Assembly: GCF_013304445.1 (NCBI RefSeq)
Contig: NZ_JAAITA010000011.1
Span: forward strand, 1-64,000
Length of the DNA: 64,000 bases
Source of the DNA: Blautia hansenii
GTDB lineage: Bacteria > Bacillota > Clostridia > Lachnospirales > Lachnospiraceae
Direction of reading: 5' to 3'
Positions 1-64,000 of the stretch are shown in pieces (position 1 is the stretch's first letter; each line of letters opens with the position of its first letter). The notes under the pieces were generated by a model. That model ran no database searches, was not told the origin of the DNA, and saw only the letters and a list, made by a program, of their open reading frames with translations. The translations under genes were made by a program, and so were the position numbers.

Positions 1-565
1 GATGGTTTACATGTACACATTTGTTGTCACAAACATGGATTCCTCACCAAAGTATCTCATAAAATTTTACTGCAAAAGAGGACGGATGGAAAACTTCATC
101 AAAGAAAGCAAATCTGGTTTTGATTTCGCTTCTGTAAGTAGCCATGCTAGAATCGTAAATGCCAACAGACTTCAGGTGCACGCTCTTGCGTATAACATAT
201 TTAATTGGTTTAGACGATTGGCGTTATCAGCAAACATGCGAAAACAACGCATAGATACCGTCCGTTTAAAACTGCTGAAGAGTGCTGCAAAAATAATTCG
301 TTCAGCAAGATATATCACATTCAAGCTGTTCAGTAGCTGCCCTTATAAGAATGAATTCTATGAGACACTTTCAAATATCGGTAAGCTGAATGTACAGCTG
401 GAATAGCAACTATTAACGAACCTTGATAGCTTAACAATTGCACTCTGAAATCTGCCACAGGGATTTTATACCCTTTTGACGGGTTAATTGAGTGATGTTA
501 TGGCTGCATGGATCAATTTTTAGATTTATGGCACAGTTATCGCTTCAGATACTGTTCCGTGAATA
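1..565 (+). mobile_element. IS1380-type insertion sequence, 3' end
   Basis: The window opens inside a transposase gene of IS1380 type. After its stop codon about 160 bp carry no gene and run straight into a sugar permease reading frame that lacks its normal N-terminus. The right boundary is placed near 565 because the permease-like reading begins just after an in-frame stop at 564-566. No terminal inverted repeat or target duplication can be confirmed, as the left end lies outside the window. Confidence 0.55.
2..406 (+). CDS. IS1380-family transposase, C-terminal part
   Basis: This is the last ~134 residues of a DDE transposase; the frame is open to the window edge, so the gene probably starts upstream. 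The segment YCKRGRMENFIKE (about residues 23-35) resembles the region around the third catalytic acidic residue (the E of the DDE triad) in IS1380 transposases. It is followed by the usual helical tail with NANRLQVHALAYNIFNWFRR. The protein would cut and join the ends of its own element. Family assignment rests on remembered motif style, not a search. Whether the full element is intact cannot be judged here. Confidence 0.7.
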   Translation: MVYMYTFVVTNMDSSPKYLIKFYCKRGRMENFIKESKSGFDFASVSSHARIVNANRLQVHALAYNIFNWFRRLALSANMRKQRIDTVRLKLLKSAAKIIRSARYITFKLFSSCPYKNEFYETLSNIGKLNVQLE

Positions 566-572
566 ATTCAGG

Positions 573-1370
573 TTGATTTATATAGGTTTGACATTTCTGG
601 CAGTATTGATGATTATTCCTTTTTACTGGATGTTGATTTCTTCTGTAAAGCTGAATAAAGACGTATTCAGTATTCCAATGGAATGGATACCGAGAAGTTT
701 TCACTTTGAAAACTATCAGGAAATATGGGAAAAAATCCCACTTTTAACATTCTTTAAAAACAGTACAAAACTGACAGTAATTACAACCATTATCCAGTTG
801 GCAACAAGCTGCTTTGCAGCTTATGGATTTGCAAAGCTGGAGTTTAAGGGAAGAGATTTCCTTTTCCTTGCTTATGTAACGACAATCGCTGTTCCATGGC
901 AGGTATACATGGTTCCTCAGTTTACTATGATGTCCAAATTCGGTTTAAACAATACACATATCGGATTGATTATGCTTCATGCCTTCAGCGCCTTTGGCGT
1001 ATTCCTTATGAGGCAGTTCTTCCTCAGTATTCCAAAAGAGCTGTCGGAAGCGGCACGTATTGACGGACTTGGCGAATACGGCATTTTTGCCCGTGTGGTA
1101 TTACCTTTAGCGAAACCCGGTATTGCAACCTTAACTATTTTTACTTTTGTAAACGTATGGAACGATTTCATGGGCCCATTGATTTACTTAAACAGTACAG
1201 AGTTAAAGACTATTCAGCTTGGTATTCGTATGTTTATTTCTCAGTATGCCGCTGATTATGCTCTGATTATGGCAGCATCTGTATGTGCTCTGATACCGGT
1301 AGTAATTATCTTTATTGCCTGTCAGAAATTCTTCGTAGAAGGTGTTGCAGCAAGTGGTATCAAGGGCTAA
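573..1370 (+). pseudogene. Sugar ABC transporter permease (MalG type), 5'-truncated
   Basis: Inner-membrane permease of a carbohydrate importer of the MalG class. It has about six hydrophobic segments and the EAA loop (ELSEAARIDGLGEYGIFARVVLP split over residues ~150-172), which contacts the ATPase. The C-terminal FVEGVAASGIKG is typical of the family. The reading begins at a TTG with a poor ribosome site, directly after a stop at 564-566, and starts almost inside the first membrane helix. The usual 10-20 residue cytoplasmic N-terminus is missing, apparently replaced by the IS end. It would work with a lipoprotein and a MalF-type partner encoded upstream, outside the window. It precedes GH88 by 14 bp, so it belonged to the same operon. 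Residual function from the TTG cannot be excluded. Confidence 0.7.
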
Positions 1371-1384
1371 AAAAGGAGAAAAAT

Positions 1385-2563
1385 ATGGCACAGACATTTG
1401 AAAACCTTGAGAAATATCAGGGGTGCAGTCAGGAAATGATAGAACAGGCAGTTCATCAGGCAACTGCTATTGTAAAAGGTAATTTAAAGGATTTTACAGA
1501 CTTTTTCCAGTCTCCCAATACAGAAAATGGATTTTATTGGCAGACAGAAAATGTAGAATGGACCACAGGTTTTTGGACCGGTGTGGTATGGCTGGCTTAT
1601 GAGCTTACAAAGGACGAAGAATTTAAGAAAACAGGAGAAGTTCACGTAGACAGCTTTTTAAATCGTATTCAGAAAAAAATTGATGTGAATTATCATGACA
1701 TGGGATTTCTTTACAGTCTTTCCTGTGTTGCGGCATATAAGCTGTGTGGAAGTGAAAAAGGAAAGGAGGCTGCTATTTTGGCAGCCGACCACCTGCTCAC
1801 CAGATACAGAGAAAACGGAGAGTTTATTCAGGCATGGGGAAATGTAGGAGATCCAAAGGATTATCGTCTTATCATTGACTGTCTGTTAAATCTTCCCTTA
1901 TTATACTGGGCAACAGAAGTTACAGGAAATCCGGAATATGCTGAAAAAGCCTGCAAGCATATTCATACGGCAATGCAGTGTGTGTTAAGGGAAGACCATT
2001 CCACTTATCATACCTATTATATTAATCCGGAAACAGGAAAACCTTCCTATGGCGTAACCCATCAGGGAAATCGAAACGGTTCTGCATGGGCAAGAGGACA
2101 GGCATGGGGCGTATACGGTGTTGCGTTAAGCTATCGCTATCAGCAAAATCCGGAGTACATTCAGATGTTCCGTGATGTAACCGATTACTTTATCGAACAC
2201 TTACCGGAAGACTTAATTCCATATTGGGATTTTGACTTTGACACAGGAAGCACAGAGCCAAGAGACTCCTCTTCCTCCGCCATTGTTATCTGCGGTATTT
2301 ACGAAATGCTTCCGTATCTGGAAAAAGAGGAAGCAGAGAAATATGGCATGGCAGCAGATAAAATGCTGTGTGCTTTAATTGAAAAATGTGCGGTAAAATC
2401 TAAGGAACAGTCTAACGGTCTTCTGCTGCACGGCACTTATGCCAGAAGCTCCGAAGAAAACACCTGCAAGGACAGAGGTGTGGACGAGTGTAACACATGG
2501 GGCGATTACTTCTATTTAGAAGCCCTCCGAAGAAGATGCGGAACATGGAACCCTTACTGGTAA
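1385..2563 (+). CDS. GH88 unsaturated glucuronyl hydrolase
   Basis: Predicted cytoplasmic hydrolase of 392 aa that removes the unsaturated uronic acid from the non-reducing end of lyase-produced oligosaccharides, such as those from chondroitin or hyaluronan. The (alpha/alpha)6-barrel signatures are visible: WTTGFWTGVVW (~59-69), HDMGF with Asp ~105, IIDCLLNLPLLYW with Asp ~165 (the two catalytic-site aspartates of the family), and THQGNRNGSAWARGQAWG. The ATG at 1385 sits 6 nt after AAGGAGA and is preferred over the longer frame overlapping the permease. The sulfatase follows 11 bp later, so the pair fits sulfated glycosaminoglycan fragments. No signal peptide is seen. GH105 is the nearest alternative, but the length and motifs favour GH88. 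Confidence 0.88.
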   Translation: MAQTFENLEKYQGCSQEMIEQAVHQATAIVKGNLKDFTDFFQSPNTENGFYWQTENVEWTTGFWTGVVWLAYELTKDEEFKKTGEVHVDSFLNRIQKKIDVNYHDMGFLYSLSCVAAYKLCGSEKGKEAAILAADHLLTRYRENGEFIQAWGNVGDPKDYRLIIDCLLNLPLLYWATEVTGNPEYAEKACKHIHTAMQCVLREDHSTYHTYYINPETGKPSYGVTHQGNRNGSAWARGQAWGVYGVALSYRYQQNPEYIQMFRDVTDYFIEHLPEDLIPYWDFDFDTGSTEPRDSSSSAIVICGIYEMLPYLEKEEAEKYGMAADKMLCALIEKCAVKSKEQSNGLLLHGTYARSSEENTCKDRGVDECNTWGDYFYLEALRRRCGTWNPYW

Positions 2564-2574
2564 GGAGGGAAATC

Positions 2575-3954
2575 ATGAAGAAAAGACCAAATTTATTATA
2601 TGTTTTTCTGGATCAGTGGAGATATCAGGCAATGGGCTATGCAAAGGAAGATGAAGTGTGTACTCCCCACATGGACAGCTTTGCAAGGGAAAGCCTAGAC
2701 TGCACAGAAGCAGTGAGCACCTTCCCCCTTTGTTCTCCACACCGTGCATCCTTGCTGACGGGAAAATATCCTTTTAGTGTAGGAATGTGGACAAACCGCA
2801 AAATCGGATTAAGCGAAATTTTAATGTTAAAGCCACAGGAAACCTGTATCGGAAACGTGTTAAAGGATACAGGATACCACACCGGATATATCGGAAAATG
2901 GCATTTGGATGCCTCTGAGCAGAATTTTGAGAAAAATCCTGTTTCAGGAGCAAAGGATTGGGATGCTTACACTCCCCCGGGAGAGAGAAGACAGGGATTT
3001 GATTACTGGCTCTCCTACGGCGCATGTGATGAGCATTTAACTCCTCATTACTGGGCAGATACACCAAAGCAAATCAGACCGAACTGCTGGTCACCGGAAT
3101 TTGAGACGGATAAGGCGCTGGAATATATGGAAGGAAAGAAACAGCAGGAAGAACCCTTTGCTCTGTTTGTTTCTTACAATCCTCCCCACCTTCCCTATGA
3201 GCTTGTGCCTGATAAATATTATGAAAAGTACAAAGATATGCCGGTACATTTCAGGGAAAACGTGCCCAAGGAAAAGAGGACTCCGGAGATGGAGACCATT
3301 ACCAGACAGTATTTTGCAGCAGTTTCCGGTGTAGATGAACAGTTTGGAAGACTTTTAGATTTCCTGAAGGAAAACCACATGGAGGAAGATACCATTGTGG
3401 TACTTTCAGCCGACCATGGCGAAATGTTAGGTTCTCATGGACGTATGAGCAAAAATGTGTGGTATGAGGAGTCTATCCACATTCCATTGTATATCCGCCA
3501 GAAAGGGCGTCTTGCTCCTGCAAAATATAAGGAACTGGTAGCAAGTCCCGACCACATGCCTACACTTTTAGGACTTCTGGATATTCCTGTGCCGGATACC
3601 TGTCAGGGCTTTAATCATGCGCCGGGAATACTGGGACAGGAAAATGATGCGCCAAAGGATGCGTTTTTATGCTCTTATCCGGGAATGCCGGAAATGGTGG
3701 CAGCCTTTGAAAAACAGGGGTTGAACAGTAAGTGCTATGGCTGGAGGGGTATTCGGACACATACACATACTTTTGTAATAAATAATGGATATAAACCGGG
3801 AGAAAAACAGGTGAAAATGTTGTATAACAATGAAGAAGATCCTTATCAGCAAAATCCCATTATGATTACGGAGCTGAACGAGGAGCTTGCAGCGGGATAT
3901 GAAAGGAGTCTGAGGGAATACTTAGACATGCAGCGGGACCCGTTTCTTATATAA
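2575..3954 (+). CDS. Type I (Cys-type) sulfatase
   Basis: Sulfatase of 459 aa expected to remove sulfate esters from sugar substrates. The hallmark CSPHR followed by ASLLTG lies at residues 53-62. Cys53 is the residue converted to formylglycine, which in anaerobes needs an anSME radical-SAM maturase; none is encoded in this window. Metal ligands are suggested by DQ at 13-14 and by ADHGEMLGSHG near residue 283. No signal peptide is present, so it probably acts in the cytoplasm on imported oligosaccharides together with the GH88 enzyme just upstream. The start follows GGAGGGAAATC. A terminator lies directly after the gene, and a decayed second copy of the 3' end lies 210 bp downstream. Substrate (chondroitin, heparan or other) cannot be read from the sequence. 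Confidence 0.88.
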   Translation: MKKRPNLLYVFLDQWRYQAMGYAKEDEVCTPHMDSFARESLDCTEAVSTFPLCSPHRASLLTGKYPFSVGMWTNRKIGLSEILMLKPQETCIGNVLKDTGYHTGYIGKWHLDASEQNFEKNPVSGAKDWDAYTPPGERRQGFDYWLSYGACDEHLTPHYWADTPKQIRPNCWSPEFETDKALEYMEGKKQQEEPFALFVSYNPPHLPYELVPDKYYEKYKDMPVHFRENVPKEKRTPEMETITRQYFAAVSGVDEQFGRLLDFLKENHMEEDTIVVLSADHGEMLGSHGRMSKNVWYEESIHIPLYIRQKGRLAPAKYKELVASPDHMPTLLGLLDIPVPDTCQGFNHAPGILGQENDAPKDAFLCSYPGMPEMVAAFEKQGLNSKCYGWRGIRTHTHTFVINNGYKPGEKQVKMLYNNEEDPYQQNPIMITELNEELAAGYERSLREYLDMQRDPFLI

Positions 3955-3960
3955 AAATCA

Positions 3961-3994
3961 GGAGGTTGTTGCTTAGGCAATGACCTCCGTTTTT
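3961..3994 (+). terminator. Intrinsic terminator after sulfatase
   Basis: GGAGGT pairs with ACCTCC around a short loop in which TTGC and GCAA also pair, followed by five T. It ends the permease-GH88-sulfatase unit. Confidence 0.8.
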
Positions 3995-4040
3995 AGTATC
4001 ATGACGAAGATTAAGAAAAAGAAGAAAAAAGATACAAGAA

Positions 4041-4150
4041 TAAAGAAGATTCTTATCAGCAAAATCCGGTGATGATTACAGAGTTGGACGAGGAGCTTGC
4101 AGCAGGCTGTGAAAGGAGTCTGAGGGAATATTTAGATATGCTGCAGGAGC
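4041..4150 (+). pseudogene. Remnant of a second sulfatase 3' end
   Basis: This stretch matches the 3' end of the intact sulfatase gene at a constant offset of 210 bp (3831-3940 against 4041-4150). There are scattered substitutions and the shared core TATGAAAGGAGTCTGAGGGA-like segment is partly altered. It encodes the same YQQNP...TELxEELAAG...ERSLREYLDM tail, without any start or catalytic region. It is therefore a leftover of a tandem or converted sulfatase copy. The intervening terminator belongs to the intact gene. Confidence 0.8.
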
Positions 4151-4160
4151 AACTTTTATA

Positions 4161-4379
4161 TGGTGTACAGATTTTACATGTATCTGGCTGGCAAACGGGA
4201 AAATGCGCTATAATTACTCTATTATTGACCTGTATGACCGAAGTGTAGTTGCGACTGCTAACTCAGATTACATAAATGCTGAACTTGCAAAAACAATATT
4301 GGAAAAAGCATTAAGCGTGGAAAACGCTGCCCTATTTATAGAAAAGAATATGGAATTTGTGCGTCCTCTCATGTTATGA
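4161..4379 (+). pseudogene. IS3-family transposase (rve integrase) fragment
   Basis: Reading from 4161 gives WCTDFTCIWLANGKMRYNYS followed by IIDLYDRSVVATANSDYINA, the first-aspartate region of an IS3-type OrfB integrase core (the D of TDFT and the D of IIDLYDR). After about 55 residues the similarity stops (ALSVENAALF...) and a TGA follows, so the second Asp and the Glu are missing. The fragment abuts the sulfatase remnant, suggesting past IS insertion and deletion here. It is non-functional. Confidence 0.75.
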
Positions 4380-4418
4380 TAGAAAAAGAATACATTTACG
4401 AAAAACGGAGTCACGCAC

Positions 4419-5867
4419 ATGAACTATCTTGATAAATCCCTGTACGAATACAGCCGTACAGACTTCTACCCTTTCCACATGCCGGGGCACAAGCGCCAGG
4501 TACAAAATGAATCCCTGCGCAATCCCTACGCTGTGGACATCACGGAAATTACAGACTTTGACAATCTGCACCATGCCGAGGGCATTATAAAAGAAAATCA
4601 GGATTTGGCGGCAGAGTTATATCACGCAGAGAAATCCTGGTTTTTAATCAATGGCAGTACGGCTGGGATTCTGGCGGCTGTTTCGGCCTGTACTTCCCGG
4701 AACGGGAAGCTTCTGATGGCGCGCAACTGTCACAAAGCTGTGTACCATGCCGCCTATCTGCGGGGACTGGAAACCGTGTATTTATACCCATCTTATGAAC
4801 CATTTTGTGGATTAAACGGCGGAATCAGCCCTGCAGATGTGGAAAAAGCATTGGAAGAAAATCCAGACACAGAAGCGGTTATGATTACTTCACCTACTTA
4901 CGACGGTGTGGTATCTGATATTGAAAAAATTGCAGAAATTGTCCACAGACATGGAATCCCGCTGCTTGTAGATGAAGCTCATGGCGCGCACTTTGCCTTT
5001 CACCCTGCATTTCCTGTATCTGCGCTGGAACTGGGGGCCGATGTGGTGATTCATAGTTTACATAAAACATTGCCCGCCATGACGCAGACTGCACTTCTTC
5101 ACAAAAAGGGAGGACGGGTGTCAGAGGAAAAACTGGAAGAATTTCTGGACATCTACGAAACCAGCAGTCCATCTTATATACTTATGGGAGGAATTTCCTA
5201 CTGTCTGCGCTATGTGAAAGAACAGGGGCAGGAACAGTTTGGACAATTTTGGGAGTATCTGCAGGAATGCCGCAAAGCACTGGGCAAATTACGGGTACTG
5301 CGATTGATAGGAAAAGAATTGACAGAACAGAAAGATATTTTTGATTTTGATTGTTCTAAAATTGTCATTTCTACAGCAGGGGCAGACATAGACGGTCCGG
5401 GACTCCATGAACTTCTGCGTAAGCGGTATCACCTGGAAATGGAAATGGAGGCAGAACAGTATATCCTGGCGCTCACCAGCGTGGCAGACAGCCGGGAAGG
5501 CTTTCAAAGACTCACAAAGGCTCTTCTGGAAATTGACAGGGAGCTGGCAGAGAAACATGCACCGGAGGGCTTTTGCTTTATAGAGAGCTGTCAGCAGGTG
5601 CACAACGAGCGGGTGTATCCTGTCTGGAAAGCCATGGAAAGCCCTTGCCGAAAAGTTCCTTTAGAGGAAAGCATAGGGAAAATTTCTGCGGAATATGTCT
5701 ATCTCTATCCGCCGGGAATCCCGCTTTTGGTGCCGGGAGAGCGAATCAGTCCGGAATTTTTCAGACATATGGAAGAATTAAAGCTACAGGGATTGACTTT
5801 GCAGGGAATGAAAGATTACAGCCAGAATTCGATTTACATTGTGGAAGAAAGGAAAAATAATGGGTAA
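4419..5867 (+). CDS. Orn/Lys/Arg decarboxylase family PLP enzyme (YaaO-like)
   Basis: PLP-dependent amino-acid decarboxylase of 482 aa with a fold-type I large domain and the C-terminal Orn/Lys/Arg decarboxylase domain. N-terminal FYPFHMPGHKR (~16-26) is the family signature. VDEAHGAH with Asp185 and SLHKTLPA with Lys216 give the cofactor contacts; Lys216 should form the Schiff base. It lacks the N-terminal wing domain of the large inducible decarboxylases, like Bacillus YaaO/SpeA. It begins the same gene order as in Bacillus (yaaO-tmk-holB-yaaT). Substrate (lysine, arginine or ornithine) is not decided by the motifs. The start follows AACGGAGT. It overlaps the next gene by 8 bp, indicating coupled translation. 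Confidence 0.85.
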   Translation: MNYLDKSLYEYSRTDFYPFHMPGHKRQVQNESLRNPYAVDITEITDFDNLHHAEGIIKENQDLAAELYHAEKSWFLINGSTAGILAAVSACTSRNGKLLMARNCHKAVYHAAYLRGLETVYLYPSYEPFCGLNGGISPADVEKALEENPDTEAVMITSPTYDGVVSDIEKIAEIVHRHGIPLLVDEAHGAHFAFHPAFPVSALELGADVVIHSLHKTLPAMTQTALLHKKGGRVSEEKLEEFLDIYETSSPSYILMGGISYCLRYVKEQGQEQFGQFWEYLQECRKALGKLRVLRLIGKELTEQKDIFDFDCSKIVISTAGADIDGPGLHELLRKRYHLEMEMEAEQYILALTSVADSREGFQRLTKALLEIDRELAEKHAPEGFCFIESCQQVHNERVYPVWKAMESPCRKVPLEESIGKISAEYVYLYPPGIPLLVPGERISPEFFRHMEELKLQGLTLQGMKDYSQNSIYIVEERKNNG

Positions 5868-6447
5868 AATTTTTTATATTATGGGAAAAAGTTCCTCTGG
5901 AAAAGATACGATTTACAGCCGGCTTTTGGAGGATAGTCAGCTGGGGCTTTCCAGAATTGTTTTATATACCACCAGACCCATGCGGGAGGGGGAACAGGAA
6001 GGCCGGGAGTACCATTTTACGGATGAGGCCTGTTTTGAGAAATTGCAGGAACAGGAAAAAGTCATTGAATCCCGCACCTATCAGACCGTATATGGACCCT
6101 GGACGTACTTTACAGCAGATGACGGAACGCTGGAACTTGCAGAAAACAGTTATCTGGGCATCGGCACGCTGGAATCCTATGAGGGGATGAAGAAATATTA
6201 CGGAGAAGAAAGCGTAGTGCCTGTGTATGTGGAGGTGGAGGACGGAGAACGCCTGCGCCGGGCCATTCGCAGGGAAGAATTGCAGAAAATACCTAAATAT
6301 GAAGAGATGTGCCGGCGTTTTCTGGCTGATGCGGAGGATTTCAGCGAGGAAAAACTGCAGCAGGCGGGAATCTCAAAAAGATTCCTGAATATAGAATTGG
6401 AGAATTGTATAAAAGAAATTAAAAACAGTATACAAAAGTTGCAGTAG
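5860..6447 (+). CDS. Guanylate-kinase-like P-loop nucleoside monophosphate kinase
   Basis: A 195-aa protein with a P-loop at residues 9-17 (GKSSSGKDT) and an early TTRPMREGE block that matches the GMP-binding loop of guanylate kinases (S/T-x-R-x-R-x-GE type). It would phosphorylate a nucleoside monophosphate with ATP. It sits where Bacillus carries tmk, but its motifs are guanylate-kinase-like and not thymidylate-kinase-like. This shorter paralogue may be a secondary kinase with the housekeeping gmk elsewhere. The ATG at 5860 is preferred because it follows GAAAGG at good spacing. The holB promoter overlaps its stop codon. Confidence 0.75.
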   Translation: MGKIFYIMGKSSSGKDTIYSRLLEDSQLGLSRIVLYTTRPMREGEQEGREYHFTDEACFEKLQEQEKVIESRTYQTVYGPWTYFTADDGTLELAENSYLGIGTLESYEGMKKYYGEESVVPVYVEVEDGERLRRAIRREELQKIPKYEEMCRRFLADAEDFSEEKLQQAGISKRFLNIELENCIKEIKNSIQKLQ

Positions 6448-6468
6448 ACGGAAAATATATGCTATAAT
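6439..6468 (+). promoter_or_regulatory. Promoter for the holB operon
   Basis: TTGCAG (6439-6444), an 18-nt spacer and TATAAT (6463-6468) with an upstream TGC (extended -10). The -35 overlaps the end of the preceding gene. Confidence 0.7.
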
Positions 6469-6525
6469 GTGCTATAAACAAAGATAAGAAATCCTTCGGG
6501 ATTACGGGAATTGAGGTGAATTGCA

Positions 6526-7515
6526 ATGCAGGAAATAGAAAAAGTATTGGGACACGAAGAAGTAATTAAACATTTGCAGAATGCAGCGGCTATGGATAAA
6601 GTTTCCCATTCCTATATTTTTGCAGGAGAGAAGGGAAGCGGCAAAAAGCTGCTGGCAAAATTATTTGCTATGACATTGCAGTGTGAAAAACATGGGAAGG
6701 AACCATGTCTGCAGTGCAGTTCCTGTAAGAAAGCGATGAACCGGAACCACCCGGATATTATTTATGTAAGCCATGAAAAACCCAACTCCATTGGAATTGA
6801 GGATATCCGGGAACAGCTCATTGCAGATGTGGACATTAAGCCTTATACAGGGCCTTATAAGGTTTACATCGTAGATGAGGCGGAAAAATTGACGGTACAG
6901 GCGCAGAATGCCCTTTTGAAAACCATTGAAGAGCCGCCGGCATATGCAGTCATTATGCTTCTGGTCAATAATGGCGCAACGTTGCTTCCGACCATTGCCT
7001 CCAGATGTGTAACATTGAATTTTAAGCCCGTCCGGGATGAGGTGATTAAGAAATACCTTATGGAAGAGCTTCATGTGCCGGATTATCAGGCAGAAGTCAG
7101 TGTGGCTTTCGCCCAGGGAAATGTGGGAAGAGCAAAGCAGATTGCAACGGCAGAGGACTTTGCGGAAATGATGGAAGCAGCTTTTCGAATCCTGAAAAAA
7201 GGAAAAGATATGGAAGTCTATGAAATGGTAGATGCCATAAAGCTGCTGTCGGAACAGAAGCACACAGTTTATGAATACCTGGATTTGTTCCTGGTGTGGT
7301 TCCGGGATGTGCTGATGTTTAAAGCAACCAATCAGATAGACGGACTGGTTTTCAGGCAGGAATACAATGATATTAAAAGCCGCGCAGATGTCAGCTCCTA
7401 TGAAGGGCTGGAAACCATTATCAAGGCCATTGAGACTGCCAAACAGCGTCTGCAGGCCAACGTGAATTTTGACTTAACCATGGAACTTCTGTTCCTTACA
7501 ATCAGGGAGAACTAA
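6526..7515 (+). CDS. holB: DNA polymerase III delta' subunit
   Basis: Clamp-loader delta' subunit of 329 aa; part of the complex that loads the beta sliding clamp on primed DNA. It has an AAA+ P-loop-like GEKGSGKK (34-41), a four-cysteine zinc module (Cys ~53, 61, 64, 67), VDEAEKLTVQAQNALLKTIEEPP in the Walker B/SRC region, and ASRC near 163. These are the expected order for DnaX/HolB proteins, and the length and the neighbouring ricT/trmN6/rsmI favour holB over dnaX. The ribosome site is TTGAGGTG. It is transcribed from the promoter overlapping the upstream stop codon and leads a five-gene unit. Confidence 0.92.
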   Translation: MQEIEKVLGHEEVIKHLQNAAAMDKVSHSYIFAGEKGSGKKLLAKLFAMTLQCEKHGKEPCLQCSSCKKAMNRNHPDIIYVSHEKPNSIGIEDIREQLIADVDIKPYTGPYKVYIVDEAEKLTVQAQNALLKTIEEPPAYAVIMLLVNNGATLLPTIASRCVTLNFKPVRDEVIKKYLMEELHVPDYQAEVSVAFAQGNVGRAKQIATAEDFAEMMEAAFRILKKGKDMEVYEMVDAIKLLSEQKHTVYEYLDLFLVWFRDVLMFKATNQIDGLVFRQEYNDIKSRADVSSYEGLETIIKAIETAKQRLQANVNFDLTMELLFLTIREN

Positions 7516-7517
7516 TC

Positions 7518-8402
7518 ATGACAAGAGTAATTGGAGTAAGATTCCGCAATGTGGGTAAAATCTATTATTTTTCCCCTAAAAATCTGGAAATCAAATCCGG
7601 AGACCATGTAATTGTGGAAACGGCAAGAGGTGTGGAATACGGCAGTGTGGTGCTGGCACCTCGGGATGTAGAAGATGAAAAGGTGGTGCAGCCTTTAAAA
7701 GAGGTTATCCGCATTGCCAATACCCAGGATGACAAAAAGGAAGAAACCAATCGGAAAAAGGAAAAGGAAGCTTTTCGTATCTGTCTGAAAAAAATCAGAG
7801 AACACAGCCTGAATATGAAACTGATAGATGTGGAATACACCTTTGATAACAACAAAATTCTGTTTTATTTCACGGCAGACGGAAGAATTGACTTCCGTGA
7901 GCTGGTAAAGGATTTGGCGTCTATTTTTAAGACCCGAATCGAACTTCGTCAGATTGGTGTTCGGGATGAGACGAAAATTCTGGGAGGAATCGGAATTTGC
8001 GGACGTCCTCTTTGCTGCCATACTTACCTGTCAGAATTTGTCCCCGTGTCCATTAAAATGGCAAAGGAGCAGAATCTTTCCTTAAATCCGACGAAAATTT
8101 CCGGTGTCTGCGGACGTCTGATGTGCTGTCTGAAAAATGAGGAAGAAACTTACGAGGAACTGAACAAAAAGCTGCCGAATACAGGCGACCGGGTAACCAC
8201 CTCTGACGGATTAAAAGGTGAGGTACAGAGTGTCAATGTGTTAAGACAGCTGGTAAAAGTTATCGTAGACGTGGAAGATGAGAAAGAAATCCGGGAATAT
8301 CCGGCTTCTGAACTGAAATTCAAAGCCAGACAGAAACGGGAAAAAATCCGCCTGTCAGACGAAGAGATGAAGGCGCTCAAAGAGCTGGAAAGAGATAAAT
8401 AA
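7518..8402 (+). CDS. ricT: Regulatory iron-sulfur-containing complex subunit RicT (PSP1 domain)
   Basis: A 294-aa PSP1-domain protein equivalent to Bacillus YaaT/RicT. In Bacillus it joins YlbF and YmcA in the Y-complex, which influences RNase Y activity, sporulation and competence. The cysteine clusters GICGRPLCCHTY and SGVCGRLMCC (about residues 155-203) are the conserved cluster-binding region. N-terminal VGVRFRNVGKIYYF-type strands open the PSP1 fold, and the C-terminus is charged and helical. It starts 2 bp after holB, matching the Bacillus order. The partner genes ylbF/ymcA are not in this window. Confidence 0.92.
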   Translation: MTRVIGVRFRNVGKIYYFSPKNLEIKSGDHVIVETARGVEYGSVVLAPRDVEDEKVVQPLKEVIRIANTQDDKKEETNRKKEKEAFRICLKKIREHSLNMKLIDVEYTFDNNKILFYFTADGRIDFRELVKDLASIFKTRIELRQIGVRDETKILGGIGICGRPLCCHTYLSEFVPVSIKMAKEQNLSLNPTKISGVCGRLMCCLKNEEETYEELNKKLPNTGDRVTTSDGLKGEVQSVNVLRQLVKVIVDVEDEKEIREYPASELKFKARQKREKIRLSDEEMKALKELERDK

Positions 8403-8432
8403 GAGAAAGAAAAGAGACAGAGAGGAAATTTC

Positions 8433-9185
8433 ATGGAAGAGAAGAGTTTGCTTCTGGAACATGAAAGACTGGACGACCTGCAAAACGGATACATGCTGAT
8501 ACAAAATCCGAAGCAGTTCTGCTTTGGGATAGATGCCGTGCTGCTCTCCTGGTTTGCCTGCGTGAAACCGGGAGAGGAAGTGCTGGATATGGGGACGGGC
8601 ACTGGAATCGTCCCCGTTTTATTAAAGGCAAGGTATCCCCAGGGGCATTTTACCGGTCTGGAAATACAGGAAGAAAGCGCAGACGTAGCCAGAAGAAGTG
8701 TACAGTACAATCACCTGGAAAAAGACATTACGATTACAACAGGAGACATTAAAGAGGCCGCGTCGATTTACGGGGGGGCTTTTTTTGATGTGGTAACAAC
8801 CAATCCGCCTTATATGGTGGGCAGTCATGGGCTGACTGGAGAAAATCAGGCCAAAGTCATTGCCCGGCATGAAACTTTGTGTAACCTGGAAGACATTGTC
8901 AGCCAGGCGGCAAAAGTATTAAAACCAAGGGGCAGATTTTATATGGTGCATCGTCCCTTCCGGCTGGCGGAAATATTTTCCGTAATGGTGCAGTATGGCA
9001 TTGAGCCTAAGCGCATGCGGCTGGTACACCCCTATGTGGACAAAGAGCCCAACCTGGTGCTGGTGGAAGGTATGCGGGGCGGCAAGTCCAGAATTACAGT
9101 GGAAAAGCCCTTGATTGTATATGAGAAACCAGGCGTTTATACCCGTGAGGTATTGGATATTTACGGACAGGAGACGAAAAAATGA
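8433..9185 (+). CDS. tRNA1(Val) adenine-N6 methyltransferase family (YabB/TrmN6)
   Basis: SAM-dependent class I methyltransferase of 250 aa. DMGTGTGIVP (52-61) is the SAM-binding motif I and NPPYM (124-128) is the N6-adenine catalytic motif. The family includes E. coli TrmN6, which methylates A37 of tRNA-Val. The FGIDAVLLS stretch near residue 31 is also family-typical. Gene order ricT-(yabB)-rsmI is as in Bacillus. Its stop overlaps the rsmI start by 4 bp. The exact RNA target is inferred from the family. Confidence 0.87.
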   Translation: MEEKSLLLEHERLDDLQNGYMLIQNPKQFCFGIDAVLLSWFACVKPGEEVLDMGTGTGIVPVLLKARYPQGHFTGLEIQEESADVARRSVQYNHLEKDITITTGDIKEAASIYGGAFFDVVTTNPPYMVGSHGLTGENQAKVIARHETLCNLEDIVSQAAKVLKPRGRFYMVHRPFRLAEIFSVMVQYGIEPKRMRLVHPYVDKEPNLVLVEGMRGGKSRITVEKPLIVYEKPGVYTREVLDIYGQETKK

Positions 9186-10024
9186 GCGGAAAATTATACC
9201 TGTGTGCAACCCCCATCGGCAACCTGGAGGACATTACTTACCGGGTGCTGCGGACGCTGAAAGAGGTGGATTTGATTGCCGCAGAAGACACCAGAAACAG
9301 CATTAAGCTTCTGAATCATTTTGAGATTAAAACCCCTATGACCAGCTATCATGAGTACAATAAGTTTGATAAGGGGCGGTATTTGATTCAGCTGATGGAG
9401 GAAGGCAAAAACATTGCCCTGATTACAGATGCCGGAACACCGGGAATTTCAGACCCGGGAGAAGAGCTGGTGGCCATGTGCTATGAAGCAGGTCTTGAGG
9501 TGACTTCTCTTCCCGGCGCGGCGGCCTGCATTACGGCGCTGACCCTTTCCGGGCTGCCTACCAGAAGGTTTTCCTTTGAAGCTTTTCTGCCTTCTGATAA
9601 GAAGGAGAGAAGTTTTATTTTGGAATCCCTGAAAGCGGAAACCAGAACCCTGATTCTTTATGAGGCACCTCACAGATTAATAAAGACCCTGGAGGAACTT
9701 TACGAAGCACTGGGAGAGCGGAGAATTTCCGTATGCAGGGAGTTGACGAAGAAGCACGAAAGTGTCTTTCGGGGAACTCTTTCAGAGGCCGTCAGCTGGT
9801 ATGGTGAGCATGCTCCAAAAGGAGAATGTGTGCTGGTGCTGGAGGGACGCAAAAAAGAAGAACTGGAAGAAGAAGAACGGCGCAGATGGGAGGACATGAC
9901 ACTGGAAGAGCATATGGATCTCTATCTGAACCAGGGAACTGAGAAAAAAGAAGCGATGAAAAAGGTTGCAAAAGACAGGGGAATCCGTAAGCGAGACGTT
10001 TATCAGGCGCTTTTAAAAGACTGA
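9182..10024 (+). CDS. rsmI: 16S rRNA (cytidine(1402)-2'-O)-methyltransferase
   Basis: A 280-aa tetrapyrrole-methylase-fold enzyme that 2'-O-methylates C1402 in the decoding centre of 16S rRNA. Signatures in order are LYLCATPIGNLEDITYR at the N-terminus, AAEDTRNS near residue 35, LITDAGTPGISDPG near 80, and LPGAAACITAL near 112. The C-terminal third is helical and charged (HTH_61-like tail). It shares the four-base ATGA overlap with the methyltransferase upstream. Length and motifs are fully normal. Confidence 0.95.
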   Translation: MSGKLYLCATPIGNLEDITYRVLRTLKEVDLIAAEDTRNSIKLLNHFEIKTPMTSYHEYNKFDKGRYLIQLMEEGKNIALITDAGTPGISDPGEELVAMCYEAGLEVTSLPGAAACITALTLSGLPTRRFSFEAFLPSDKKERSFILESLKAETRTLILYEAPHRLIKTLEELYEALGERRISVCRELTKKHESVFRGTLSEAVSWYGEHAPKGECVLVLEGRKKEELEEEERRRWEDMTLEEHMDLYLNQGTEKKEAMKKVAKDRGIRKRDVYQALLKD

Positions 10025-10052
10025 AATCTGTATTTTGAAGTGGGAAAAGCAT

Positions 10053-11285
10053 ATGAATGAAAGAGATAAAGAATACGAAAAACGATTAAGAGAAAGAGAG
10101 CGAAGACGCCAGCAGCGGCGCAAAGAAGTTTTAAAACAGAGAATTCTTCTGGGAACCGTGGGAGGGCTTCTGGCGGTGATTCTGGTCACAGCGGCGGTGT
10201 CAGGAGCAAAGAAAGATTCTAAGGCTGCAAAGGAACAGCAGAAGAAAGCAGAAGCTGTTCAAAAGGCAGAAGAAAAGGCGAAAAAAGCGGAAGAGGCCAA
10301 GAAAGCCCAGGATGCGGTGTTTACAATCAGTGCAGCAGGGGACTGTACTCTTGGTACGGACGAAAATTTCGACTATGAAACAGGCTTTACGGGAAAATAT
10401 GATGCGGTACAGGACCCGTCCTATTTCTTCAAAGAGGTAAAATCTATTTTTGAAGCGGATGATTTAACTATTGTAAACATGGAGGGAACGCTGACTGAGG
10501 AGGAAACCCGTGCAGATAAGCTGTATGCTTTTAAAGCCTCTCCGGAATATGCGAAAATTCTTACAGAGGGTGATGTGGAAACCGTAAATCTTGCAAACAA
10601 TCACACCTACGATTACGGGGAAAAAAGTTATACGGATACCATAGCAGCTCTGGACGCAGAGGGAATTATTTCCTTTGGAAATGACAGGACTGCTATCATA
10701 GAAATTCAGGGGATTAAGGTAGGACTTCTGGGAACTTACGAACTGCGGGACCACATGGGCTGTGAGCAGGAGATGAAAGACAATATTGCCAATCTGAAGG
10801 AACAGGGGGCGCAGTTGATTATTGCAACGTTCCACTGGGGGGAAGAGCGGGAGAATATTCCCAACGAAACCCAGGTAGCCCTGGCTCATTCTGCCATTGA
10901 CAATGGAGCGGATTTAGTGCTGGGACATCACCCTCATGTACTGCAGGGAATTGAAGAATACAAAGGGAAAAATATTGTGTACAGCCTGGGAAACTTCTGC
11001 TTTGGCGGGAATTCAGGACCCGCGGATATGGATACCATGATTTTCCAGCAGACTTTTACCTTTGTAGACGGAGAACTGCAGGAAGACAATGTGAAGAATA
11101 TTATTCCGTGTAAGATTTCATCTGCTTACACAGAAGGATATAACAACTATCAGCCGCTGCCTGTAGAGGGAGAAGTGAAGGAAGCAATTTTCACAAGGAT
11201 ACAGGAGTACAGCCAGGCTGTGGGAACAGAACTTGATGTGACCGGAATGGGAATGAAAGAAGATACTTCTTCAAAAGACGAATAG
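10053..11285 (+). CDS. CapA family protein, membrane-anchored metallophosphatase fold
   Basis: A 410-aa protein with a charged cytoplasmic start, one membrane helix (about residues 30-50), an Ala/Lys/Glu-rich coiled-coil linker and an extracellular PGA_cap domain. The domain carries the calcineurin-like motifs AAGDCTLG, IVNMEGTL, NLANNHTYDYG, FHWGEE, LGHHPHVLQG and YSLGNF. CapA/PgsA proteins take part in poly-gamma-glutamate capsule formation, but stand-alone members like this are common and their roles are mostly undefined; no capBC is nearby. ATG at 10053 is chosen over an upstream TTG (10035), both with modest ribosome sites. It follows rsmI by a short gap. Confidence 0.85.
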   Translation: MNERDKEYEKRLRERERRRQQRRKEVLKQRILLGTVGGLLAVILVTAAVSGAKKDSKAAKEQQKKAEAVQKAEEKAKKAEEAKKAQDAVFTISAAGDCTLGTDENFDYETGFTGKYDAVQDPSYFFKEVKSIFEADDLTIVNMEGTLTEEETRADKLYAFKASPEYAKILTEGDVETVNLANNHTYDYGEKSYTDTIAALDAEGIISFGNDRTAIIEIQGIKVGLLGTYELRDHMGCEQEMKDNIANLKEQGAQLIIATFHWGEERENIPNETQVALAHSAIDNGADLVLGHHPHVLQGIEEYKGKNIVYSLGNFCFGGNSGPADMDTMIFQQTFTFVDGELQEDNVKNIIPCKISSAYTEGYNNYQPLPVEGEVKEAIFTRIQEYSQAVGTELDVTGMGMKEDTSSKDE

Positions 11286-11335
11286 AATACAGAATATTTT
11301 CATAAGCTGATACAAAAGAATTTCCTGGAGGTTTT

Positions 11336-11950
11336 ATGCTGGATATACTCTGGGCTGTAATGCTTCTTACAGGAATTTTGTACGGTGCGCTTACCGGAAA
11401 TATGAACCAAGTGACGGACGCTGCTCTTTCCTCTGCGAAAGAGGCAGTGTCCCTTTGTATTACTATGGCAGGAATTGTGGCTATGTGGGTAGGTGTTATG
11501 CAGATTGCCAGAACTTCGGGACTGGTGGATAAAATGACAAAAGGCATGCAGCCGCTTCTGGCTTTTTTGTTTCCGCGGATACCCGGGGAACACAGAGCCA
11601 TGGAATTTATTTCTGCCAATATGATAGCCAATTTTCTGGGACTTGGGTGGGCGGCAACACCTTTTGGGCTGAAAGCCATGGAAGAACTGGGGAAACTGGA
11701 GGAAGAAAGAAGACAGGGAAAGGCCTTGGGAACGGTCAGAGAAAGCGGTATGGCCAGCAATGAGATGTGTACGTTTTTGATATTGAACATATCATCTTTG
11801 CAGCTGATTCCTGTGAATATTATTGCCTACAGAAGTCAGTATGGGAGTGTGAATCCTACAGCCATCGTGGGGCCGGCCATTGTAGCGACCTTGGTGAGTA
11901 CGGCGGTGGCAGTGGTGTTTTGTAAGGGAATGGAAAGAAGAAAGCATTGA
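11336..11950 (+). CDS. spmA: Spore maturation protein A (nucleoside-recognition Gate domain)
   Basis: A 204-aa polytopic membrane protein with the Gate/nucleoside-recognition fold and motifs matching SpmA: NMIANFLGLGWAATPFGLKAM, ASNEMCTFLILNISSLQLIP and NPTAIVGPAI. In Bacillus, SpmA and SpmB act together in forespore dehydration. The usual partner spmB is not next door but about 45 kb away at 56695. The ribosome site CTGGAGG is strong. The -35 of the next promoter overlaps this gene's stop codon. Confidence 0.9.
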   Translation: MLDILWAVMLLTGILYGALTGNMNQVTDAALSSAKEAVSLCITMAGIVAMWVGVMQIARTSGLVDKMTKGMQPLLAFLFPRIPGEHRAMEFISANMIANFLGLGWAATPFGLKAMEELGKLEEERRQGKALGTVRESGMASNEMCTFLILNISSLQLIPVNIIAYRSQYGSVNPTAIVGPAIVATLVSTAVAVVFCKGMERRKH

Positions 11951-11975
11951 CGTATGGCAAGACAGGGTGTATAAT
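11947..11975 (+). promoter_or_regulatory. Promoter for the ABC (TrpX-type) operon
   Basis: TTGACG (11947-11952), 17-nt spacer, TATAAT (11970-11975): near-consensus sigma-A promoter. The leader to the start codon is about 70 nt and shows no clear riboswitch. Confidence 0.85.
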
Positions 11976-12053
11976 GACTCCATTACAGCTTTGCTACGTT
12001 GAAGTGTAACGGTTTTATTTGATAAAGTATCGAGGCGACAAGGAGGAAAAAAA

Positions 12054-13040
12054 ATGAAACGAAAGAAGTTATTAGCCCTTACAATGACAGCAGCAATGGG
12101 AATGTCCATGGCAGCCTGCGGAGGAGAATCAGATTCCGCAGAAAGCAGCGGAGACGTCTATAAAATCGGAATCTGCCAACAGCTTGAGCATGATGCTTTA
12201 GACCAGGCAACCCAGGGGTTTGAGGATGCCTGCAAAGAAAAATTTGGTGAGGACAAGGTAGAATTTGACAAGCAGAATGCCCAGGGCGAGCAGGCTATGT
12301 GCAGCACCATTATCAATAATTTTGTCTCTTCGGATGTGGATTTGATTCTTGCCAATGCGACTCTGCCTTTGCAGACTGCAGCACAGGCTACCGCAGATAT
12401 CCCGATTCTGGGAACTTCCATTACCGATTATGCGTCTGCTCTGGGCGTCGACCCGGAGGACTGGACAGGTGCTACCGGCGTAAATATTTCAGGAACCAGT
12501 GATTTAGCACCTATTGACAAGCAGGAAGATATGCTTCTGGAACTGGTACCGGATGTGAAACAAGTGGGTATTTTGTACTGTTCAGCAGAAGTAAATTCTG
12601 AATATCAGGCGAAGATGTTTGCAGAAGAACTGAAAAAAGACGGCATTTCCTATAAAGAATATACGGCGGCCGATTCTAATGAAATCCAGTCCGTTGTCAC
12701 CAATGCGGTGAGCGAGTGCGATGTGCTTTACGTTCCGACAGACAACACCATGGCGAATAACACAGAAATTATCAATAATGTCTGCCTTCCGGCAAAAGTT
12801 CCGGTCATTGCAGGCGAACAGGGAATCTGTGCAGGATGCGGCATAGCTACCTTATCCATCAGCTATTATGATATCGGCTACAAGGCAGGGGAAATGGCGT
12901 ATGAGATTCTGGCTGAAGGAGCGGATATTACCACAATGGAAATTGAAACCGCACCGGAAGTAACGAAAATGTATAATCCGGCTATTTGTGAGGCATTAGG
13001 AATCAAAGTGCCGGAAGGATACGAAGCAATCGCGGAATAA
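12054..13040 (+). CDS. ABC transporter substrate-binding lipoprotein (ABC_sub_bind/TrpX type)
   Basis: A 328-aa lipoprotein: Lys-rich start, hydrophobic core and lipobox MAAC with Cys22 as the lipidation site. The mature part (YKIGICQQLEHDALDQATQG onward) follows the periplasmic-binding fold of the ABC_sub_bind family. Members with this permease and ATPase arrangement transport tryptophan (TrpXYZ) or remain unassigned. VYKIGICQ, ILANATLPLQTAA and YVPTDNTMANN are family-like segments. AAGGAGG lies 7 nt before ATG. It heads a three-gene operon. No tryptophan T-box was seen in the leader, so the substrate is uncertain. Confidence 0.85.
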   Translation: MKRKKLLALTMTAAMGMSMAACGGESDSAESSGDVYKIGICQQLEHDALDQATQGFEDACKEKFGEDKVEFDKQNAQGEQAMCSTIINNFVSSDVDLILANATLPLQTAAQATADIPILGTSITDYASALGVDPEDWTGATGVNISGTSDLAPIDKQEDMLLELVPDVKQVGILYCSAEVNSEYQAKMFAEELKKDGISYKEYTAADSNEIQSVVTNAVSECDVLYVPTDNTMANNTEIINNVCLPAKVPVIAGEQGICAGCGIATLSISYYDIGYKAGEMAYEILAEGADITTMEIETAPEVTKMYNPAICEALGIKVPEGYEAIAE

Positions 13041-13062
13041 GAGAAGAAAGGATACAGGAGAT

Positions 13063-14004
13063 ATGATAACAGGTTATTTGGCATTAGATCCGATGGCTTT
13101 GCTGCGGGCGCTTCCGGGAAACGTGGCGCAGGGGCTGATATGGGGAATTATGGCATTGGGAGTATATATCACTTTCCGAATTTTGGACTTTGCGGATTTA
13201 ACTGTAGATGGTTCGCTGGCAACGGGAGGTGCGGTGGCGGTTATGTTGATTCAGAGCGGCATGCACCCGGCTGTTTCTCTGGTGTTTGCATTCCTGGCAG
13301 GCATGGCGGCGGGATTTGTCACAGGGTTTCTGCATACGGCGCTGGGAATCCCCGGAATTCTGGCAAGTATTCTCACACAAATTTCCCTGTATTCTGTGAA
13401 TTTGGGGATTATGGGAAAGGCAAACCAGAGTATTGGACTGACCCAGAGAAATCTGGTGGCTTCTTCCAGATATGTGACAGCAGATGACAGTGTTTTCTTT
13501 TTTGTGAAACTGGTGGCAGGATGTCTGATTCTGGTAGCAGTTGTGTACTGGCTTTTCGGTACGGAACTGGGCTCTTCTATCAGAGCTACGGGCTGTAATC
13601 CGCAGATGGCAAGGGCACAGGGCATTAATACAAACTTCACAAAGGTGATTGCACTGATGATTTCCAATGGACTGGTGGGTCTGTGCGGCGGCATCTATGC
13701 GCAGTATCAGGGTTCTGCAGACGTCAATGCAGGCCGTGGCGCTATCGTTATCGGTCTTGCAGCCGTGATTATCAGTGAAGTTATTTTTGCAAAACTGTGT
13801 GCCGGTAAGAAAATTGCATTTGCCTATACGCTGGCGGCTGTGTTTGTAGGCGCGATACTCTATTTTGTCGCTTATACACTGGTATTATGGCTGGGTGTAA
13901 AATCGGATTATATGAAGCTGTTTTCCGCTTTTGTAGTGGCTGTTTTCCTGGCGATTCCTTATCTGAAAGGGAAATATGCAGGGAAGAAGAGGAGGACAAA
14001 ATAA
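13063..14004 (+). CDS. ABC transporter permease (TrpY/LivH-like)
   Basis: A 313-aa membrane protein of the branched-chain-amino-acid permease superfamily with eight or more hydrophobic segments. VYITFRILDFADLTVDGSLA at the start and GLCGGIYAQYQGSADVNAGRG near residue 205 are typical of permeases paired with ABC_sub_bind lipoproteins. It forms the membrane channel for the flanking lipoprotein and ATPase. The stop overlaps the ATPase start by one base (TAATG). The ribosome site is CAGGAG. Confidence 0.87.
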   Translation: MITGYLALDPMALLRALPGNVAQGLIWGIMALGVYITFRILDFADLTVDGSLATGGAVAVMLIQSGMHPAVSLVFAFLAGMAAGFVTGFLHTALGIPGILASILTQISLYSVNLGIMGKANQSIGLTQRNLVASSRYVTADDSVFFFVKLVAGCLILVAVVYWLFGTELGSSIRATGCNPQMARAQGINTNFTKVIALMISNGLVGLCGGIYAQYQGSADVNAGRGAIVIGLAAVIISEVIFAKLCAGKKIAFAYTLAAVFVGAILYFVAYTLVLWLGVKSDYMKLFSAFVVAVFLAIPYLKGKYAGKKRRTK

Positions 14005-14807
14005 TGGGATACATGCTGGAAATTCAAAATGTACATAAAACTTTTAATCTGGGAACCATTAACGAGAAAATCGCTTTAAACGGTGTAAATTTAAATCTGA
14101 ATCCAGGCGATTTTGTAACCATTATCGGCGGAAACGGAGCCGGAAAATCCACGACACTGAATGCCATTGCAGGTGTCTGGCCTATTGATGAGGGAAATAT
14201 CATTGTAGACGGGGTGGATTTGACAAGACTTTCCGAACACAAGAGAGCCGTACATCTGGGAAGAGTCTTTCAGGACCCTATGATTGGCACAGCGGCTACC
14301 ATGTCTATTGAAGAAAACATGGCCATTGCAGCCAGAAGGGGGGAACACCGGGGATTTCGGTGGGGAATTTCAAAAAAAGAGCGTGAGCAGTATAAAGAGC
14401 AGTTAAAAGAGCTGAATCTGGGACTGGAAGAGAGACTGAGCAGCAAAGTGGGACTGCTTTCCGGCGGTCAGAGACAGGCCATTACACTTCTGATGGCGGC
14501 TATGAAAAAGCCGAAACTACTGCTTTTAGATGAACATACAGCTGCCCTTGATCCCAAAACCGCGGCAAAGGTACTGGAGATTTCCGATAAAATTATCGAG
14601 GAAAATCAACTGACGGCTATGATGGTTACACATAATATGAAAGACGCCATTGCGCACGGAAACCGTCTGATTATGATGCACGAAGGACGGGTCATTTATG
14701 ATGTGTCAGGAGAAGAAAAGAAAAAACTTCATGTTTCCGACCTTCTGGCAAAATTTGAGGAAGCCAGCGGAGGAGAATTTGCCAATGACAGAATGATGTT
14801 GGCATAA
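14004..14807 (+). CDS. ABC transporter ATPase (TrpZ type)
   Basis: A 267-aa ATP-binding subunit. Walker A GGNGAGKST (42-50), signature LSGGQRQ, Walker B LLLLDEHTAALDP and the switch His in VTHNM are all intact. It powers the lipoprotein/permease pair encoded just upstream. The start at 14004 overlaps the permease stop codon, with GGAGGACAAA as ribosome site. Longer in-frame starts lie inside the permease gene and were rejected. Confidence 0.92.
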   Translation: MGYMLEIQNVHKTFNLGTINEKIALNGVNLNLNPGDFVTIIGGNGAGKSTTLNAIAGVWPIDEGNIIVDGVDLTRLSEHKRAVHLGRVFQDPMIGTAATMSIEENMAIAARRGEHRGFRWGISKKEREQYKEQLKELNLGLEERLSSKVGLLSGGQRQAITLLMAAMKKPKLLLLDEHTAALDPKTAAKVLEISDKIIEENQLTAMMVTHNMKDAIAHGNRLIMMHEGRVIYDVSGEEKKKLHVSDLLAKFEEASGGEFANDRMMLA

Positions 14808-14810
14808 GAC

Positions 14811-14839
14811 TTGAAAAACTCCCTTTCTTTGGGTATACT
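14811..14839 (+). promoter_or_regulatory. Promoter for the MATE exporter
   Basis: TTGAAA (14811-14816), 17-nt spacer, TATACT (14834-14839). It is embedded in the left arm of the inverted repeat described next. Confidence 0.75.
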
Positions 14840-14874
14840 GTTGTATCAGAATGAACCAAAGGAAGGGAGTTTTT
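14815..14874 (+). terminator. 18-bp inverted repeat: read-through terminator and SD-masking hairpin
   Basis: The left arm at 14815-14832 pairs with the right arm at 14856-14873 over 18 bp with one mismatch, leaving a 23-nt loop. The right arm ends in TTTTT and contains GGAAGGGAG, the ribosome site of the MATE gene. On transcripts reading through from the ABC operon it should act as an intrinsic terminator and hide the ribosome site. Transcripts starting from the internal promoter lack the left arm and are free. Confidence 0.7.
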
Positions 14875-16185
14875 ATGGAAACAAATGAATTTCTGGAGAA
14901 GCCCGTGAAGGGCTTATTTTATCGTTATCTGGTTCCTTCTATTATTGGAACTATGGTAACGTCTATTTATGTTCTGGCGGACACTATTATCATAGGAAAA
15001 GGGCTGGGAAGTGTGGCTATGGCTGCGCTGAATATCGCTTTGCCTATTTACAATATTTTCTTTGGCATTGGTCTGCTCTTTGGCGTGGGTGGTTCTGTGC
15101 TGATGTCAGTGTACCGGGGAAGGAACCTGAAGAAAGAGGCAGATGCCTACTATACAGCCGCCTTTTTTATGAATATTCTGGTGTGGCTGGTCTGTCTTGT
15201 GCTGTGCACGGTTTTTATGGAGGATTTGGCCTGGATGCTGGGCGGAACAGAGGAAACCATGCCTTACATTATGGATTACATTCCGTACATTATCTGGGGT
15301 ATGGGCGGATACTTTCTTTCTGCCTTTTTGCAGACGGTTATCCGAAATGACGGTGCGCCGAAGCTGGCCATGAATGCAGTAATCGCAGGTGGTGTGACGA
15401 ATATTATTTTAGATTATGTTTTTGTATTCCCTATGCAGATGGGAATGGCAGGAGCAGCCATAGCAACCGTCATTGGCTCCTGGCTTACCGTGGCGATTTT
15501 GTTTGTGCACTTCTTTACGAAGAAGAATCAGCTGAAGTTTAATTTCAAAGGAATCCGTCCCGCATTTATAAAAGAAATTGTGGTGAATGGATTTGCCAGC
15601 TTTTTGATTGAAGTTTCTGCGGGAATTACGATTTTCATTTTCAATCTGCAGCTTTTGAACTATGTGGGAAATATAGGAGTCACCGTGTTCGGCATTATCT
15701 GTAATGTTTCTATTGTGATTATGGGTCTGTGCAAAGGTGTGAACCAGGCGGCCCAGCCGATTATTTCCATGAATCATGGGGCCGGTAAGAGAGAAAGGAC
15801 ACAGGAGGTCCGGGGACTGGCTATGAGGAATTCTCTGCTTATCTGTGCTGTGCCGGTGCTTGTGGGATTGATTGTACCTAATTTTTATACATACATTTTC
15901 CTCAACCCGGATAAAGACATTCTGTCACTTTCCGCAGAGGCGGTAAGAATATACTTTGTAGGATTTATTTTCCTGGCTGTGAATATGGTGTATATTTCCT
16001 ATTTCCAGTCCGTGGTGAAAAATATGTATTCCCTGATTATCTGTTTGCTGAGAGGATGTATTCTCGTCATTCTCTTCGTGTATTTGCTGCCGGTGTTTCT
16101 GGATGTGTCTGGTATCTGGCTGGCTTTCCCGGCGGCGGAACTACTTACCATGTTTGTGGGAAGCAGAATGATGAAAAAGGATTGA
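14875..16185 (+). CDS. MATE family efflux transporter
   Basis: A 436-aa, 12-helix membrane exporter of the MATE/MepA type that extrudes organic cations or drugs using a sodium or proton gradient. The N-terminal KGLFYRYLVPSIIGTMVTSI, LADTIIIGKGLG and duplicated halves are typical, and NQAAQPIISMNHGAGKR begins the second half. The start at 14875 follows GGAAGGGAGTTTTT; an in-frame ATG at 14851 lies within the hairpin and has no ribosome site. Its own promoter overlaps a terminator-like repeat, so it is insulated from the upstream operon. The substrate is unknown. Confidence 0.88.
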   Translation: METNEFLEKPVKGLFYRYLVPSIIGTMVTSIYVLADTIIIGKGLGSVAMAALNIALPIYNIFFGIGLLFGVGGSVLMSVYRGRNLKKEADAYYTAAFFMNILVWLVCLVLCTVFMEDLAWMLGGTEETMPYIMDYIPYIIWGMGGYFLSAFLQTVIRNDGAPKLAMNAVIAGGVTNIILDYVFVFPMQMGMAGAAIATVIGSWLTVAILFVHFFTKKNQLKFNFKGIRPAFIKEIVVNGFASFLIEVSAGITIFIFNLQLLNYVGNIGVTVFGIICNVSIVIMGLCKGVNQAAQPIISMNHGAGKRERTQEVRGLAMRNSLLICAVPVLVGLIVPNFYTYIFLNPDKDILSLSAEAVRIYFVGFIFLAVNMVYISYFQSVVKNMYSLIICLLRGCILVILFVYLLPVFLDVSGIWLAFPAAELLTMFVGSRMMKKD

Positions 16186-16209
16186 CAAAACGAAAACAGG
16201 TGCTATAAT
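16182..16209 (+). promoter_or_regulatory. Promoter for the glycine riboswitch unit
   Basis: TTGACA (16182-16187), 16-nt spacer, TATAAT (16204-16209). The -35 overlaps the MATE stop codon. Confidence 0.85.
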
Positions 16210-16235
16210 AAATTACGTTATTTGCATATTGTGCC

Positions 16236-16412
16236 AATGGAAGGGTGCAGGAAAGCGGCGAAATGCCCACCGAAGGAGTAATACTCTCAGGGGTCTTTTA
16301 CAAGACGAGACTGTATCTGGATGGCTCTCTGGAGAATCCCATTTATGGGTGCCGAAGGTGTAAGCAGACGGAAATCCGGCTGTGAATCTCTCAGGCAAAA
16401 GGACAGTGAAGT
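16236..16412 (+). ncRNA. Tandem glycine riboswitch
   Basis: Two glycine aptamers in a row. The first has CACCGAAGGAGTAA and CTCTCAGG (about 16240-16312). The second has GTGCCGAAGGTGTAA and the very typical CTCTCAGGCAAAAGGACAG ending near 16408. The gene controlled is an alanine/glycine symporter, a standard target. A large terminator hairpin lies about 70 nt downstream. By family knowledge, glycine binding alters formation of that terminator; the direction of control is not proven here. Confidence 0.92.
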
Positions 16413-16483
16413 TTTTACAGTTGTTTTTGTGCTTCAAAAACGGCTGTGCACAAACGCATTTGCGCTTAAACTGAACTTGAAAA

Positions 16484-16562
16484 GAGGCTGTCACAGGACG
16501 CAGGACTTAAAAATACCATTTGGTATTTCTAAGATGCAGATTGTGACAGCCCTGTTTTTTTT
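16484..16562 (+). terminator. Riboswitch expression-platform terminator
   Basis: GGCTGTCACA (from 16486) pairs with TGTGACAGCC (16542-16551). An inner AAATACC/GGTATTT hairpin lies between, and a run of eight T follows. It sits between the glycine aptamers and the symporter gene. Confidence 0.85.
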
Positions 16563-16603
16563 CCAACAATATGCTCTCAATCTAAACAAAGGGAGATAGA
16601 AAA

Positions 16604-17947
16604 ATGGAAATGGTAGCATCTGTTGTAGAAGTGGTGAACAAATTTTTGTGGGATTATGCGCTTTTAATCCTGCTTCTTGGAACCGGAATTATTTATTCCT
16701 TCAGTCTGAAATTTATTCAGATACGGAAGTTCGGCGCGGGAATGAAGAAAATGTTCGGCGGCTTTTCTCTTCATGGGAAAAGCAGTGAAAACGGTCTCAG
16801 TTCCTTTCAGGCTCTGGCGACAGCCATTGCAGCGCAGGTAGGTACGGGAAACATTGCCGGCGCAGCCACGGCCATTGCTTCCGGAGGACCGGGTGCAATT
16901 TTCTGGATGTGGGTCAGCGCATTCTTTGGTATGGCCACCATTTATGCGGAGGCCGTTATGGCGCAGCACACCAGAGTAAAAGAAAACGGCGTCATTGTAG
17001 GCGGTCCGGTGTACTACATAAAATATATTTTTAAAGGAAAATTCGGCAAATTCCTGGCAGGCTTTTTCTCAGTAGCCATCATTCTGGCACTGGGATTCAT
17101 GGGAAATATGGTACAGTCCAACTCCATTGGAAGTTCTTTTTATAATGCTTTTGGTGTAAAACCCATGGTTGTAGGTGTTGTGATTGCCCTGGTAGCAGCG
17201 TTTATTTTTATCGGCGGAATTAATCGAATTGCAAGAGTGACGGAAAAAGTGGTTCCGTTAATGGCTCTGATTTATATTGTGGGCTGTCTGATTATTCTCT
17301 TTATGAATCTGGAAGGCACAGGCAGAGCTTTTCATGACATTTTTGTGGCAGCCTTTGACCCCAAAGCAGTTCTTGGAGGTGCGGCTGGTGTTACCGTACA
17401 GAAAGCCATGCGTTTCGGTGTGGCAAGAGGTCTGTTTTCCAATGAAGCTGGTATGGGTTCCACGCCTCACGCCCATGCAACTGCAGATGTAAAGCACCCG
17501 GGTGACCAGGGAATTATTGCCATGATGGGTGTGTTTATTGATACTTTTGTTATTTTGACGCTGACAGCGCTGGTAATTCTGTCCACAGGCGCTCTTGCAA
17601 GCGGAGAGACGGCAGCTGCGCTGGCACAGGTAGCTTTTGATTCTGCGTTTGGTTCTTTCGGAGAAGTTTTCATAGCGATTTGTATGCTGTTCTTTGCCTT
17701 TACGACCATTATCGGCTGGTACTATTTCGGAGAGGTGAATGTGCGTCACCTGCTTGGCAAAAAAGCCGTAAAGGTCTATGCTCTCCTGGTGGTTGTCTGT
17801 GTACTGGTTGGTTCCGGACTGAAAGTAGATTTGGTATGGAATATGTCTGATATGTTTAACGGACTTATGGTGATTCCGAACTTGATTGCAATTTTGGCCT
17901 CTATTAAGGTAGTTAAGCGCCTGAGTAAAGAGCACGAAAATTTGTAA
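16604..17947 (+). CDS. Sodium:alanine/glycine symporter (AGCS family)
   Basis: A 447-aa polytopic membrane protein that imports alanine or glycine with sodium. Family signatures are ALATAIAAQVGTGNIAGAATAI near residue 67, GPGAIFWMWVSAFFGMATIYAE near 90, and RGLFSNEAGMGSTPHAHA near 277. Length and helix count are normal for AGCS proteins. It lies under a tandem glycine riboswitch, so glycine is the likely physiological cue and probably a substrate. The ribosome site is AGGGAGA. Confidence 0.93.
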   Translation: MEMVASVVEVVNKFLWDYALLILLLGTGIIYSFSLKFIQIRKFGAGMKKMFGGFSLHGKSSENGLSSFQALATAIAAQVGTGNIAGAATAIASGGPGAIFWMWVSAFFGMATIYAEAVMAQHTRVKENGVIVGGPVYYIKYIFKGKFGKFLAGFFSVAIILALGFMGNMVQSNSIGSSFYNAFGVKPMVVGVVIALVAAFIFIGGINRIARVTEKVVPLMALIYIVGCLIILFMNLEGTGRAFHDIFVAAFDPKAVLGGAAGVTVQKAMRFGVARGLFSNEAGMGSTPHAHATADVKHPGDQGIIAMMGVFIDTFVILTLTALVILSTGALASGETAAALAQVAFDSAFGSFGEVFIAICMLFFAFTTIIGWYYFGEVNVRHLLGKKAVKVYALLVVVCVLVGSGLKVDLVWNMSDMFNGLMVIPNLIAILASIKVVKRLSKEHENL

Positions 17948-18063
17948 AAAGTTTTGAAAATATGTGCTGGAAACAGTTGAAAAATTTCCCGATTTGCTTT
18001 ATTCTATAATCTGTCGCAAAAACAGACACCATATTTATAGAAGGCTCAGGGAGGAAACAAAAG

Positions 18064-18291
18064 ATGTGTGAAAAAACCGTGTGCTTTCAGCACATAGACG
18101 AAATAAAGGAATTTGTAAATGCAGCGTGCCGCTGTGATTTTGATATTGATATTATCAATGACCGTCTGACTATTGACGCAAAGTCCATTTTAGGTGTGTT
18201 AAGCCTGGAATACAATAAAGAACTGTGCGTCAGATATGAACAGCAGGATTCAGAATTTGAAAATGTTCTGGGTAAATTTGCAATCGCATAG
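18064..18291 (+). CDS. HPr-like small protein without the active-site histidine
   Basis: A 75-aa protein with an HPr-like pattern. The segment IDAKSILGVLSLEY (about residues 37-50) corresponds to the Ser46 regulatory region of HPr (KSIMGVMSL). Where HPr carries the phosphorylated His15 in an HARP motif, this protein reads HIDEIKEF, so the PTS phosphorylation site is absent. It is therefore not a PTS carrier, but could retain a serine-phosphorylation or protein-binding role, as for Crh-type proteins (which also lack His15). GGGAGGAAAC precedes the ATG. It stands alone between the symporter and the metG T-box. Confidence 0.65.
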   Translation: MCEKTVCFQHIDEIKEFVNAACRCDFDIDIINDRLTIDAKSILGVLSLEYNKELCVRYEQQDSEFENVLGKFAIA

Positions 18292-18311
18292 AGAAAATTC
18301 CCGGACAGGGT

Positions 18312-18627
18312 GTTTACAAAGTGTGCAAGATGTGATAGCATGAAACATATATGTAAACACAGTGACAAAGAGAGTACATGTATGTCTCGTTTTACAGAGA
18401 GGCTTTCGTATGCTGAGAGAAAGCGAATGAGGATATGTGGAAGATGGCTTTTGAGAGGCGCACCGAAGTATGAGAGCATACCAAGGCTGCGACAGGTTCC
18501 GCCTGTTATAGCGGTAAGGTATGAATGTACCTGGTGAGGTCTGTGCCGCGAGGCAGAGACGAACAGAAGTGGTAACACGGGTAAATAGGACTCGTCTTCT
18601 TTGGAAACAGAGAAGACGGGTTTTTTT
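18312..18627 (+). ncRNA. T-box riboswitch controlling metG
   Basis: A long structured leader directly before methionyl-tRNA synthetase. It has a Stem I region with GAGAG/AGAGAGG elements and a late GAACAGAAGTGGTAACACGG segment (18561-18580), a variant of the T-box/antiterminator sequence. ATG triplets lie in the expected specifier region (first candidate 18427-18429), fitting methionine. By family knowledge, uncharged tRNA-Met stabilises the antiterminator and allows metG transcription. A possible promoter (TTTACA, 17 nt, TAGCAT) starts near 18312. Confidence 0.85.
18588..18627 (+). terminator. T-box terminator
   Basis: GTCTTCT pairs with AGAAGAC around an eight-base loop, followed by seven T (18621-18627). 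It competes with the T-box antiterminator. Confidence 0.85.
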
Positions 18628-18694
18628 GCTTTCGGACAGAAGCTTTATACTGCGCCAATTATGAGCCGAACCCTTAGAACAGGAGGAAGAAAAA

Positions 18695-20662
18695 GTGGAT
18701 AAAAAGAAATATTATATTACAACAGCCATTGCCTATACTTCAGGCAAACCTCATATCGGAAATACTTATGAGGCGGTTTTGGCGGACAGTATTGCCAGAT
18801 TTAAAAGACAGCAGGGGTATGATGTATTTTTCCAGACAGGAACAGATGAACACGGACAGAAAATCGAATTAAAGGCAGCAGAAGCCGGCGTGACCTGCAA
18901 AGAATTTGTGGACAATGTGGCAGGGGAAATCAAGAGCATTTGGGACTTGATGAACACTTCCTATGACAAGTTTATCCGTACTACAGATGAAGACCACGAA
19001 AAACAGGTACAGAAGATTTTCAAAAAACTGTATGACCAGGGTGATATTTACAAAGGATACTATGAAGGTATGTATTGTACACCATGCGAGTCTTTCTTTA
19101 CGGAATCCCAGCTGGTAGACGGCAAATGTCCGGACTGCGGACGTCCGGTGACACCTGCAAAAGAAGAGGCTTACTTCTTCAGAATGAGTAAATATGCACA
19201 GCGTTTGATTGACCACATCAACACCCATCCGGAATTCATTCAGCCGGTATCCAGAAAAAATGAAATGATGAACAATTTCCTTCTGCCGGGACTGCAGGAT
19301 TTGTGTGTATCCAGAACTTCCTTTAAGTGGGGAATTCCGGTAGATTTCGACCCGAAACATGTGGTTTATGTGTGGCTGGACGCTCTGACTAACTATATTA
19401 CAGGAATTGGCTATGACTGTGACGGAGAAAGCACGGAGCAGTTTAAGAAAGACTGGCCGGCAGACCTGCACTTAATCGGAAAAGACATCATCCGTTTCCA
19501 TACCATTTACTGGCCGATTTTCCTTATGGCCCTGGATTTGCCGCTGCCAAAACAGGTATTCGGACATCCGTGGCTTTTACAGGGTGACGGAAAAATGAGC
19601 AAATCCAAGGGAAATGTGATTTACGCAGACCAGCTGGTAGATTTCTTCGGCGTGGACGCAGTTCGCTACTTTGTACTTCACGAAATGCCCTTTGAAAACG
19701 ACGGGGTAATTACCTGGGAATTAATGGTAGAACGTCTGAACTCTGAACTGGCTAATACCCTGGGAAATCTGGTAAACAGAACGATTTCCATGTCCAACAA
19801 ATATTTTGGCGGGGAAGTACGCAACACCAAGGTCTGCGAACCGGTAGACGAAGAGCTGAAAGCCGTTGTACTGGAAACAAAAGCGAAAGTAGCGGCAAAA
19901 ATGGAAGAACTTCGTGTGGCAGACGCTATTACGGAAATCTTTACTCTGTTCAAGCGCTGCAACAAATATATTGATGAAACCATGCCATGGGCGCTGGCTA
20001 AGGACGAAGAAAAGAAAGACCGTCTGGCTACCGTACTGTATAATCTGGTAGAGGGTATCTGTATCGGCGCTTCCCTTTTGGAATCCTTTATGCCGGAAAC
20101 CACAGAGAAGATTCTGGCACAGTTAAATGCCCAGAAGAGAACTTACGAAGAGCTGGATACATTTGGATTGTATCCGTCAGGAAATAAGGTAACAGAAAAG
20201 CCGGAAATCCTGTTTGCACGTCTGGACGTGAAAGAAGTTCTGGAAAAAGTGGAAGAGATGAGAGCCAAAGAAGCTGCCAAAGACGCACCAGAGGAAGCCA
20301 AAGACGAAGCGCCGGTCATTGACATTGAGGCAAAAGAAGAGGTTACTTTTGATGACTTTATGAAAATGCAGTTCCAGGTAGGAGAAATCATTGCATGCGA
20401 AGAGGTGCAGAAGTCTAAAAAGCTGCTGTGCTCTCAGGTGAAAATCGGAAGCCAGGTGAAACAGATTGTATCCGGTATTAAGGCACATTATAAGCCGGAG
20501 GATATGGTTGGAAAGAAGGTTATGGTTCTGGTGAACTTGAAACCTGCTAAGCTGGCTGGTATTCTGTCAGAGGGCATGATTCTCTGTGCAGAAGGACTGG
20601 ACGGAGAACTGGCACTGATGACACCGGATAAGGAAATGCCGGCAGGGGCGGAAATCTGCTAG
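18695..20662 (+). CDS. metG: Methionyl-tRNA synthetase with C-terminal tRNA-binding domain
   Basis: A 655-aa class I aminoacyl-tRNA synthetase that charges tRNA-Met. HIGN at residues 20-23 is the HIGH motif and KMSKSKG near 304 is the KMSKS loop. CTPCESFF...CPDCGRP near 129-148 is a zinc knuckle. An anticodon-binding helical domain follows, then a Glu/Ala-rich linker and a C-terminal EMAP-type tRNA-binding domain from about residue 550 (FMKMQFQVGEI onward) that supports dimerisation. The start is GTG, with GGAGGAAG upstream and no better ATG. Regulation is by the preceding T-box. Confidence 0.96.
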   Translation: MDKKKYYITTAIAYTSGKPHIGNTYEAVLADSIARFKRQQGYDVFFQTGTDEHGQKIELKAAEAGVTCKEFVDNVAGEIKSIWDLMNTSYDKFIRTTDEDHEKQVQKIFKKLYDQGDIYKGYYEGMYCTPCESFFTESQLVDGKCPDCGRPVTPAKEEAYFFRMSKYAQRLIDHINTHPEFIQPVSRKNEMMNNFLLPGLQDLCVSRTSFKWGIPVDFDPKHVVYVWLDALTNYITGIGYDCDGESTEQFKKDWPADLHLIGKDIIRFHTIYWPIFLMALDLPLPKQVFGHPWLLQGDGKMSKSKGNVIYADQLVDFFGVDAVRYFVLHEMPFENDGVITWELMVERLNSELANTLGNLVNRTISMSNKYFGGEVRNTKVCEPVDEELKAVVLETKAKVAAKMEELRVADAITEIFTLFKRCNKYIDETMPWALAKDEEKKDRLATVLYNLVEGICIGASLLESFMPETTEKILAQLNAQKRTYEELDTFGLYPSGNKVTEKPEILFARLDVKEVLEKVEEMRAKEAAKDAPEEAKDEAPVIDIEAKEEVTFDDFMKMQFQVGEIIACEEVQKSKKLLCSQVKIGSQVKQIVSGIKAHYKPEDMVGKKVMVLVNLKPAKLAGILSEGMILCAEGLDGELALMTPDKEMPAGAEIC

Positions 20663-20685
20663 TCTACTGTATCAGGAAAGTATAT

Positions 20686-20850
20686 GCCTGGCGTACGGCC
20701 ATTGGATTGCAGGCTGTAGATGGACTTAAAACATTTCAAGATCCCGGTGCCTCTAAGCTGATTGCTAAGTTGTCACAGGCGGGAATTCTTGAGCTCGTAT
20801 CCGGTTATGGAAAAGGCAGGGGCTGTTTCGGCAGCCCCTGTCCCTTTTGA
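20686..20850 (+). pseudogene. Fic-like protein remnant
   Basis: One frame reads AWRTAIGLQAVDGLKT and then, after a join, SKLIAKLSQAGILELVSGYG before a stop at 20848-20850. The first block resembles the short antitoxin-like segment (VbhA type) of Fic proteins. The second resembles the C-terminal winged-helix end of Fic proteins. The catalytic HPFxxGNG region is absent, so it would be an internal deletion remnant. The final bases form GGGGCTG/CAGCCCC, a possible old terminator. Identification is from motif memory and moderately uncertain. Confidence 0.45.
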
Positions 20851-21354
20851 AGAGGGAACACCGATGATGCGGCCTATGTTTGTGGAATTTCCGGAAGACA
20901 GAGCCTGTGAAACCCTGGACAAGCAGTACATGCTGGGAGATTCTCTGTTAGTGGCGCCAATCTTTAAGGAATCAGGAGAAGTGGAATATTATGTGCCGGA
21001 GGGAAAATGGCAGAATATTTTGACAGGAGAAACAGTAGAAGGCGGAAAATGGCAGAAGGAAACATATGATTATTTCCATATGCCGCTGCTGGCAAGACCC
21101 AACACGATTCTGGCAGTAGGAAACAACAGTGAAAGACCGGACTACGATTATGCAGAAGGAATAACCTTGTATCTTGTAAACATGGAAGACGGAAAAGCGA
21201 CGGAAACTGCTGTGACAGATTTACAGGGAAATACGGTGCTGACAGTAAAAGCCAGAAGAAATGGAAAAACCGTAACCGTATGCGCAGAGGGCCGAACAAA
21301 ACATGTGACTTATAAGATTATGGGAAATGAAGAACTGGAAGTCGCAGTGGAATA
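20849..21354 (+). pseudogene. GH31 (alpha-xylosidase-like) C-terminal remnant
   Basis: The reading from 20849 to the TAA at 21352-21354 encodes only the C-terminal ~168 residues of a GH31 glycosidase. GTPMMRPMFVEFPED, QYMLGDSLLVAPIF and the beta-sandwich with EGKWQNILTGE are characteristic. The (beta/alpha)8 barrel with its nucleophile and acid/base aspartates is missing. No start or ribosome site is present at the beginning of the homology. It is directly fused to the Fic-like remnant, so the interval after metG is a deletion scar of two genes. No function is expected. Confidence 0.85.
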
Positions 21355-21387
21355 ATTCCGTAAGAAAATAAAAAATAATTTTCCCCA

Positions 21388-21416
21388 TTGACAACCCTTC
21401 CCTTATCGTTTATTAT
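21388..21416 (+). promoter_or_regulatory. Promoter for the Mn riboswitch operon
   Basis: TTGACA (21388-21393), 17-nt spacer, TATTAT (21411-21416). Confidence 0.8.
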
Positions 21417-21425
21417 TCTTTTTAA

Positions 21426-21530
21426 TGAAAGGGAGTAGCTGGCACTGCAAGGTGTTTACGGCGTCGTCAATCTCGACGGGAGTATTCTCGTCCGTGTCGT
21501 GATGAAACAGCGAGACTTTTATTGCATAGC
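21426..21530 (+). ncRNA. yybP-ykoY (Mn2+) riboswitch
   Basis: The leader begins GAAAGGGAGTAGCTGGCAC, matching the conserved GGGGAGUAGC entry of yybP-ykoY RNAs. It closes with CAGCGAGACTTT, matching the conserved 3' GAGACCUUU side. A GTCGTCAATCTCGACGGGAG element lies between. This class senses Mn2+ and commonly controls cation P-type ATPases, as here. The closing strand also forms the left arm of a downstream terminator, giving an evident switch. Confidence 0.82.
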
Positions 21531-21562
21531 AGACTGTGCAGTAAAGGTCTTGCTGTTTTTTT
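21510..21562 (+). terminator. Mn riboswitch terminator
   Basis: GCGAGACTTTTATTGCA pairs with TGCAGTAAAGGTCTTGC (21537-21553), followed by a T run. The left arm is shared with the aptamer closing stem, so ligand-bound aptamer should exclude the terminator. Confidence 0.8.
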
Positions 21563-21647
21563 GTTACCTGCGACATAGAAAGACCTTTACGAAGCACACT
21601 ATAGTAGAGCCTGTAAACCAAAGCTCAAAACAAACGGAGGAAAAAGC

Positions 21648-24257
21648 ATGAAAGAGTATTATCAGATGTCACGAACAGAAGCGCAGAAATCTGTGAATGG
21701 CAGCACCCACCCTTTAAGCGAGGACCAGATTAAGAAAAATCAGCAGAAATACGGTCCCAATGCCCTCGTGGAGGAGAAGAAAAAATCCATACTCCAGATA
21801 TTTCTGGAGCAGTACAAAGACTTTCTGGTTATCATCCTGATTGTGGCAGCCATTGTATCCGGTTTGCTGGGAGAGACAGAAAGCGCCATTGTAATTTTAG
21901 TTGTTATTACCATGAATGCCATTTTAGGAACAGTTCAGACAGTAAAAGCCGAACAGTCCTTAGACAGCCTGAAAGCCATGTCCGGGCCGGAAGCAAAAGT
22001 ATTTCGCAATGGTGATGTGATAAAAGTGCCGTCATCAGAAGTTACTATTGGTGATATTGTTATGCTGGAAGCCGGTGATTATGTTCCGGCGGACGGACGT
22101 ATTCTGGAAAATGCCAGTCTGAAGGTAGACGAAAGTGCTCTTACGGGAGAAAGCCTTGGAGTGGATAAAACAGAAGAAGAAATCAGCGGTCAGGATGTCC
22201 CTCTGGGAGACAGAACCAATATGGTGTATTCCGGAAGCTTTGTTTCCTACGGCAGAGGTTCTTTCCTGGTAACTGCCATTGGTATGGAAACAGAAGTTGG
22301 AAAAATTGCAAAACTTCTGAAAAGTACATCCGAAAAGAAAACACCGCTGCAGATGAACCTGGATAACTTCGGACAGAAGCTGTCTATACTGATTCTGGTA
22401 TTTTGTGCGATTTTATTTGGAATCAGCGTGTTCAGAGGCGAATCCATCGGAGACGCGTTCCTCTTTGCTGTTGCGCTGGCTGTAGCGGCAATTCCTGAAG
22501 CTTTAAGTTCTATTGTTACCATTGTGTTGTCCTTCGGTACACAGAAAATGGCGAAAGAACATGCCATTGTCCGTAAATTGCAGGCAGTGGAAGGTCTGGG
22601 AAGTGTCTCTATTATCTGTTCAGATAAGACAGGAACGCTGACTCAGAACAAAATGACCGTGGAATACTACTATGTAGAAGGTAAAGAAGTTCCCGCAGCA
22701 GACATTGATTTGGAAGAGGAAGCACAGAAACAGCTTTTGCGTCACAGTATTTTGTGTAATGACTCTACAAACAAAAACGGAGAAGAAATCGGTGACCCTA
22801 CAGAGACAGCTTTGATTAATCAGGGAGATGAACTGGGTGTTCCGGCAGAAACGGTAAGGGAGAAATACCCAAGATTCAGCGAAGTTCCTTTTGACAGTGA
22901 CAGAAAGCTGATGTCCACGCTGCACACATTGAAAACAGGTTCTACTATGGTAACCAAAGGCGCGGTAGACGTTTTGCTGGGCCGGGTGACCACAATTCAG
23001 AAAAATGGAAAAGCAGAACCGATTTCCCAGGCAGATATTCAGGAAATCGAAGAACAGAACCAGAAGTTCTCCAGAAACGGTCTGCGTGTGCTGGCCTTTG
23101 CTTATAAGAGTGTACCGGAAGGCACAACGATTACAGTAGAGGATGAAAACGATATGACCTTCCTTGGTCTGATTGCCATGATGGACCCGCCGAGAGAAGA
23201 GTCCAAAGACGCGGTAGCAGAATGTATCAAAGCCGGAATCAAACCGATTATGATTACCGGTGACCACAAGGTAACGGCAGCAGCCATTGCCAAACGTATC
23301 GGTATTCTGAAAGATGAATCTGAGGCCTGTGAAGGCGCTGTAATTGAAAACATGACAGACGAAGAGTTACAGGATTTCGTAGAAGGAATTTCTGTATATG
23401 CCCGTGTTTCACCGGAGCACAAAATCAGAATCGTCAGAGCATGGCAGGAAAAGGGCAACATTGTATCTATGACAGGTGACGGGGTCAACGACGCTCCGGC
23501 GCTGAAACAGGCGGATATCGGTGTGGCTATGGGTATCACAGGAACAGAAGTTTCCAAAGATGCGGCATCTATGATATTGACAGATGACAATTTTGCGACT
23601 ATTGTTAAAGCTGTAGAGAACGGACGTAATGTCTACAAGAATATTAAGAGTGCGATTCAGTTTCTGTTATCCGGAAACTTTGCGGGAATCCTGGCCGTTT
23701 TATATGCTTCCATTGCAGGACTTCCGGTACCGTTTGCACCGGTACATCTGTTATTTATCAATCTTTTGACAGACAGTCTTCCGGCTATTGCTCTTGGACT
23801 GGAGCCGCACAGCGAGTCCGTGATGAATGAAAAACCAAGACCGATGAACGAATCTATTCTGACAAAGAATTTCCTTTCCAAAATCGGAATCGAGGGTCTG
23901 GTAATTGGTATTATGACAATGATTGGCTTCTACATTGGCTATCAGGAAAGCGCGCTTTTGGCGTCTACATTGGCCTTTGGTACGTTGTGTATGTCCCGTC
24001 TGGTACATGGGTTTAACTGTAAATCAGATGCGCCTGTATTGTTTACAAAGAGATTCTTTAACAACATTTATCTGGCAGGAGCCTTTGGTTTAGGCGTGCT
24101 GCTGATTACTGCAGTTATGATGATTCCGTGGCTGAACGGTATCTTCCAGGTTCAGACATTAAGCCTGACACAGCTGTTGATTATGTATGGTTTGTCTCTT
24201 GCCAATCTTCCGATTATTCAGTTTATTAAATGGATTCGTAAAAAAATCGGTAAATAA
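21648..24257 (+). CDS. P2-type cation-exporting ATPase (Ca2+/Mn2+ type)
   Basis: An 869-aa P-type ATPase. Cation-ATPase N-terminal domain, actuator motif LTGES (~165), phosphorylation site SDKTGTLTQ with Asp326, and hinge MTGDGVNDAPALK (~606-618) are all intact; about ten membrane helices. The M4 metal site reads AAIPEALSSIVTI instead of the PEGL of classical Ca2+ pumps. The same PEAL form is found in streptococcal CaxP/MgtA-type pumps linked to Mn2+ tolerance. Control by the yybP-ykoY riboswitch supports Mn2+ (or Ca2+/Mn2+) efflux. It is first gene of an operon with the AI-2E family protein 20 bp downstream. Confidence 0.9.
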   Translation: MKEYYQMSRTEAQKSVNGSTHPLSEDQIKKNQQKYGPNALVEEKKKSILQIFLEQYKDFLVIILIVAAIVSGLLGETESAIVILVVITMNAILGTVQTVKAEQSLDSLKAMSGPEAKVFRNGDVIKVPSSEVTIGDIVMLEAGDYVPADGRILENASLKVDESALTGESLGVDKTEEEISGQDVPLGDRTNMVYSGSFVSYGRGSFLVTAIGMETEVGKIAKLLKSTSEKKTPLQMNLDNFGQKLSILILVFCAILFGISVFRGESIGDAFLFAVALAVAAIPEALSSIVTIVLSFGTQKMAKEHAIVRKLQAVEGLGSVSIICSDKTGTLTQNKMTVEYYYVEGKEVPAADIDLEEEAQKQLLRHSILCNDSTNKNGEEIGDPTETALINQGDELGVPAETVREKYPRFSEVPFDSDRKLMSTLHTLKTGSTMVTKGAVDVLLGRVTTIQKNGKAEPISQADIQEIEEQNQKFSRNGLRVLAFAYKSVPEGTTITVEDENDMTFLGLIAMMDPPREESKDAVAECIKAGIKPIMITGDHKVTAAAIAKRIGILKDESEACEGAVIENMTDEELQDFVEGISVYARVSPEHKIRIVRAWQEKGNIVSMTGDGVNDAPALKQADIGVAMGITGTEVSKDAASMILTDDNFATIVKAVENGRNVYKNIKSAIQFLLSGNFAGILAVLYASIAGLPVPFAPVHLLFINLLTDSLPAIALGLEPHSESVMNEKPRPMNESILTKNFLSKIGIEGLVIGIMTMIGFYIGYQESALLASTLAFGTLCMSRLVHGFNCKSDAPVLFTKRFFNNIYLAGAFGLGVLLITAVMMIPWLNGIFQVQTLSLTQLLIMYGLSLANLPIIQFIKWIRKKIGK

Positions 24258-24277
24258 GAGAATCAGGGAGGGTATCT

Positions 24278-25411
24278 ATGGAGTTGAATAAGAAAAACAT
24301 GAAGAATCTGATTCTTCTGATTGTCTTTGCAGTGTTGTTTTATGTGGGAGTGCAGAGAATCGAGAATCTGGCAGCAGGTATTCTCTTTGTGTGCAGAGTG
24401 GTCTTTCCTTTTATTCTGGGCGGCGCACTGGCGTTTATTTTGAATATACCCATGAGTTTTCTGGAGGAGAAGCTGTTTCACAAAGTAAAGAAAAAGAAGT
24501 TTGTAAGACCGGTCTGTCTGGTATGTTCCATTCTCTTTGTGGTGGCTGTGATTCAGGTTGTGCTGGTGGTTGTATTGCCGGAGGTGGCAACAACTTTTTC
24601 CAGTATCAGCAAGAATATAGAAGCCTTTCTTCCAAAACTGCAGAGATGGGCAATAGATACGTTCCCTGACAGCAAGCAAGTAACTTCCTGGATTCAGAGT
24701 ATTGAGTTTAATTGGGATAAAATTATCCAGACAGCTATTAATTTTCTGAAAAACGGTGCGGGAAATGTGCTGAACTCCACCTTTACGGTGGCAAAAACAG
24801 TGATTAATTCTCTGATGAACTTTTTCGTAGCCTTTGTGTTTGCCTGTTATATATTGCTTCAGAAGGAAAAGCTGTCTGTGCAAATCAAAAAAGTGCTCTA
24901 CGCATTCCTTCCTTTGAAGGCAGTGGACAAGACTTTAGAGGTGGCGTCTTTAAGCTATAAAACCTTTTCCAGTTTTGTCACAGGACAATGTCTGGAGGCT
25001 GTGATTCTGGGAACCATGTTTTTTATTGTTATGAGTATTCTAAGATTCCCATATGCTTTGCTGGTAGGCGTGGTCATTGCCTTTACTGCACTGATTCCTA
25101 TCTTTGGCGCTTTTATCGGCTGTGTGATTGGCACATTTTTGATGCTGGTGTCCAATCCCATGCAGGCTGTAGCCTTTGTGATTTTGTTCCTGGTATTGCA
25201 GCAGATAGAAGGAAATCTGATTTATCCTCATGTGGTGGGCGGTTCTGTGGGTCTTCCGTCTATCTGGGTGCTGGTAGCCGTCACTGTGGGCGGCAGCCTG
25301 ATGGGGGTTGTGGGAATGCTGATATTTATTCCGCTGTCCTCTGTAGTTTATGCACTGTTTCGGGAAGTGGTATATAAGAGGCTGAAGGAGAGAGGCATTC
25401 ATGATATTTGA
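24278..25411 (+). CDS. AI-2E family transporter (UPF0118/YdiK type)
   Basis: A 377-aa membrane protein with hydrophobic segments at both ends around a soluble middle, and the family-defining C-terminal block with GNLIYPHVVGGSVGLPSIWV near residue 308. Members have been assigned various roles (autoinducer-2 export, Na+/H+ antiport), so the function is open. Here it is co-transcribed with a Mn-riboswitch-controlled cation pump, which favours an ion-related role. The start has a good GGGAGGG site. It overlaps tatD by 11 bp. Confidence 0.87.
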   Translation: MELNKKNMKNLILLIVFAVLFYVGVQRIENLAAGILFVCRVVFPFILGGALAFILNIPMSFLEEKLFHKVKKKKFVRPVCLVCSILFVVAVIQVVLVVVLPEVATTFSSISKNIEAFLPKLQRWAIDTFPDSKQVTSWIQSIEFNWDKIIQTAINFLKNGAGNVLNSTFTVAKTVINSLMNFFVAFVFACYILLQKEKLSVQIKKVLYAFLPLKAVDKTLEVASLSYKTFSSFVTGQCLEAVILGTMFFIVMSILRFPYALLVGVVIAFTALIPIFGAFIGCVIGTFLMLVSNPMQAVAFVILFLVLQQIEGNLIYPHVVGGSVGLPSIWVLVAVTVGGSLMGVVGMLIFIPLSSVVYALFREVVYKRLKERGIHDI

Positions 25412-26168
25412 AACACACGCACATTATGATGATAAAGCGTTTGATAAAGACAGGGACGCACTGTTAAAGTCCATGCCTTTTAAAGGCGTGGAAACCATTG
25501 TAAATGTAGGGGCCTCTTTTCAGGGCGTATTGGATACGGTAAAACTCACAGAGCAGTATCCCTTCGTCTATGGCGCTGTGGGAATCCATCCGGACGAGGT
25601 GGGAGACCTGAGCGAAGAGAAAATAAGAATTCTGCGCAGATTCTGTGATTTGGAAAAAATTGTGGCTGTGGGAGAAATCGGTCTGGACTATTACTGGGAT
25701 AAGGAAGGTCATGACATACAGAAAAAATGGTTCGTGCGGCAGATGGACCTTGCAAAGGAGACGGGTTTGCCCATTATTGTGCACAGCCGGGATGCGGCAA
25801 AGGACACGATGGACATTATGAAAGCGGAGCGGGCCGATAACCTGAAAGGTGTGATTCACTGCTATTCTTACTCAAAAGAACAGGCCAAAGAGTATATGAA
25901 CATGGGATATTATCTTGGAATCGGCGGAGTGGTGACCTTCAAAAATGGAAAAAAGCTGAAAGAAGTGGTGGAATATGCGCCGCTGGATTACCTGCTTTTG
26001 GAGACAGACGCCCCGTATATGGCGCCGGAGCCCCATAGAGGAGAGCGAAACTGCTCCCTTTATTTGGAATATGTGGCGGAAACCATTGCGGAAATCAAAA
26101 GAATTTCCAGAGAAGAGGTAATAGAAGTGACACGGGAGAATGCCCGGAGGTTATTTGGAATAGGATAA
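25401..26168 (+). CDS. TatD family metal-dependent hydrolase / DNase
   Basis: A 255-aa TIM-barrel metallohydrolase. Metal ligands are visible in order: ETHAHYDD (HxH), AVGEIGLDYY (Glu ~93), PIIVHSRDA (His), GVIHCYS (His) and LLETDAPYM (Asp). Family members act as 3'-5' exodeoxyribonucleases or other phosphohydrolases in DNA repair and turnover. The start lies within the 3' end of the AI-2E gene, so expression is translationally coupled and probably riboswitch-dependent. A strong terminator follows. Confidence 0.92.
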   Translation: MIFETHAHYDDKAFDKDRDALLKSMPFKGVETIVNVGASFQGVLDTVKLTEQYPFVYGAVGIHPDEVGDLSEEKIRILRRFCDLEKIVAVGEIGLDYYWDKEGHDIQKKWFVRQMDLAKETGLPIIVHSRDAAKDTMDIMKAERADNLKGVIHCYSYSKEQAKEYMNMGYYLGIGGVVTFKNGKKLKEVVEYAPLDYLLLETDAPYMAPEPHRGERNCSLYLEYVAETIAEIKRISREEVIEVTRENARRLFGIG

Positions 26169-26170
26169 AA

Positions 26171-26219
26171 AGAAGCTGCTGTATAGAGTGCCGGCGGGCA
26201 CTTTATACAGCAGTTCTTT
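26171..26219. terminator. Bidirectional terminator between tatD and the GH2 gene
   Basis: A long stem with arms 26171-26192 and 26196-26218 (AGAAGCTGCTGTATAGAGTG side against CACTTTATACAGCAGTTCTT). T runs on one strand and A runs on the other serve both converging genes. Confidence 0.88.
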
Positions 26220-28484
26220 TTACTTAGGAATTTCCTGCAGTTTTTCATTTATGTAAGCCATGGCTTTTTCAGTCTGTGCTTCCTCGGCAGGGAGAGCAGA
26301 AGCGGTATCGCACAGACGATTATCCCCCATAACAGCCAGCATGGACTTTTTCAGATTGTAGCCTATCAGACTGCTGAGGGCATTTACGAGAATGTCAGAA
26401 GCTTCTTTATTTTCTAAAATTTCTCTGGCTGTATCATGGATAGAATAATATCCCTCGCGGAAAGTGAGTTCCCGTTCTTTATTCAGGTCTACATGTTCAA
26501 ACCAGTTAGTCACTCCGGTTTCGGAAGCGTCTTCCACAAACTGATAAGCAGAGAAAGGTTCGGAAACTTTCTCAAACACAGCGGTATCACAGCAGAAGGC
26601 ACTTTTGGCTGTGATGGTTGTAAAGCCTTCCTTTAAAGGAATGTTGCGGAAGAGGAATACCCGTTGTCCCTGTTCTTTCTTAAAGAAAGCGCCGTTGACA
26701 TATAAAGAAATTTCCGGTGCATTGCTGTATACCTTTATATCTATGGCAGAATCCGTCCGTTTTCCATAGCGTTTGCTGCAGATATGAACCATGGGTTCGG
26801 GATTCCAGTATGCTTTATACAAATAGAAGGAATCTTTTTTTATCTGCCGGTCTATGGTTACCAGTCCCTTATTGTTGCGTCCCGCTACACCGCCTTCTTT
26901 TCTGGCATCACAGCCGAAATCAAACATATTCCAGATATGCGTAGCCCACAGCCAGGGGCGTTCTTCAATGATTTTTGCCATGTGTTCATGGTAAAGAGCC
27001 TGATATTCTTCGCTGTAGTCTCCTGCTTTAGGTGTATCGCTGTGATAGGAAATAATACCCTCGCAGCCATATTCTGAAATTCCCAATGCACGCTGGGGGT
27101 AGGATTGATGGAAAGTATCAAGCCATTTTTCGTTATCTTCCAAAACACCGGTATACCAGCCAAAATAATGATTATAGCTGAGAATATCGGTAATACAGTT
27201 CTGTTCATCCTCCATAGGGAGAGAGGAAAGCTGCGCCATTGTGGTCAGACGGGAAGAATCTAAAGTCTTTGCCAAAGCATTTAAGTCTTTCAGGTTTGCC
27301 AGAAGCTGCGGTGTATTGGCTCCAATGGTAATCTCATTGGAAATCCCCCAGAAACAGATGGAAGAATGATTGTAGTTCTGGTAAATGAGTTCTTTCATCT
27401 GCAGAATACAGTTTTGGTGGGCGTCGGGCGTGTCACTCATGCGGCTGATAAAAGGAATTTCAGCCCAAACAATAAATCCCATTTCATCGCAGAGATTGTA
27501 GAAATCCTGACTGTGCTGGTAATGGGCAAGACGAATGGTGTTGGCGCCCACTTCTTTTATAAGGCGTGCGTCCATTTCGTGGTGTGCCAGAGTCAGGGCA
27601 TTGCCAAGTCCAAGAAAATCCTGATGACGGGAAACACCACGCAGTGGTGTCAGTATTCCATTGAGATAGAACCCTTTTTCCGGGTCTACGTGGAACTCTC
27701 GGAAACCATGACGGACAGTTACCTGATCAAGAACTTCATTGTGGCGGTACAGCTCTGCTTTTATGCTGTAGAGATAAGGTGACTGAACACCCTGCCACAG
27801 ATGAACATCAGACAGGAAAAATTCTGTATAAGTATCAGCTGCAGCCGGCTGTGCTGTCTGTGCAATCAGAGAACCCTCCTGGTCATAAATGCTGAAAAGC
27901 ACCTGGTCAGTTTCCTTTGCATTGGAAACATAGGCGTGGAGGGAAAGCTGGACCTGATTTCCGTTTTTTATTTCTGAGCAGGCCGTTATGCCTTCGGAAC
28001 CATAATAATCCAGACAGAAATGGGTCTTGGGAACGGTAAGGACTCTCACATCGCGGTACAGTCCGCCATAAAAGGTAAAGTCAGCAACCTGTGGATAAAT
28101 ATGGTCATAGTGCTGATTGTCTGTCATGACAGAGAGAAGATTCAAGCCCTTATGGAGAAATGCAGTAATGTCCACACGGAAACTGCTGTACCCGCCTTCA
28201 TGTTCTGTTACCTGTGTGCCATTTACATAAACCTTACATAAAGAAGCTGCAGCCAGAAATTCTATATAGATGCAGGTATCAGAGGGCAGTTCTGAAATCT
28301 GCAGTTCTCTGACATACCAGCATGCCCCGCGGTAGTAATCACTGCCGCCGTCTTGGCCGTCCAGGCAGTTCCAGGTATGGGGCAGTGAGACCCGCTCCCA
28401 GTTTTCAGGAAGTATCTGGGGAATCTGTTCCTGTTTGTTTTTAGCAAAAAACCAGTCGTCTTTCAGTGTTATTATTTGTCTCAT
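26220..28484 (-). CDS. GH2 family beta-galactosidase-like enzyme
   Basis: A 754-aa cytoplasmic glycosidase with the GH2 order: sugar-binding domain (WxxxxLPHTWN at ~29-39, YRGACWYVRE at ~51), immunoglobulin-like domain, catalytic barrel and a DUF4982-like C-terminal beta domain (residues ~570-620). GISNEIT gives acid/base Glu384 and GISEYGCEG gives nucleophile Glu471. Substrate could be beta-galactosides or beta-glucuronides; motifs do not decide. No signal peptide. It is transcribed away from tatD and lies next to an AraC regulator and a GPH symporter/GH3 pair. Its ribosome site GGAGG is part of a leader inverted repeat. Confidence 0.88.
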   Translation of the reverse strand: MRQIITLKDDWFFAKNKQEQIPQILPENWERVSLPHTWNCLDGQDGGSDYYRGACWYVRELQISELPSDTCIYIEFLAAASLCKVYVNGTQVTEHEGGYSSFRVDITAFLHKGLNLLSVMTDNQHYDHIYPQVADFTFYGGLYRDVRVLTVPKTHFCLDYYGSEGITACSEIKNGNQVQLSLHAYVSNAKETDQVLFSIYDQEGSLIAQTAQPAAADTYTEFFLSDVHLWQGVQSPYLYSIKAELYRHNEVLDQVTVRHGFREFHVDPEKGFYLNGILTPLRGVSRHQDFLGLGNALTLAHHEMDARLIKEVGANTIRLAHYQHSQDFYNLCDEMGFIVWAEIPFISRMSDTPDAHQNCILQMKELIYQNYNHSSICFWGISNEITIGANTPQLLANLKDLNALAKTLDSSRLTTMAQLSSLPMEDEQNCITDILSYNHYFGWYTGVLEDNEKWLDTFHQSYPQRALGISEYGCEGIISYHSDTPKAGDYSEEYQALYHEHMAKIIEERPWLWATHIWNMFDFGCDARKEGGVAGRNNKGLVTIDRQIKKDSFYLYKAYWNPEPMVHICSKRYGKRTDSAIDIKVYSNAPEISLYVNGAFFKKEQGQRVFLFRNIPLKEGFTTITAKSAFCCDTAVFEKVSEPFSAYQFVEDASETGVTNWFEHVDLNKERELTFREGYYSIHDTAREILENKEASDILVNALSSLIGYNLKKSMLAVMGDNRLCDTASALPAEEAQTEKAMAYINEKLQEIPK

Positions 28485-28495
28485 AAGTTGTGTTT

Positions 28496-28551
28496 CCTCC
28501 CGGTATTAGAATAATATCTGGCTGTATTCTAGCATATACAGAACCGGGAGG
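28496..28551 (-). promoter_or_regulatory. Leader inverted repeat covering the GH2 ribosome site
   Basis: On the minus strand, CCTCCCGGT (28551-28543 side) is complementary to ACCGGGAGG (28504-28496), with a 38-nt gap. The downstream arm is the Shine-Dalgarno sequence of the GH2 gene. If both arms are in the transcript, the site would be masked. It could also be the 3' stem of the AraC transcript. Confidence 0.45.
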
Positions 28552-28590
28552 TGAGTAGGATTCTTGGGAATTACCGTAAAATTTATACTT

Positions 28591-29727
28591 TTAGGAAAGA
28601 ATTTCACTTCGGTAGTCTTTGGGTGTCTTTCCAACAATTTTCTTAAACATCTTTGTGAAATAGTTTACATCGGCAATTCCGCAGTGCTGTGCAATGGTCT
28701 GAATCTGGAGATTGGATGTGTTCAGAAGAAAGACCGCATGGTTGATTCTTTTGCGTTTTACATATTCTGTCAGGGTGAGTCCGGTTTCCTTCTTAAAAAG
28801 TGCGGACAGGTAGCTGGGATTGACATTCAGGCGCTTGGCCTGGGCGTCCAGACCCAAATTCCCCGTCAGGTTTGTGGTAATCTGCGTCATAACCTTTTGT
28901 ATAATAGGGGAGTAACCCTTCAGGGAATGGCTTTGAACCAGATGGCAGTATTTGCGGATAATATCTTTTTGCAGAGCCAGAGAATCAGTGGGACGGGACA
29001 GCTTCACAATTCTTTCCAGCGTATGGGAGGAAAGGTGTCCAATATGAATCGGAGGTACGTCGGCAGATTCTGCAGCTTTGCGCAGTAAAGTGTTTAACAT
29101 AATGCTCTGGGCTTTCTTCCATTCCAGAGTGTTTTCCCAGGGGAAAACAGAATAGTTTTTCTTGAGGGCAAAGAAACGGTTCAGAAAGATTTCTGTGGCA
29201 TTCCATTGCCCCTGGCTGACCAGCTTCAGCAGTTCGTTCTCGCAGTCGTAATATTCTTCCATGAGCTGTATGCTCAGCAGAGTTTCTCTTGGGAGCTCCA
29301 TGTCCTGACTTTCCGTAGTGGGATTCAGTTCGGGAGCGGCAGGGGTTTCGATATTCTGAAAAGAAAAATTGTCTAGGGTTCCCCAAAGCAATTCTCCAAA
29401 GGTATTTACAATGGTGAAGAGGGCGCTTTCGTCTGTGAGTACGGGAATCCCGGGAGAAAAAGTCTGAGGCGCGGTTTCTTTTTCAGCAAAAACAGAAGAA
29501 ACTACATAAGGTCCTATGGAAATATAGGAAGCAGGCTGCGTATCAGGAAGGCGAAAGAAAAGGAAATAGAATCCTGAAGTCCGGATCCGATAAATAGTGT
29601 TGGTTGAATCAGAAGTCAGGCAGTTGGAGAATGGCTTTAAATCTTCTGGGGACTGCAGACAGGAGACGGTCAGGTTCATGTTTTTTAGTATATTAGAAAA
29701 GAAAAGAAATTCTTTTTTCCAGTGCAT
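28591..29727 (-). CDS. AraC family transcriptional regulator
   Basis: A 378-aa regulator with a long N-terminal sensing part of no clear family and a C-terminal AraC DNA-binding domain (LGLDAQAKRLNVNPSYLSALFKKETG, then the second helix-turn-helix with IADVNYFTKMFKKIVGKTPKDYR). It likely controls the adjacent GH2 gene and the divergent GPH symporter/GH3 genes in response to an imported sugar. ATG at 29727 follows AAGGAGGATATT and is preferred over an upstream in-frame start. A promoter lies at 29774-29802. Confidence 0.88.
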   Translation of the reverse strand: MHWKKEFLFFSNILKNMNLTVSCLQSPEDLKPFSNCLTSDSTNTIYRIRTSGFYFLFFRLPDTQPASYISIGPYVVSSVFAEKETAPQTFSPGIPVLTDESALFTIVNTFGELLWGTLDNFSFQNIETPAAPELNPTTESQDMELPRETLLSIQLMEEYYDCENELLKLVSQGQWNATEIFLNRFFALKKNYSVFPWENTLEWKKAQSIMLNTLLRKAAESADVPPIHIGHLSSHTLERIVKLSRPTDSLALQKDIIRKYCHLVQSHSLKGYSPIIQKVMTQITTNLTGNLGLDAQAKRLNVNPSYLSALFKKETGLTLTEYVKRKRINHAVFLLNTSNLQIQTIAQHCGIADVNYFTKMFKKIVGKTPKDYRSEILS

Positions 29728-29773
29728 AATATCCTCCTTACAGGTGACAGGGACAATAGTATATATATTGTTA

Positions 29774-29802
29774 ATTATCGTATAATTTTTTGAGTTATTC
29801 AA
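29774..29802 (-). promoter_or_regulatory. Promoter for the AraC gene
   Basis: On the minus strand TTGAAT, 17-nt spacer, GATAAT. It lies in the divergent region shared with the GPH symporter; no convincing plus-strand promoter was found there. Confidence 0.5.
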
Positions 29803-29907
29803 GCGTAACATAAAAAAATACGGGAAGTTCACAAAAAATTACTCACATAAATGGCAGAGAGTGGGGTAATATTCAAGGACAGAACAAATACAGGAGGAGA
29901 AAATGAA

Positions 29908-31314
29908 ATGAAGAATGAAAAAGCTATGCGTCCTTTTGGAATAAGGGATAAAGTCGGCTATATGTTTGGAGACTTCGGAAATGATTTTACATTCCTTTTT
30001 GCCAGCACCTTTCTTATGATTTTTTACACAAAGGTTCTGGGAATCGGAATGGGAATGGTAGGGACCCTGTTTCTGGTAGCCCGTTGTATTGATGCGTTTA
30101 CAGATGTTACCATGGGGCAGATTGTAGACAGAGCAAAAGAACAGAAGGACGGACGTTTCCGCCCATGGATACGCCGTATGTGCGGTCCGGTGGCTCTGGC
30201 TAGCTTTCTGATGTATCAGTCCGCTCTGGCCGATGCGTCTATGACGATTAAAGTGGTTTATATGTTTGTAACGTATATTCTGTGGGGAAGCGTGTTCTAT
30301 ACTTCGATTAACATACCGTATGGTTCTATGGCTTCAGTACTCAGCAGTGAAAGTGATGACCGTTCCTCTCTTTCTACTTTCAGAAGTGTGGGAGCGTCCC
30401 TGGCCAGCCTCATAGTCTGCGTTGCAGGACCTATGATGGTTTACACTACAGACGAAGCGGGAAATCAGATTGTAGAAGGAAGCCGCTTTACCCTGATTGC
30501 GGGTATATTTTCCGTAAGCGCAGTGATTTGTTATCTGCTCTGCTATTTTATGACGACAGAGCGTGTGAAGAGAGCGGCGGGAACAGAAGAAAAAACAAGC
30601 GTTGTAAAATCCTTAAAATCTGCCCTGACCAGCAGGGCTTTAATCGGAATTATTGCAGCGGCAATTCTGCTTCTTTTGGCTTCCTTGATGGCACAGTCTG
30701 TAAACCAGTATGTGTTTATTGACTATTTTAAAAATAAAACGGGTCTGTCACTTTTAAGTTTATGTGCGATTATTCCGTCATTTTTACTGGCGCCGTTCAT
30801 TGTTCCGCTGAGCAGAAAATTTGGTAAAAGAGAGCTTGGTGCAGCCGGATGTATTGTGGGTGGTTTATCCTCCGTTCTTTTATTCTTTATGCATACTAAG
30901 TCTATGGGATTGTATATCGCCGTTTCTGTAGTAGGATATATTGGATTTGGATTCTTTAATATGATTATCTGGGCCCTGATTACAGATGTTATCGATGACC
31001 AGGAAGTCAGAACCGGAAAACGCGAAGACGGTACGGTTTATGCGGTGTATTCCTTTGCAAGAAAAATCGGACAGGCTTTGGCCGGTGGTATGGGCGCCTG
31101 GGCTTTAGGACTGGCAGGCTACAACTCTTCCGTACAGGTGCAGACCCAGGAGGTAGCAGATAAAATTTACGGTGTGGCAACCATGCTGCCGGGAATCTTA
31201 TATATTGGCGTTGGACTTTGCCTGCTGTTTCTTTATCCTTTAAGTAAGAAAAAAGTAGAAGAGAACATTCTGCTTTTGAAAGAGAGAAGACAGGACGGTG
31301 TGAAAGGAGAATAA
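29908..31314 (+). CDS. GPH family sugar:cation symporter (MFS)
   Basis: A 468-aa, 12-helix transporter of the glycoside-pentoside-hexuronide family (MelB/XynB-like). The N-terminal RDKVGYMFGDFGNDFTF and the DRAKEQKDGRFRPWI loop between helices 2 and 3 are signatures. A second conserved loop carries DVIDDQEVRTGKREDGTVYA near residue 365. It imports an oligosaccharide, likely for the GH3 enzyme encoded 4 bp downstream. AGGAGG lies 9 nt before the ATG. Transcribed divergently from the AraC gene. Confidence 0.9.
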   Translation: MKNEKAMRPFGIRDKVGYMFGDFGNDFTFLFASTFLMIFYTKVLGIGMGMVGTLFLVARCIDAFTDVTMGQIVDRAKEQKDGRFRPWIRRMCGPVALASFLMYQSALADASMTIKVVYMFVTYILWGSVFYTSINIPYGSMASVLSSESDDRSSLSTFRSVGASLASLIVCVAGPMMVYTTDEAGNQIVEGSRFTLIAGIFSVSAVICYLLCYFMTTERVKRAAGTEEKTSVVKSLKSALTSRALIGIIAAAILLLLASLMAQSVNQYVFIDYFKNKTGLSLLSLCAIIPSFLLAPFIVPLSRKFGKRELGAAGCIVGGLSSVLLFFMHTKSMGLYIAVSVVGYIGFGFFNMIIWALITDVIDDQEVRTGKREDGTVYAVYSFARKIGQALAGGMGAWALGLAGYNSSVQVQTQEVADKIYGVATMLPGILYIGVGLCLLFLYPLSKKKVEENILLLKERRQDGVKGE

Positions 31315-31318
31315 GGAA

Positions 31319-33628
31319 ATGATACAGGAAACTGAACCAAAAATATTAAGTAAAAAGAATCCGAAAGGTCCGCTCCTGAAGTGGTCTGCAGATTCCGGAG
31401 TGAAATTGCTGGAAAAAGACGGTTTATATTTTAAAGACTTGGCAAAAGACGGGAATTTTTATCCCTATGAAGACTGGAGACTGTCCGCACAGGAAAGGGC
31501 AGAAGATTTGGCCTCCAGGCTGTCCATAGAGCAAATTGCAGGACTGATGCTTTACAGTAAGCATCAGTTTGTACCTGGACTTTCTTCCGACTATTTCGGG
31601 AAGGTGACCTATAGCGGAACTTCTTTACAGGAGGCTCAGGTTCCTGTACATGCTTTGTCAGACCAGCAGAAAACCTTTCTCACAGAAGATTTTTTACGGC
31701 ATGTTCTTGTGGTGGCTGTTTCTTCCGCAGAGTCATCTGCGAAGTGGAATAATCGTCTGCAGGCGCTGACAGAAGGATTGGAATGGGGCATACCGGTTTC
31801 CGTCAGCTCTGACCCAAGACACGGTACGACGGTATCTTTTGAGTTTGACGCCGGTGCAGGCGGAGACATTTCCCATTGGCCTGAATCTTTGGGAATGACA
31901 GCGGCATTTGACCCGGAATTGGTGAGAAAGTTCGGGAAAATTGCTTCACAGGAGTATCGGGCGCTGGGAATTAATACTGCCTTGTCTCCTCAGATAGATT
32001 TAAGCACAGAGCCCCGCTGGAGCCGTTTCGGAGGAAGCTTCGGAGAACATTCCGGCTTGAGCGCAGAACTGGCGGAAGCTTATTGTGACGGATTCCAGAC
32101 TTCGGAAGGTGAGAAGGAGATTGAGGACGGCTGGGGGTATGACAGTGTAAATGCCATGGTGAAGCACTGGCCGGGCGGAGGCGCCGTAGAAGGCGGACGT
32201 GATGCCCATTTCCCATGCGGAAAATATTCTGTTTATCCGGGAAATAATTTCGAAGAGCATTTAATTCCATTTACGGAAGGTGCTTTTAAGTTAAAGGGAA
32301 AGACCAAAATGGCCAGCGCAGTTATGCCTTATTATACCATTATTTACGGACAGCCCGGAGGCGAGAATGTAGGGTGCAGTTACAGCAAATATCTGGTTCA
32401 GGATTTGCTGCGGGGAACCTGCAATTACGACGGTGTTGTCTGCACAGACTGGAGTATTACAGCGGATGAAGGCCCTCTTGACAGTATGTACAGCGGAAAA
32501 TGCTGGGGCGTAGAGCATTTGAGTGAACCGGAGAGATGTTATAAGGTTATTATGGCAGGCGTAGACCAGTTCGGCGGTTTAAACGAGAAGGAAAATGTTC
32601 TGAAGGCATATGAAATTGGGGTAAAGGAACACGGAGAAGCCTTTATGAAGCAAAGATTTCAGGATTCTGCCCGCAGACTTCTGAAAAATATTTTCCGTAC
32701 CGGATTGTTTGAAAATCCGTATCTGGTTCCGGAAGAATCCGCAAGGCTTGTGGGATGTCCGGAATATATGCAGGAAGGGTTTGAAGCCCAGCTGAAGTCT
32801 GTGGTTATGCTGAAAAACAGGAATCAGGTGCTGCCTCTTAAGGAAAAGACTAAGGTATATGTTCCTAAGCAGTATATACCCGCCTATACGGACTGGATGG
32901 AAAATCAGGTGAAAGAGCATTGGGAATTACCAATGAATCCTGGGCTGCTGAACAAATACTTTACACTGGTGGATACACCACAGGAGGCAGAGGCTGCAAT
33001 CTGCTTTTTGAGACAGCCGGATGGCGCCGGGTTCAGCCTTTTAGGAGGATATGATGCAAAAGACAGGGAAAACGGAGGGAACGGATACCTTCCGGTGAGC
33101 CTTCAGTACCGCCCGTATACGGCAGAAAAAGCAAGGGAACACAGCATTGCAGGGGGTGATCCGCAGGAAGATTTTATCAACAGAGGATATAAAGGAAAGA
33201 CCACAGAAGTAGACAATGAATGCGACCTGGATATGCTTCTGGATACCCGCAGACAGATGGGAGATAAGCCTGTGATTGCCTGCGTGAGCATGACGGGGCC
33301 TATGGTGATGGCAGAATTTGAAGAGGCAGCGGACGCAATTCTCACCACCTTTGGAAATCTTCCCCAGGCTTTAATGGAAATTATCAGCGGAAGGAAAGAA
33401 CCGTCAGGTTTGCTTCCTCTGCAGATTCCGGAAAATATGGATACCGTGGAAGAGCAGTATGAGGATGTTCCTTTTGATATGATATGTCATGTGGACAGTG
33501 AGGGACATACCTATGATTTCGGATATGGATTAAACTGGAAAGGCGTTATCTATGATGAACGTGTCAGAAAATATGCTCATCATCCGGAGAAAAATATCAA
33601 TAAAAAAGATATGGAAACAGAAAGCTAA
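31319..33628 (+). CDS. GH3 family beta-glucosidase-like enzyme
   Basis: A 769-aa GH3 protein: N-terminal barrel (residues ~60-440) with KHWPGGGAVEGGRDAH, nucleophile Asp377 in GVVCTDWS, then the alpha/beta sandwich and a C-terminal part ending soon after, apparently without a full fibronectin-like domain. It resembles the exo-1,4/1,3-beta-glucosidase branch found in Lachnospiraceae. No signal peptide, so it probably cleaves sugars brought in by the GPH symporter. The exact linkage is not known. The gene is the second in its operon. Confidence 0.88.
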   Translation: MIQETEPKILSKKNPKGPLLKWSADSGVKLLEKDGLYFKDLAKDGNFYPYEDWRLSAQERAEDLASRLSIEQIAGLMLYSKHQFVPGLSSDYFGKVTYSGTSLQEAQVPVHALSDQQKTFLTEDFLRHVLVVAVSSAESSAKWNNRLQALTEGLEWGIPVSVSSDPRHGTTVSFEFDAGAGGDISHWPESLGMTAAFDPELVRKFGKIASQEYRALGINTALSPQIDLSTEPRWSRFGGSFGEHSGLSAELAEAYCDGFQTSEGEKEIEDGWGYDSVNAMVKHWPGGGAVEGGRDAHFPCGKYSVYPGNNFEEHLIPFTEGAFKLKGKTKMASAVMPYYTIIYGQPGGENVGCSYSKYLVQDLLRGTCNYDGVVCTDWSITADEGPLDSMYSGKCWGVEHLSEPERCYKVIMAGVDQFGGLNEKENVLKAYEIGVKEHGEAFMKQRFQDSARRLLKNIFRTGLFENPYLVPEESARLVGCPEYMQEGFEAQLKSVVMLKNRNQVLPLKEKTKVYVPKQYIPAYTDWMENQVKEHWELPMNPGLLNKYFTLVDTPQEAEAAICFLRQPDGAGFSLLGGYDAKDRENGGNGYLPVSLQYRPYTAEKAREHSIAGGDPQEDFINRGYKGKTTEVDNECDLDMLLDTRRQMGDKPVIACVSMTGPMVMAEFEEAADAILTTFGNLPQALMEIISGRKEPSGLLPLQIPENMDTVEEQYEDVPFDMICHVDSEGHTYDFGYGLNWKGVIYDERVRKYAHHPEKNINKKDMETES

Positions 33629-33668
33629 GAGCTGTTTTGAGAAGCTGACAGTTTTCTGAAGCGTTTGG

Positions 33669-33708
33669 ACAAGGGCAGAAAGTTGAGAAAGAGACTTTCT
33701 GTCCTTGT
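33669..33708. terminator. Terminator between GH3 and the response regulator
   Basis: ACAAGGGCAGAAAGT pairs with ACTTTCTGTCCTTGT (one mismatch) around a ten-base loop. The flanking T run is weak on the plus strand. It separates converging genes. Confidence 0.65.
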
Positions 33709-33756
33709 TATATTGTTCAGTCAGAAAGCGAAATCAATTCTCCTCGAAATGCTTTT

Positions 33757-35301
33757 TTACAAATTTTTAGATTCTTTGTCCGCTCTCATTTTCTGAATAT
33801 ATTCTTTGGGTGTCATTTTCGTATATTTTTTAAATAAGTGGCTGAAATACTGCGGATTATTGCCGCACCCTACTTGTTCCGCGATAGAGTAGATTTTTTC
33901 AGCGTCACAATTAATTAAAAGCTGCTTGGCTTTCTTAATGCGCAGTTCATTCAGATAAGCGGAGAATTTTATCCCGGTTTGCAGAACAAACTGGCGGCTT
34001 ACATAGTCTACATTCATAAAAAGCTGATTTTCTACAATCCATTTCAAGGTTAAATTGCAATCCCCGATATGTTCATTGGTGTAATCTAAAATTTCCTGTA
34101 TAAAAGGTTTCAGTTTTCCATTGCTGATAACCGGTGCGGGATACAGAATTTCCAGTTTCTCAAAAAGAAAATCGCAGATTTCCTGATTGGAAGCTACAGA
34201 AGCGGTAAACATCATAAAATTGGTCAGTTCCGCAGCAGGAAGGGAAGTAAAATTCTGCATGGCCCTTAATAAAAGGCTGTTGACCAGGGAACGGAGAAAG
34301 TTCAAGTCTTTAATAGAAGTTATAAGCTGCTTTAATTCCGCCAGAAGATTTTGGTGCAGGGTTTCATCCGTTTCCTTTGCCAACAGGTCGGAAATCTCCA
34401 ATGTTTTCTGAAATACATAGTTGTAATTGCAGATGGTAATGGGATGGGTGCCGGAGTACAGGTAAATGGTTTCGTAGCGTTTTACTTTCCGGCACACAGT
34501 TTCCAGAAGCGGCATGAGGGCATCATAAATTTCTTCCTGAAAAGTACATGGACTTTGTGTCAGACTCTCTGAAAGAAATCCGGAAAGGCCGGACAGGTCA
34601 GAAAATCCCTTTGCCGGGTGGGGAAAGAAAAATAACAGAGAATTTTTCACATAAACGCAGGCAAAGGAAGAATCAAGGCCATGGCTTTTGAAAAAATACT
34701 GTATCAGGGAAATACAGGAACTGACAAAGGATTCTTCCAGAAAAAATACATAGCATAAATGGTAGGGGGTATGATAGAAATCAAGGTAGGTTTCATAAAG
34801 GGGCGGCAGCTTTTTAGCAGGCAGGTCTGAAGACAGAAGCTGCAGCAAAATATCATACATCAAATTTTTCTGCAGATGCCCGCCCAAAGAGGGCAGACTT
34901 TGCCCTGCAGCCTGTGAGGGCAGCTTTTTGTAATGCTCCTTTATAGAGTCCTTTACGGCCTCTATGATTTCCTGTTCGCTGCAGGGCTTTAAGATATAGT
35001 GTTTGATGCCGTATTTCATGGCTTCCCTGGCATAGGAAAAATCATGATATCCGGAAAGGATAATAAACTGGATATTATCATGATTCTGGGTGATTTTCTG
35101 AATTAATTCCAAGCCTGACAATTTAGGCATGCGAATGTCTGTCAGGACAATGTCGGGATATTCATCTAAAATAGCATCGTAAGCCTCAAGACCGTTCTTA
35201 CATACCCCTACAATTTCAATATCAAGGCTTTTCCAGTCTATAATACTGCACATAGTTTCACGGATTATTTTTTCATCATCAGCAATCAGCAATCGAAGCA
35301 T
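33757..35301 (-). CDS. YesN-type response regulator (receiver + AraC domain)
   Basis: A 514-aa regulator: receiver domain (residues 1-120) with acidic DDE at 8-10, phosphorylation Asp55 in VLTDIRMPK and Lys ~105 in YILKPCS; a long middle region; and a C-terminal AraC helix-turn-helix pair ending in GCGNNPQYFSHLFKKYTKMTPKEY. It pairs with the histidine kinase whose 3' end overlaps its start by 23 bp. It most likely activates the divergent ABC importer/GH4 operon. Confidence 0.92.
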   Translation of the reverse strand: MLRLLIADDEKIIRETMCSIIDWKSLDIEIVGVCKNGLEAYDAILDEYPDIVLTDIRMPKLSGLELIQKITQNHDNIQFIILSGYHDFSYAREAMKYGIKHYILKPCSEQEIIEAVKDSIKEHYKKLPSQAAGQSLPSLGGHLQKNLMYDILLQLLSSDLPAKKLPPLYETYLDFYHTPYHLCYVFFLEESFVSSCISLIQYFFKSHGLDSSFACVYVKNSLLFFFPHPAKGFSDLSGLSGFLSESLTQSPCTFQEEIYDALMPLLETVCRKVKRYETIYLYSGTHPITICNYNYVFQKTLEISDLLAKETDETLHQNLLAELKQLITSIKDLNFLRSLVNSLLLRAMQNFTSLPAAELTNFMMFTASVASNQEICDFLFEKLEILYPAPVISNGKLKPFIQEILDYTNEHIGDCNLTLKWIVENQLFMNVDYVSRQFVLQTGIKFSAYLNELRIKKAKQLLINCDAEKIYSIAEQVGCGNNPQYFSHLFKKYTKMTPKEYIQKMRADKESKNL

Positions 35302-37072
35302 ATCGGTCTCTCCTTTTTGCGTCAGTCCTGTCAGGGACTGTTATTTTTACGGTGGCAAACATTTCTTCGTTGATAAATTCCAGGCTGCAGGAATCTCCGA
35401 AGGCCAGCTCCAGTCGCTTGTAAACATTCAGAATTCCAATGCCGAAGCCGTTTGGAAGGATTTCCTTAGAAATCAGTTTTTCCAGAAGGTTTTCTTCGAA
35501 CCGGGACTCCGTATTGGACACGGTAATCACAATGCATTCCGTTTCCCGGTGTGCTTTTATATAAATCAAACATTCATCGCTGTCCTCCTCCAGGGTATAG
35601 TGAATTGCATTTTCAACCAGGGGCTGCAGTGTGAATTTAGGAAGGTAAGTATCCACAAGTTCGGGCGGTATCTCCGTTTCACAGCGCAGACTGTCTTCAA
35701 AGCGGATTTCCTGAATATTCATATAGTATTTAACCAATTCCAGTTCCTGGGACAGAGACGAATCTTTGTTTTTCCGGCTCAGTGTAATCCGCAGCAGCTT
35801 TCCCAGGGATTCTGTCATCAAGGAGATAGGTACGTCTTTCAACAGCTTTGCCCTCCAGTTAATGGACTGTAGGGTATTGTACAAAAAATGGGGATTTATC
35901 TGCATTTCCAGCGCTTTTAATTGTGACTCCTTGGCAAGCAGTTTGTGTTCATAGTTTTCTTTTATCAGAGTCAGTATTTTTGCGGACATGGAATCAAATT
36001 GCTGATGGAGAAGACCGATTTCGTCATAACGGTTTTCGTATGAATAAGGGCAATGAATAATTTCAAATTTTTCATTTCCAAAGGCCTTTATTTTGGTCAT
36101 CAGCGCGTCAAAATGTGTTACCAGGGGTTTCATAAGCACTTTGGTAAGCAAAATACAAAGAAGAAGGCTGGAAAACAGGATGAAGATAAAAAGTTGCTGG
36201 AAAAATTGAATATTCTTGTACATATCCTCATAAGGCGAGAGACAGAAATAATCCCAACCGGTATCTGTAATGCGTCCCCGTATAGTAAAGTAACGGTCTT
36301 GGCAGATTTTTTGAATGGAATATTCGCCTAAATTCACTTTTTCCAGTGCAAATCTTTCGTAATTTTTCAGCGAAGCCGGTGCATAAAGGGTCTGGCTGCC
36401 GTTGCACAGAATGTAGGACACAGAATCCTGACTTTGGTTTGGGGCGGAGATGTCTTCCATCATCTGCCGGATATTAATATTTATAATCAGCACTCCCAGG
36501 TCGTCCAGTTTCAGGTGTTCAATCCGGCGAAGGCTTCGTACCAGAAAAATCCCGTAAGTATCACAGTAATCGGTAATCCAGCAGAGCCGTCCGTCCTGAG
36601 TCCGGGCTGTTTCCAAGATTTCTGATTGAAGTTCAGAGGGAAGAACATGGGAATCAATGCCGGAAGACAGAACAGAAAACTTGTCAGTAACTACCTGTAC
36701 ATAATCTACATAGTAAGATTTGTACTTTTGATAGTAGTTGTTTAGCGCGGCATGTACCCGGGCATAAGAATTAGAGGGCGTGTTGCTGCCATTGCCGTCC
36801 TTGCTTTCCGAAAGGGCTGTCTGTATGGAATTATCTTCTAAAATAAAATTAGCCATGCCCTGTACCGTGTGCAGATTCCGGGAAATATCTTTGGAGGAAT
36901 AAGTCAGCAATTCCCCGGAAGTCTGATACAGCATACGATTGCTGGAACGTATAATCAACAGGAAGCCAGCAAGGATAAATAACGCAAATAAGAAGATTCC
37001 CGGAAGCAAAAGTATAAGAAACTTTTGGGCAAGCGGGGCATTTTGTACTTTTTTTCTTATTTTATGAAACAT
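35279..37072 (-). CDS. YesM-type sensor histidine kinase
   Basis: A 597-aa kinase: membrane helix near residues 20-45, a large extracellular sensing region, a second membrane helix near 285-305, a HAMP segment, and the His_kinase domain with MQINPHFLYNTLQSI (phosphorylated His) followed by an HATPase domain (LQPLVENAIHY, NGFGIGILNVYKRL). YesMN-type systems sense sugars, often together with a lipoprotein, as encoded divergently here. The ATG at 37072 follows GGAGGTAGACTTC. Confidence 0.92.
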   Translation of the reverse strand: MFHKIRKKVQNAPLAQKFLILLLPGIFLFALFILAGFLLIIRSSNRMLYQTSGELLTYSSKDISRNLHTVQGMANFILEDNSIQTALSESKDGNGSNTPSNSYARVHAALNNYYQKYKSYYVDYVQVVTDKFSVLSSGIDSHVLPSELQSEILETARTQDGRLCWITDYCDTYGIFLVRSLRRIEHLKLDDLGVLIININIRQMMEDISAPNQSQDSVSYILCNGSQTLYAPASLKNYERFALEKVNLGEYSIQKICQDRYFTIRGRITDTGWDYFCLSPYEDMYKNIQFFQQLFIFILFSSLLLCILLTKVLMKPLVTHFDALMTKIKAFGNEKFEIIHCPYSYENRYDEIGLLHQQFDSMSAKILTLIKENYEHKLLAKESQLKALEMQINPHFLYNTLQSINWRAKLLKDVPISLMTESLGKLLRITLSRKNKDSSLSQELELVKYYMNIQEIRFEDSLRCETEIPPELVDTYLPKFTLQPLVENAIHYTLEEDSDECLIYIKAHRETECIVITVSNTESRFEENLLEKLISKEILPNGFGIGILNVYKRLELAFGDSCSLEFINEEMFATVKITVPDRTDAKRRDRYASIADC

Positions 37073-37110
37073 GAAGTCTACCTCCATTTTCTTTAATTTT
37101 CAGTAATGAT

Positions 37111-37139
37111 ATTATAACAGTTAGAAAAGAAAAAACCAA
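37111..37139 (-). promoter_or_regulatory. Promoter for the YesMN two-component operon
   Basis: On the minus strand TTGGTT, 17-nt spacer, TATAAT. A plus-strand TATAAT at 37215-37220 with a weak -35 (TTTCTT) may serve the ABC operon, probably needing the activator. Confidence 0.55.
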
Positions 37140-37276
37140 TGAAAGAGGAAAAAATGCAAGGTTTCGTCTAAGAAGAACTAGGTTTTGTTTCTTTCTTCTG
37201 TCTGAAACATGGCATATAATAAACATCACAAACGACGGTCGTGAAAAAATGTAAAGGAAAAGAGGTTGAAGAGACT

Positions 37277-38599
37277 ATGAAAAGAAGAGTGTTAGCAGTG
37301 ATTCTTGGTATGACTATGGTTTGCAGTATGGCAGCCTGCGGCGGAAGCAGCGGAGAAAAGGAAAACAGTGAGAGCACAAAGGAAGATTCCGGAAAACTGA
37401 CCTTTGCCTGGTGGGGTAACCAGGTACGAAATGAGCGTACCAGTAAAATTCTGGAAATGTATTCGGAAGAAAATCCTGGCGTAACCTTTGACGGACAGTT
37501 TTCAGAGTGGAATGATTACTGGAATAAACTGGCAACAGCGTCAGCAGGACATACGATGCCGGATATTGTGCAGATGGATTTACAGTACTATGACCAGTAT
37601 GTAAAGAATGGATTGCTTCTGGACCTGACACCATATATAGAGGAGGGAAAACTGAACTTGTCAGATGTAGATGAGAGCATTCTGGATTCTGCAAAAGTAG
37701 ACGGAAAGACTTATGCAGTCTGCAATGGCGTGAACGCACCTGCACTGCTGTACAATAAAACCGCTTTGGATAAAGTGGGAATTCAAGTGAAAGATGGGAT
37801 GACCATTGATGAATTTGTAGAACTGTCTAAAGAAGTAAAGGAAAAAACGGGATTGCGCACCAATATTGGATATAATCATGAAACTCTGCCAGAGTACTGG
37901 CTTAGAGCAAAAGGCCAGGTGTTTTTTGAAGAAGGAAAGCTGGGGGCAAAAAGTGCAGATGATATCAGTACTATTTTTGACCTGGAAGAACAGGCGGTGA
38001 AAGAGGGCTGGCATGTAGACCCCAGTGTATTTACAGAGATTACGGTAGGCTCTGCCGAGCAGGACCCTATGGTTTACGGAAGCAATGAAGACAGCATGTC
38101 TTGGTGTACTTTTGCTTACTCCAATCAGTTATCTTCAATTCAGCAGGCTGCACCGGAAGGGGTAGAAATCGGAATTACTACCTGGCCTTCAGATGACCTG
38201 GAAAAATCTAATTATCTAAAGCCCAGCCAGTTTTTTGCAGTAACGGCGGATTGTAAAAATCCAGAAGAAGCCGTAAAAGTGTTGGATTATATTACAAATT
38301 CTGTGGAATGTAACGAAGTATTACTGGGAGAAAGAGGTGTGCCGATTTCTCAGAAAGTATCAGAGGCCATCACTCCCCAGTTAGATGAAACCAATCAAAA
38401 GATAGTGGGTTACATTAACCAAGTGGTCACTCCAACCTGTAGTACCATAAATCCTGCAGCGCCTAATGGGGCAAATGAAGTTTACGATTTGCTCAAAAAT
38501 TTAGAGGAACAGGTACTATACGGTCAGATTACCGCAGAAGACGCAGCGAAACAATTATTTGAAGAGGGAAATGCCTTCATGGAGGCAGGCGCTCAATAA
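37277..38599 (+). CDS. Sugar ABC transporter substrate-binding lipoprotein (LplA-like)
   Basis: A 440-aa lipoprotein: short basic start, hydrophobic core, lipobox MAAC with Cys21, then a Ser/Glu-rich linker and a family-1 extracellular solute-binding fold (TFAWWGNQVRNERT at the mature start). It captures an oligosaccharide for the two permeases that follow. Gene order lipoprotein-permease-permease-GH4 equals Bacillus lplABCD, which suggests galacturonides. An ATPase is absent, so a shared MsmX-type ATPase encoded elsewhere is needed. The start at 37277 is preferred over an upstream GTG. Confidence 0.9.
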   Translation: MKRRVLAVILGMTMVCSMAACGGSSGEKENSESTKEDSGKLTFAWWGNQVRNERTSKILEMYSEENPGVTFDGQFSEWNDYWNKLATASAGHTMPDIVQMDLQYYDQYVKNGLLLDLTPYIEEGKLNLSDVDESILDSAKVDGKTYAVCNGVNAPALLYNKTALDKVGIQVKDGMTIDEFVELSKEVKEKTGLRTNIGYNHETLPEYWLRAKGQVFFEEGKLGAKSADDISTIFDLEEQAVKEGWHVDPSVFTEITVGSAEQDPMVYGSNEDSMSWCTFAYSNQLSSIQQAAPEGVEIGITTWPSDDLEKSNYLKPSQFFAVTADCKNPEEAVKVLDYITNSVECNEVLLGERGVPISQKVSEAITPQLDETNQKIVGYINQVVTPTCSTINPAAPNGANEVYDLLKNLEEQVLYGQITAEDAAKQLFEEGNAFMEAGAQ

Positions 38600-38620
38600 A
38601 GAAAAGGAGTCGAGGAAAGT

Positions 38621-39532
38621 ATGAAAAAGACAAAGCAAATGTCCATACGCAAAAAGCTGAATACCGAAAGTGCAGCAGGTATTATCTGCACCATGCCTTT
38701 TATTATTGGATTCCTGTTGTTTATGATAGTCCCTATGGGAATTTCCCTGTACTACTCTTTCTGCAATTATGATATCCTTTCCGCACCCAAGTGGTGCGGT
38801 CTGGATAACTACATTAAGATGTTTACAGATGACCCAAAATTCTGGAAATCTATTGCAGTAACCTTTTATTTTGCGTTGGTTTCCGTGCCCCTGCGACTGA
38901 TTTTTGCCTTGATTGTAGCAATGATTCTGGTAAAGAGCAGTAAGGCATCTGCTTTTTACAGAGCCGTATATTATCTGCCTTCCATTATTGGAGGCTCTGT
39001 TGCAGTGGCGATTCTGTGGAAAAGAATGTTTGCAGCAGACGGTGTAGTGAATAAAATTTTGTCTGTGTTTGGATTTCCAGCGGATTTTGCATGGCTGGGA
39101 AATACGAAGACCGCTATCTGGACGCTGATTATTCTGGCAGTTTGGCAGTTTGGTTCTTCTATGTTGATTTTCCTTTCAGCATTGAAGCAAATTCCCACAG
39201 AATTGTACGAGGCGGCAGATGTGGACGGGGCTAATAAATGCAATAAATTTTTCAAAATTACCCTGCCCCTTTTGACCCCCACTATTTTCTTTAATCTGGT
39301 CATGCAGATGATAAACGGATTCCTGGCCTTTACCCAGTGCTTTATCATTACTCAGGGAAAACCCATGGATTCTACATTATTTTATACCGTGTACACCTAT
39401 TTCCAGTCCTTTAAGTTTTACAATACCGGATACGGCGCAGCCCTGGCATGGATTATGCTGCTTCTTATTGGGCTGATTACACTGGTATTATTTGCAACAA
39501 AGAAATTTTGGGTTTATGATGAAGGGAATTAA
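38621..39532 (+). CDS. Sugar ABC transporter permease (MalF/LplB type)
   Basis: A 303-aa permease with six hydrophobic segments. AAGIICTMPFIIGFLLFMIVP opens the first helix, and the EAA loop ELYEAADVDGANKCNKFFKI (about residues 194-213) contacts the ATPase. It pairs with the MalG-type permease encoded 5 bp later. The ribosome site is AAGGAG. Function follows the lipoprotein and the GH4 enzyme of the same operon. Confidence 0.92.
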   Translation: MKKTKQMSIRKKLNTESAAGIICTMPFIIGFLLFMIVPMGISLYYSFCNYDILSAPKWCGLDNYIKMFTDDPKFWKSIAVTFYFALVSVPLRLIFALIVAMILVKSSKASAFYRAVYYLPSIIGGSVAVAILWKRMFAADGVVNKILSVFGFPADFAWLGNTKTAIWTLIILAVWQFGSSMLIFLSALKQIPTELYEAADVDGANKCNKFFKITLPLLTPTIFFNLVMQMINGFLAFTQCFIITQGKPMDSTLFYTVYTYFQSFKFYNTGYGAALAWIMLLLIGLITLVLFATKKFWVYDEGN

Positions 39533-39537
39533 CGGAT

Positions 39538-40383
39538 ATGAAGAAAGCAAGAATACATAGAAAAATTATCTATCATGTCATAGTTACCATATTTGGCCTG
39601 ATTATGATTTATCCGCTGGTCTGGATGATTATGAGCTCCTTTAAAGATACAAATACTATTTTCACTACAGCGGGACAGTTGATTCCTGAAAAATTTACAT
39701 TGGATAACTACATCAATGGATGGAAAGGATTTGCAGGAGTAAGTTTTGGAACCTTCTTCAAAAACTCTTTGTTTATTTCCGTAGTAGCGACTGTGGGAAC
39801 TGTATTTTCATCTTCCATAGTAGCTTATGGACTTGCGAGATGTAAGTTTAAAGGTAAAAGAATTCTGGTAGTTGCCATGCTGCTGTCCATGATGCTGCCG
39901 GCACAGGTGTTGATGATTCCTCAGTATCTCTGGTATCAGAAACTGGGGTGGGTAAATTCCTATATGCCTTTGATTGTACCATATTGTTTTGCCATTCAGG
40001 GTTTCTTTACCTATTTGATGATGAATTTCATTCAGGGAATTCCCAGAGAACTGGACGAAGCGGCAAAGATTGACGGCTGCTCGTATTACGGGATTTTCGG
40101 AAGAATTATTTTTCCGCTGATGCTTCCGGTATTGATTACATCTGGTATTTTTTCCTTTATGTGGAGATGGGACGATTTCCTGTCTGCCCTGCTTTACATT
40201 AATGATTCAACAAAATATCCGGTGAGTCTTGCTTTGAAATTATTTAGTGACCCTGGTTCTTCTTCCGATTACGGCGCTATGTTTGCTATGGCTACACTGT
40301 CTGTACTGCCGATTATGCTGATATTTATTTTCCTGCAAAAATATATTGTAGAAGGAATCAGTACCTCCGGCTTAAAAGGTTAA
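39538..40383 (+). CDS. Sugar ABC transporter permease (MalG/LplC type)
   Basis: A 281-aa second permease with the EAA loop ELDEAAKIDGCSYYGIFGRI (about residues 172-191) and the C-terminal VEGISTSGLKG that is nearly identical in style to the truncated permease at the start of the window. Unlike that one it keeps its full cytoplasmic N-terminus (MKKARIHRKIIYHVIV). It acts with the MalF-type subunit upstream. The ribosome site is weak, so translation is probably coupled. Confidence 0.92.
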   Translation: MKKARIHRKIIYHVIVTIFGLIMIYPLVWMIMSSFKDTNTIFTTAGQLIPEKFTLDNYINGWKGFAGVSFGTFFKNSLFISVVATVGTVFSSSIVAYGLARCKFKGKRILVVAMLLSMMLPAQVLMIPQYLWYQKLGWVNSYMPLIVPYCFAIQGFFTYLMMNFIQGIPRELDEAAKIDGCSYYGIFGRIIFPLMLPVLITSGIFSFMWRWDDFLSALLYINDSTKYPVSLALKLFSDPGSSSDYGAMFAMATLSVLPIMLIFIFLQKYIVEGISTSGLKG

Positions 40384-40425
40384 GTATGACGTGAATATGA
40401 AATTTGATGAAAAGGAGAATGTCTT

Positions 40426-41829
40426 ATGATTTACAAAGAAGGAAAAGTGTCTGATGTACAAATTGCTTACATAGGGGGAGGTTCCAGAGGTTGGGCTTGG
40501 ACTTTCATGACTGATTTGGCATTGGAACCTAATATGAGCGGAACTATTCGTCTGTATGATTTGAATGAAAACGCAGCAAAGGCGAATGAAACAATCGGAA
40601 ATCATGTTACAGAAAGAGAAGAAGCAGTTGGTAAGTGGAAATATGAAACTTATACAGATGCAGAACAGGCGTTAACTGGGGTGGATTTCATTGTAATTTC
40701 CATTCTTCCGGGAACTTTTGAGGAGATGGCTGTTGATGTACATATGCCGGAGCGTTTGGGAATTTATCAATCTGTAGGAGATACTGCGGGACCGGGAGGT
40801 ATTATGCGTGCACTTCGCACCATTCCCATGTTTGTAAAAATTGCAGAGGATATTAAAAAGTATGCTCCGTCTGCCTGGGTTATCAACTATACCAATCCTA
40901 TGAGTTTATGTGTGAAAACGCTGTATCATACTTTCCCGGAAATTAAGGCATTTGGTTGCTGCCACGAAGTTTTTGGCACACAGAAAGTTTTAAAAGCCAT
41001 TGCAGAAGAAAAGCTGCATTTGGAAAACGTGGATAGAAGAGACATTCATGTTAATGTATTGGGTATCAACCACTTTACATGGTTTGATTATGCAGCATAT
41101 AAGGGTGTTGATTTGTTCCCTGTTTATAGAGAATATATTGAAGAACACTATGAAGAGGGATACAATGAGCCGGATAAAAACTGGGCAAACAGCGCCTTCA
41201 ACTGTGCCCATAGAGTAAAATTTGATTTATTTAAACGCTATGGTTTCATTGCAGCAGCAGGAGATCGCCATCTGGCAGAATTTATGCCGGGTGATGAATA
41301 TTTAAATGACCCAGAAACAGTGAAAAGTTGGAAATTCGGTCTGACAACGGTAGACTGGAGAAAGAAGGATTTAAAAGAACGTCTGGAAAAGAGTGACAGA
41401 CTGTTACACGGCGAAGAAGAAGTCGAGTTGAAACCGACAGGAGAAGAAGGAATTCTTTTAATCAAGGCGCTTTGTGGTTTGGAAAGAGTAGTGAGCAATG
41501 TAAATATTCCGAATACAGCTTTGCAGATACCGAATCTTCCTGCATCTGCAGTTGTAGAAACAAATGCAGTATTTGAAAGAGATGCCATTCGTCCAGTTGC
41601 AGCAGGAAAAATACCGGAGAATGTGAGAACATTGATTATGCCCCATGTGGAAAATCATGAGACAACTTTGAAAGCAGCCTTAACTTGTGACAAAGAACTG
41701 GTAGTACAGGCCTTTTTGAATGACCCGCTTGTAAAGGGTAAAAAGTGTACAGAAGAACAGGTTAGAGAACTGGTAGATGATATGCTTCAGGGAACCTTGA
41801 AATATCTGCCAGAAGGCTGGAAAAATTAA
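40426..41829 (+). CDS. GH4 family glycosidase, probable alpha-galacturonidase (LplD-like)
   Basis: A 467-aa NAD- and metal-dependent glycosidase. YIGGGSRGW (14-22) is the NAD-binding loop, VGDTAGPGG (~122-130) is the family block, and CHEV at 179-182 holds the metal-binding Cys/His pair. GH4 subgroups differ in the residues after this Cys, and, as recalled, CHEV is found in the LplD-type alpha-galacturonidases; the subgroup should be checked. The context of an lplABC-like importer supports galacturonide hydrolysis. AAGGAG precedes the ATG. The gene ends the operon and is followed by a repeated hairpin. Confidence 0.82.
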   Translation: MIYKEGKVSDVQIAYIGGGSRGWAWTFMTDLALEPNMSGTIRLYDLNENAAKANETIGNHVTEREEAVGKWKYETYTDAEQALTGVDFIVISILPGTFEEMAVDVHMPERLGIYQSVGDTAGPGGIMRALRTIPMFVKIAEDIKKYAPSAWVINYTNPMSLCVKTLYHTFPEIKAFGCCHEVFGTQKVLKAIAEEKLHLENVDRRDIHVNVLGINHFTWFDYAAYKGVDLFPVYREYIEEHYEEGYNEPDKNWANSAFNCAHRVKFDLFKRYGFIAAAGDRHLAEFMPGDEYLNDPETVKSWKFGLTTVDWRKKDLKERLEKSDRLLHGEEEVELKPTGEEGILLIKALCGLERVVSNVNIPNTALQIPNLPASAVVETNAVFERDAIRPVAAGKIPENVRTLIMPHVENHETTLKAALTCDKELVVQAFLNDPLVKGKKCTEEQVRELVDDMLQGTLKYLPEGWKN

Positions 41830-42174
41830 ATTTGTGAAACCTTTCATTTTTTTGGGCAGGATTCTACTATTGGTGGAACCTGCCTGTTCCTTAAAATGTA
41901 GTGGAAACCTGCCGGTGTCTGTGTTACAATATATATGAAAGCATTATATTTCCACTATCTAAAAAATCTGTTGCGGCATCTGCCGTGTCTGAAACTCTGA
42001 CAGCATATCAAGGAAAATCTCAATGCTTTTATTCACAAGAAACAGAAAATGCAGAGAGGTTTTAGGAGACATGTTGGAGGATAACAGATAAAGAAGGGTT
42101 ATCTGTTGCCAAAATGGAAAATGTTTGGCAGAGTGTTTCCACCTCCTGCAAAGAAAAGAGGAGGTATTTACATT
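41830..42174. other. Intergenic stretch, no convincing gene
   Basis: About 345 bp between GH4 and the Rpn-like gene. It holds hairpin repeat copy A, a partial further copy of one arm (GTGGAAACCTGCC near 41900), a possible -10 (TACAAT near 41925) and a short open stretch (about 41950-42065) reading KSVAASAVSETLTAYQGKSQ with no start or ribosome site. The last may be a gene fragment but is not recognisable. Confidence 0.5.
41854..41894 (+). repeat. 41-bp hairpin repeat, copy A
   Basis: The sequence is GGCAGG...CCTGCC with an inner TCTAC/GGTGGA region, and matches copy B at 43011-43051 in 39 of 41 positions. It forms a terminator-like hairpin with CTGTTCCTT at its 3' side, downstream of GH4. 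Confidence 0.85.
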
Positions 42175-42972
42175 ATGGAAACAATGAAAACCGTTCCAAA
42201 CAGAATGTATAAGGCTACGGTGTTTGCCATGCTTTTTGAGGACAAAAAGCGTTTGCTGGAACTTTATAATGCCATTAGCGGAAAACATTATACGGACCCG
42301 GATATGTTGGAAATTAACACTTTGGAAAATGCCATTTATATGGCTGTGAAAAATGATATTTCTTTTCTCATAGATGCCAGATTGTCGTTATATGAGCATC
42401 AGTCCACATACAGTCCCAATCTTCCGCTTCGGTTTCTGTTGTATATTTCCAGTCTTTTTTCGTCTATGACAAAGGAGCTGAATCTGTATGGAACAAAGCC
42501 CATAGAACTTCCGACACCCCAGTTTGTGGTATTCTATAATGGTTTACAGGAACAGCCAGACAGAAAAATACTGAAACTTTCAGACCTTTATACGGTAAAA
42601 GGAGAGTGCAATCTGGAGCTGGAAGCGGTAGAAAAGGCTATAGAAGAGTGCATCCGGGAAGGGATTTTGAAAGAATTTCTGGAAAAGAATAAAGCGGAGG
42701 CAAGGAATATGAGCATATTTGAATATGACCAGGAAAAGCACCTCAGGCAGGAGCGGGAAGAAGCCTGGGAAGAGGGAAGAAAGGTTGGAGTAGAGGCTGG
42801 AATTCTTCAGGGATTAGAGAAAGGGTTGGCACAGGGAAAAGAACAGGGAAAATATGATATGCTCTGTAAACTCATACAGAAAAAGCTGAACAAAGGAAAG
42901 AATACAGCCGAGATTGCCAAAGAACTGGAAGAACCGGAAGAGGTTATCATCGGTATTTTGGAGAAACTATAA
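42175..42972 (+). CDS. Rpn family / PD-(D/E)XK nuclease-like protein
   Basis: A 265-aa protein of the Rpn/transposase-like PD-(D/E)XK group abundant in Lachnospiraceae. Typical features are FAMLFEDKKRLLELYNAISG, LENAIYMAVKNDISFLID, LSLYEHQSTYSPNLPLRFLLY and FVVFYNGL, with the conserved Asp/Glu-x-x region inside the first half. The C-terminus is a charged coiled coil with GLEKGLAQGKEQGK. The segment between NLELE and AVEKAIEEC is shorter than I expect for the family, suggesting an in-frame internal deletion. It starts after GAGGAGG and is flanked by two near-identical hairpin repeats. Rpn proteins are DNA nucleases linked to recombination or defence; the role here is unknown. Confidence 0.75.
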   Translation: METMKTVPNRMYKATVFAMLFEDKKRLLELYNAISGKHYTDPDMLEINTLENAIYMAVKNDISFLIDARLSLYEHQSTYSPNLPLRFLLYISSLFSSMTKELNLYGTKPIELPTPQFVVFYNGLQEQPDRKILKLSDLYTVKGECNLELEAVEKAIEECIREGILKEFLEKNKAEARNMSIFEYDQEKHLRQEREEAWEEGRKVGVEAGILQGLEKGLAQGKEQGKYDMLCKLIQKKLNKGKNTAEIAKELEEPEEVIIGILEKL

Positions 42973-43010
42973 AATTCATGCTTCACCAATACTGTAAGGA
43001 CATTTTGGGA

Positions 43011-43051
43011 GGGCAGGATTCCACTATTGGTGGAACCTGCCTGTTTCTTAA
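43011..43051 (+). repeat. 41-bp hairpin repeat, copy B
   Basis: Second copy of the GGCAGGATTCCAC/GTGGAACCTGCC hairpin, 1157 bp from copy A. It lies between the converging Rpn-like gene and retron RT, covers the RT stop codon and probably terminates both. Confidence 0.85.
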
Positions 43052-44022
43052 TCATGAATAAAAAAAGAGTTTGTTATCCACCTCTTCCATTCACAAAATT
43101 CCCCGTCTTCCGGATTTATCTGCAGAACATATTGAATTTTGCCAAGGAGTCTTTGGAGATATTTCTGTTTATCACCCGTATACTCAATATGAGATAAATG
43201 GTTTTCTAAGCCGAATTTTCGGATATAATAACACTCCTGACGCAGACGACGGCGGTAATTCTTCGGAACCTGAAGTTTTTCGTTCGCTACAATGCCTGTA
43301 ATCTCCTGCCGGTTTTTCTGGGAGCAGATACGGGTTTTCTTATGGTTCAACTCAAAGCCCAGACGGTTTAAAAAGCCCTCTGCTTTTTTTAGTACTTCTT
43401 TTGGATGAAAGTCACCGGAAAAGGTCATATCGTCACAATATCTGGTATAAGCAATTTCTCGTACCCGGCACCAGTTTCCCATGTATTCGTCAAAAGGTTT
43501 CATGACAAGATTAGAAAGATAGGGGGAAGTTGGCGCGCCTTGAGGCAGTCTGTCTTTATAACAGCACAGATGAGCCAAAAGTGTGCGTACAGAATCCGGT
43601 ATTCTCTCACAGGGAAATCCATGCTGATAGACGCTGATATAAGAAATACTGTCAAAAAAATCCTGTATATCCAGTTTCAACACCAGTTTTTGTGCCTGGT
43701 GAGGGAAAGCGTTGCTGCGAAGAGAGATTCCTTTTTGATAGGCGCAGGCATAGCCGGATACCGGAAATTCCCTTAGAACCTGCCGCAAAATTTGTGTTTG
43801 GACATACTTTAATACACTGTCCGGCGCATGAAGAATTCTTTTAGTGCCGTTTCTTTTAGGGATGGAGATTTTTTCGTAGTGTTCGTCTGCGTGATTGGCA
43901 AGAGCGTATAAAAGAGCCATTTCAGCGGTCGGTGTGTGGGTGAGATTTTCTGTCAGATGCAGAGAAAGAAGGAAATCCTGTGTCTGTTCTTTTGTATAAT
44001 ATTTCCAGAGAGAGGGAGCCAT
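43048..44022 (-). CDS. Retron-type reverse transcriptase
   Basis: A 324-aa RT with the order expected for retron enzymes. NAFPH at 104-108 matches the NAxxH motif of region X, LDIQDFFDSI (117-126) is RT motif A, QGAPTSPYLSNL (161-172) is RT motif B, YCDD (195-198) is the catalytic motif (more often YADD), and ITG (241-243) fits the VTG of region Y. There is no maturase or endonuclease domain, as a group II intron protein would have. It would copy part of the RNA encoded just upstream into msDNA. The ribosome site on the minus strand is GGAGGTATC. Only the RT is in this orientation; no effector is fused to or co-directional with it. Confidence 0.88.
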   Translation of the reverse strand: MAPSLWKYYTKEQTQDFLLSLHLTENLTHTPTAEMALLYALANHADEHYEKISIPKRNGTKRILHAPDSVLKYVQTQILRQVLREFPVSGYACAYQKGISLRSNAFPHQAQKLVLKLDIQDFFDSISYISVYQHGFPCERIPDSVRTLLAHLCCYKDRLPQGAPTSPYLSNLVMKPFDEYMGNWCRVREIAYTRYCDDMTFSGDFHPKEVLKKAEGFLNRLGFELNHKKTRICSQKNRQEITGIVANEKLQVPKNYRRRLRQECYYIRKFGLENHLSHIEYTGDKQKYLQRLLGKIQYVLQINPEDGEFCEWKRWITNSFFIHD

Positions 44023-44075
44023 ATGATACCTCCGTGTTTCCTGTATTGCTATTCATGAAAATGTATTTTTAAAAA

Positions 44076-44262
44076 CACAGCAGACACTAAATGGTGATAC
44101 CGGATTCGGCGAAGAGGTACGGCGCCGCAGGCGAGAAAGCACATGCAGTGTGCAGATGTACCTCGGAGCCGAAGGAGGGCTGGCGCAGCCATACCTTTCG
44201 GAATAAAAAATAGAAAAGCGACTCGCTTCTCTGACAGAAAACTGTCTCCTCTGTCTGCTGTG
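44076..44262 (-). ncRNA. Retron msr-msd non-coding RNA (candidate)
   Basis: On the minus strand the locus runs from a1 CACAGCAGACA (44262-44252) to a2 TGTCTGCTGTG (44086-44076), perfect 11-bp complements. After a1 come two short stem-loops, GACAG-TTTT-CTGTC (44246-44233) and AAGCG/CGCTT (44228-44216), typical of msr. A U-rich spacer leads to a GC-rich, multi-branched msd: CCGAAAGG/CCTTCGG (with inner GGCT/AGCC) and GAGGTAC/GTACCTC enclosing smaller hairpins. A2 ends 54 nt before the RT start codon. Size (187 nt) and layout fit retrons. The branching G and msDNA ends cannot be placed from sequence alone. Confidence 0.75.
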
Positions 44263-44370
44263 ATTAAAATTACTGTAGCATAGGAAAGAGGGAAAGTAAA
44301 GAGTTCCTAAGTCCTAAATACTAAATCCCCAGCATACATTGTAAAAACAATGTTTTCGGGGGATTTTTCC

Positions 44371-44637
44371 TTGAAAGATTATATTGAGGAACGGGCGGTT
44401 GAAATAGCAAATTATATTATTGAAGAAAAGGCAACAGTAAGGCAGACAGCAAAGAAGTTTGGGGTATCGAAGTCTACGGTACATAAAGACTGCACAGAAC
44501 GACTTCTTCAGATAAATCCGGCTCTGGCGGCGGAGGCGCGGAAGATCCTGGATTTGAACAAGTCCGAGCGCCATATCCGCGGTGGACTGGCTACCAGAGA
44601 AAAATATCTGCATATGGGGAATCATATAGAGGAGTAG
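44371..44637 (+). CDS. spoIIID: Sporulation transcriptional regulator SpoIIID
   Basis: An 88-aa DNA-binding protein that, in Bacillus, controls mother-cell genes during sporulation. Its sequence KDYIEERAVEIANYIIEEK, the helix-turn-helix RQTAKKFGVSKSTVHKD, and the late RHIRGGLATREKYL match SpoIIID throughout. A TTG at 44371 is chosen because it aligns with the Bacillus start and follows GGGGG by 8 nt; an upstream ATG at 44350 would add seven odd residues. It is transcribed away from the retron. Confidence 0.92.
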   Translation: MKDYIEERAVEIANYIIEEKATVRQTAKKFGVSKSTVHKDCTERLLQINPALAAEARKILDLNKSERHIRGGLATREKYLHMGNHIEE

Positions 44638-44663
44638 GGATAAAATAGCAATAGGAAAATAAG

Positions 44664-44737
44664 AAGGACTGACACAGGTATTATGTTTAAAGAAGCGGTA
44701 AAATTTTTTAAACCATTCCTGTAAAAGTCCTTTTTTC
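44664..44737 (+). terminator. Terminator after spoIIID
   Basis: AAGGACT and ACAGG pair with CCTGT and AGTCCTT around a ~40-nt loop, followed by six T (44731-44736). Confidence 0.65.
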
Positions 44738-44792
44738 ATGTATTCATGAAAAAATGTCAAAATGTATAGGAACATTTGATTTTTAAGAGTAG

Positions 44793-44848
44793 ATTGCACA
44801 TATTGCCCAAAAGTGATAGTATAACTATCAAAAGTAGGAATGTGCAAT
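44793..44848 (+). promoter_or_regulatory. Promoter and nested operator palindromes of the TetR operon
   Basis: TTGCAC (44794-44799), 17-nt spacer, TAGTAT (44817-44822). The palindrome TGATAGT-ATA-ACTATCA (44814-44830) overlaps the -10 and is a likely TetR operator. A second inverted repeat, ATTGCACAT (44793-44801) and ATGTGCAAT (44840-44848), is almost concentric with it and reaches the start codon. Confidence 0.65.
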
Positions 44849-45494
44849 GGGAAGTTCAGGAGTAAGAAAGCATCAGTATCAGCAGAGATACAAAAGAATT
44901 TTGTCGGCAGCGCTTACACTTTTCTGCGAAAAAGGAATTGAGGAAACTTCGATTGAGGATATAGCCGGGAAAGCAGAGGTGGGGCCGGCTACGGTGTACC
45001 GCTACTTTGAAACAAAAGCAGAAGTTGCCATTCAGGGTGGGATTTTGTATTGGAGGGAGGTTTCTGAGAAGTACTTGGTTCACTTATCAAAACAGAAGTA
45101 TCTGGAAAGCAACGGCAGGGACCAGATTAGAAAGATTATGGATATTTTTGTGTGGATATTTGAACAGGAGTTTGATTTCCTGAAATTTCTTCAAGAGTTC
45201 GATGTGTTTGTAAGAAAATATCAAATTTCCCAGGAACGTTTAAAGGAGTATGAGCAGGAAATTCTGAATCTGAAACCGTATGTGACAGACGCTTTAGAGA
45301 AGGGAATTAAGGATGGCAGTCTGTATCTGACGCAGCCGGTGGAGAAAGTTTATTTTTCTGTGACTCATGCCATGCTCAGCCTGATGCAGAAGCTGGCTTC
45401 CAATGGGAGCATGCTTTCTTCTGACGAGAGAGTGGAACTGATTACTCAGATAAAGATTGTTTCGGAAATTATGATAAGGGGGTTACAGGCATGA
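44847..45494 (+). CDS. TetR family transcriptional regulator
   Basis: A 215-aa repressor with an N-terminal TetR helix-turn-helix (ILSAALTLFCEKGIEETSIEDIAGKAEVGPATVYRYFETK, given here in parts: EVGPATVYRYF at ~45-55) and a variable ligand domain. It is first in a three-gene operon with a GPH symporter and a hydrolase, and probably represses its own promoter through the overlapping palindrome. The inducing ligand is unknown. Its stop overlaps the next start by 4 bp. Confidence 0.88.
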   Translation: MGSSGVRKHQYQQRYKRILSAALTLFCEKGIEETSIEDIAGKAEVGPATVYRYFETKAEVAIQGGILYWREVSEKYLVHLSKQKYLESNGRDQIRKIMDIFVWIFEQEFDFLKFLQEFDVFVRKYQISQERLKEYEQEILNLKPYVTDALEKGIKDGSLYLTQPVEKVYFSVTHAMLSLMQKLASNGSMLSSDERVELITQIKIVSEIMIRGLQA

Positions 45495-46852
45495 AAAGAT
45501 TGACGACGAGTAAAATATGGCTGTTTGCTGTGGGACAGTTCGGGTGGTCCCTGTTGTCGGGGATTATATCCAACTGGCTGGTTTATTTTTATCAGCCGGA
45601 TAAGACAGCAGTGGCTCAGGGACAGAACATTTTTATCCCTCAGGGGATGGTTATCTTTGGAATTATAACGGTGATTGGAGGAATTACTGCATTTGGGAGG
45701 ATTTTTGATGCTGTGACAGACCCCTTAATTGCTTCCTGGTCTGACCGCTGCCAGTCAAAAAACGGAAGAAGAATTCCATTTTTGAAATGGGCTTCCCTGC
45801 CCTTGGCCGTGTCCACAGTTCTGGTTTTCTGGTCACCGGTAGAAAAGACAAGCTGGATAAACGGAGTATTTCTGTTTTTTATGGTGATGATTTATTATCT
45901 TTCTATTACAGCTTACTGTACCCCTTATAATGCCCTGATACCGGAATTGGGCCATACGCAGGAAGAACGGTTGAATATTTCTACGGTAATTTCCTTTACG
46001 TTTATTGCAGGAACAGCGGTAGCTTATCTGGCGCCGGCTATTTGGGGGATGCTGATTCCTTCATTGGGGCGGGTGCAGGCCATTCGGCTTACTTTTACCG
46101 GAATGGCATTTTTGGCATTCTGGTGTATGCTGGTTCCTGTATTTTCTATAAAAGAGAAGGAGTATGTCAACACAGTGCCGACCAATGACACCGCATTTCG
46201 TTCTCTGGCATCTACGTTTAAAAACGGAGAATTCAGAAAATTTGCGGGCTCTGATATTTTTTACTGGATTGGGCTTACCATGTTTCAGACAGGATTGCCA
46301 TTTTTTGTAACCAGTCTTTTAAAGCTTCCGGAATCCATGACTACCATTTATTTTGTGGGAATGACGGCACTTTCTGTGGTATTTTATGTTCCGGTTCATA
46401 AGCTGGTTTTGCGGTTTGGTAAGAAGAGACTGCTGGTGTTTGCTTTCGCAATATTTGCCTGTGCTTACTTTTATACGGGTTTTCTGGGGACATTCTCCAG
46501 GATTTCTCCTGTAGTGCAGGGCGGGATTCTTACTGCAGGGGCGGCATTGCCTATGGCAATATTTGGAATTCTTCCCCAGGCCGTGGTAGCAGACATTGCT
46601 CAGAGCGATGCCCTGGTGTCAGGCCAGAATCGGGAGGGAATGTTTTATGCAGCCAGAACCTTTGCCTTTAAGTTGGGACAAAGTCTGTCCATGCTGCTGT
46701 TTACGGCTGTTTCTACCATTGGACAGTCTGTTGGGACTGGATATCGGATGACAGCATTTTGCGCAGCGGCATTTTGTGTGGCAGGAGGAATTCTGTTCCT
46801 GCTTTATGATGAGGGGAAGATTAATAAACTCATACGGGAGGAAGAAAAATGA
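45491..46852 (+). CDS. GPH-like MFS transporter
   Basis: A 453-aa, 12-helix transporter with FGQFGWSLLSG-type N-terminus and the DAVTDPLIASWSDRCQSKNGRRIPFL loop characteristic of the MFS/sugar symporter group. Another conserved stretch is REGMFYAARTFAFKLGQSL near residue 378. It may move a glycoside or lipid-linked substrate acted on by the hydrolase that follows; no direct evidence on substrate. Overlaps both neighbours by 4 bp (ATGA), so the operon is tightly coupled. Confidence 0.88.
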   Translation: MKRLTTSKIWLFAVGQFGWSLLSGIISNWLVYFYQPDKTAVAQGQNIFIPQGMVIFGIITVIGGITAFGRIFDAVTDPLIASWSDRCQSKNGRRIPFLKWASLPLAVSTVLVFWSPVEKTSWINGVFLFFMVMIYYLSITAYCTPYNALIPELGHTQEERLNISTVISFTFIAGTAVAYLAPAIWGMLIPSLGRVQAIRLTFTGMAFLAFWCMLVPVFSIKEKEYVNTVPTNDTAFRSLASTFKNGEFRKFAGSDIFYWIGLTMFQTGLPFFVTSLLKLPESMTTIYFVGMTALSVVFYVPVHKLVLRFGKKRLLVFAFAIFACAYFYTGFLGTFSRISPVVQGGILTAGAALPMAIFGILPQAVVADIAQSDALVSGQNREGMFYAARTFAFKLGQSLSMLLFTAVSTIGQSVGTGYRMTAFCAAAFCVAGGILFLLYDEGKINKLIREEEK

Positions 46853-47820
46853 GAGGTTTCATCAGTCAGAAAGAGTATGAAAAGAAAATGCAGGATGTGG
46901 CAGAACCTTTTTTGAAACAACGGCGTGAGGATTTCTGGCTGGAACGGGAAACCGGAAGAAAAATTCATTGCGTGTATTATCGGGCAGACAATGCCAGGGG
47001 AATTGTAATTATTTCTCATGGGTTTACAGAGACAGCAGAAAAGTATAAAGAAAACATTTATTATTTCCTGCAGCAGAATTACAGCGTGTATATACCCGAA
47101 CATTGCGGACACGGAAGGAGTTATGGATTGCTGAAGAAAAATTCGCCGGTGTATGTGGATTTCTGGGAACGTTATGTTTGCGATTTGCTCTATGCGGCTT
47201 TCTGGGCGAAAAAAAGAGAACCGGATTTGCCTCTTTATCTTTATGGTCATTCTATGGGCGGTGGAATCGGGGCCGCAGCGGCAGGGAAAAAGCCGGAACT
47301 CTTTCAGAAGGTCATACTGTCATCCCCCATGATTCGTCCTCTGACGCCTGGCGTTCCATGGAGAGCTGCAGTATGTATTGCGTACATAATGTGCTGTCTG
47401 GGGAAGGGAAAGAACTATATGCCGGGGCAGCATGATTACGAAGGGGAGGAATCTTTTGCACAGAGCGGAGCCTTATCAGAAGAACGGTTTTCTTACTATC
47501 AGAAAAAGAAAGCTGCAGAACCGGATTACCAGCTGGGAGGGGCTTCTTATGGCTGGCTGAAGGAAATGGCGGGATTGTACCATGTGCTCATGAGGAAAGC
47601 GTATCGCAAAATGCACATGCCGGTTCTGGTATTTCAGGCAGAGAAAGACTTTTATGTTTCTAATAAGGAGCAAAACCGTTTTGTAAAAAGAGTACATAAA
47701 AATACAGACAGTCTGATACATCTGATTTTGGTACCGGGAACAAAACATGAGATTTATCATGCAGATGACTGGACGGTACAGCAATATTGGGATACTGTTT
47801 TCAGATTCTTACAGTCGTAA
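46849..47820 (+). CDS. Alpha/beta hydrolase (monoacylglycerol-lipase-like)
   Basis: A 323-aa serine hydrolase. GHSMGGG near residue 133 holds the nucleophile Ser, HGFTETAEKY near 56 forms the oxyanion-hole region, and late VFQAEKDFYVSN (Asp) and GTKHEIYH (His) complete a probable triad. It resembles lysophospholipase/monoglyceride lipase L2-type proteins. It is co-transcribed with a TetR regulator and an MFS transporter, which suggests export or import coupled to ester hydrolysis. No signal peptide. Confidence 0.88.
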   Translation: MRGFISQKEYEKKMQDVAEPFLKQRREDFWLERETGRKIHCVYYRADNARGIVIISHGFTETAEKYKENIYYFLQQNYSVYIPEHCGHGRSYGLLKKNSPVYVDFWERYVCDLLYAAFWAKKREPDLPLYLYGHSMGGGIGAAAAGKKPELFQKVILSSPMIRPLTPGVPWRAAVCIAYIMCCLGKGKNYMPGQHDYEGEESFAQSGALSEERFSYYQKKKAAEPDYQLGGASYGWLKEMAGLYHVLMRKAYRKMHMPVLVFQAEKDFYVSNKEQNRFVKRVHKNTDSLIHLILVPGTKHEIYHADDWTVQQYWDTVFRFLQS

Positions 47821-47834
47821 GCTTCTGCAGTTTT

Positions 47835-48692
47835 TTACTGCGTCAGAAACTGTGCATATTTCTTCGGCGACACGCTGGTGGCCCTTGTAAAGGCCTTGAA
47901 AAAATTGCTGTAGTCATTAAATCCGCACTTGGCGCTGGCCTCAGTCACCGTATACCCCTCGGCAAGCAATTCTTTGGCATGGGAAATCCTCTTCGCCGTA
48001 ATGTATTTATTAATGGTGGTTCCGGTGGCAGACTTGAAAAGCCTGCACAGATAAGAAGAACTGATGAAAAAATGTGCGGAAAGCTGTTCCAGGCTCAAAG
48101 GTTCTTCAATGTGCTGATTAATATAGGAAAGAATACTGTCCACCTGTGCATTGGAATTAATCTGAGTTTCCGTATCTGCAATGTGATTCTTCTGAAACCG
48201 TTTGTTCAGGAACACCATCAATTCCAGAAAAGCCGCCTGCTCCAGAATGTCGGTTCCGTATCCTGCTGTGTGTGTGAGCTTGTGTATGTAGTACAGGAAA
48301 TTTTTCTGTTCCTCCAGGGTAAGGGAGACCTTATGGTTGGAACGCAGGGAACGATTCTGAAAACACGCATCTAAATCCGTGTTTGACGTGCTGAGGGATT
48401 TCACATAATCCGGGTAAATGGACAAGATAATCCGTTCATGAATCTGGCTGTCAATCTGAGTCAGATGGTGGCTTTCGTACTGATTAATGAAGAAAATATC
48501 ACCCGGGAAAATGTTATAAAAGCAGTTATCGATGAGAAACTGTTTGCCGCCGGAAATGGAATAGTAAATTTCGTAACTGTCGTGAATATGCATGTCCATA
48601 GGCTTCTCGTCGCTGTATAAATGTGCGATGGAAAAAGTTTTATTCTGCAGGCAGTCGGTGATGGACTGTTTGCAGGAATTGAGCAGTTTCAT
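47835..48692 (-). CDS. AraC family regulator (cupin + AraC)
   Basis: A 285-aa regulator with an N-terminal cupin-like sensing domain (MHIHDSYEIYYSISGGKQF) and a C-terminal AraC helix-turn-helix pair (LEQLSAHFFISSSYLCRLFK, CGFNDYSNFFKAF). Divergent from kduI, so it probably controls uronate catabolism. The start at 48692 follows AAGGAGGCACGGGAT and is preferred over a longer upstream frame. Confidence 0.9.
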   Translation of the reverse strand: MKLLNSCKQSITDCLQNKTFSIAHLYSDEKPMDMHIHDSYEIYYSISGGKQFLIDNCFYNIFPGDIFFINQYESHHLTQIDSQIHERIILSIYPDYVKSLSTSNTDLDACFQNRSLRSNHKVSLTLEEQKNFLYYIHKLTHTAGYGTDILEQAAFLELMVFLNKRFQKNHIADTETQINSNAQVDSILSYINQHIEEPLSLEQLSAHFFISSSYLCRLFKSATGTTINKYITAKRISHAKELLAEGYTVTEASAKCGFNDYSNFFKAFTRATSVSPKKYAQFLTQ

Positions 48693-48857
48693 ATCCCGTG
48701 CCTCCTTTTCTGTTTTCTGTAAATTCGTAAAATATCTGAAATAAAATTCCCATGTCGTTATATCCAGTATATAAGAGAATATTCTAAAAAGCAATGAAGA
48801 AAGTTCAAGATTTGCAAGGTTTTAAACAGGAAAAGAAACCTTCCCCAAAGAGCGGCC

Positions 48858-48866
48858 TGCTATAAT
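48858..48866 (+). promoter_or_regulatory. Extended -10 promoter of the kdu operon
   Basis: TGCTATAAT lies 49 nt before the kduI start. No good -35 is present 17 nt upstream, which fits activator dependence, for example on the divergent AraC protein. Confidence 0.55.
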
Positions 48867-48914
48867 AAAGTCATATGAAAGATTACCGTACAGGAAACAG
48901 AAAGGGGAACCAAC

Positions 48915-49778
48915 ATGGAAGTAAGAACCGCGTCATCACCAAGAGACGTAAAACATTATACAACAGACCGTTTAAGAGAGGAATTTCTGATTCAGAACCT
49001 GTTTGTGCCGGGGGAAATAAAAATGGTGTACAGCCATATTGACCGCATTATCACAGGTGCAGCAGTACCGGCAGGAGAAACGCTGGTGCTTACTGCGGGG
49101 GCAGAATTAAGAGCAGAGTATTTCCTGCAGAGACGTGAAATGGGAATTATCAACATCGGCGGTGCAGGTGTCATTGTGGCAGACGGCAAAGAATATGAAG
49201 TTGGACACAAAGAAGGCATGTACATTGGCATGGGTGTAAAAGAAATCACTTTTGCCAGCAAAGAAAGCACAGTACCGGCGAAATTCTATTTTAACAGCAC
49301 ACCGGCGCACCATACATATCCTACGGTGTTGATTAAGCCGGAAGGAACACCGGAAGAGGGCGTTGTGATTGTAAAAGATGAAAATAAGGTAGAGCTGGGA
49401 ACACTGGAACAATCCAATCACAGAACAATCTGTAAATACATTCTGCCGGGACAGGTAGAAAGCTGCCAGCTGGAAATGGGCATGACAAAACTGGAGCCGG
49501 GCAGTGTATGGAACACTATGCCATGCCACACCCATGACAGAAGAATGGAAGTTTATCTGTATTTTGATATTCCAGAAGATGCGTTTGTTATGCATTACAT
49601 GGGAGAACCTACAGAAACACGCCACATTGTGATGAGAAATGAAGAGGCCGTGATTTCACCAAGCTGGTCTATCCACTCTGGTTCCGGTTCTCAGGCGTAC
49701 ACCTTTATCTGGGGTATGGCAGGGGAAAATCAGGACTTTGACGATATGGACCACATTGCAAATCAGGAATTAAAATAA
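48915..49778 (+). CDS. kduI: 5-dehydro-4-deoxy-D-glucuronate isomerase
   Basis: A 287-aa bicupin isomerase that converts 5-keto-4-deoxyuronate (released from unsaturated uronides) to 2,5-diketo-3-deoxygluconate. Strong family markers are FVPGEIKMVYSHIDRIITGA, RREMGIINIGGAG, YIGMG, and the metal-binding MPCHTHDRRMEVYLYF with SWSIHSGSG. Length is normal. It starts a four-gene operon with kduD and serves as the next step after the GH88 enzyme at 1385. Confidence 0.95.
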   Translation: MEVRTASSPRDVKHYTTDRLREEFLIQNLFVPGEIKMVYSHIDRIITGAAVPAGETLVLTAGAELRAEYFLQRREMGIINIGGAGVIVADGKEYEVGHKEGMYIGMGVKEITFASKESTVPAKFYFNSTPAHHTYPTVLIKPEGTPEEGVVIVKDENKVELGTLEQSNHRTICKYILPGQVESCQLEMGMTKLEPGSVWNTMPCHTHDRRMEVYLYFDIPEDAFVMHYMGEPTETRHIVMRNEEAVISPSWSIHSGSGSQAYTFIWGMAGENQDFDDMDHIANQELK

Positions 49779-49808
49779 CAGGAAACTAAGTAGAAAAGGA
49801 GAACAGAC

Positions 49809-50612
49809 ATGGACGTTATGAAGAGTTTTTCACTGGAAGGAAAAGTAGCCCTGGTGACAGGTGCAGCATATGGAATCGGGTTTGCCATTGCAGAAGCTTA
49901 CGCAAAAGCAGGCGCAAAAATTGTGTTTAACTGCAGAGGCCAGGAACACATGGATATTGCTATGAAAGCATACGAAGAAAAAGGCATTGACGCAAAAGGA
50001 TATCTCTGTGACGTAACAGACGAAGCACAGGTAGCAGATATGATTCAGGATATTGAAAAAACGGTGGGAACCATTGATATTCTGGTAAATAATGCAGGAA
50101 TTATCAAACGTATTCCTATGACAGACATGAGTGCAGAAGAATTCCGTCAGGTCATTGACGTAGACTTAAATGCCCCGTTTATCGTGTCCAAAGCAGTCAT
50201 TCCCGGCATGCTGAAAAAGGGGCACGGAAAGATTATTAACATTTGTTCCATGATGAGTGAACTGGGCAGAGAAACCGTGTCTGCTTATGCAGCAGCGAAA
50301 GGCGGACTGAAAATGCTGACAAAGAATATTGCTTCTGAATACGGGGAGTTCAATATCCAGTGCAACGGTATCGGACCTGGCTACATTGCCACACCGCAGA
50401 CAGCGCCTTTAAGAGAAATCCAGCCGGACGGTTCCAGACATCCATTTGACCAGTTCATCATCAGCAAGACACCGGCTGCACGCTGGGGAAATCCGGAAGA
50501 CTTAATGGGACCGGCCGTATTTCTGGCTTCCGAGGCTTCTGACTTTGTAAACGGACAGATTTTGTATGTAGACGGCGGTATTTTAGCTTACATTGGAAAA
50601 CAGCCGAAATAA
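49809..50612 (+). CDS. kduD: 2-dehydro-3-deoxy-D-gluconate 5-dehydrogenase
   Basis: A 267-aa short-chain dehydrogenase reducing 2,5-diketo-3-deoxygluconate to 2-keto-3-deoxygluconate. TGAAYGIG (17-24) binds NAD(P)H, NNAGI lies near 95, and the catalytic Ser...YAAAKGG is near 155-165. QCNGIGPGYIATPQTAPLR is KduD-like. It follows kduI with its own AAGGAG site. Later enzymes (KDG kinase, KDPG aldolase) are not in the window. Confidence 0.93.
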   Translation: MDVMKSFSLEGKVALVTGAAYGIGFAIAEAYAKAGAKIVFNCRGQEHMDIAMKAYEEKGIDAKGYLCDVTDEAQVADMIQDIEKTVGTIDILVNNAGIIKRIPMTDMSAEEFRQVIDVDLNAPFIVSKAVIPGMLKKGHGKIINICSMMSELGRETVSAYAAAKGGLKMLTKNIASEYGEFNIQCNGIGPGYIATPQTAPLREIQPDGSRHPFDQFIISKTPAARWGNPEDLMGPAVFLASEASDFVNGQILYVDGGILAYIGKQPK

Positions 50613-50652
50613 TTTGAGATAAGGAATGAAAGATAAGCGGAGGAAAACAAGA

Positions 50653-51294
50653 ATGAGAATTGCATTAATGAATGAAAACAGCCAGGGTGCAAAGAACCCG
50701 ATGATTGAAAAATCTCTTAGAAAAGTTGTAGAACCCATGGGATTTACTGTGGATAATTACGGCATGTATACAGCAGAAGACGAGGCACAGCTCACTTATG
50801 TACAGGTGGGAATCCTGGCAGCAGTGCTCTTAAATTCCGGCGCAGCGGACTATGTAATTACCGGATGCGGCACAGGAGAAGGCGCTATGCTGGCTTGTAA
50901 TTCTTTCCCGGGCGTTATCTGCGGACATGTAGAAGACGCTTTGGACGCATATACTTTTGCACAGATTAATGACGGAAATGCTATTTCTCTGCCCTTTGCA
51001 AAAGGATTTGGCTGGGGCGGCGATTTGAACCTGGAATACATTTTTGAAAAGCTGTTCTGTGAAGAAAGCGGACAGGGATATCCGAGAGAAAGAGCCGTAC
51101 CGGAACAGAGAAATAAGAAGATTCTGGACGAAGTAAAGAAGGTTACTTACAGAGAATTCACAGATATTTTAATGGAAATGGACAGAGAACTGGTGAAAGG
51201 CGCACTGGCAGGAGAGCACTTCCAGGAACTGTTTTTCGCAAACTGCAAGTGTGAAAAAATTGCTGCCTGTGTAAGAGAAATCCTGGGCTGCTAG
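50653..51294 (+). CDS. RpiB/LacA/LacB family sugar isomerase
   Basis: A 213-aa member of the RpiB family. ITGCGTGEGAMLACNSFPGV (~76-95) is the signature loop with the active-site Cys, and the C-terminal SLPFAKGFGWGGDLN is family-like. In streptococcal glycosaminoglycan loci an RpiB-type protein (DhuI) isomerises the unsaturated uronate product, so in this kdu operon it may do the same in parallel to KduI or act on another uronate sugar. ATG at 50653 follows GGAGG. It is longer than plain RpiB (about 150 aa) through a C-terminal extension. Confidence 0.82.
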   Translation: MRIALMNENSQGAKNPMIEKSLRKVVEPMGFTVDNYGMYTAEDEAQLTYVQVGILAAVLLNSGAADYVITGCGTGEGAMLACNSFPGVICGHVEDALDAYTFAQINDGNAISLPFAKGFGWGGDLNLEYIFEKLFCEESGQGYPRERAVPEQRNKKILDEVKKVTYREFTDILMEMDRELVKGALAGEHFQELFFANCKCEKIAACVREILGC

Positions 51295-51305
51295 AGGAGA
51301 AAAGC

Positions 51306-52088
51306 ATGTTTAGTTTAAAAGTAATTGATAAAAATGAACGAACGGTGGCGTGGGCCAGAGGGGAAGAAGAAGTCAATCTCATGGTGGCAAGAACCTACGA
51401 AGAAGGAGATAGAATTGTTCTGGAAATCTCCAAAGAAGGAGAATATGCATGGGTACAGTTTGACGATGCCCTGGGCAGAAATCTGGTTTATCTTACCGGC
51501 AATGCGCAGTATCAAATTCCTTTTGGCGAGAAGAGAATCAATCTTTCACCAAAGGCATTTTCCGGAAACAAGCACTTAATCAGTGTGCGGAAAGCCAGAG
51601 ATTTTGAGGTGAAAAGCTATCGTAATTTAGCTTTAAATGTCAACGATACGCATGAAAATACCACCTGTTTTCCCCATGCCTTTGCCAATGTGGAGACAAG
51701 AGGCGAGTCTGTTTTTGCGGCAAAGAATGCCATTGACGGAGTGACAGCCAATGAATGTCACGGCGAATGGCCCTATGATTCCTGGGGAATCAACCGGAAT
51801 CCGGACGCAGAAATGACTGTGGATTTCGGACGGGAAGTGGAAATCGACCGTATCATTCTCTATATCCGGGCAGATTTTCCACACGATAACTGGTGGAAAA
51901 AGGTGACTGTAACCTTCTCAGACGGAGAAGAAAAAGAGTTTTCTTTAAAGAAAACAGGCTGTGGACAGGAATTCACCTTTGAAAAGAAAAAAGTGACCTG
52001 GGTGAAGCTGTCCAAGCTGATTCCTTCCCCGGAACCGTCACCATTTCCGGCTCTTGCGCAGATAGAAGTGTACGGAACAGATTTGTAA
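51306..52088 (+). CDS. Discoidin-like carbohydrate-binding domain protein, function unknown
   Basis: A 260-aa protein without a signal peptide. The second half looks like an F5/8 type C (discoidin) fold: SVFAAKNAIDGVTANECHGE, WGINRNPDAEMTVDFGREVEIDRIILYIR and IPSPEPSPFPALAQIEVYG follow the CBM32-type order. The first half is an unassigned beta-rich domain. It is the last gene of the kdu operon, starting 11 bp after the RpiB-like gene with AGAGGAGAAAAGC. Such proteins recur next to uronate genes in related bacteria, but no activity is known to me. Confidence 0.6.
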   Translation: MFSLKVIDKNERTVAWARGEEEVNLMVARTYEEGDRIVLEISKEGEYAWVQFDDALGRNLVYLTGNAQYQIPFGEKRINLSPKAFSGNKHLISVRKARDFEVKSYRNLALNVNDTHENTTCFPHAFANVETRGESVFAAKNAIDGVTANECHGEWPYDSWGINRNPDAEMTVDFGREVEIDRIILYIRADFPHDNWWKKVTVTFSDGEEKEFSLKKTGCGQEFTFEKKKVTWVKLSKLIPSPEPSPFPALAQIEVYGTDL

Positions 52089-52095
52089 AAAAAAC

Positions 52096-52135
52096 GGGCA
52101 TACAGGAGCAGAAGCATTCCTGTATGCCTGTTTTT
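52096..52135 (+). terminator. Terminator of the kdu operon
   Basis: GGGCATACAGGA pairs with TCCTGTATGCCT around a short loop, followed by five T. Confidence 0.9.
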
Positions 52136-52217
52136 GTTGTGAATCTCTTTCTTTTAAAATACGCACCCATGTGATAAGATAAGAATATCACAGATTTGAA
52201 GACAGGACGGGCTTATC

Positions 52218-53312
52218 ATGGCGCAGACATATTATGAAGAGTTGCAGCAGTTTCTCCCCGGACTTTCTCCGGATATGCCGGATTCCTGCATAAAACTGGC
52301 AGAATTGTTCCGGGCACAGGCCTTTGAACTGCATATTAGAACATTGCCGGCCGGGGAAGAAAAGTATTATATTCCTTATATGATGAACGATGCACTGGAG
52401 TGTTTGCTGATTCTGGAGCAATGCCGCATGACAGGCAGGTATCTCGTGGATTTTAAGGGAATAACACAAGCACATATGGCAAAAGACGGGGAAGTTTATC
52501 TTTTGGTAGTCAGGCAGGGAGACGACAATGTATTTACCATTTGGTTTTCGTCTATTCGGGAAGAAATGACCTGTTATCAGTATCACCGTATCGGACATTT
52601 CTGGGTAAAAGGACAGGAACAGTGGCGGCGGCTGGTATATATAGTGGGAACCCTTTACGATAAATATTCTTATATGGGGGATACTGTGTGTACACAGGCG
52701 GAAAAAGAACTGCTTCCTCTTATGGAACTGGCGCCTTTTCGTGCTTTTTCGCCGGTGAAGGAATCCCTGGATGAGGAATATCCGGACACTCTGGAAGGAG
52801 TGGAATGCATGAAAAAGCTGGCATTGGAAGCCGGGGATTGGAGATTGGCAAACCTGCTGAAAGTTTACCGAAGATTTCCTTTTCCCTGGGCAGAAAAACG
52901 GATACAGAGGCATATGGAGAGCAGAGCGGGAATTCCTCTTTATGAGGTTCTGTACAGGAAAACAGAAGCTGCGTCCAAGGTCTATCCCATCCGTGATTAC
53001 GGAAGAAAAAGCAATGAGGAAACAGAGGAGAAAAGGCGGGCAGTATCCCGGAAATTACAGGAAAAAGGTTTTACGGGAGCGTATCCTTTTTTCCGAAAAG
53101 GCAGTATGCAGATACTGGCCATGGAGGAACATCCTTTTACGCTGTTGGAGGCAGAGGACTTTTCTTTTCGGATTCAGTTTATGGTTTCTGTCAGCAAAAA
53201 GGATAGTGAGAGGTACAATGGCGGCTTTTTTAAAGGAAGGCAAAACCGCGGATGGATAGAGAAAAATCTGGATTTTCTCGAAGGAAAACAGTCAAAGGGA
53301 GAGGAAGAGTAA
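52218..53312 (+). CDS. Uncharacterised protein (possibly DUF3878 family)
   Basis: A 364-aa soluble protein with no membrane segment or signal peptide. It is rich in aromatic and charged residues (YYIPYMMNDALECLLILEQC, ITQAHMAKDGEVYLLVVRQG, WVKGQEQWRRLVYIVGTLYDKYSY). A second basic region with a helical linker lies near 250-290. I do not recognise a catalytic motif; the resemblance to DUF3878 is from memory and weak. It is followed one base later by a CorA-like transporter, so both are probably co-transcribed with the ferritin-like gene. No clear promoter was found. Confidence 0.55.
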   Translation: MAQTYYEELQQFLPGLSPDMPDSCIKLAELFRAQAFELHIRTLPAGEEKYYIPYMMNDALECLLILEQCRMTGRYLVDFKGITQAHMAKDGEVYLLVVRQGDDNVFTIWFSSIREEMTCYQYHRIGHFWVKGQEQWRRLVYIVGTLYDKYSYMGDTVCTQAEKELLPLMELAPFRAFSPVKESLDEEYPDTLEGVECMKKLALEAGDWRLANLLKVYRRFPFPWAEKRIQRHMESRAGIPLYEVLYRKTEAASKVYPIRDYGRKSNEETEEKRRAVSRKLQEKGFTGAYPFFRKGSMQILAMEEHPFTLLEAEDFSFRIQFMVSVSKKDSERYNGGFFKGRQNRGWIEKNLDFLEGKQSKGEEE

Positions 53313-53313
53313 A

Positions 53314-54219
53314 ATGACAGAATATCTGCTGGGAAAGAACCCCCATACCATATCAGTAAGCCTGATGAATCTGCAGGAATTTTCTGCATTAAAGGGAAAT
53401 TATCCTCATAAGAGAGAACTGATTCACAGCATGGAGCAGGCAGTTTCCTGCAAAGCGGAAGTGTACGCCCAGTGTCTGTTCGGAGTGCTGAAGATTCCCG
53501 ATAAGAAAAATTTAGAGAAAAAGCCCTGGATTGCCGCCTGGTATTTTATGAAAAATAAACTGATTTTTCTGGATGACGGAGGGCAGATTAGCCGGATTTT
53601 AGAGAAAATAAAGGATATGGAATTTGGTGGAAATGCTTTGGAGGGACAGCTTCTTTTGGCTGTGTTTAACGGATTGATTGATGAGGAAGTTCCTTATCTG
53701 CAGAAGGTGGAAGAAAAGATAACAGAACTGGAAAATATTCTTCTGGAGGAGACACCAAGGGATTTTCCAAGGGTTTTGATGGGACTTAGAAAAGCAATGA
53801 TGAGGCTTCATACATTCTATGTACAGCTTCTGGATATGGCGGAGGAACTGCAGGGAGCGGCAGGAGAAATTCTGGTGAAGGAAGAGGAAAATGCCTGGTG
53901 CGTGTTTTCAAACAGAGTGTCCCGTCTTCATGATTACACAGAAAATATCAGAGAGAATCTGCTGCAGCTTCACGAATTATATCAGGCACAGATAGACATT
54001 CAGCAGAACGAAATTATGACTATGCTTACCGTAGTCACAACTATTTTCCTGCCTCTGTCGCTGCTGGCAGGCTGGTACGGTATGAACTTCGGAAACATTC
54101 CCCTTTTAAACTGGAAGTACGGATATCTCACCGTGGTGCTTCTGACCCTTGTTATCATTGGACTGGAGCTTCGTTATTTCAGGAAAAAAGGTCTTCTGAA
54201 GAATAAAAAGAAATCTTAA
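53314..54219 (+). CDS. CorA-like divalent cation transporter
   Basis: A 301-aa CorA/MIT-family protein. The long cytoplasmic helical N-terminal part ends in two C-terminal membrane helices joined by the loop with the signature YGMN (WYGMNFGNIPLLNW, around residue 252). The family transports Mg2+, Co2+ or Ni2+. The start follows GGAAGAGTAAA with one base after the preceding stop. Its N-terminal domain is divergent, so ion preference is unclear. Confidence 0.85.
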   Translation: MTEYLLGKNPHTISVSLMNLQEFSALKGNYPHKRELIHSMEQAVSCKAEVYAQCLFGVLKIPDKKNLEKKPWIAAWYFMKNKLIFLDDGGQISRILEKIKDMEFGGNALEGQLLLAVFNGLIDEEVPYLQKVEEKITELENILLEETPRDFPRVLMGLRKAMMRLHTFYVQLLDMAEELQGAAGEILVKEEENAWCVFSNRVSRLHDYTENIRENLLQLHELYQAQIDIQQNEIMTMLTVVTTIFLPLSLLAGWYGMNFGNIPLLNWKYGYLTVVLLTLVIIGLELRYFRKKGLLKNKKKS

Positions 54220-54257
54220 ATGCCAATACTAATAAAAAAGAAAAGAGGGCATTTCAG

Positions 54258-54689
54258 ATGGAATCACAGACCAGAAACCTGCTGCGGGAATGCAGTACAG
54301 GATGTAAAATGGCAATCAACAGCTTCAATCAGATGCGGGATTATGTGGAAGATGAAAAGCTGAAAGAACTTATGAATACCTATGATAAAAAACATAAGGA
54401 ATACGAAGAACAGGCTGGAAAAATGCTGAAGGAGGGAGGAAGCGAAGAGAAAGAGCCGGGCGTTATGGCTTCTGTCTTTTCCCGACTTTCTACGGATGTG
54501 AAACTGCTTATGAAAGATGACAGCAGCCAGATTGCAAAGATGATTATGGATGGCTGCAACATGGGGATTCAGACCCTTGGGGGATTTGTGAATCAGTATA
54601 AGAATGCCTCCAGACAAAGCCTTGCGCTGGCGGAAAATATCATAAAAACAGAAGAAAAACTGATGAAGGAAGTGCAGGAATTTTTATAA
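54258..54689 (+). CDS. Ferritin-like four-helix-bundle protein (DUF2383-like)
   Basis: A 143-aa all-helical protein. Repeated amphipathic helices (LLRECSTGCKMAINSFNQM, QIAKMIMDGCNMGIQTLGGF, ALAENIIKTEEKLMKEVQEF) resemble the DUF2383 ferritin-like fold seen in sporeformers. Not all di-iron ligands of ferritins are recognisable, so metal binding is doubtful. No known function. It sits between the CorA-like gene and recQ. Confidence 0.6.
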   Translation: MESQTRNLLRECSTGCKMAINSFNQMRDYVEDEKLKELMNTYDKKHKEYEEQAGKMLKEGGSEEKEPGVMASVFSRLSTDVKLLMKDDSSQIAKMIMDGCNMGIQTLGGFVNQYKNASRQSLALAENIIKTEEKLMKEVQEFL

Positions 54690-54735
54690 TCTGCAGGAAA
54701 AATTGGCAGAGATACAGAGGGCAAAGGAAGGGTTT

Positions 54736-56583
54736 ATGGATAAATACAAGGTTTTAAAGGATGTTTTTGGATACGATACATTTCGAGAAGGCCAGGAGGG
54801 GCTTATAGACAGTACCCTGGCAGGACGTGATGTGCTTGGCATTATGCCTACAGGGGCGGGGAAATCCATCTGCTTTCAGGTGCCTGCCCTGCTTTTTCAG
54901 GGGATAACCATTGTGGTGTCGCCTCTGATTTCGCTTATGAAGGACCAGGTGGCTGCTTTAAATGCAGCAGGCGTACATGCGGCTTTCATCAACAGTTCGC
55001 TGACAGAAGGACAGTATAGGAAGGCCATGGAATTTGCCGCCCGGGGGCGGTATAAAATTATTTATGCAGCACCGGAAAGACTGATGACAGATTCCTTTCT
55101 GGCGCTTGTCAATCAGGTGGAAATTTCTATGGTGGCTGTAGACGAAGCCCATTGTATTTCCCAGTGGGGACAGGATTTCCGTCCAAGTTACCTGAAAATT
55201 GCAGAATTTATTCAGGTTTTGCCGAAACGCCCTGTGATTGCCGCTTACACGGCAACAGCTACAAGGGCAGTAAAAGAGGATATTTTGTGTATTCTGGGAC
55301 TTCAAAATCCCTTTGTGGCTGTAACAGGATATGACCGGAAAAATCTCTGTTTTGCAGTGGAAAAGCCAAAGGATAAGATACAGGCGCTGTTAGATTATCT
55401 GGATAAAAACCGGGAAAAAAGCGGTATTATTTATTGCAATACCCGGAAAAATGTGGAAGAAATCCACCGTCGTCTGATACAGGAGGGATATCCTGCTGTG
55501 CGGTATCATGCCGGGCTGTCTGATGAAGAAAAGAAGCAGAATCAGGAAGATTTTATCTATGACCGGATGCCTGTTATGGTGGCAACCAATGCGTTTGGGA
55601 TGGGTATTGACAAGTCTAATGTGCGCTTTGTTCTGCATTTTAATATGCCAAAAGATATTGAAAGCTATTATCAGGAGGCAGGCCGCGCCGGGCGGGATGG
55701 TGAGCCGGGAGAGTGTGTGCTGTACTATGCCGGACAGGATGTGAAGACGAATGAATTTCTTATTAACCAGCAGATGGAAAACGAGGAATTTGACAGGGAA
55801 GACATGGAACTGATTCGGGGAAGAAACTTTGAACGGCTGCGGAAAATGACATTCTATTGTTTTACCAACGAATGCCTGCGGGAATATATTCTGCGGTATT
55901 TCGGTGAATACGGAGGAAATTACTGCGGAAACTGCAAAAACTGTCTCACGGAATTTCAGGATACAGATGTGACGAAAGAGGCGGAAAGTATTTTGAAACT
56001 GGTAAAAACCAGTGGACAGAGATATGGAATACAGGCTGTTACAGACGCTGTTCATGGCTCGGACAGCGCCAAAGTACGGCAGTTTCATTTAAACGAAAAT
56101 ACATATTACGGAGTCTTGAAAGACCGAACCATTGTGCGGATACGACAGATTTTAAATGACCTGCTGGTAAAGGATTATCTGGTTCTGACAGCGGGAGATT
56201 ATCCTGTTTTAAGGCTGGGGGAAAGAGGAAAAGCAATGCTTGACGGGGCAGAGGAACAAGTGCTTTTGAAACTGCCAAAAGAGCAGCCTAAGATGCAAAG
56301 CAGTGCGAAATCCGGCAAACAGAAAGTCACAGATGAGGTGAAATATCCCCTTCTCTTTGAACGTCTGCGGCAGAAACGGTACAAAATGGCCCAGGAGGCC
56401 AAGGTGCCGCCTTACATTATTTTTTCCGATAAAACACTGCGTCAGATGAGCACCTATCTTCCGGTTACGAAGGAAGAAATGCTTTCCATAAATGGGGTGG
56501 GAAACAGTAAGTATGAGAAATACGGAGAGGCATTTGCAGAGGAAATCCGAAATTTTATAAAGGAAAACGGGATTGAGAAGTGA
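54736..56583 (+). CDS. recQ: ATP-dependent DNA helicase RecQ
   Basis: A 615-aa 3'-5' helicase for recombination and fork repair. TGAGKS (39-44) is Walker A, VDEAHCISQWGQDFR the DEAH box with aromatic-rich loop, and QEAGRAGRDGEPG motif VI. A zinc-binding RQC region (CFTNECLREYIL...YCGNCKNC) and a C-terminal HRDC domain follow, so the architecture is full-length. The ATG at 54736 follows GGAAGGG; a TTG 33 bp upstream is a poorer choice. A strong terminator follows. Confidence 0.93.
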   Translation: MDKYKVLKDVFGYDTFREGQEGLIDSTLAGRDVLGIMPTGAGKSICFQVPALLFQGITIVVSPLISLMKDQVAALNAAGVHAAFINSSLTEGQYRKAMEFAARGRYKIIYAAPERLMTDSFLALVNQVEISMVAVDEAHCISQWGQDFRPSYLKIAEFIQVLPKRPVIAAYTATATRAVKEDILCILGLQNPFVAVTGYDRKNLCFAVEKPKDKIQALLDYLDKNREKSGIIYCNTRKNVEEIHRRLIQEGYPAVRYHAGLSDEEKKQNQEDFIYDRMPVMVATNAFGMGIDKSNVRFVLHFNMPKDIESYYQEAGRAGRDGEPGECVLYYAGQDVKTNEFLINQQMENEEFDREDMELIRGRNFERLRKMTFYCFTNECLREYILRYFGEYGGNYCGNCKNCLTEFQDTDVTKEAESILKLVKTSGQRYGIQAVTDAVHGSDSAKVRQFHLNENTYYGVLKDRTIVRIRQILNDLLVKDYLVLTAGDYPVLRLGERGKAMLDGAEEQVLLKLPKEQPKMQSSAKSGKQKVTDEVKYPLLFERLRQKRYKMAQEAKVPPYIIFSDKTLRQMSTYLPVTKEEMLSINGVGNSKYEKYGEAFAEEIRNFIKENGIEK

Positions 56584-56614
56584 AAAGGGGTGAAGAATCA
56601 GAAAAATAGCATAC

Positions 56615-56649
56615 AGAAGAGACTGTAATTCGCAGTCTCTTCTTTTTTT
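56615..56649 (+). terminator. Terminator after recQ
   Basis: AGAAGAGACTG pairs with CAGTCTCTTCT around a seven-base loop, followed by a run of six or more T. Confidence 0.92.
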
Positions 56650-56694
56650 GCCTTTTCCTGCGTAAACTGAACAAAAGACAGTAAGGAGACACAC

Positions 56695-57219
56695 ATGAAA
56701 TTTCTGATTTTTCTTTCAGAGGTTAGTATTCCTCTTATCCTGTTTTACATAGTAGGCTTTGGTATTCTGATGAAGTGCCATGTATATGAAGAGTTTGTAA
56801 AGGGTGCAAAGGATGGACTGAAAACTGTGGTGGGAATTCTGCCCACACTTATTGGCCTCATGGTAGCTGTAGGGGTTCTGCGGGCTTCGGGATTTCTGGA
56901 TATGCTGGGAGAACTGCTGGGAAAGTTTACTGCACATGTGGGTTTTCCCGCGGAGCTGGTTCCCTTAACGATTGTACGGATGTTTTCTTCCAGCGCCGCT
57001 ACAGGCCTGGTACTGGATATTTTCCGGGAATTCGGCACAGATTCCCGTGTAGGACTTATTGCGTCTATTATGATGTCCTGCACAGAAACGATTTTTTACA
57101 CGATTTCTGTATATTTTATTGCTGCAAAAGTGAACAAAACCAGGTATACGGTGTGGGGGGCGCTGCTGGCTTCTTTTGCGGGAATTGCAGCCAGTGTGGT
57201 ATTGGCGGGAATGATGTAA
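56695..57219 (+). CDS. spmB: Spore maturation protein B
   Basis: A 174-aa membrane protein with the Gate fold. EEFVKGAKDGLKTVVGILPTL, MFSSSAATGLVLDIFREFG and MMSCTETIFYTISVYFIAAK are SpmB signatures. It partners SpmA, encoded at 11336, in spore core dehydration. Here it is a single gene between the recQ terminator and the his promoter, with a strong AAGGAGA site. Confidence 0.92.
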   Translation: MKFLIFLSEVSIPLILFYIVGFGILMKCHVYEEFVKGAKDGLKTVVGILPTLIGLMVAVGVLRASGFLDMLGELLGKFTAHVGFPAELVPLTIVRMFSSSAATGLVLDIFREFGTDSRVGLIASIMMSCTETIFYTISVYFIAAKVNKTRYTVWGALLASFAGIAASVVLAGMM

Positions 57220-57230
57220 TAGAAAAGTTG

Positions 57231-57259
57231 TTGACAAAAATACATCATAATGCTAATAT
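57231..57259 (+). promoter_or_regulatory. Promoter of the histidine operon
   Basis: TTGACA (57231-57236), 17-nt spacer, TAATAT (57254-57259) with an upstream TGC. The leader is about 25 nt, with no room for a His T-box or attenuator peptide. Confidence 0.85.
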
Positions 57260-57289
57260 GGTAACACGCTAAAGCAAAGGGGGATAAAG

Positions 57290-58507
57290 ATGAGATACTA
57301 CGATAAAATAACACCGGACGGAACCAGGGATTTGCTCTTTGCCGAGTGCGACCAGCGTTCTCAGGTGACGAAGACTTTAAAGGATTTATTTGTCTCCCAG
57401 GGATACCGCAGGGTGATGACACCGGCACTGGAGTTTTACGATGTTTTCGGAGAAGCAGCGAAATATCTGCCAAAGGAAACCATGTATAAGCTGACAGATT
57501 CCAAAGGAAGACTCATGGTGCTGCGTCCGGATTGTACAGTTCCTGTGGCAAGGCTGACGGCAACCAGACTGAAAGGAATGCCGCTGCCTCTCAGACTGTA
57601 TTATAACCATAATATTTACCGGGGTTTTCCTGAGAGAAAGAGTAAAAGTGTGGAAATCAACCAGGTAGGAATCGAATTAATAGGCGGCTCCTCTCTGCGC
57701 AGTGACTTGGAAGTTGTGGAACTGGCCGCAAGAAGTCTGGACAAAATCGGCAGTGGAAAGTACCGGCTGGAACTTTGCCACATCGGATATTTCAAGGCAA
57801 TTATGGGAAGTCTGGATGCAGATGAGGATACGAAAGAAGAGATTCGTCTTTTGATTGAACAGAAAAATTATGCCAGCCTGACAGATATTTTAGGCAAGGC
57901 CAAGGAGAATAAAGCGGCCAGAGCGCTGCGAAAACTGCCGAGACTGTTCGGTGGGGAAGAGGTCTTTGAAAAAGCCTATGACTTGTTTGATGAAAATGGG
58001 GCAAAGGAAAGCCTGGATTACCTGAAAGGCATTTATGAATACCTCTGCAGACTGGGCCTGGGAGATAAGGTTATTATTGATTTGGGACTTGTAAATCTGG
58101 CGGAATACTATACGGGAATTATCTTTCGCGGTTACTTTGACGGCGTGGGAGAGCAGGTACTCTCCGGGGGGCGGTACGATACGCTTCTGGGTCAGTTTGG
58201 AGAAAATCACGGTTCCATTGGCTTTGGAATCAATGTGGATTTGGCAAGTCAGATGGTTCATCCGGAGCCGGAAAAAATACCGGAAATTCTGATTTTTGCC
58301 AGGGATATCAGTGCAGTTCCGGATAGTGTGCGCTATAGAAAAACACTGGAAGAGCAGGGAAAAACAGCAGAAAACAGTGTCTTTGATACCTTAGAGGAAA
58401 CTCTTGCATATGCCCGTAAGAAAGGGATTTTAACAGTCCATTTGGTTGGTGAAGAAATCACGGAATATCAGACAGGGAAAGGAAGGAAAGAGGATGAAAC
58501 CAATTAG
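57290..58507 (+). CDS. hisZ: ATP phosphoribosyltransferase regulatory subunit
   Basis: A 405-aa HisRS-like protein without tRNA-charging function that activates short-form HisG. TPDGTRDLLFAE, LRPDCTVPVARL, YYNHNIYRGFPERKS and a partial GGRYDTLLGQFG are synthetase-like motifs. It begins the his operon, and its 3' end overlaps hisG by 14 bp. The presence of hisZ agrees with the short HisG downstream. Confidence 0.92.
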   Translation: MRYYDKITPDGTRDLLFAECDQRSQVTKTLKDLFVSQGYRRVMTPALEFYDVFGEAAKYLPKETMYKLTDSKGRLMVLRPDCTVPVARLTATRLKGMPLPLRLYYNHNIYRGFPERKSKSVEINQVGIELIGGSSLRSDLEVVELAARSLDKIGSGKYRLELCHIGYFKAIMGSLDADEDTKEEIRLLIEQKNYASLTDILGKAKENKAARALRKLPRLFGGEEVFEKAYDLFDENGAKESLDYLKGIYEYLCRLGLGDKVIIDLGLVNLAEYYTGIIFRGYFDGVGEQVLSGGRYDTLLGQFGENHGSIGFGINVDLASQMVHPEPEKIPEILIFARDISAVPDSVRYRKTLEEQGKTAENSVFDTLEETLAYARKKGILTVHLVGEEITEYQTGKGRKEDETN

Positions 58508-59132
58508 AATGGCACTGACCAAAGGGCGTCTGGAAGATAAAACCATAGAAATGCTGGAGCGGCTGGGATATGACTGTACCAGTGTGAGAGAAAAGGGAAG
58601 GAAGCTGATTATGCCCATAGGGGACGGCAGTATTGAGATTGTGTTGGCCAAGGCGGCGGACGTGGTTACTTATGTGGAAACCGGAGTCTGTGATATGGGT
58701 GTGGTAGGGAAAGACACCATTATGGAAAAAGGTGGAACTTTCTATGAAATTGCAGACCTGGGATTCGGAAAATGCCGATTTGCCCTGGCAGCTTTAAAGG
58801 GGGCAGATGTGTATCGCGGATATAAAACCAGAACGATTGCCAGCAAGTATATGAATGTAGCAAAAGCCTTTTTTGAAAGCAAAAATATGGACATTAATCT
58901 GGTGAAAATAGAAGGTTCTGTAGAACTTGCCCCGGTGCTTGGACTGGCGGATGCCATTGTGGATATTGTAGAAACAGGCACTACATTAAGGGAAAACGGA
59001 CTGGAAGTCAAAGAGAACATCTGTGATATCAGCGCTCGTCTGATTGTCAATATCGCCAGCATGAAGCTGCGAAAAAATGAGATAGAAAAACTCATTGAGA
59101 AGATAGAGCAAGATGTAAAAAGCAGAGAATAG
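58494..59132 (+). CDS. hisG: ATP phosphoribosyltransferase, short form
   Basis: A 212-aa enzyme for the first step of histidine synthesis, joining ATP and PRPP. ALTKGRLEDKTIEML at the start, ETGVCDMGVVGKDT and EGSVELAPVLGLADAIVDIVETGTTLRENGL (in parts) define the family. The lack of the C-terminal regulatory domain makes it the short form that needs HisZ. ATG at 58494 follows GGAAAGAGG. Confidence 0.95.
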   Translation: MKPIRMALTKGRLEDKTIEMLERLGYDCTSVREKGRKLIMPIGDGSIEIVLAKAADVVTYVETGVCDMGVVGKDTIMEKGGTFYEIADLGFGKCRFALAALKGADVYRGYKTRTIASKYMNVAKAFFESKNMDINLVKIEGSVELAPVLGLADAIVDIVETGTTLRENGLEVKENICDISARLIVNIASMKLRKNEIEKLIEKIEQDVKSRE

Positions 59133-59144
59133 GGAGGTGCACTT

Positions 59145-60194
59145 ATGGCATATCAGATACCGGAAAAATTGAAAAAACTCCAGGCTTATGAGCCGGTTAC
59201 AGAAGTTTACAAAGTGCGCCTGGATGCCAATGAAAGCTTTATAGACCTGCCGGATGAGATTAGAAAAGAGGTTCTGGAAGCTATCAGTCAGGTGGAATTT
59301 AACCGTTATCCGGACCCGGAAGCAAAGGAACTTTGTCAGTGTTTTGGTGAATTTTTTCAGGTGGATTCCAGGCTTCTTACTGCAGGAAATGGTTCGGATG
59401 AATTGATTTCCCTGATTGTGCAGAACTTTCTGGAACCTGGACAGACTATGCTTACCGTAAGTCCGGATTTTTCCATGTATGGATTTTATGCGCAGGCTGC
59501 AGGAGCCAAAGTTGAAATTCTGGATAAGCAGGATATGGTGCTTTGTGCAGAGGATATGATTCAAAAAGCAAGAGAAACCGGAGCAGAATTGATTATCTTT
59601 TCCAACCCCTGCAATCCCACGGCTCTGAAGCTGGAGCGGCAGGATATTCTTCAGATTGTGGCACAGACAGATGCACTGGTGGTTGTAGATGAGGCTTATA
59701 TGGATTTTTCAGAAGGTTCTGTATTGGACGAAATCGAGAATTACGGAAATTTAATTGTATTGAAAACCTGTTCCAAGGCCTTTGGAATGGCGGCTATCCG
59801 CTTGGGATTTGCAGCAGCCAATGAAGAAATTACCCGGATTTTAAAGGCGGCAAAATCTCCGTATAATGTGAATTCCCTCACTCAGGCGGCGGGCTGTGCT
59901 GTCTTAAAACACAGGGAATATCTGCAGGAATGTACGGAGAAAATTAAAGAATCTGTGGGAGAATTATATGCTGGGTTAAAGGCGCTAAAGGAAAAAAAGC
60001 AGCAAATCCGTAAACTGTATCCTACCAGTACAAACTTTGTTTACGTCGATATAAAAGCTGGGGAAACTGTATTTGAAGGGCTGAAAAAGGCGGGGATTTC
60101 CGTGCGTTTTATGAAAGGATATCTGCGTATCTGCGCCGGTTCTCAAAGAGAAAACCAGGAAATTTTACAGAGCCTTGAGAACTTGCTGCAATAG
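59145..60194 (+). CDS. hisC: Histidinol-phosphate aminotransferase
   Basis: A 349-aa PLP-dependent transaminase converting imidazole acetol-phosphate to histidinol phosphate. VRLDANESFIDLP at the N-terminus, NGSDELI near 84, SNPCNPT near 151, VVDEAYMDF near 181 and the PLP-lysine in KTCSKAFGMAAIRLG near 211 are all present. It directly follows hisG, where many operons have hisD instead. Start has GGGAGGT. Confidence 0.94.
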   Translation: MAYQIPEKLKKLQAYEPVTEVYKVRLDANESFIDLPDEIRKEVLEAISQVEFNRYPDPEAKELCQCFGEFFQVDSRLLTAGNGSDELISLIVQNFLEPGQTMLTVSPDFSMYGFYAQAAGAKVEILDKQDMVLCAEDMIQKARETGAELIIFSNPCNPTALKLERQDILQIVAQTDALVVVDEAYMDFSEGSVLDEIENYGNLIVLKTCSKAFGMAAIRLGFAAANEEITRILKAAKSPYNVNSLTQAAGCAVLKHREYLQECTEKIKESVGELYAGLKALKEKKQQIRKLYPTSTNFVYVDIKAGETVFEGLKKAGISVRFMKGYLRICAGSQRENQEILQSLENLLQ

Positions 60195-60227
60195 GAAAAC
60201 CGCTGCAAAAAGAAAGGGGAGAGACCA

Positions 60228-60806
60228 GTGAGAACAGCAAAAATAGAGAGAAATACAAAGGAAACGCAGATTGCGCTGATTTGGAACACAGACGGGCAGG
60301 GAATTTATGAAGGCACTTGCGGTATCGGCTTTCTGGACCATATGCTGCAGGCTCTGTGCGTGCATGGAAAGTTTGATATTCAACTGTCCATGAAGGGAGA
60401 TTTGGAAGTGGACTGTCACCACAGCACGGAAGATTTGGGCATTGTTCTGGGGATGGCTCTTGCAAAAGCATTAGAAGAAAAAGGCGGCATTCGTCGTTAT
60501 GGTACGGCATATATTCCCATGGATGAGACATTAGGATTCTGTTCTTTGGACATCAGCGGCAGGGCTTTTCTGGTGTATGAAGCAGAATATGAAAACCAAA
60601 GTATTGGCGCCCTGGACTGCTGTATGATAAAAGAATTCTTTCGTGCGCTGGCCTTTCAGGCAGGGATTACGCTGCACATGAAAATCCTCTATGGTGAGAA
60701 TGACCACCATAAGGCAGAAGCCCTTTTCAAAGCATTTGCTCATGCATTGAAAGACGCTGTAACAGAAACCGGAGGCGGTGTTCTTTCTTCAAAAGGAGTG
60801 TTGTGA
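60228..60806 (+). CDS. hisB: Imidazoleglycerol-phosphate dehydratase
   Basis: A 192-aa monofunctional dehydratase. FLDHMLQALCVHGKFD and DCHHSTEDLGIVLG carry the metal-binding His/Asp residues of the family, and a second set appears near residue 165 (ENDHHKAEALFKAFA). Start codon is GTG at 60228, after AAAGGGGAGA. It lacks the N-terminal phosphatase domain of enteric HisB, so a separate histidinol-phosphatase is needed; none is in the operon. Confidence 0.95.
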   Translation: MRTAKIERNTKETQIALIWNTDGQGIYEGTCGIGFLDHMLQALCVHGKFDIQLSMKGDLEVDCHHSTEDLGIVLGMALAKALEEKGGIRRYGTAYIPMDETLGFCSLDISGRAFLVYEAEYENQSIGALDCCMIKEFFRALAFQAGITLHMKILYGENDHHKAEALFKAFAHALKDAVTETGGGVLSSKGVL

Positions 60807-61411
60807 TGATAGCAATTATTGATTACGGTGCGGGGAATCTTTTCAGTGTGAAAAATGCCCTGGATTACCTGCAGATAGAGAATTGTGTGACAGAAAAAGC
60901 AGAGATAATACGCCGGGCGGACGGGCTGATTCTTCCCGGGGTGGGAGCTTTTCCGGATGCCATGGAAAGGCTGGAAAGGAAGCAGCTGGTGTCCGTAATT
61001 CAGGAAGAGGCGGCAAGGAAACCCCTTCTGGGAATCTGTCTGGGAATGCAGCTTTTGTTTGAAGAAAGCTGGGAATTTAAGAAGACAAAAGGATTGGGCC
61101 TGATACCGGGCAAAGTCATCAAAATAGATGGAAAAGGGGAAAAAATTCCCCATATGGGTTGGAATCATCTGGAGGTATTAAAACCCTGCAGTATGACGGA
61201 AGGAATGGAGGAAAACAGCTATGTGTATTTTGTTCATTCCTACAGAGCGGATACAGAGCCTGAATACCTTTCCTGTACCACTTTTTATGGGGAAGAGATT
61301 CCCGCACTGGTGCAGAAAGATATGGTTTACGGTGCACAGTTTCATCCGGAAAAAAGCGGAAGTGTGGGATTGAATATGTTAAAAAATTTTGCGAGGCTGG
61401 TGGAAAAATGA
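60806..61411 (+). CDS. hisH: Imidazole glycerol phosphate synthase, glutamine amidotransferase subunit
   Basis: A 201-aa class I glutaminase that passes ammonia to HisF. IDYGAGNLFSVKNAL at the start, LPGVGAFPDAM, nucleophile Cys in GICLGMQLLFE, and His/Glu in GAQFHPEKSG are intact. ATG at 60806 shares a base with the hisB stop; the GTG three bases earlier is possible but less likely. Confidence 0.95.
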   Translation: MIAIIDYGAGNLFSVKNALDYLQIENCVTEKAEIIRRADGLILPGVGAFPDAMERLERKQLVSVIQEEAARKPLLGICLGMQLLFEESWEFKKTKGLGLIPGKVIKIDGKGEKIPHMGWNHLEVLKPCSMTEGMEENSYVYFVHSYRADTEPEYLSCTTFYGEEIPALVQKDMVYGAQFHPEKSGSVGLNMLKNFARLVEK

Positions 61412-62127
61412 TTATATTACCTGCAATAGATGTAAAAGATAAAACCTGTGTACGCCTGGTACAGGGGGATTACAGCACCGCGCATAAGGTAGCGGAAGAC
61501 CCCTTAAAAACAGCAGAAAACTTTGCGCTGCAAGGGGCAAAATGGATACATATGGTAGATCTGGACGGTGCAAAAGCAGCCTGCCCGGTCAATGAGGAAA
61601 TCTTTCTGAAGGTGGCAAAAGAATCCGGACTGCACACAGAAGTAGGAGGCGGAATCCGCAGTATGGAAACCATAGAGTGGTATTTGACCAGGGGAATTTC
61701 CAGGGTGATTCTGGGGTCTGCAGCAATCAAAAATCCTGTGCTTGTAGAGGAAGCAGTCCGGATTTTCGGCAGTCAGATTGCAGTGGGAATTGACGCCAGG
61801 GACGGTGCACCCGCAGCAGAAGGCTGGTTGGAAAGGAGCAGTCTTTCCTATCTGGAACTGGCAAAAAAGATGGAACAGGCAGGTGTAAAAACCATTATTT
61901 ATACAGACATATCCAAAGACGGAACCTTGCAGGGCGTGAATCTGGAGCAGCTTGCAAAATTAAACGAAACGGTGTCCTGTAATATTATTGCCAGCGGAGG
62001 TGTCCGCTCCATAGAAGATATTGAAGCGTGCAAAAAGCTGGGGCTTTATGGCTGTATCTGTGGAAAAGCCGTATATACAGGCAGCCTGGATTTGCGGGAA
62101 GCGATAGAAAAGGCAGGTGAGCAGTAA
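61408..62127 (+). CDS. hisA: Phosphoribosylformimino-5-aminoimidazole carboxamide ribotide isomerase
   Basis: A 239-aa half-barrel-duplicated TIM barrel. [17 protein letters not shown] with the catalytic Asp, [13 protein letters not shown], and [13 protein letters not shown] with the second Asp are standard. It overlaps hisH by 4 bp (ATGA) and shares one base with hisF. Confidence 0.95.
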
Positions 62128-62897
62128 TGCTGGCAAAAAGAATTATTCCCTGTCTGGATGTCAGGGATGGCAAGGTAGTCAAGGGGATTCATTTTGTAGG
62201 TATCCGGGAGGTTGGCGACCCGGTAGAATGTGCTGTTGCATATGACAGACAAGGGGCGGATGAACTCTGTTTTCTGGACATTACAGCCACCCATGAGGGA
62301 AGGAAAACCATGGTTGATGTGGTAAGAAAAACGGCGGAAAATGTCTTTGTTCCTTTGACTGTGGGAGGAGGAATCCGCAGTGTGGAGGATTTCCGGGAAA
62401 TCCTCCGGGCAGGTGCAGATAAGGTAGCGGTAAATTCGGCTGCGGTGGATCATCCTCACCTTATCCGCCAGGCGGCAGAGGTATTCGGAAGTCAGTGTGT
62501 GGTTGCGGCTATTGATGCAAAAAGAGATGAAACAGGCGCATTTCATGTGGTGGTTCACGGCGGAAGAAAGGATACAGGACTGGACGCTGTCTGGTGGGCA
62601 AAAGAGTGTGAAAGGCTGGGAGCCGGAGAAATTTTACTGACTTCTATGGATGCGGACGGCGCAAAAGAGGGGTTTGATTTGGAACTTTTAAGGGCTGTTT
62701 GTGGAGCAGTTTCCATTCCTGTCATTGCCAGCGGAGGCTGCGGAAAGACAGAGCATTTCTCTCAGGTATTTGAAGAGACAGGGGCGGATGCAGCGTTGGC
62801 AGCTTCTTTGTTTCATTATAAAGAATTGACGGTAGATGAGGTGAAAGCTCATTTGGAAGAACATAAAATACCGGTAAGGAGACAGAATAAAGGATGA
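62127..62897 (+). CDS. hisF: Imidazole glycerol phosphate synthase, cyclase subunit
   Basis: A 256-aa TIM-barrel synthase subunit working with His[19 protein letters not shown] carries the first catalytic Asp, [14 protein letters not shown] and NSAAVDHP follow, and [13 protein letters not shown] carries the second Asp. Full-length and normal. Confidence 0.96.
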
Positions 62898-63226
62898 AAG
62901 AGATAGAGGAATATTTTACAAAAGCAGACCTGCTTCCTGCTATTGTACAGGAGGCGGAAACAGGAGAAGTGCTGATGCTGGCTTACATGAACCGGGAAAG
63001 CTTTCAGAAAACCCTTGAGACGGGATACACCTGGTTTTACAGCCGTTCCCGGCAGGAATTGTGGAACAAGGGAGCGACCTCCGGCCATGTACAGAAGGTA
63101 GTGGATATTAAGGGAGACTGCGATAAGGATACGGTTTTAATCACCGTGGTTCAGACGGGAGGGGCCTGCCATACAGGTGCCCACAGTTGTTTTTTCAGAG
63201 AAATCGGAAAGGAAGAAATGCTATGA
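62894..63226 (+). CDS. hisI: Phosphoribosyl-AMP cyclohydrolase
   Basis: A 110-aa monofunctional [43 protein letters not shown] and the zinc-binding DCDKDTVL...[12 protein letters not shown] are intact. Split from hisE, which follows with an overlap, instead of the hisIE fusion common elsewhere. Confidence 0.95.
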
Positions 63227-63549
63227 TGGATGTCGTGAAAGGTTTATATGAAGTTGCAAAGCAGAGAAAAGAGACAAAGCAGGAAGGCTCCTATACCTGT
63301 TATCTTTTTGAGCAGGGGCTGGATAAAATCCTGAAAAAATGCGGAGAGGAATGCAGTGAAGTGATTATTGCAGCCAAGAACGGAAACAATGAGGATACGG
63401 CCAATGAAATCTGTGATTTGCTGTATCATCTTATTGTCATGATGGTACAAGCCGGGATTTCTGTAGAGGAAGTAGAAGGGATTCTGGAGGAGAGACGGCA
63501 AAAAATAGGAAATTTGAAAACGTTTCATGTCAGTGACCACAATACCTGA
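63223..63549 (+). CDS. hisE: Phosphoribosyl-ATP pyrophosphatase
   Basis: A 108-aa MazG-like enzyme hydrolysing [26 protein letters not shown] and the acidic [10 protein letters not shown]...[13 protein letters not shown] define HisE. Start at 63223 gives an ATGA overlap with hisI; a second ATG follows directly. It ends the operon; no clear terminator hairpin was seen after it. Confidence 0.94.
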
Positions 63550-63663
63550 AACAGAGGATAAAATTTCTGCCGATTTGTTCATAATTTATTCTGTGAAAAT
63601 CCTGCCGGATATGATAAACTGTGGGTAAGAAAAAAGACAGTTTATGGAAATGCGGGTAAAACT

Positions 63664-64000
63664 ATGAAGGAAGAAAAGAAGAGGATTGCGTTCAAGATAT
63701 TGCTGAAAATCCTGTTGGCAGTACCGCTGACAGTTATATTTATTCTGATACGGTGCGTACAGTTTTTCTTAAAGCTGTGCGGACCGGTTGTTTCGTTTGT
63801 CTGTATTTTGTCATCCGTGGTGGTTTCCCTTGGAGTGCTGATAGAAATTATTTTGCAGATACAGGGAAAAGGACCGGGAATCGCACCTGTTTTTCTGACA
63901 ATGGCCCTTGCCGGAGGTCTGGCTTATGTACCGGTGGCAGGCGTAGGCATGGTTATGGTGGTTTTGGAGGCGGTGTGCAGCTGGATATGGAAGTTTTACA
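63664..64000 (+). CDS. Small membrane protein (CD1845-like), truncated by window end
   Basis: At least 112 residues, open to the window edge. It begins MKEEKKRIAFKILLKILLAV and has three hydrophobic segments (about 13-35, 38-62 and 70-100) joined by short loops, with LEAVCSWIWKFY at the visible end. The pattern resembles CD1845-type membrane proteins often found with conjugative elements, but this is a weak resemblance. The ATG lies in a fair position after GCGGGTAAAACT; no promoter is certain. Confidence 0.5.
   Translation, partial: MKEEKKRIAFKILLKILLAVPLTVIFILIRCVQFFLKLCGPVVSFVCILSSVVVSLGVLIEIILQIQGKGPGIAPVFLTMALAGGLAYVPVAGVGMVMVVLEAVCSWIWKFY

What the first reader, a model, noticed from the sequence alone, without database searches (positions are those of the whole stretch)
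43048..44262. Retron: RT plus candidate msr-msd RNA with a perfect a1/a2 pair
The RT carries NAFPH (104-108), QGAPTSP, YCDD and ITG motifs in retron order. Upstream on the same strand, an 11-bp perfect inverted repeat (44076-44086 and 44252-44262) bounds a 187-nt locus with two small msr-like hairpins and a GC-rich branched msd-like region. RNA and RT are separated by 54 nt. This appears to be a complete RT-ncRNA module with a less common YCDD active site and a multi-branched msd, and may be a new retron subtype.
Basis: partly seen in the sequence, partly recalled or inferred. Interest (0 to 1): 0.88.

Follow-up and report, generated by a model that had tools for sequence, protein, structure and literature searches.

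The report
Ec107-type solo retron in a Blautia
This is a complete-looking retron (a bacterial reverse transcriptase with the structured RNA it is expected to copy into DNA) that belongs to the same family as the long-known E. coli retron Ec107, a family with no recurring partner gene beside it, so what it does for the cell is still an open question.

Summary
In detail: a 324-aa retron RT (43048-44022, minus) with NAFPH, QGAPTSP, YCDD and ITG, and 53 nt upstream a 187-nt RNA (44076-44262) closed by an 11-bp a1/a2 pair. The RNA is supported by covariation: in 42 aligned RNAs, 11 of 12 a1/a2 pairs and 31 of 41 pairs overall show changes on both sides. The 'new subtype' reading is not supported: PADLOC's best model is RT_Ec107-like (457 bits), the E. 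coli pyrE-RT-slmA locus has a 48% identical RT, my RNA model finds the E. coli RNA at E 1.9e-21, and both RTs fall in one clade. YCDD is the rule here (65 of 80 relatives). What stays interesting: no partner gene recurs at a fixed place beside the RT in 80 loci, the unit sits in six contexts in nine same-genus genomes, and Rfam 15 has no model for the RNA. Most likely it makes an msDNA of about 100-115 nt primed at G44251; this is inferred. Its function is unknown and probably needs no linked toxin. One relative carries a stray chromosomal copy of the msd alone.

The parts
43048..44022 (-). Retron reverse transcriptase, 324 aa, Ec107-like (NAFPH, QGAPTSP, YCDD, ITG)
44252..44262 (-). a1 arm of the a1/a2 pair
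   Evidence: 11 of 12 aligned a1/a2 pairs show both-side changes
44076..44086 (-). a2 arm of the a1/a2 pair
44251..44251 (-). Predicted priming (branch) guanosine: a G directly 3' of a1 in 42 of 42 aligned RNAs
   Evidence: its role is inferred from retron biochemistry
44233..44246 (-). msr hairpin 1 (variable sequence)
   Evidence: two column pairs of it pair in 34 and 35 of 42
44212..44232 (-). msr hairpin 2 with invariant CGAGUCG core
   Evidence: 6 of 9 pairs with both-side changes
44087..44201 (-). msd (predicted cDNA template, about 100-115 nt; cDNA start at 44087; far end inferred, uncertain by about 15 nt)
   Evidence: length by analogy with Ec107 (107 nt by its name, recalled) and with the msd-only copy in G321
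44139..44153 (-). Conserved GCACA/UGUGC msd tip hairpin
44272..44300 (-). Probable promoter (TTTACT, 17 nt, TACAGT with TG before it); relatives such as L002 have TTGCGT and TACACT at the same place
   Evidence: read; the consensus scan did not list it
44028..44033 (-). Shine-Dalgarno-like GGAGGT of the RT gene
   Evidence: sequence
44350..44637 (+). Flanking gene spoIIID (divergent, not part of the retron)
42106..42972 (+). Flanking convergent gene, Rpn-like by eye (no Pfam match), not part of the retron: absent from the sister genome G411

Best explanation
A two-component retron of the Ec107 family. One transcript, starting just before a1, would carry the msr-msd RNA and the RT gene. a1 and a2 pair and close the RNA; the RT binds the msr (hairpin with CGAGUCG core), primes on the 2'-OH of G44251 and copies the msd from 44087 towards about 44200, giving a branched RNA-DNA (msDNA) with about 100-115 nt of DNA and a long stem. 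Shown here by comparison: the RT family, the conserved and covarying RNA, homology of both parts to the E. coli Ec107 locus. Inferred: priming site, cDNA ends, transcription unit. The unit carries no recognisable effector gene, so RT and msDNA either act through a host protein encoded elsewhere or have a role of their own; which is unknown.
For: PADLOC best model RT_Ec107-like 457 bits, next RT_III-A 352; the E. coli RT between pyrE and slmA scores 438.6 on the same model and is 48% identical to the window RT. RNA model R1, whose 42 training RNAs do not include E. coli (but do include three Pseudomonadota: Budvicia, Pragia, Saezia), finds the E. coli RNA at 91.7 bits, E 1.9e-21. Covariation: 41 pairs, 92.0% of cells paired (shuffled 73.9; partners slid by 1-3 columns 30.5-51.0), 31 pairs and 319 cells with both-side changes (shuffled 22.1 and 98.9; 0 of 500 shuffles as high). 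Quick tree of 90 RTs: window and E. coli Ec107 both inside an 82-row clade (SH-aLRT 97) that excludes the III-A outgroup. 18 of 397 family genomes hold the RNA and all 18 are among the 24 with the RT. dN 0.046, dS 0.284 against the 90%-identical L026 copy. The commonest immediate downstream gene family occurs in 5 of 78 loci, all in one RT subclade.
Against: No expression or msDNA data. Five of 80 related loci gave no RNA match (L050, L056, L066, L093, L102). The neighbourhood survey used mechanical ORFs and single-linkage clusters; within 6 kb the largest clusters reach 11, 9 and 8 of 80 loci, though at differing distances, sides and strands in the places printed. The E. coli locus is called Ec107 from the family model; that Ec107 lies at this site is recalled, not read. 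The Ec107 end branch in the tree is long.
Confidence: 0.92

Rival explanations
1. A tripartite defence retron whose effector is encoded at a distance (in trans) or is a neighbouring gene such as the convergent 42106-42972 gene.
For: Retrons typically have a toxic effector (PMC12548924, start of abstract seen). The Rpn-like gene is next to the RT.
Against: That neighbour is on the opposite strand and is missing from the sister genome G411, where window 41895-43011 is absent while the retron is kept; related DNA occurs at many places in same-genus genomes. No gene recurs at a fixed place beside the RT in 80 loci beyond subclades. A distant partner cannot be excluded.
Confidence: 0.3
2. A relic: a retron that lost its effector and is decaying.
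For: No effector found beside it.
Against: RT intact, dN/dS about 0.16, RNA pairs kept by compensatory changes across the family, the same solo layout in E. coli.
Confidence: 0.04
3. A type III-A retron (nearest other family).
For: RT_III-A is the second best model, 352 bits.
Against: 457 bits to RT_Ec107-like; the III-A RTs used as outgroup lie outside its clade; five III-A-like loci give no R1 match.
Confidence: 0.02
4. Not a retron: group II intron, DGR, Abi or DRT reverse transcriptase.
For: Shared RVT_1 domain.
Against: Group II model 68 bits against a cut-off of 300, Drt2 58 against 390, Drt3a 53 against 200; solved-structure matches led by retron Ec86 at 162 bits, group II at 56; NAxxH present; associated msr-msd RNA. 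DGR and Abi references were not compared directly.
Confidence: 0.005

Closest known systems
Retron Ec107 (Retron-Eco5) of E. coli, pyrE-RT-slmA locus
   Same: RT model and 48% identity, YCDD, RNA with the same a1/a2, CGAGUCG hairpin and msd stem (R1 E 1.9e-21), no accessory gene between pyrE and slmA in the two records read, one chromosomal place per matching genome
   Different: Other host phylum and site; msd tip differs; the window RT and most of the 80 relatives carry an N-terminal LWKY-like motif that the annotated start of the E. coli RT lacks
Type III-A retrons (PADLOC RT_III-A)
   Same: Nearest other RT model (352 bits)
   Different: Outside the clade; R1 finds no RNA in five such loci
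Retron Ec86 (Eco1)
   Same: Best sequence match among solved structures (162 bits)
   Different: Another RT group; has an effector gene (recalled); YADD is the usual retron tetrad (PMC6868368, passage)

Membership tests
Retrons in general | RT with NAxxH (region X) and VTG-like (region Y) motifs | tested here: met
   NAFPH 104-108, ITG 241-243
Retrons in general | msr-msd RNA upstream on the same strand, closed by an a1/a2 inverted repeat | tested here: met
Retrons in general | Branching G next to a1 | tested here: inconclusive
   G in 42 of 42 RNAs; its use as primer cannot be tested here
Retrons in general | Production of msDNA | not testable with these tools
   needs an experiment
Ec107-like retrons | RT matches RT_Ec107-like best | tested here: met
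   457 bits; E. coli RT 438.6
Ec107-like retrons | RT groups with E. coli Ec107 | tested here: met
   82-row clade, SH-aLRT 97; quick tree without bootstrap, long Ec107 branch
Ec107-like retrons | Homologous RNA | tested here: met
   R1 on the E. coli locus, E 1.9e-21; three of 42 training RNAs are Pseudomonadota
Ec107-like retrons | No linked effector | tested here: met
   mechanical ORF calls, so a small or unusual effector could be missed
Type III-A retrons | RT scores best to III-A and groups with it | tested here: not met
Group II intron or DRT reverse transcriptases | RT reaches those models' cut-offs | tested here: not met
DGR or Abi reverse transcriptases | RT groups with them | not tested
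   no such reference was compared; none is among the six NCBIfam matches, but only 25 of 77 PADLOC matches were shown

The most novel reading that the evidence does not exclude
The Ec107 family is an effector-free branch of retrons: RT and msDNA alone, kept under selection from Lachnospiraceae to Enterobacterales, act by themselves or through a conserved host protein, and their msDNA can at times be pasted into the chromosome (an msd-only copy lies in genome G321).
Probability: 0.3. Interest if true: 0.65.

Novelty: new member of a known kind. Interest (0 to 1): 0.36.

Why it matters
Work on retrons centres on systems with an effector. This locus and its relatives give a family-wide RNA model that Rfam 15 lacks (no retron family matched the window or the E. 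coli RNA) and a comparative case that an old retron family does without a linked effector. That makes 'what does a solo retron do?' testable in E. coli, where 373 of 5426 complete genomes have a match to this RT (the match covers 29% of the query used).

Tried and rejected
New-subtype reading: rejected because RT, RNA and solo layout match Ec107. Group II or DRT RT: rejected. Neighbouring genes as effector: rejected for the Rpn-like gene and, for want of any gene at a fixed place, for other neighbours. Empty site: looked for, not found. The 77% identical copy in G397 has flanks that map to two different contigs of G000, and the interval between spoIIID and the gene at 40426-41829 is about 15.5 kb in G397 and 15.8 kb in G347, not an empty version of the window's. 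Phage or plasmid origin: best plasmid match 40%, best phage-collection match 46%, best viral contig 37% identity; no close mobile copy. Stray msd copies in the genus: none, the msd DNA matched at one place each in 8 of 20 genomes. Structure prediction was asked for six times and never ran. The 2020 retron classification paper and the 1996 Ec107 starvation paper are not held.

Choices made before counts: RNA alignment A2 holds the window and 41 of 80 named loci, chosen by hand from the 69 stems; near-duplicates, AT-rich divergent RNAs and rows whose stem looked displaced were left out, and the ends of a few rows (such as L067) were reset by hand. The other 39 loci were then tested with R1: 34 found. 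Only 6 of the 14 viral loci were given to R1. Besides the 45 matches counted, one search lists 17 weaker ones (E 0.02 to 0.62), most of them the other strand of the same RNA. The tree used 90 RTs cut to at most 360 aa. Of one search's 350 related stretches only the best 80 were kept by the tool.

Full report
What is there. The minus strand of 43048-44022 encodes a 324-aa reverse transcriptase with NAFPH (104-108), QGAPTSP, YCDD and ITG. Upstream, 44076-44262 is bounded by the perfect 11-bp pair a1 (44252-44262) and a2 (44076-44086) and folds better than its shuffles (-75.8 against a mean of -52.9 kcal/mol, z -5.6, 0 of 200 as good). RNA and RT are 53 nt apart. Rfam 15 gives no retron match here, at gathering scores for the whole window or at lax thresholds for 43900-44450 (five weak unrelated matches).

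The RNA is real. Upstream of the RT in relatives the same layout recurs. In an alignment of 42 RNAs (window and 41 of 80 named loci) a stated structure of 41 pairs has 92.0% of cells paired, 31 pairs with a change on both sides and 319 such cells, against 73.9%, 22.1 and 98.9 in shuffles and 30.5-51.0% paired when partners are slid. a1/a2 has both-side changes in 11 of 12 pairs, msr hairpin 2 in 6 of 9, the outer msd stem in 8 of 9 (but that stem is paired in only 79.1% of cells), the inner msd stem in 3 of 6, the tip in 3 of 5. The last base of a1 is A and the next is G in 42 of 42; G then U stand at the start of a2 in 42 of 42. A covariance model R1 built from these matched 45 of 61 sources at E up to 2e-4 next to the RT; these 45 include the window, a training row, and some loci that repeat named loci under another id. 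The 16 without are five III-A-like RT loci (L019, L021, L022, L024, L025), six viral contigs (L106-L111) and L050, L056, L066, L093, L102. Of 80 named loci the RNA is thus present in 75 (41 in training, 34 of 39 tested).

The RT is a retron RT of the Ec107 family. PADLOC: RT_Ec107-like 457 bits, RT_III-A 352 (25 of 77 matches shown). NCBIfam: retron St85 model 227.5 bits, just under its cut-off of 235; group II 68 against 300. Against solved structures Ec86 leads at 162 bits, group II at 56. The E. coli locus, found with the Pragia copy as a bridge, lies between pyrE and slmA, is matched in 373 of 5426 complete E. coli genomes, one chromosomal place each (29% of the query), scores 438.6 on RT_Ec107-like, is 48% identical to the window RT, and its RNA is found by R1 at 91.7 bits, E 1.9e-21. 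E. coli is not in R1's training set, but three other Pseudomonadota are (L054, L074, L076). That Ec107 sits between pyrE and this gene is recalled; PMC6868368 (passages) says that Ec107 has YCDD and replaces a palindromic 34-bp intergenic stretch. In a quick tree of 90 RTs, window and Ec107 lie in one 82-row clade (SH-aLRT 97), the Pseudomonadota among Bacillota and the five III-A RTs, used as outgroup, outside. The Ec107 branch is long and there was no bootstrap. YCDD occurs in 65 of 80 relatives and YSDD in 15, so YCDD is no oddity here.

No recurring partner gene. In 80 loci, 78 have a called downstream neighbour: 42 on the RT strand, 25 of these within 100 nt. The commonest immediate downstream family, a DHDPS-type enzyme (Pfam on the L028 copy), occurs in 5 of 78, all in one RT subclade. 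Within 6 kb the largest of 127 clusters reach 11, 9 and 8 of 80 loci, at differing distances, sides and strands in the places printed, as common gene families would; I did not identify those clusters. Of ten neighbours given to Pfam, nine match: DHDPS, a molybdopterin dehydrogenase FAD domain, GH25, AIM24, GntR-aminotransferase, leucyl-tRNA synthetase, YchF GTPase, NusB, DUF2809; one has none. In the window the neighbours are spoIIID, divergent, and a convergent gene that is absent from the sister genome G411. The window's genome holds one R1 match; of 33 chosen genomes 28 have a match, 27 of them one and G321 two.

Location. Nine same-genus genomes have an Ec107-like RT at 50% identity or more and an R1 match. 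In the stretches compared they show six contexts: window and G411 share flanks; G400, G413 and G405 share others; G397, G404, G403 and G399 share with the rest and with each other only pieces of 0.2-1.2 kb inside the retron. So a unit of about 1.2 kb (43096-44301 between window and G397) has changed place. The stretches were at most 15 kb, and no empty site was found.

A stray msd. In G321 a second, partial match (C2:2202793-2202909, 33 bits) is an msd-only copy: 47 nt at 94% and 31 nt at 90% identity to the msd of that genome's retron (L063, the same contig by length and position), without a1, a2 and part of the tip. It could be inserted msDNA or a decayed duplicate. A partial msDNA copy in Nannocystis is in the reference list of PMC6868368 (title only seen). 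None was found in the window's genus.

How it likely works. The transcript folds, a1 pairs with a2, the RT primes on G44251 and copies the msd from 44087 to about 44200; these steps are inferred from retron biochemistry. What the msDNA does is not known. PMC6868368 reports stronger Ec107 expression under phosphate starvation and on entry to stationary phase (passage). The low dN/dS (about 0.16, one pair) argues for a use.

Verdict. A well-supported new member of a known family, not a new subtype. Searches of the held library for Ec107 or Eco5 (the last listed 20 of 40 papers, most unrelated) gave few relevant papers; nothing is claimed about papers outside it.

Noticed in passing
window 44350-44637; G397:C1:3009619-3029961; G028:C12:135786-148530: spoIIID is intact in the window but split at one site (near window 44481-44490) in same-genus genomes: halves 20 kb apart in G397 and 12.5 kb in G028, only the 5' half listed for G400, G408, G409 and G347 (some at contig ends). 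Looks like a skin-type element in spoIIID. A search for spoIIID, skin element and excision listed 12 papers; none was read.
   Followed up: partly
window 41895-43011: The segment with the convergent Rpn-like gene is absent from the sister genome G411, where about 40 bp match both of its edges; related DNA occurs at several places in many same-genus genomes.
   Followed up: partly
L195 (G321:C2:2202793-2202909): Stray chromosomal copy of a retron msd without a1, a2 or RT.
   Followed up: partly
L009, L018: RT open frames run on into a ferredoxin-like (L009) and a YjeF-like (L018) sequence (names by eye); chance in-frame joins to host genes or true fusions.
   Followed up: no
L097:6152-8000; L085:2192-3296: RNA and RT lie 1.6 and 0.9 kb apart; in L097 a GH25 gene sits between them.
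   Followed up: partly
window 16319-16416: Glycine riboswitch, the only Rfam match at gathering score in the window.
   Followed up: no
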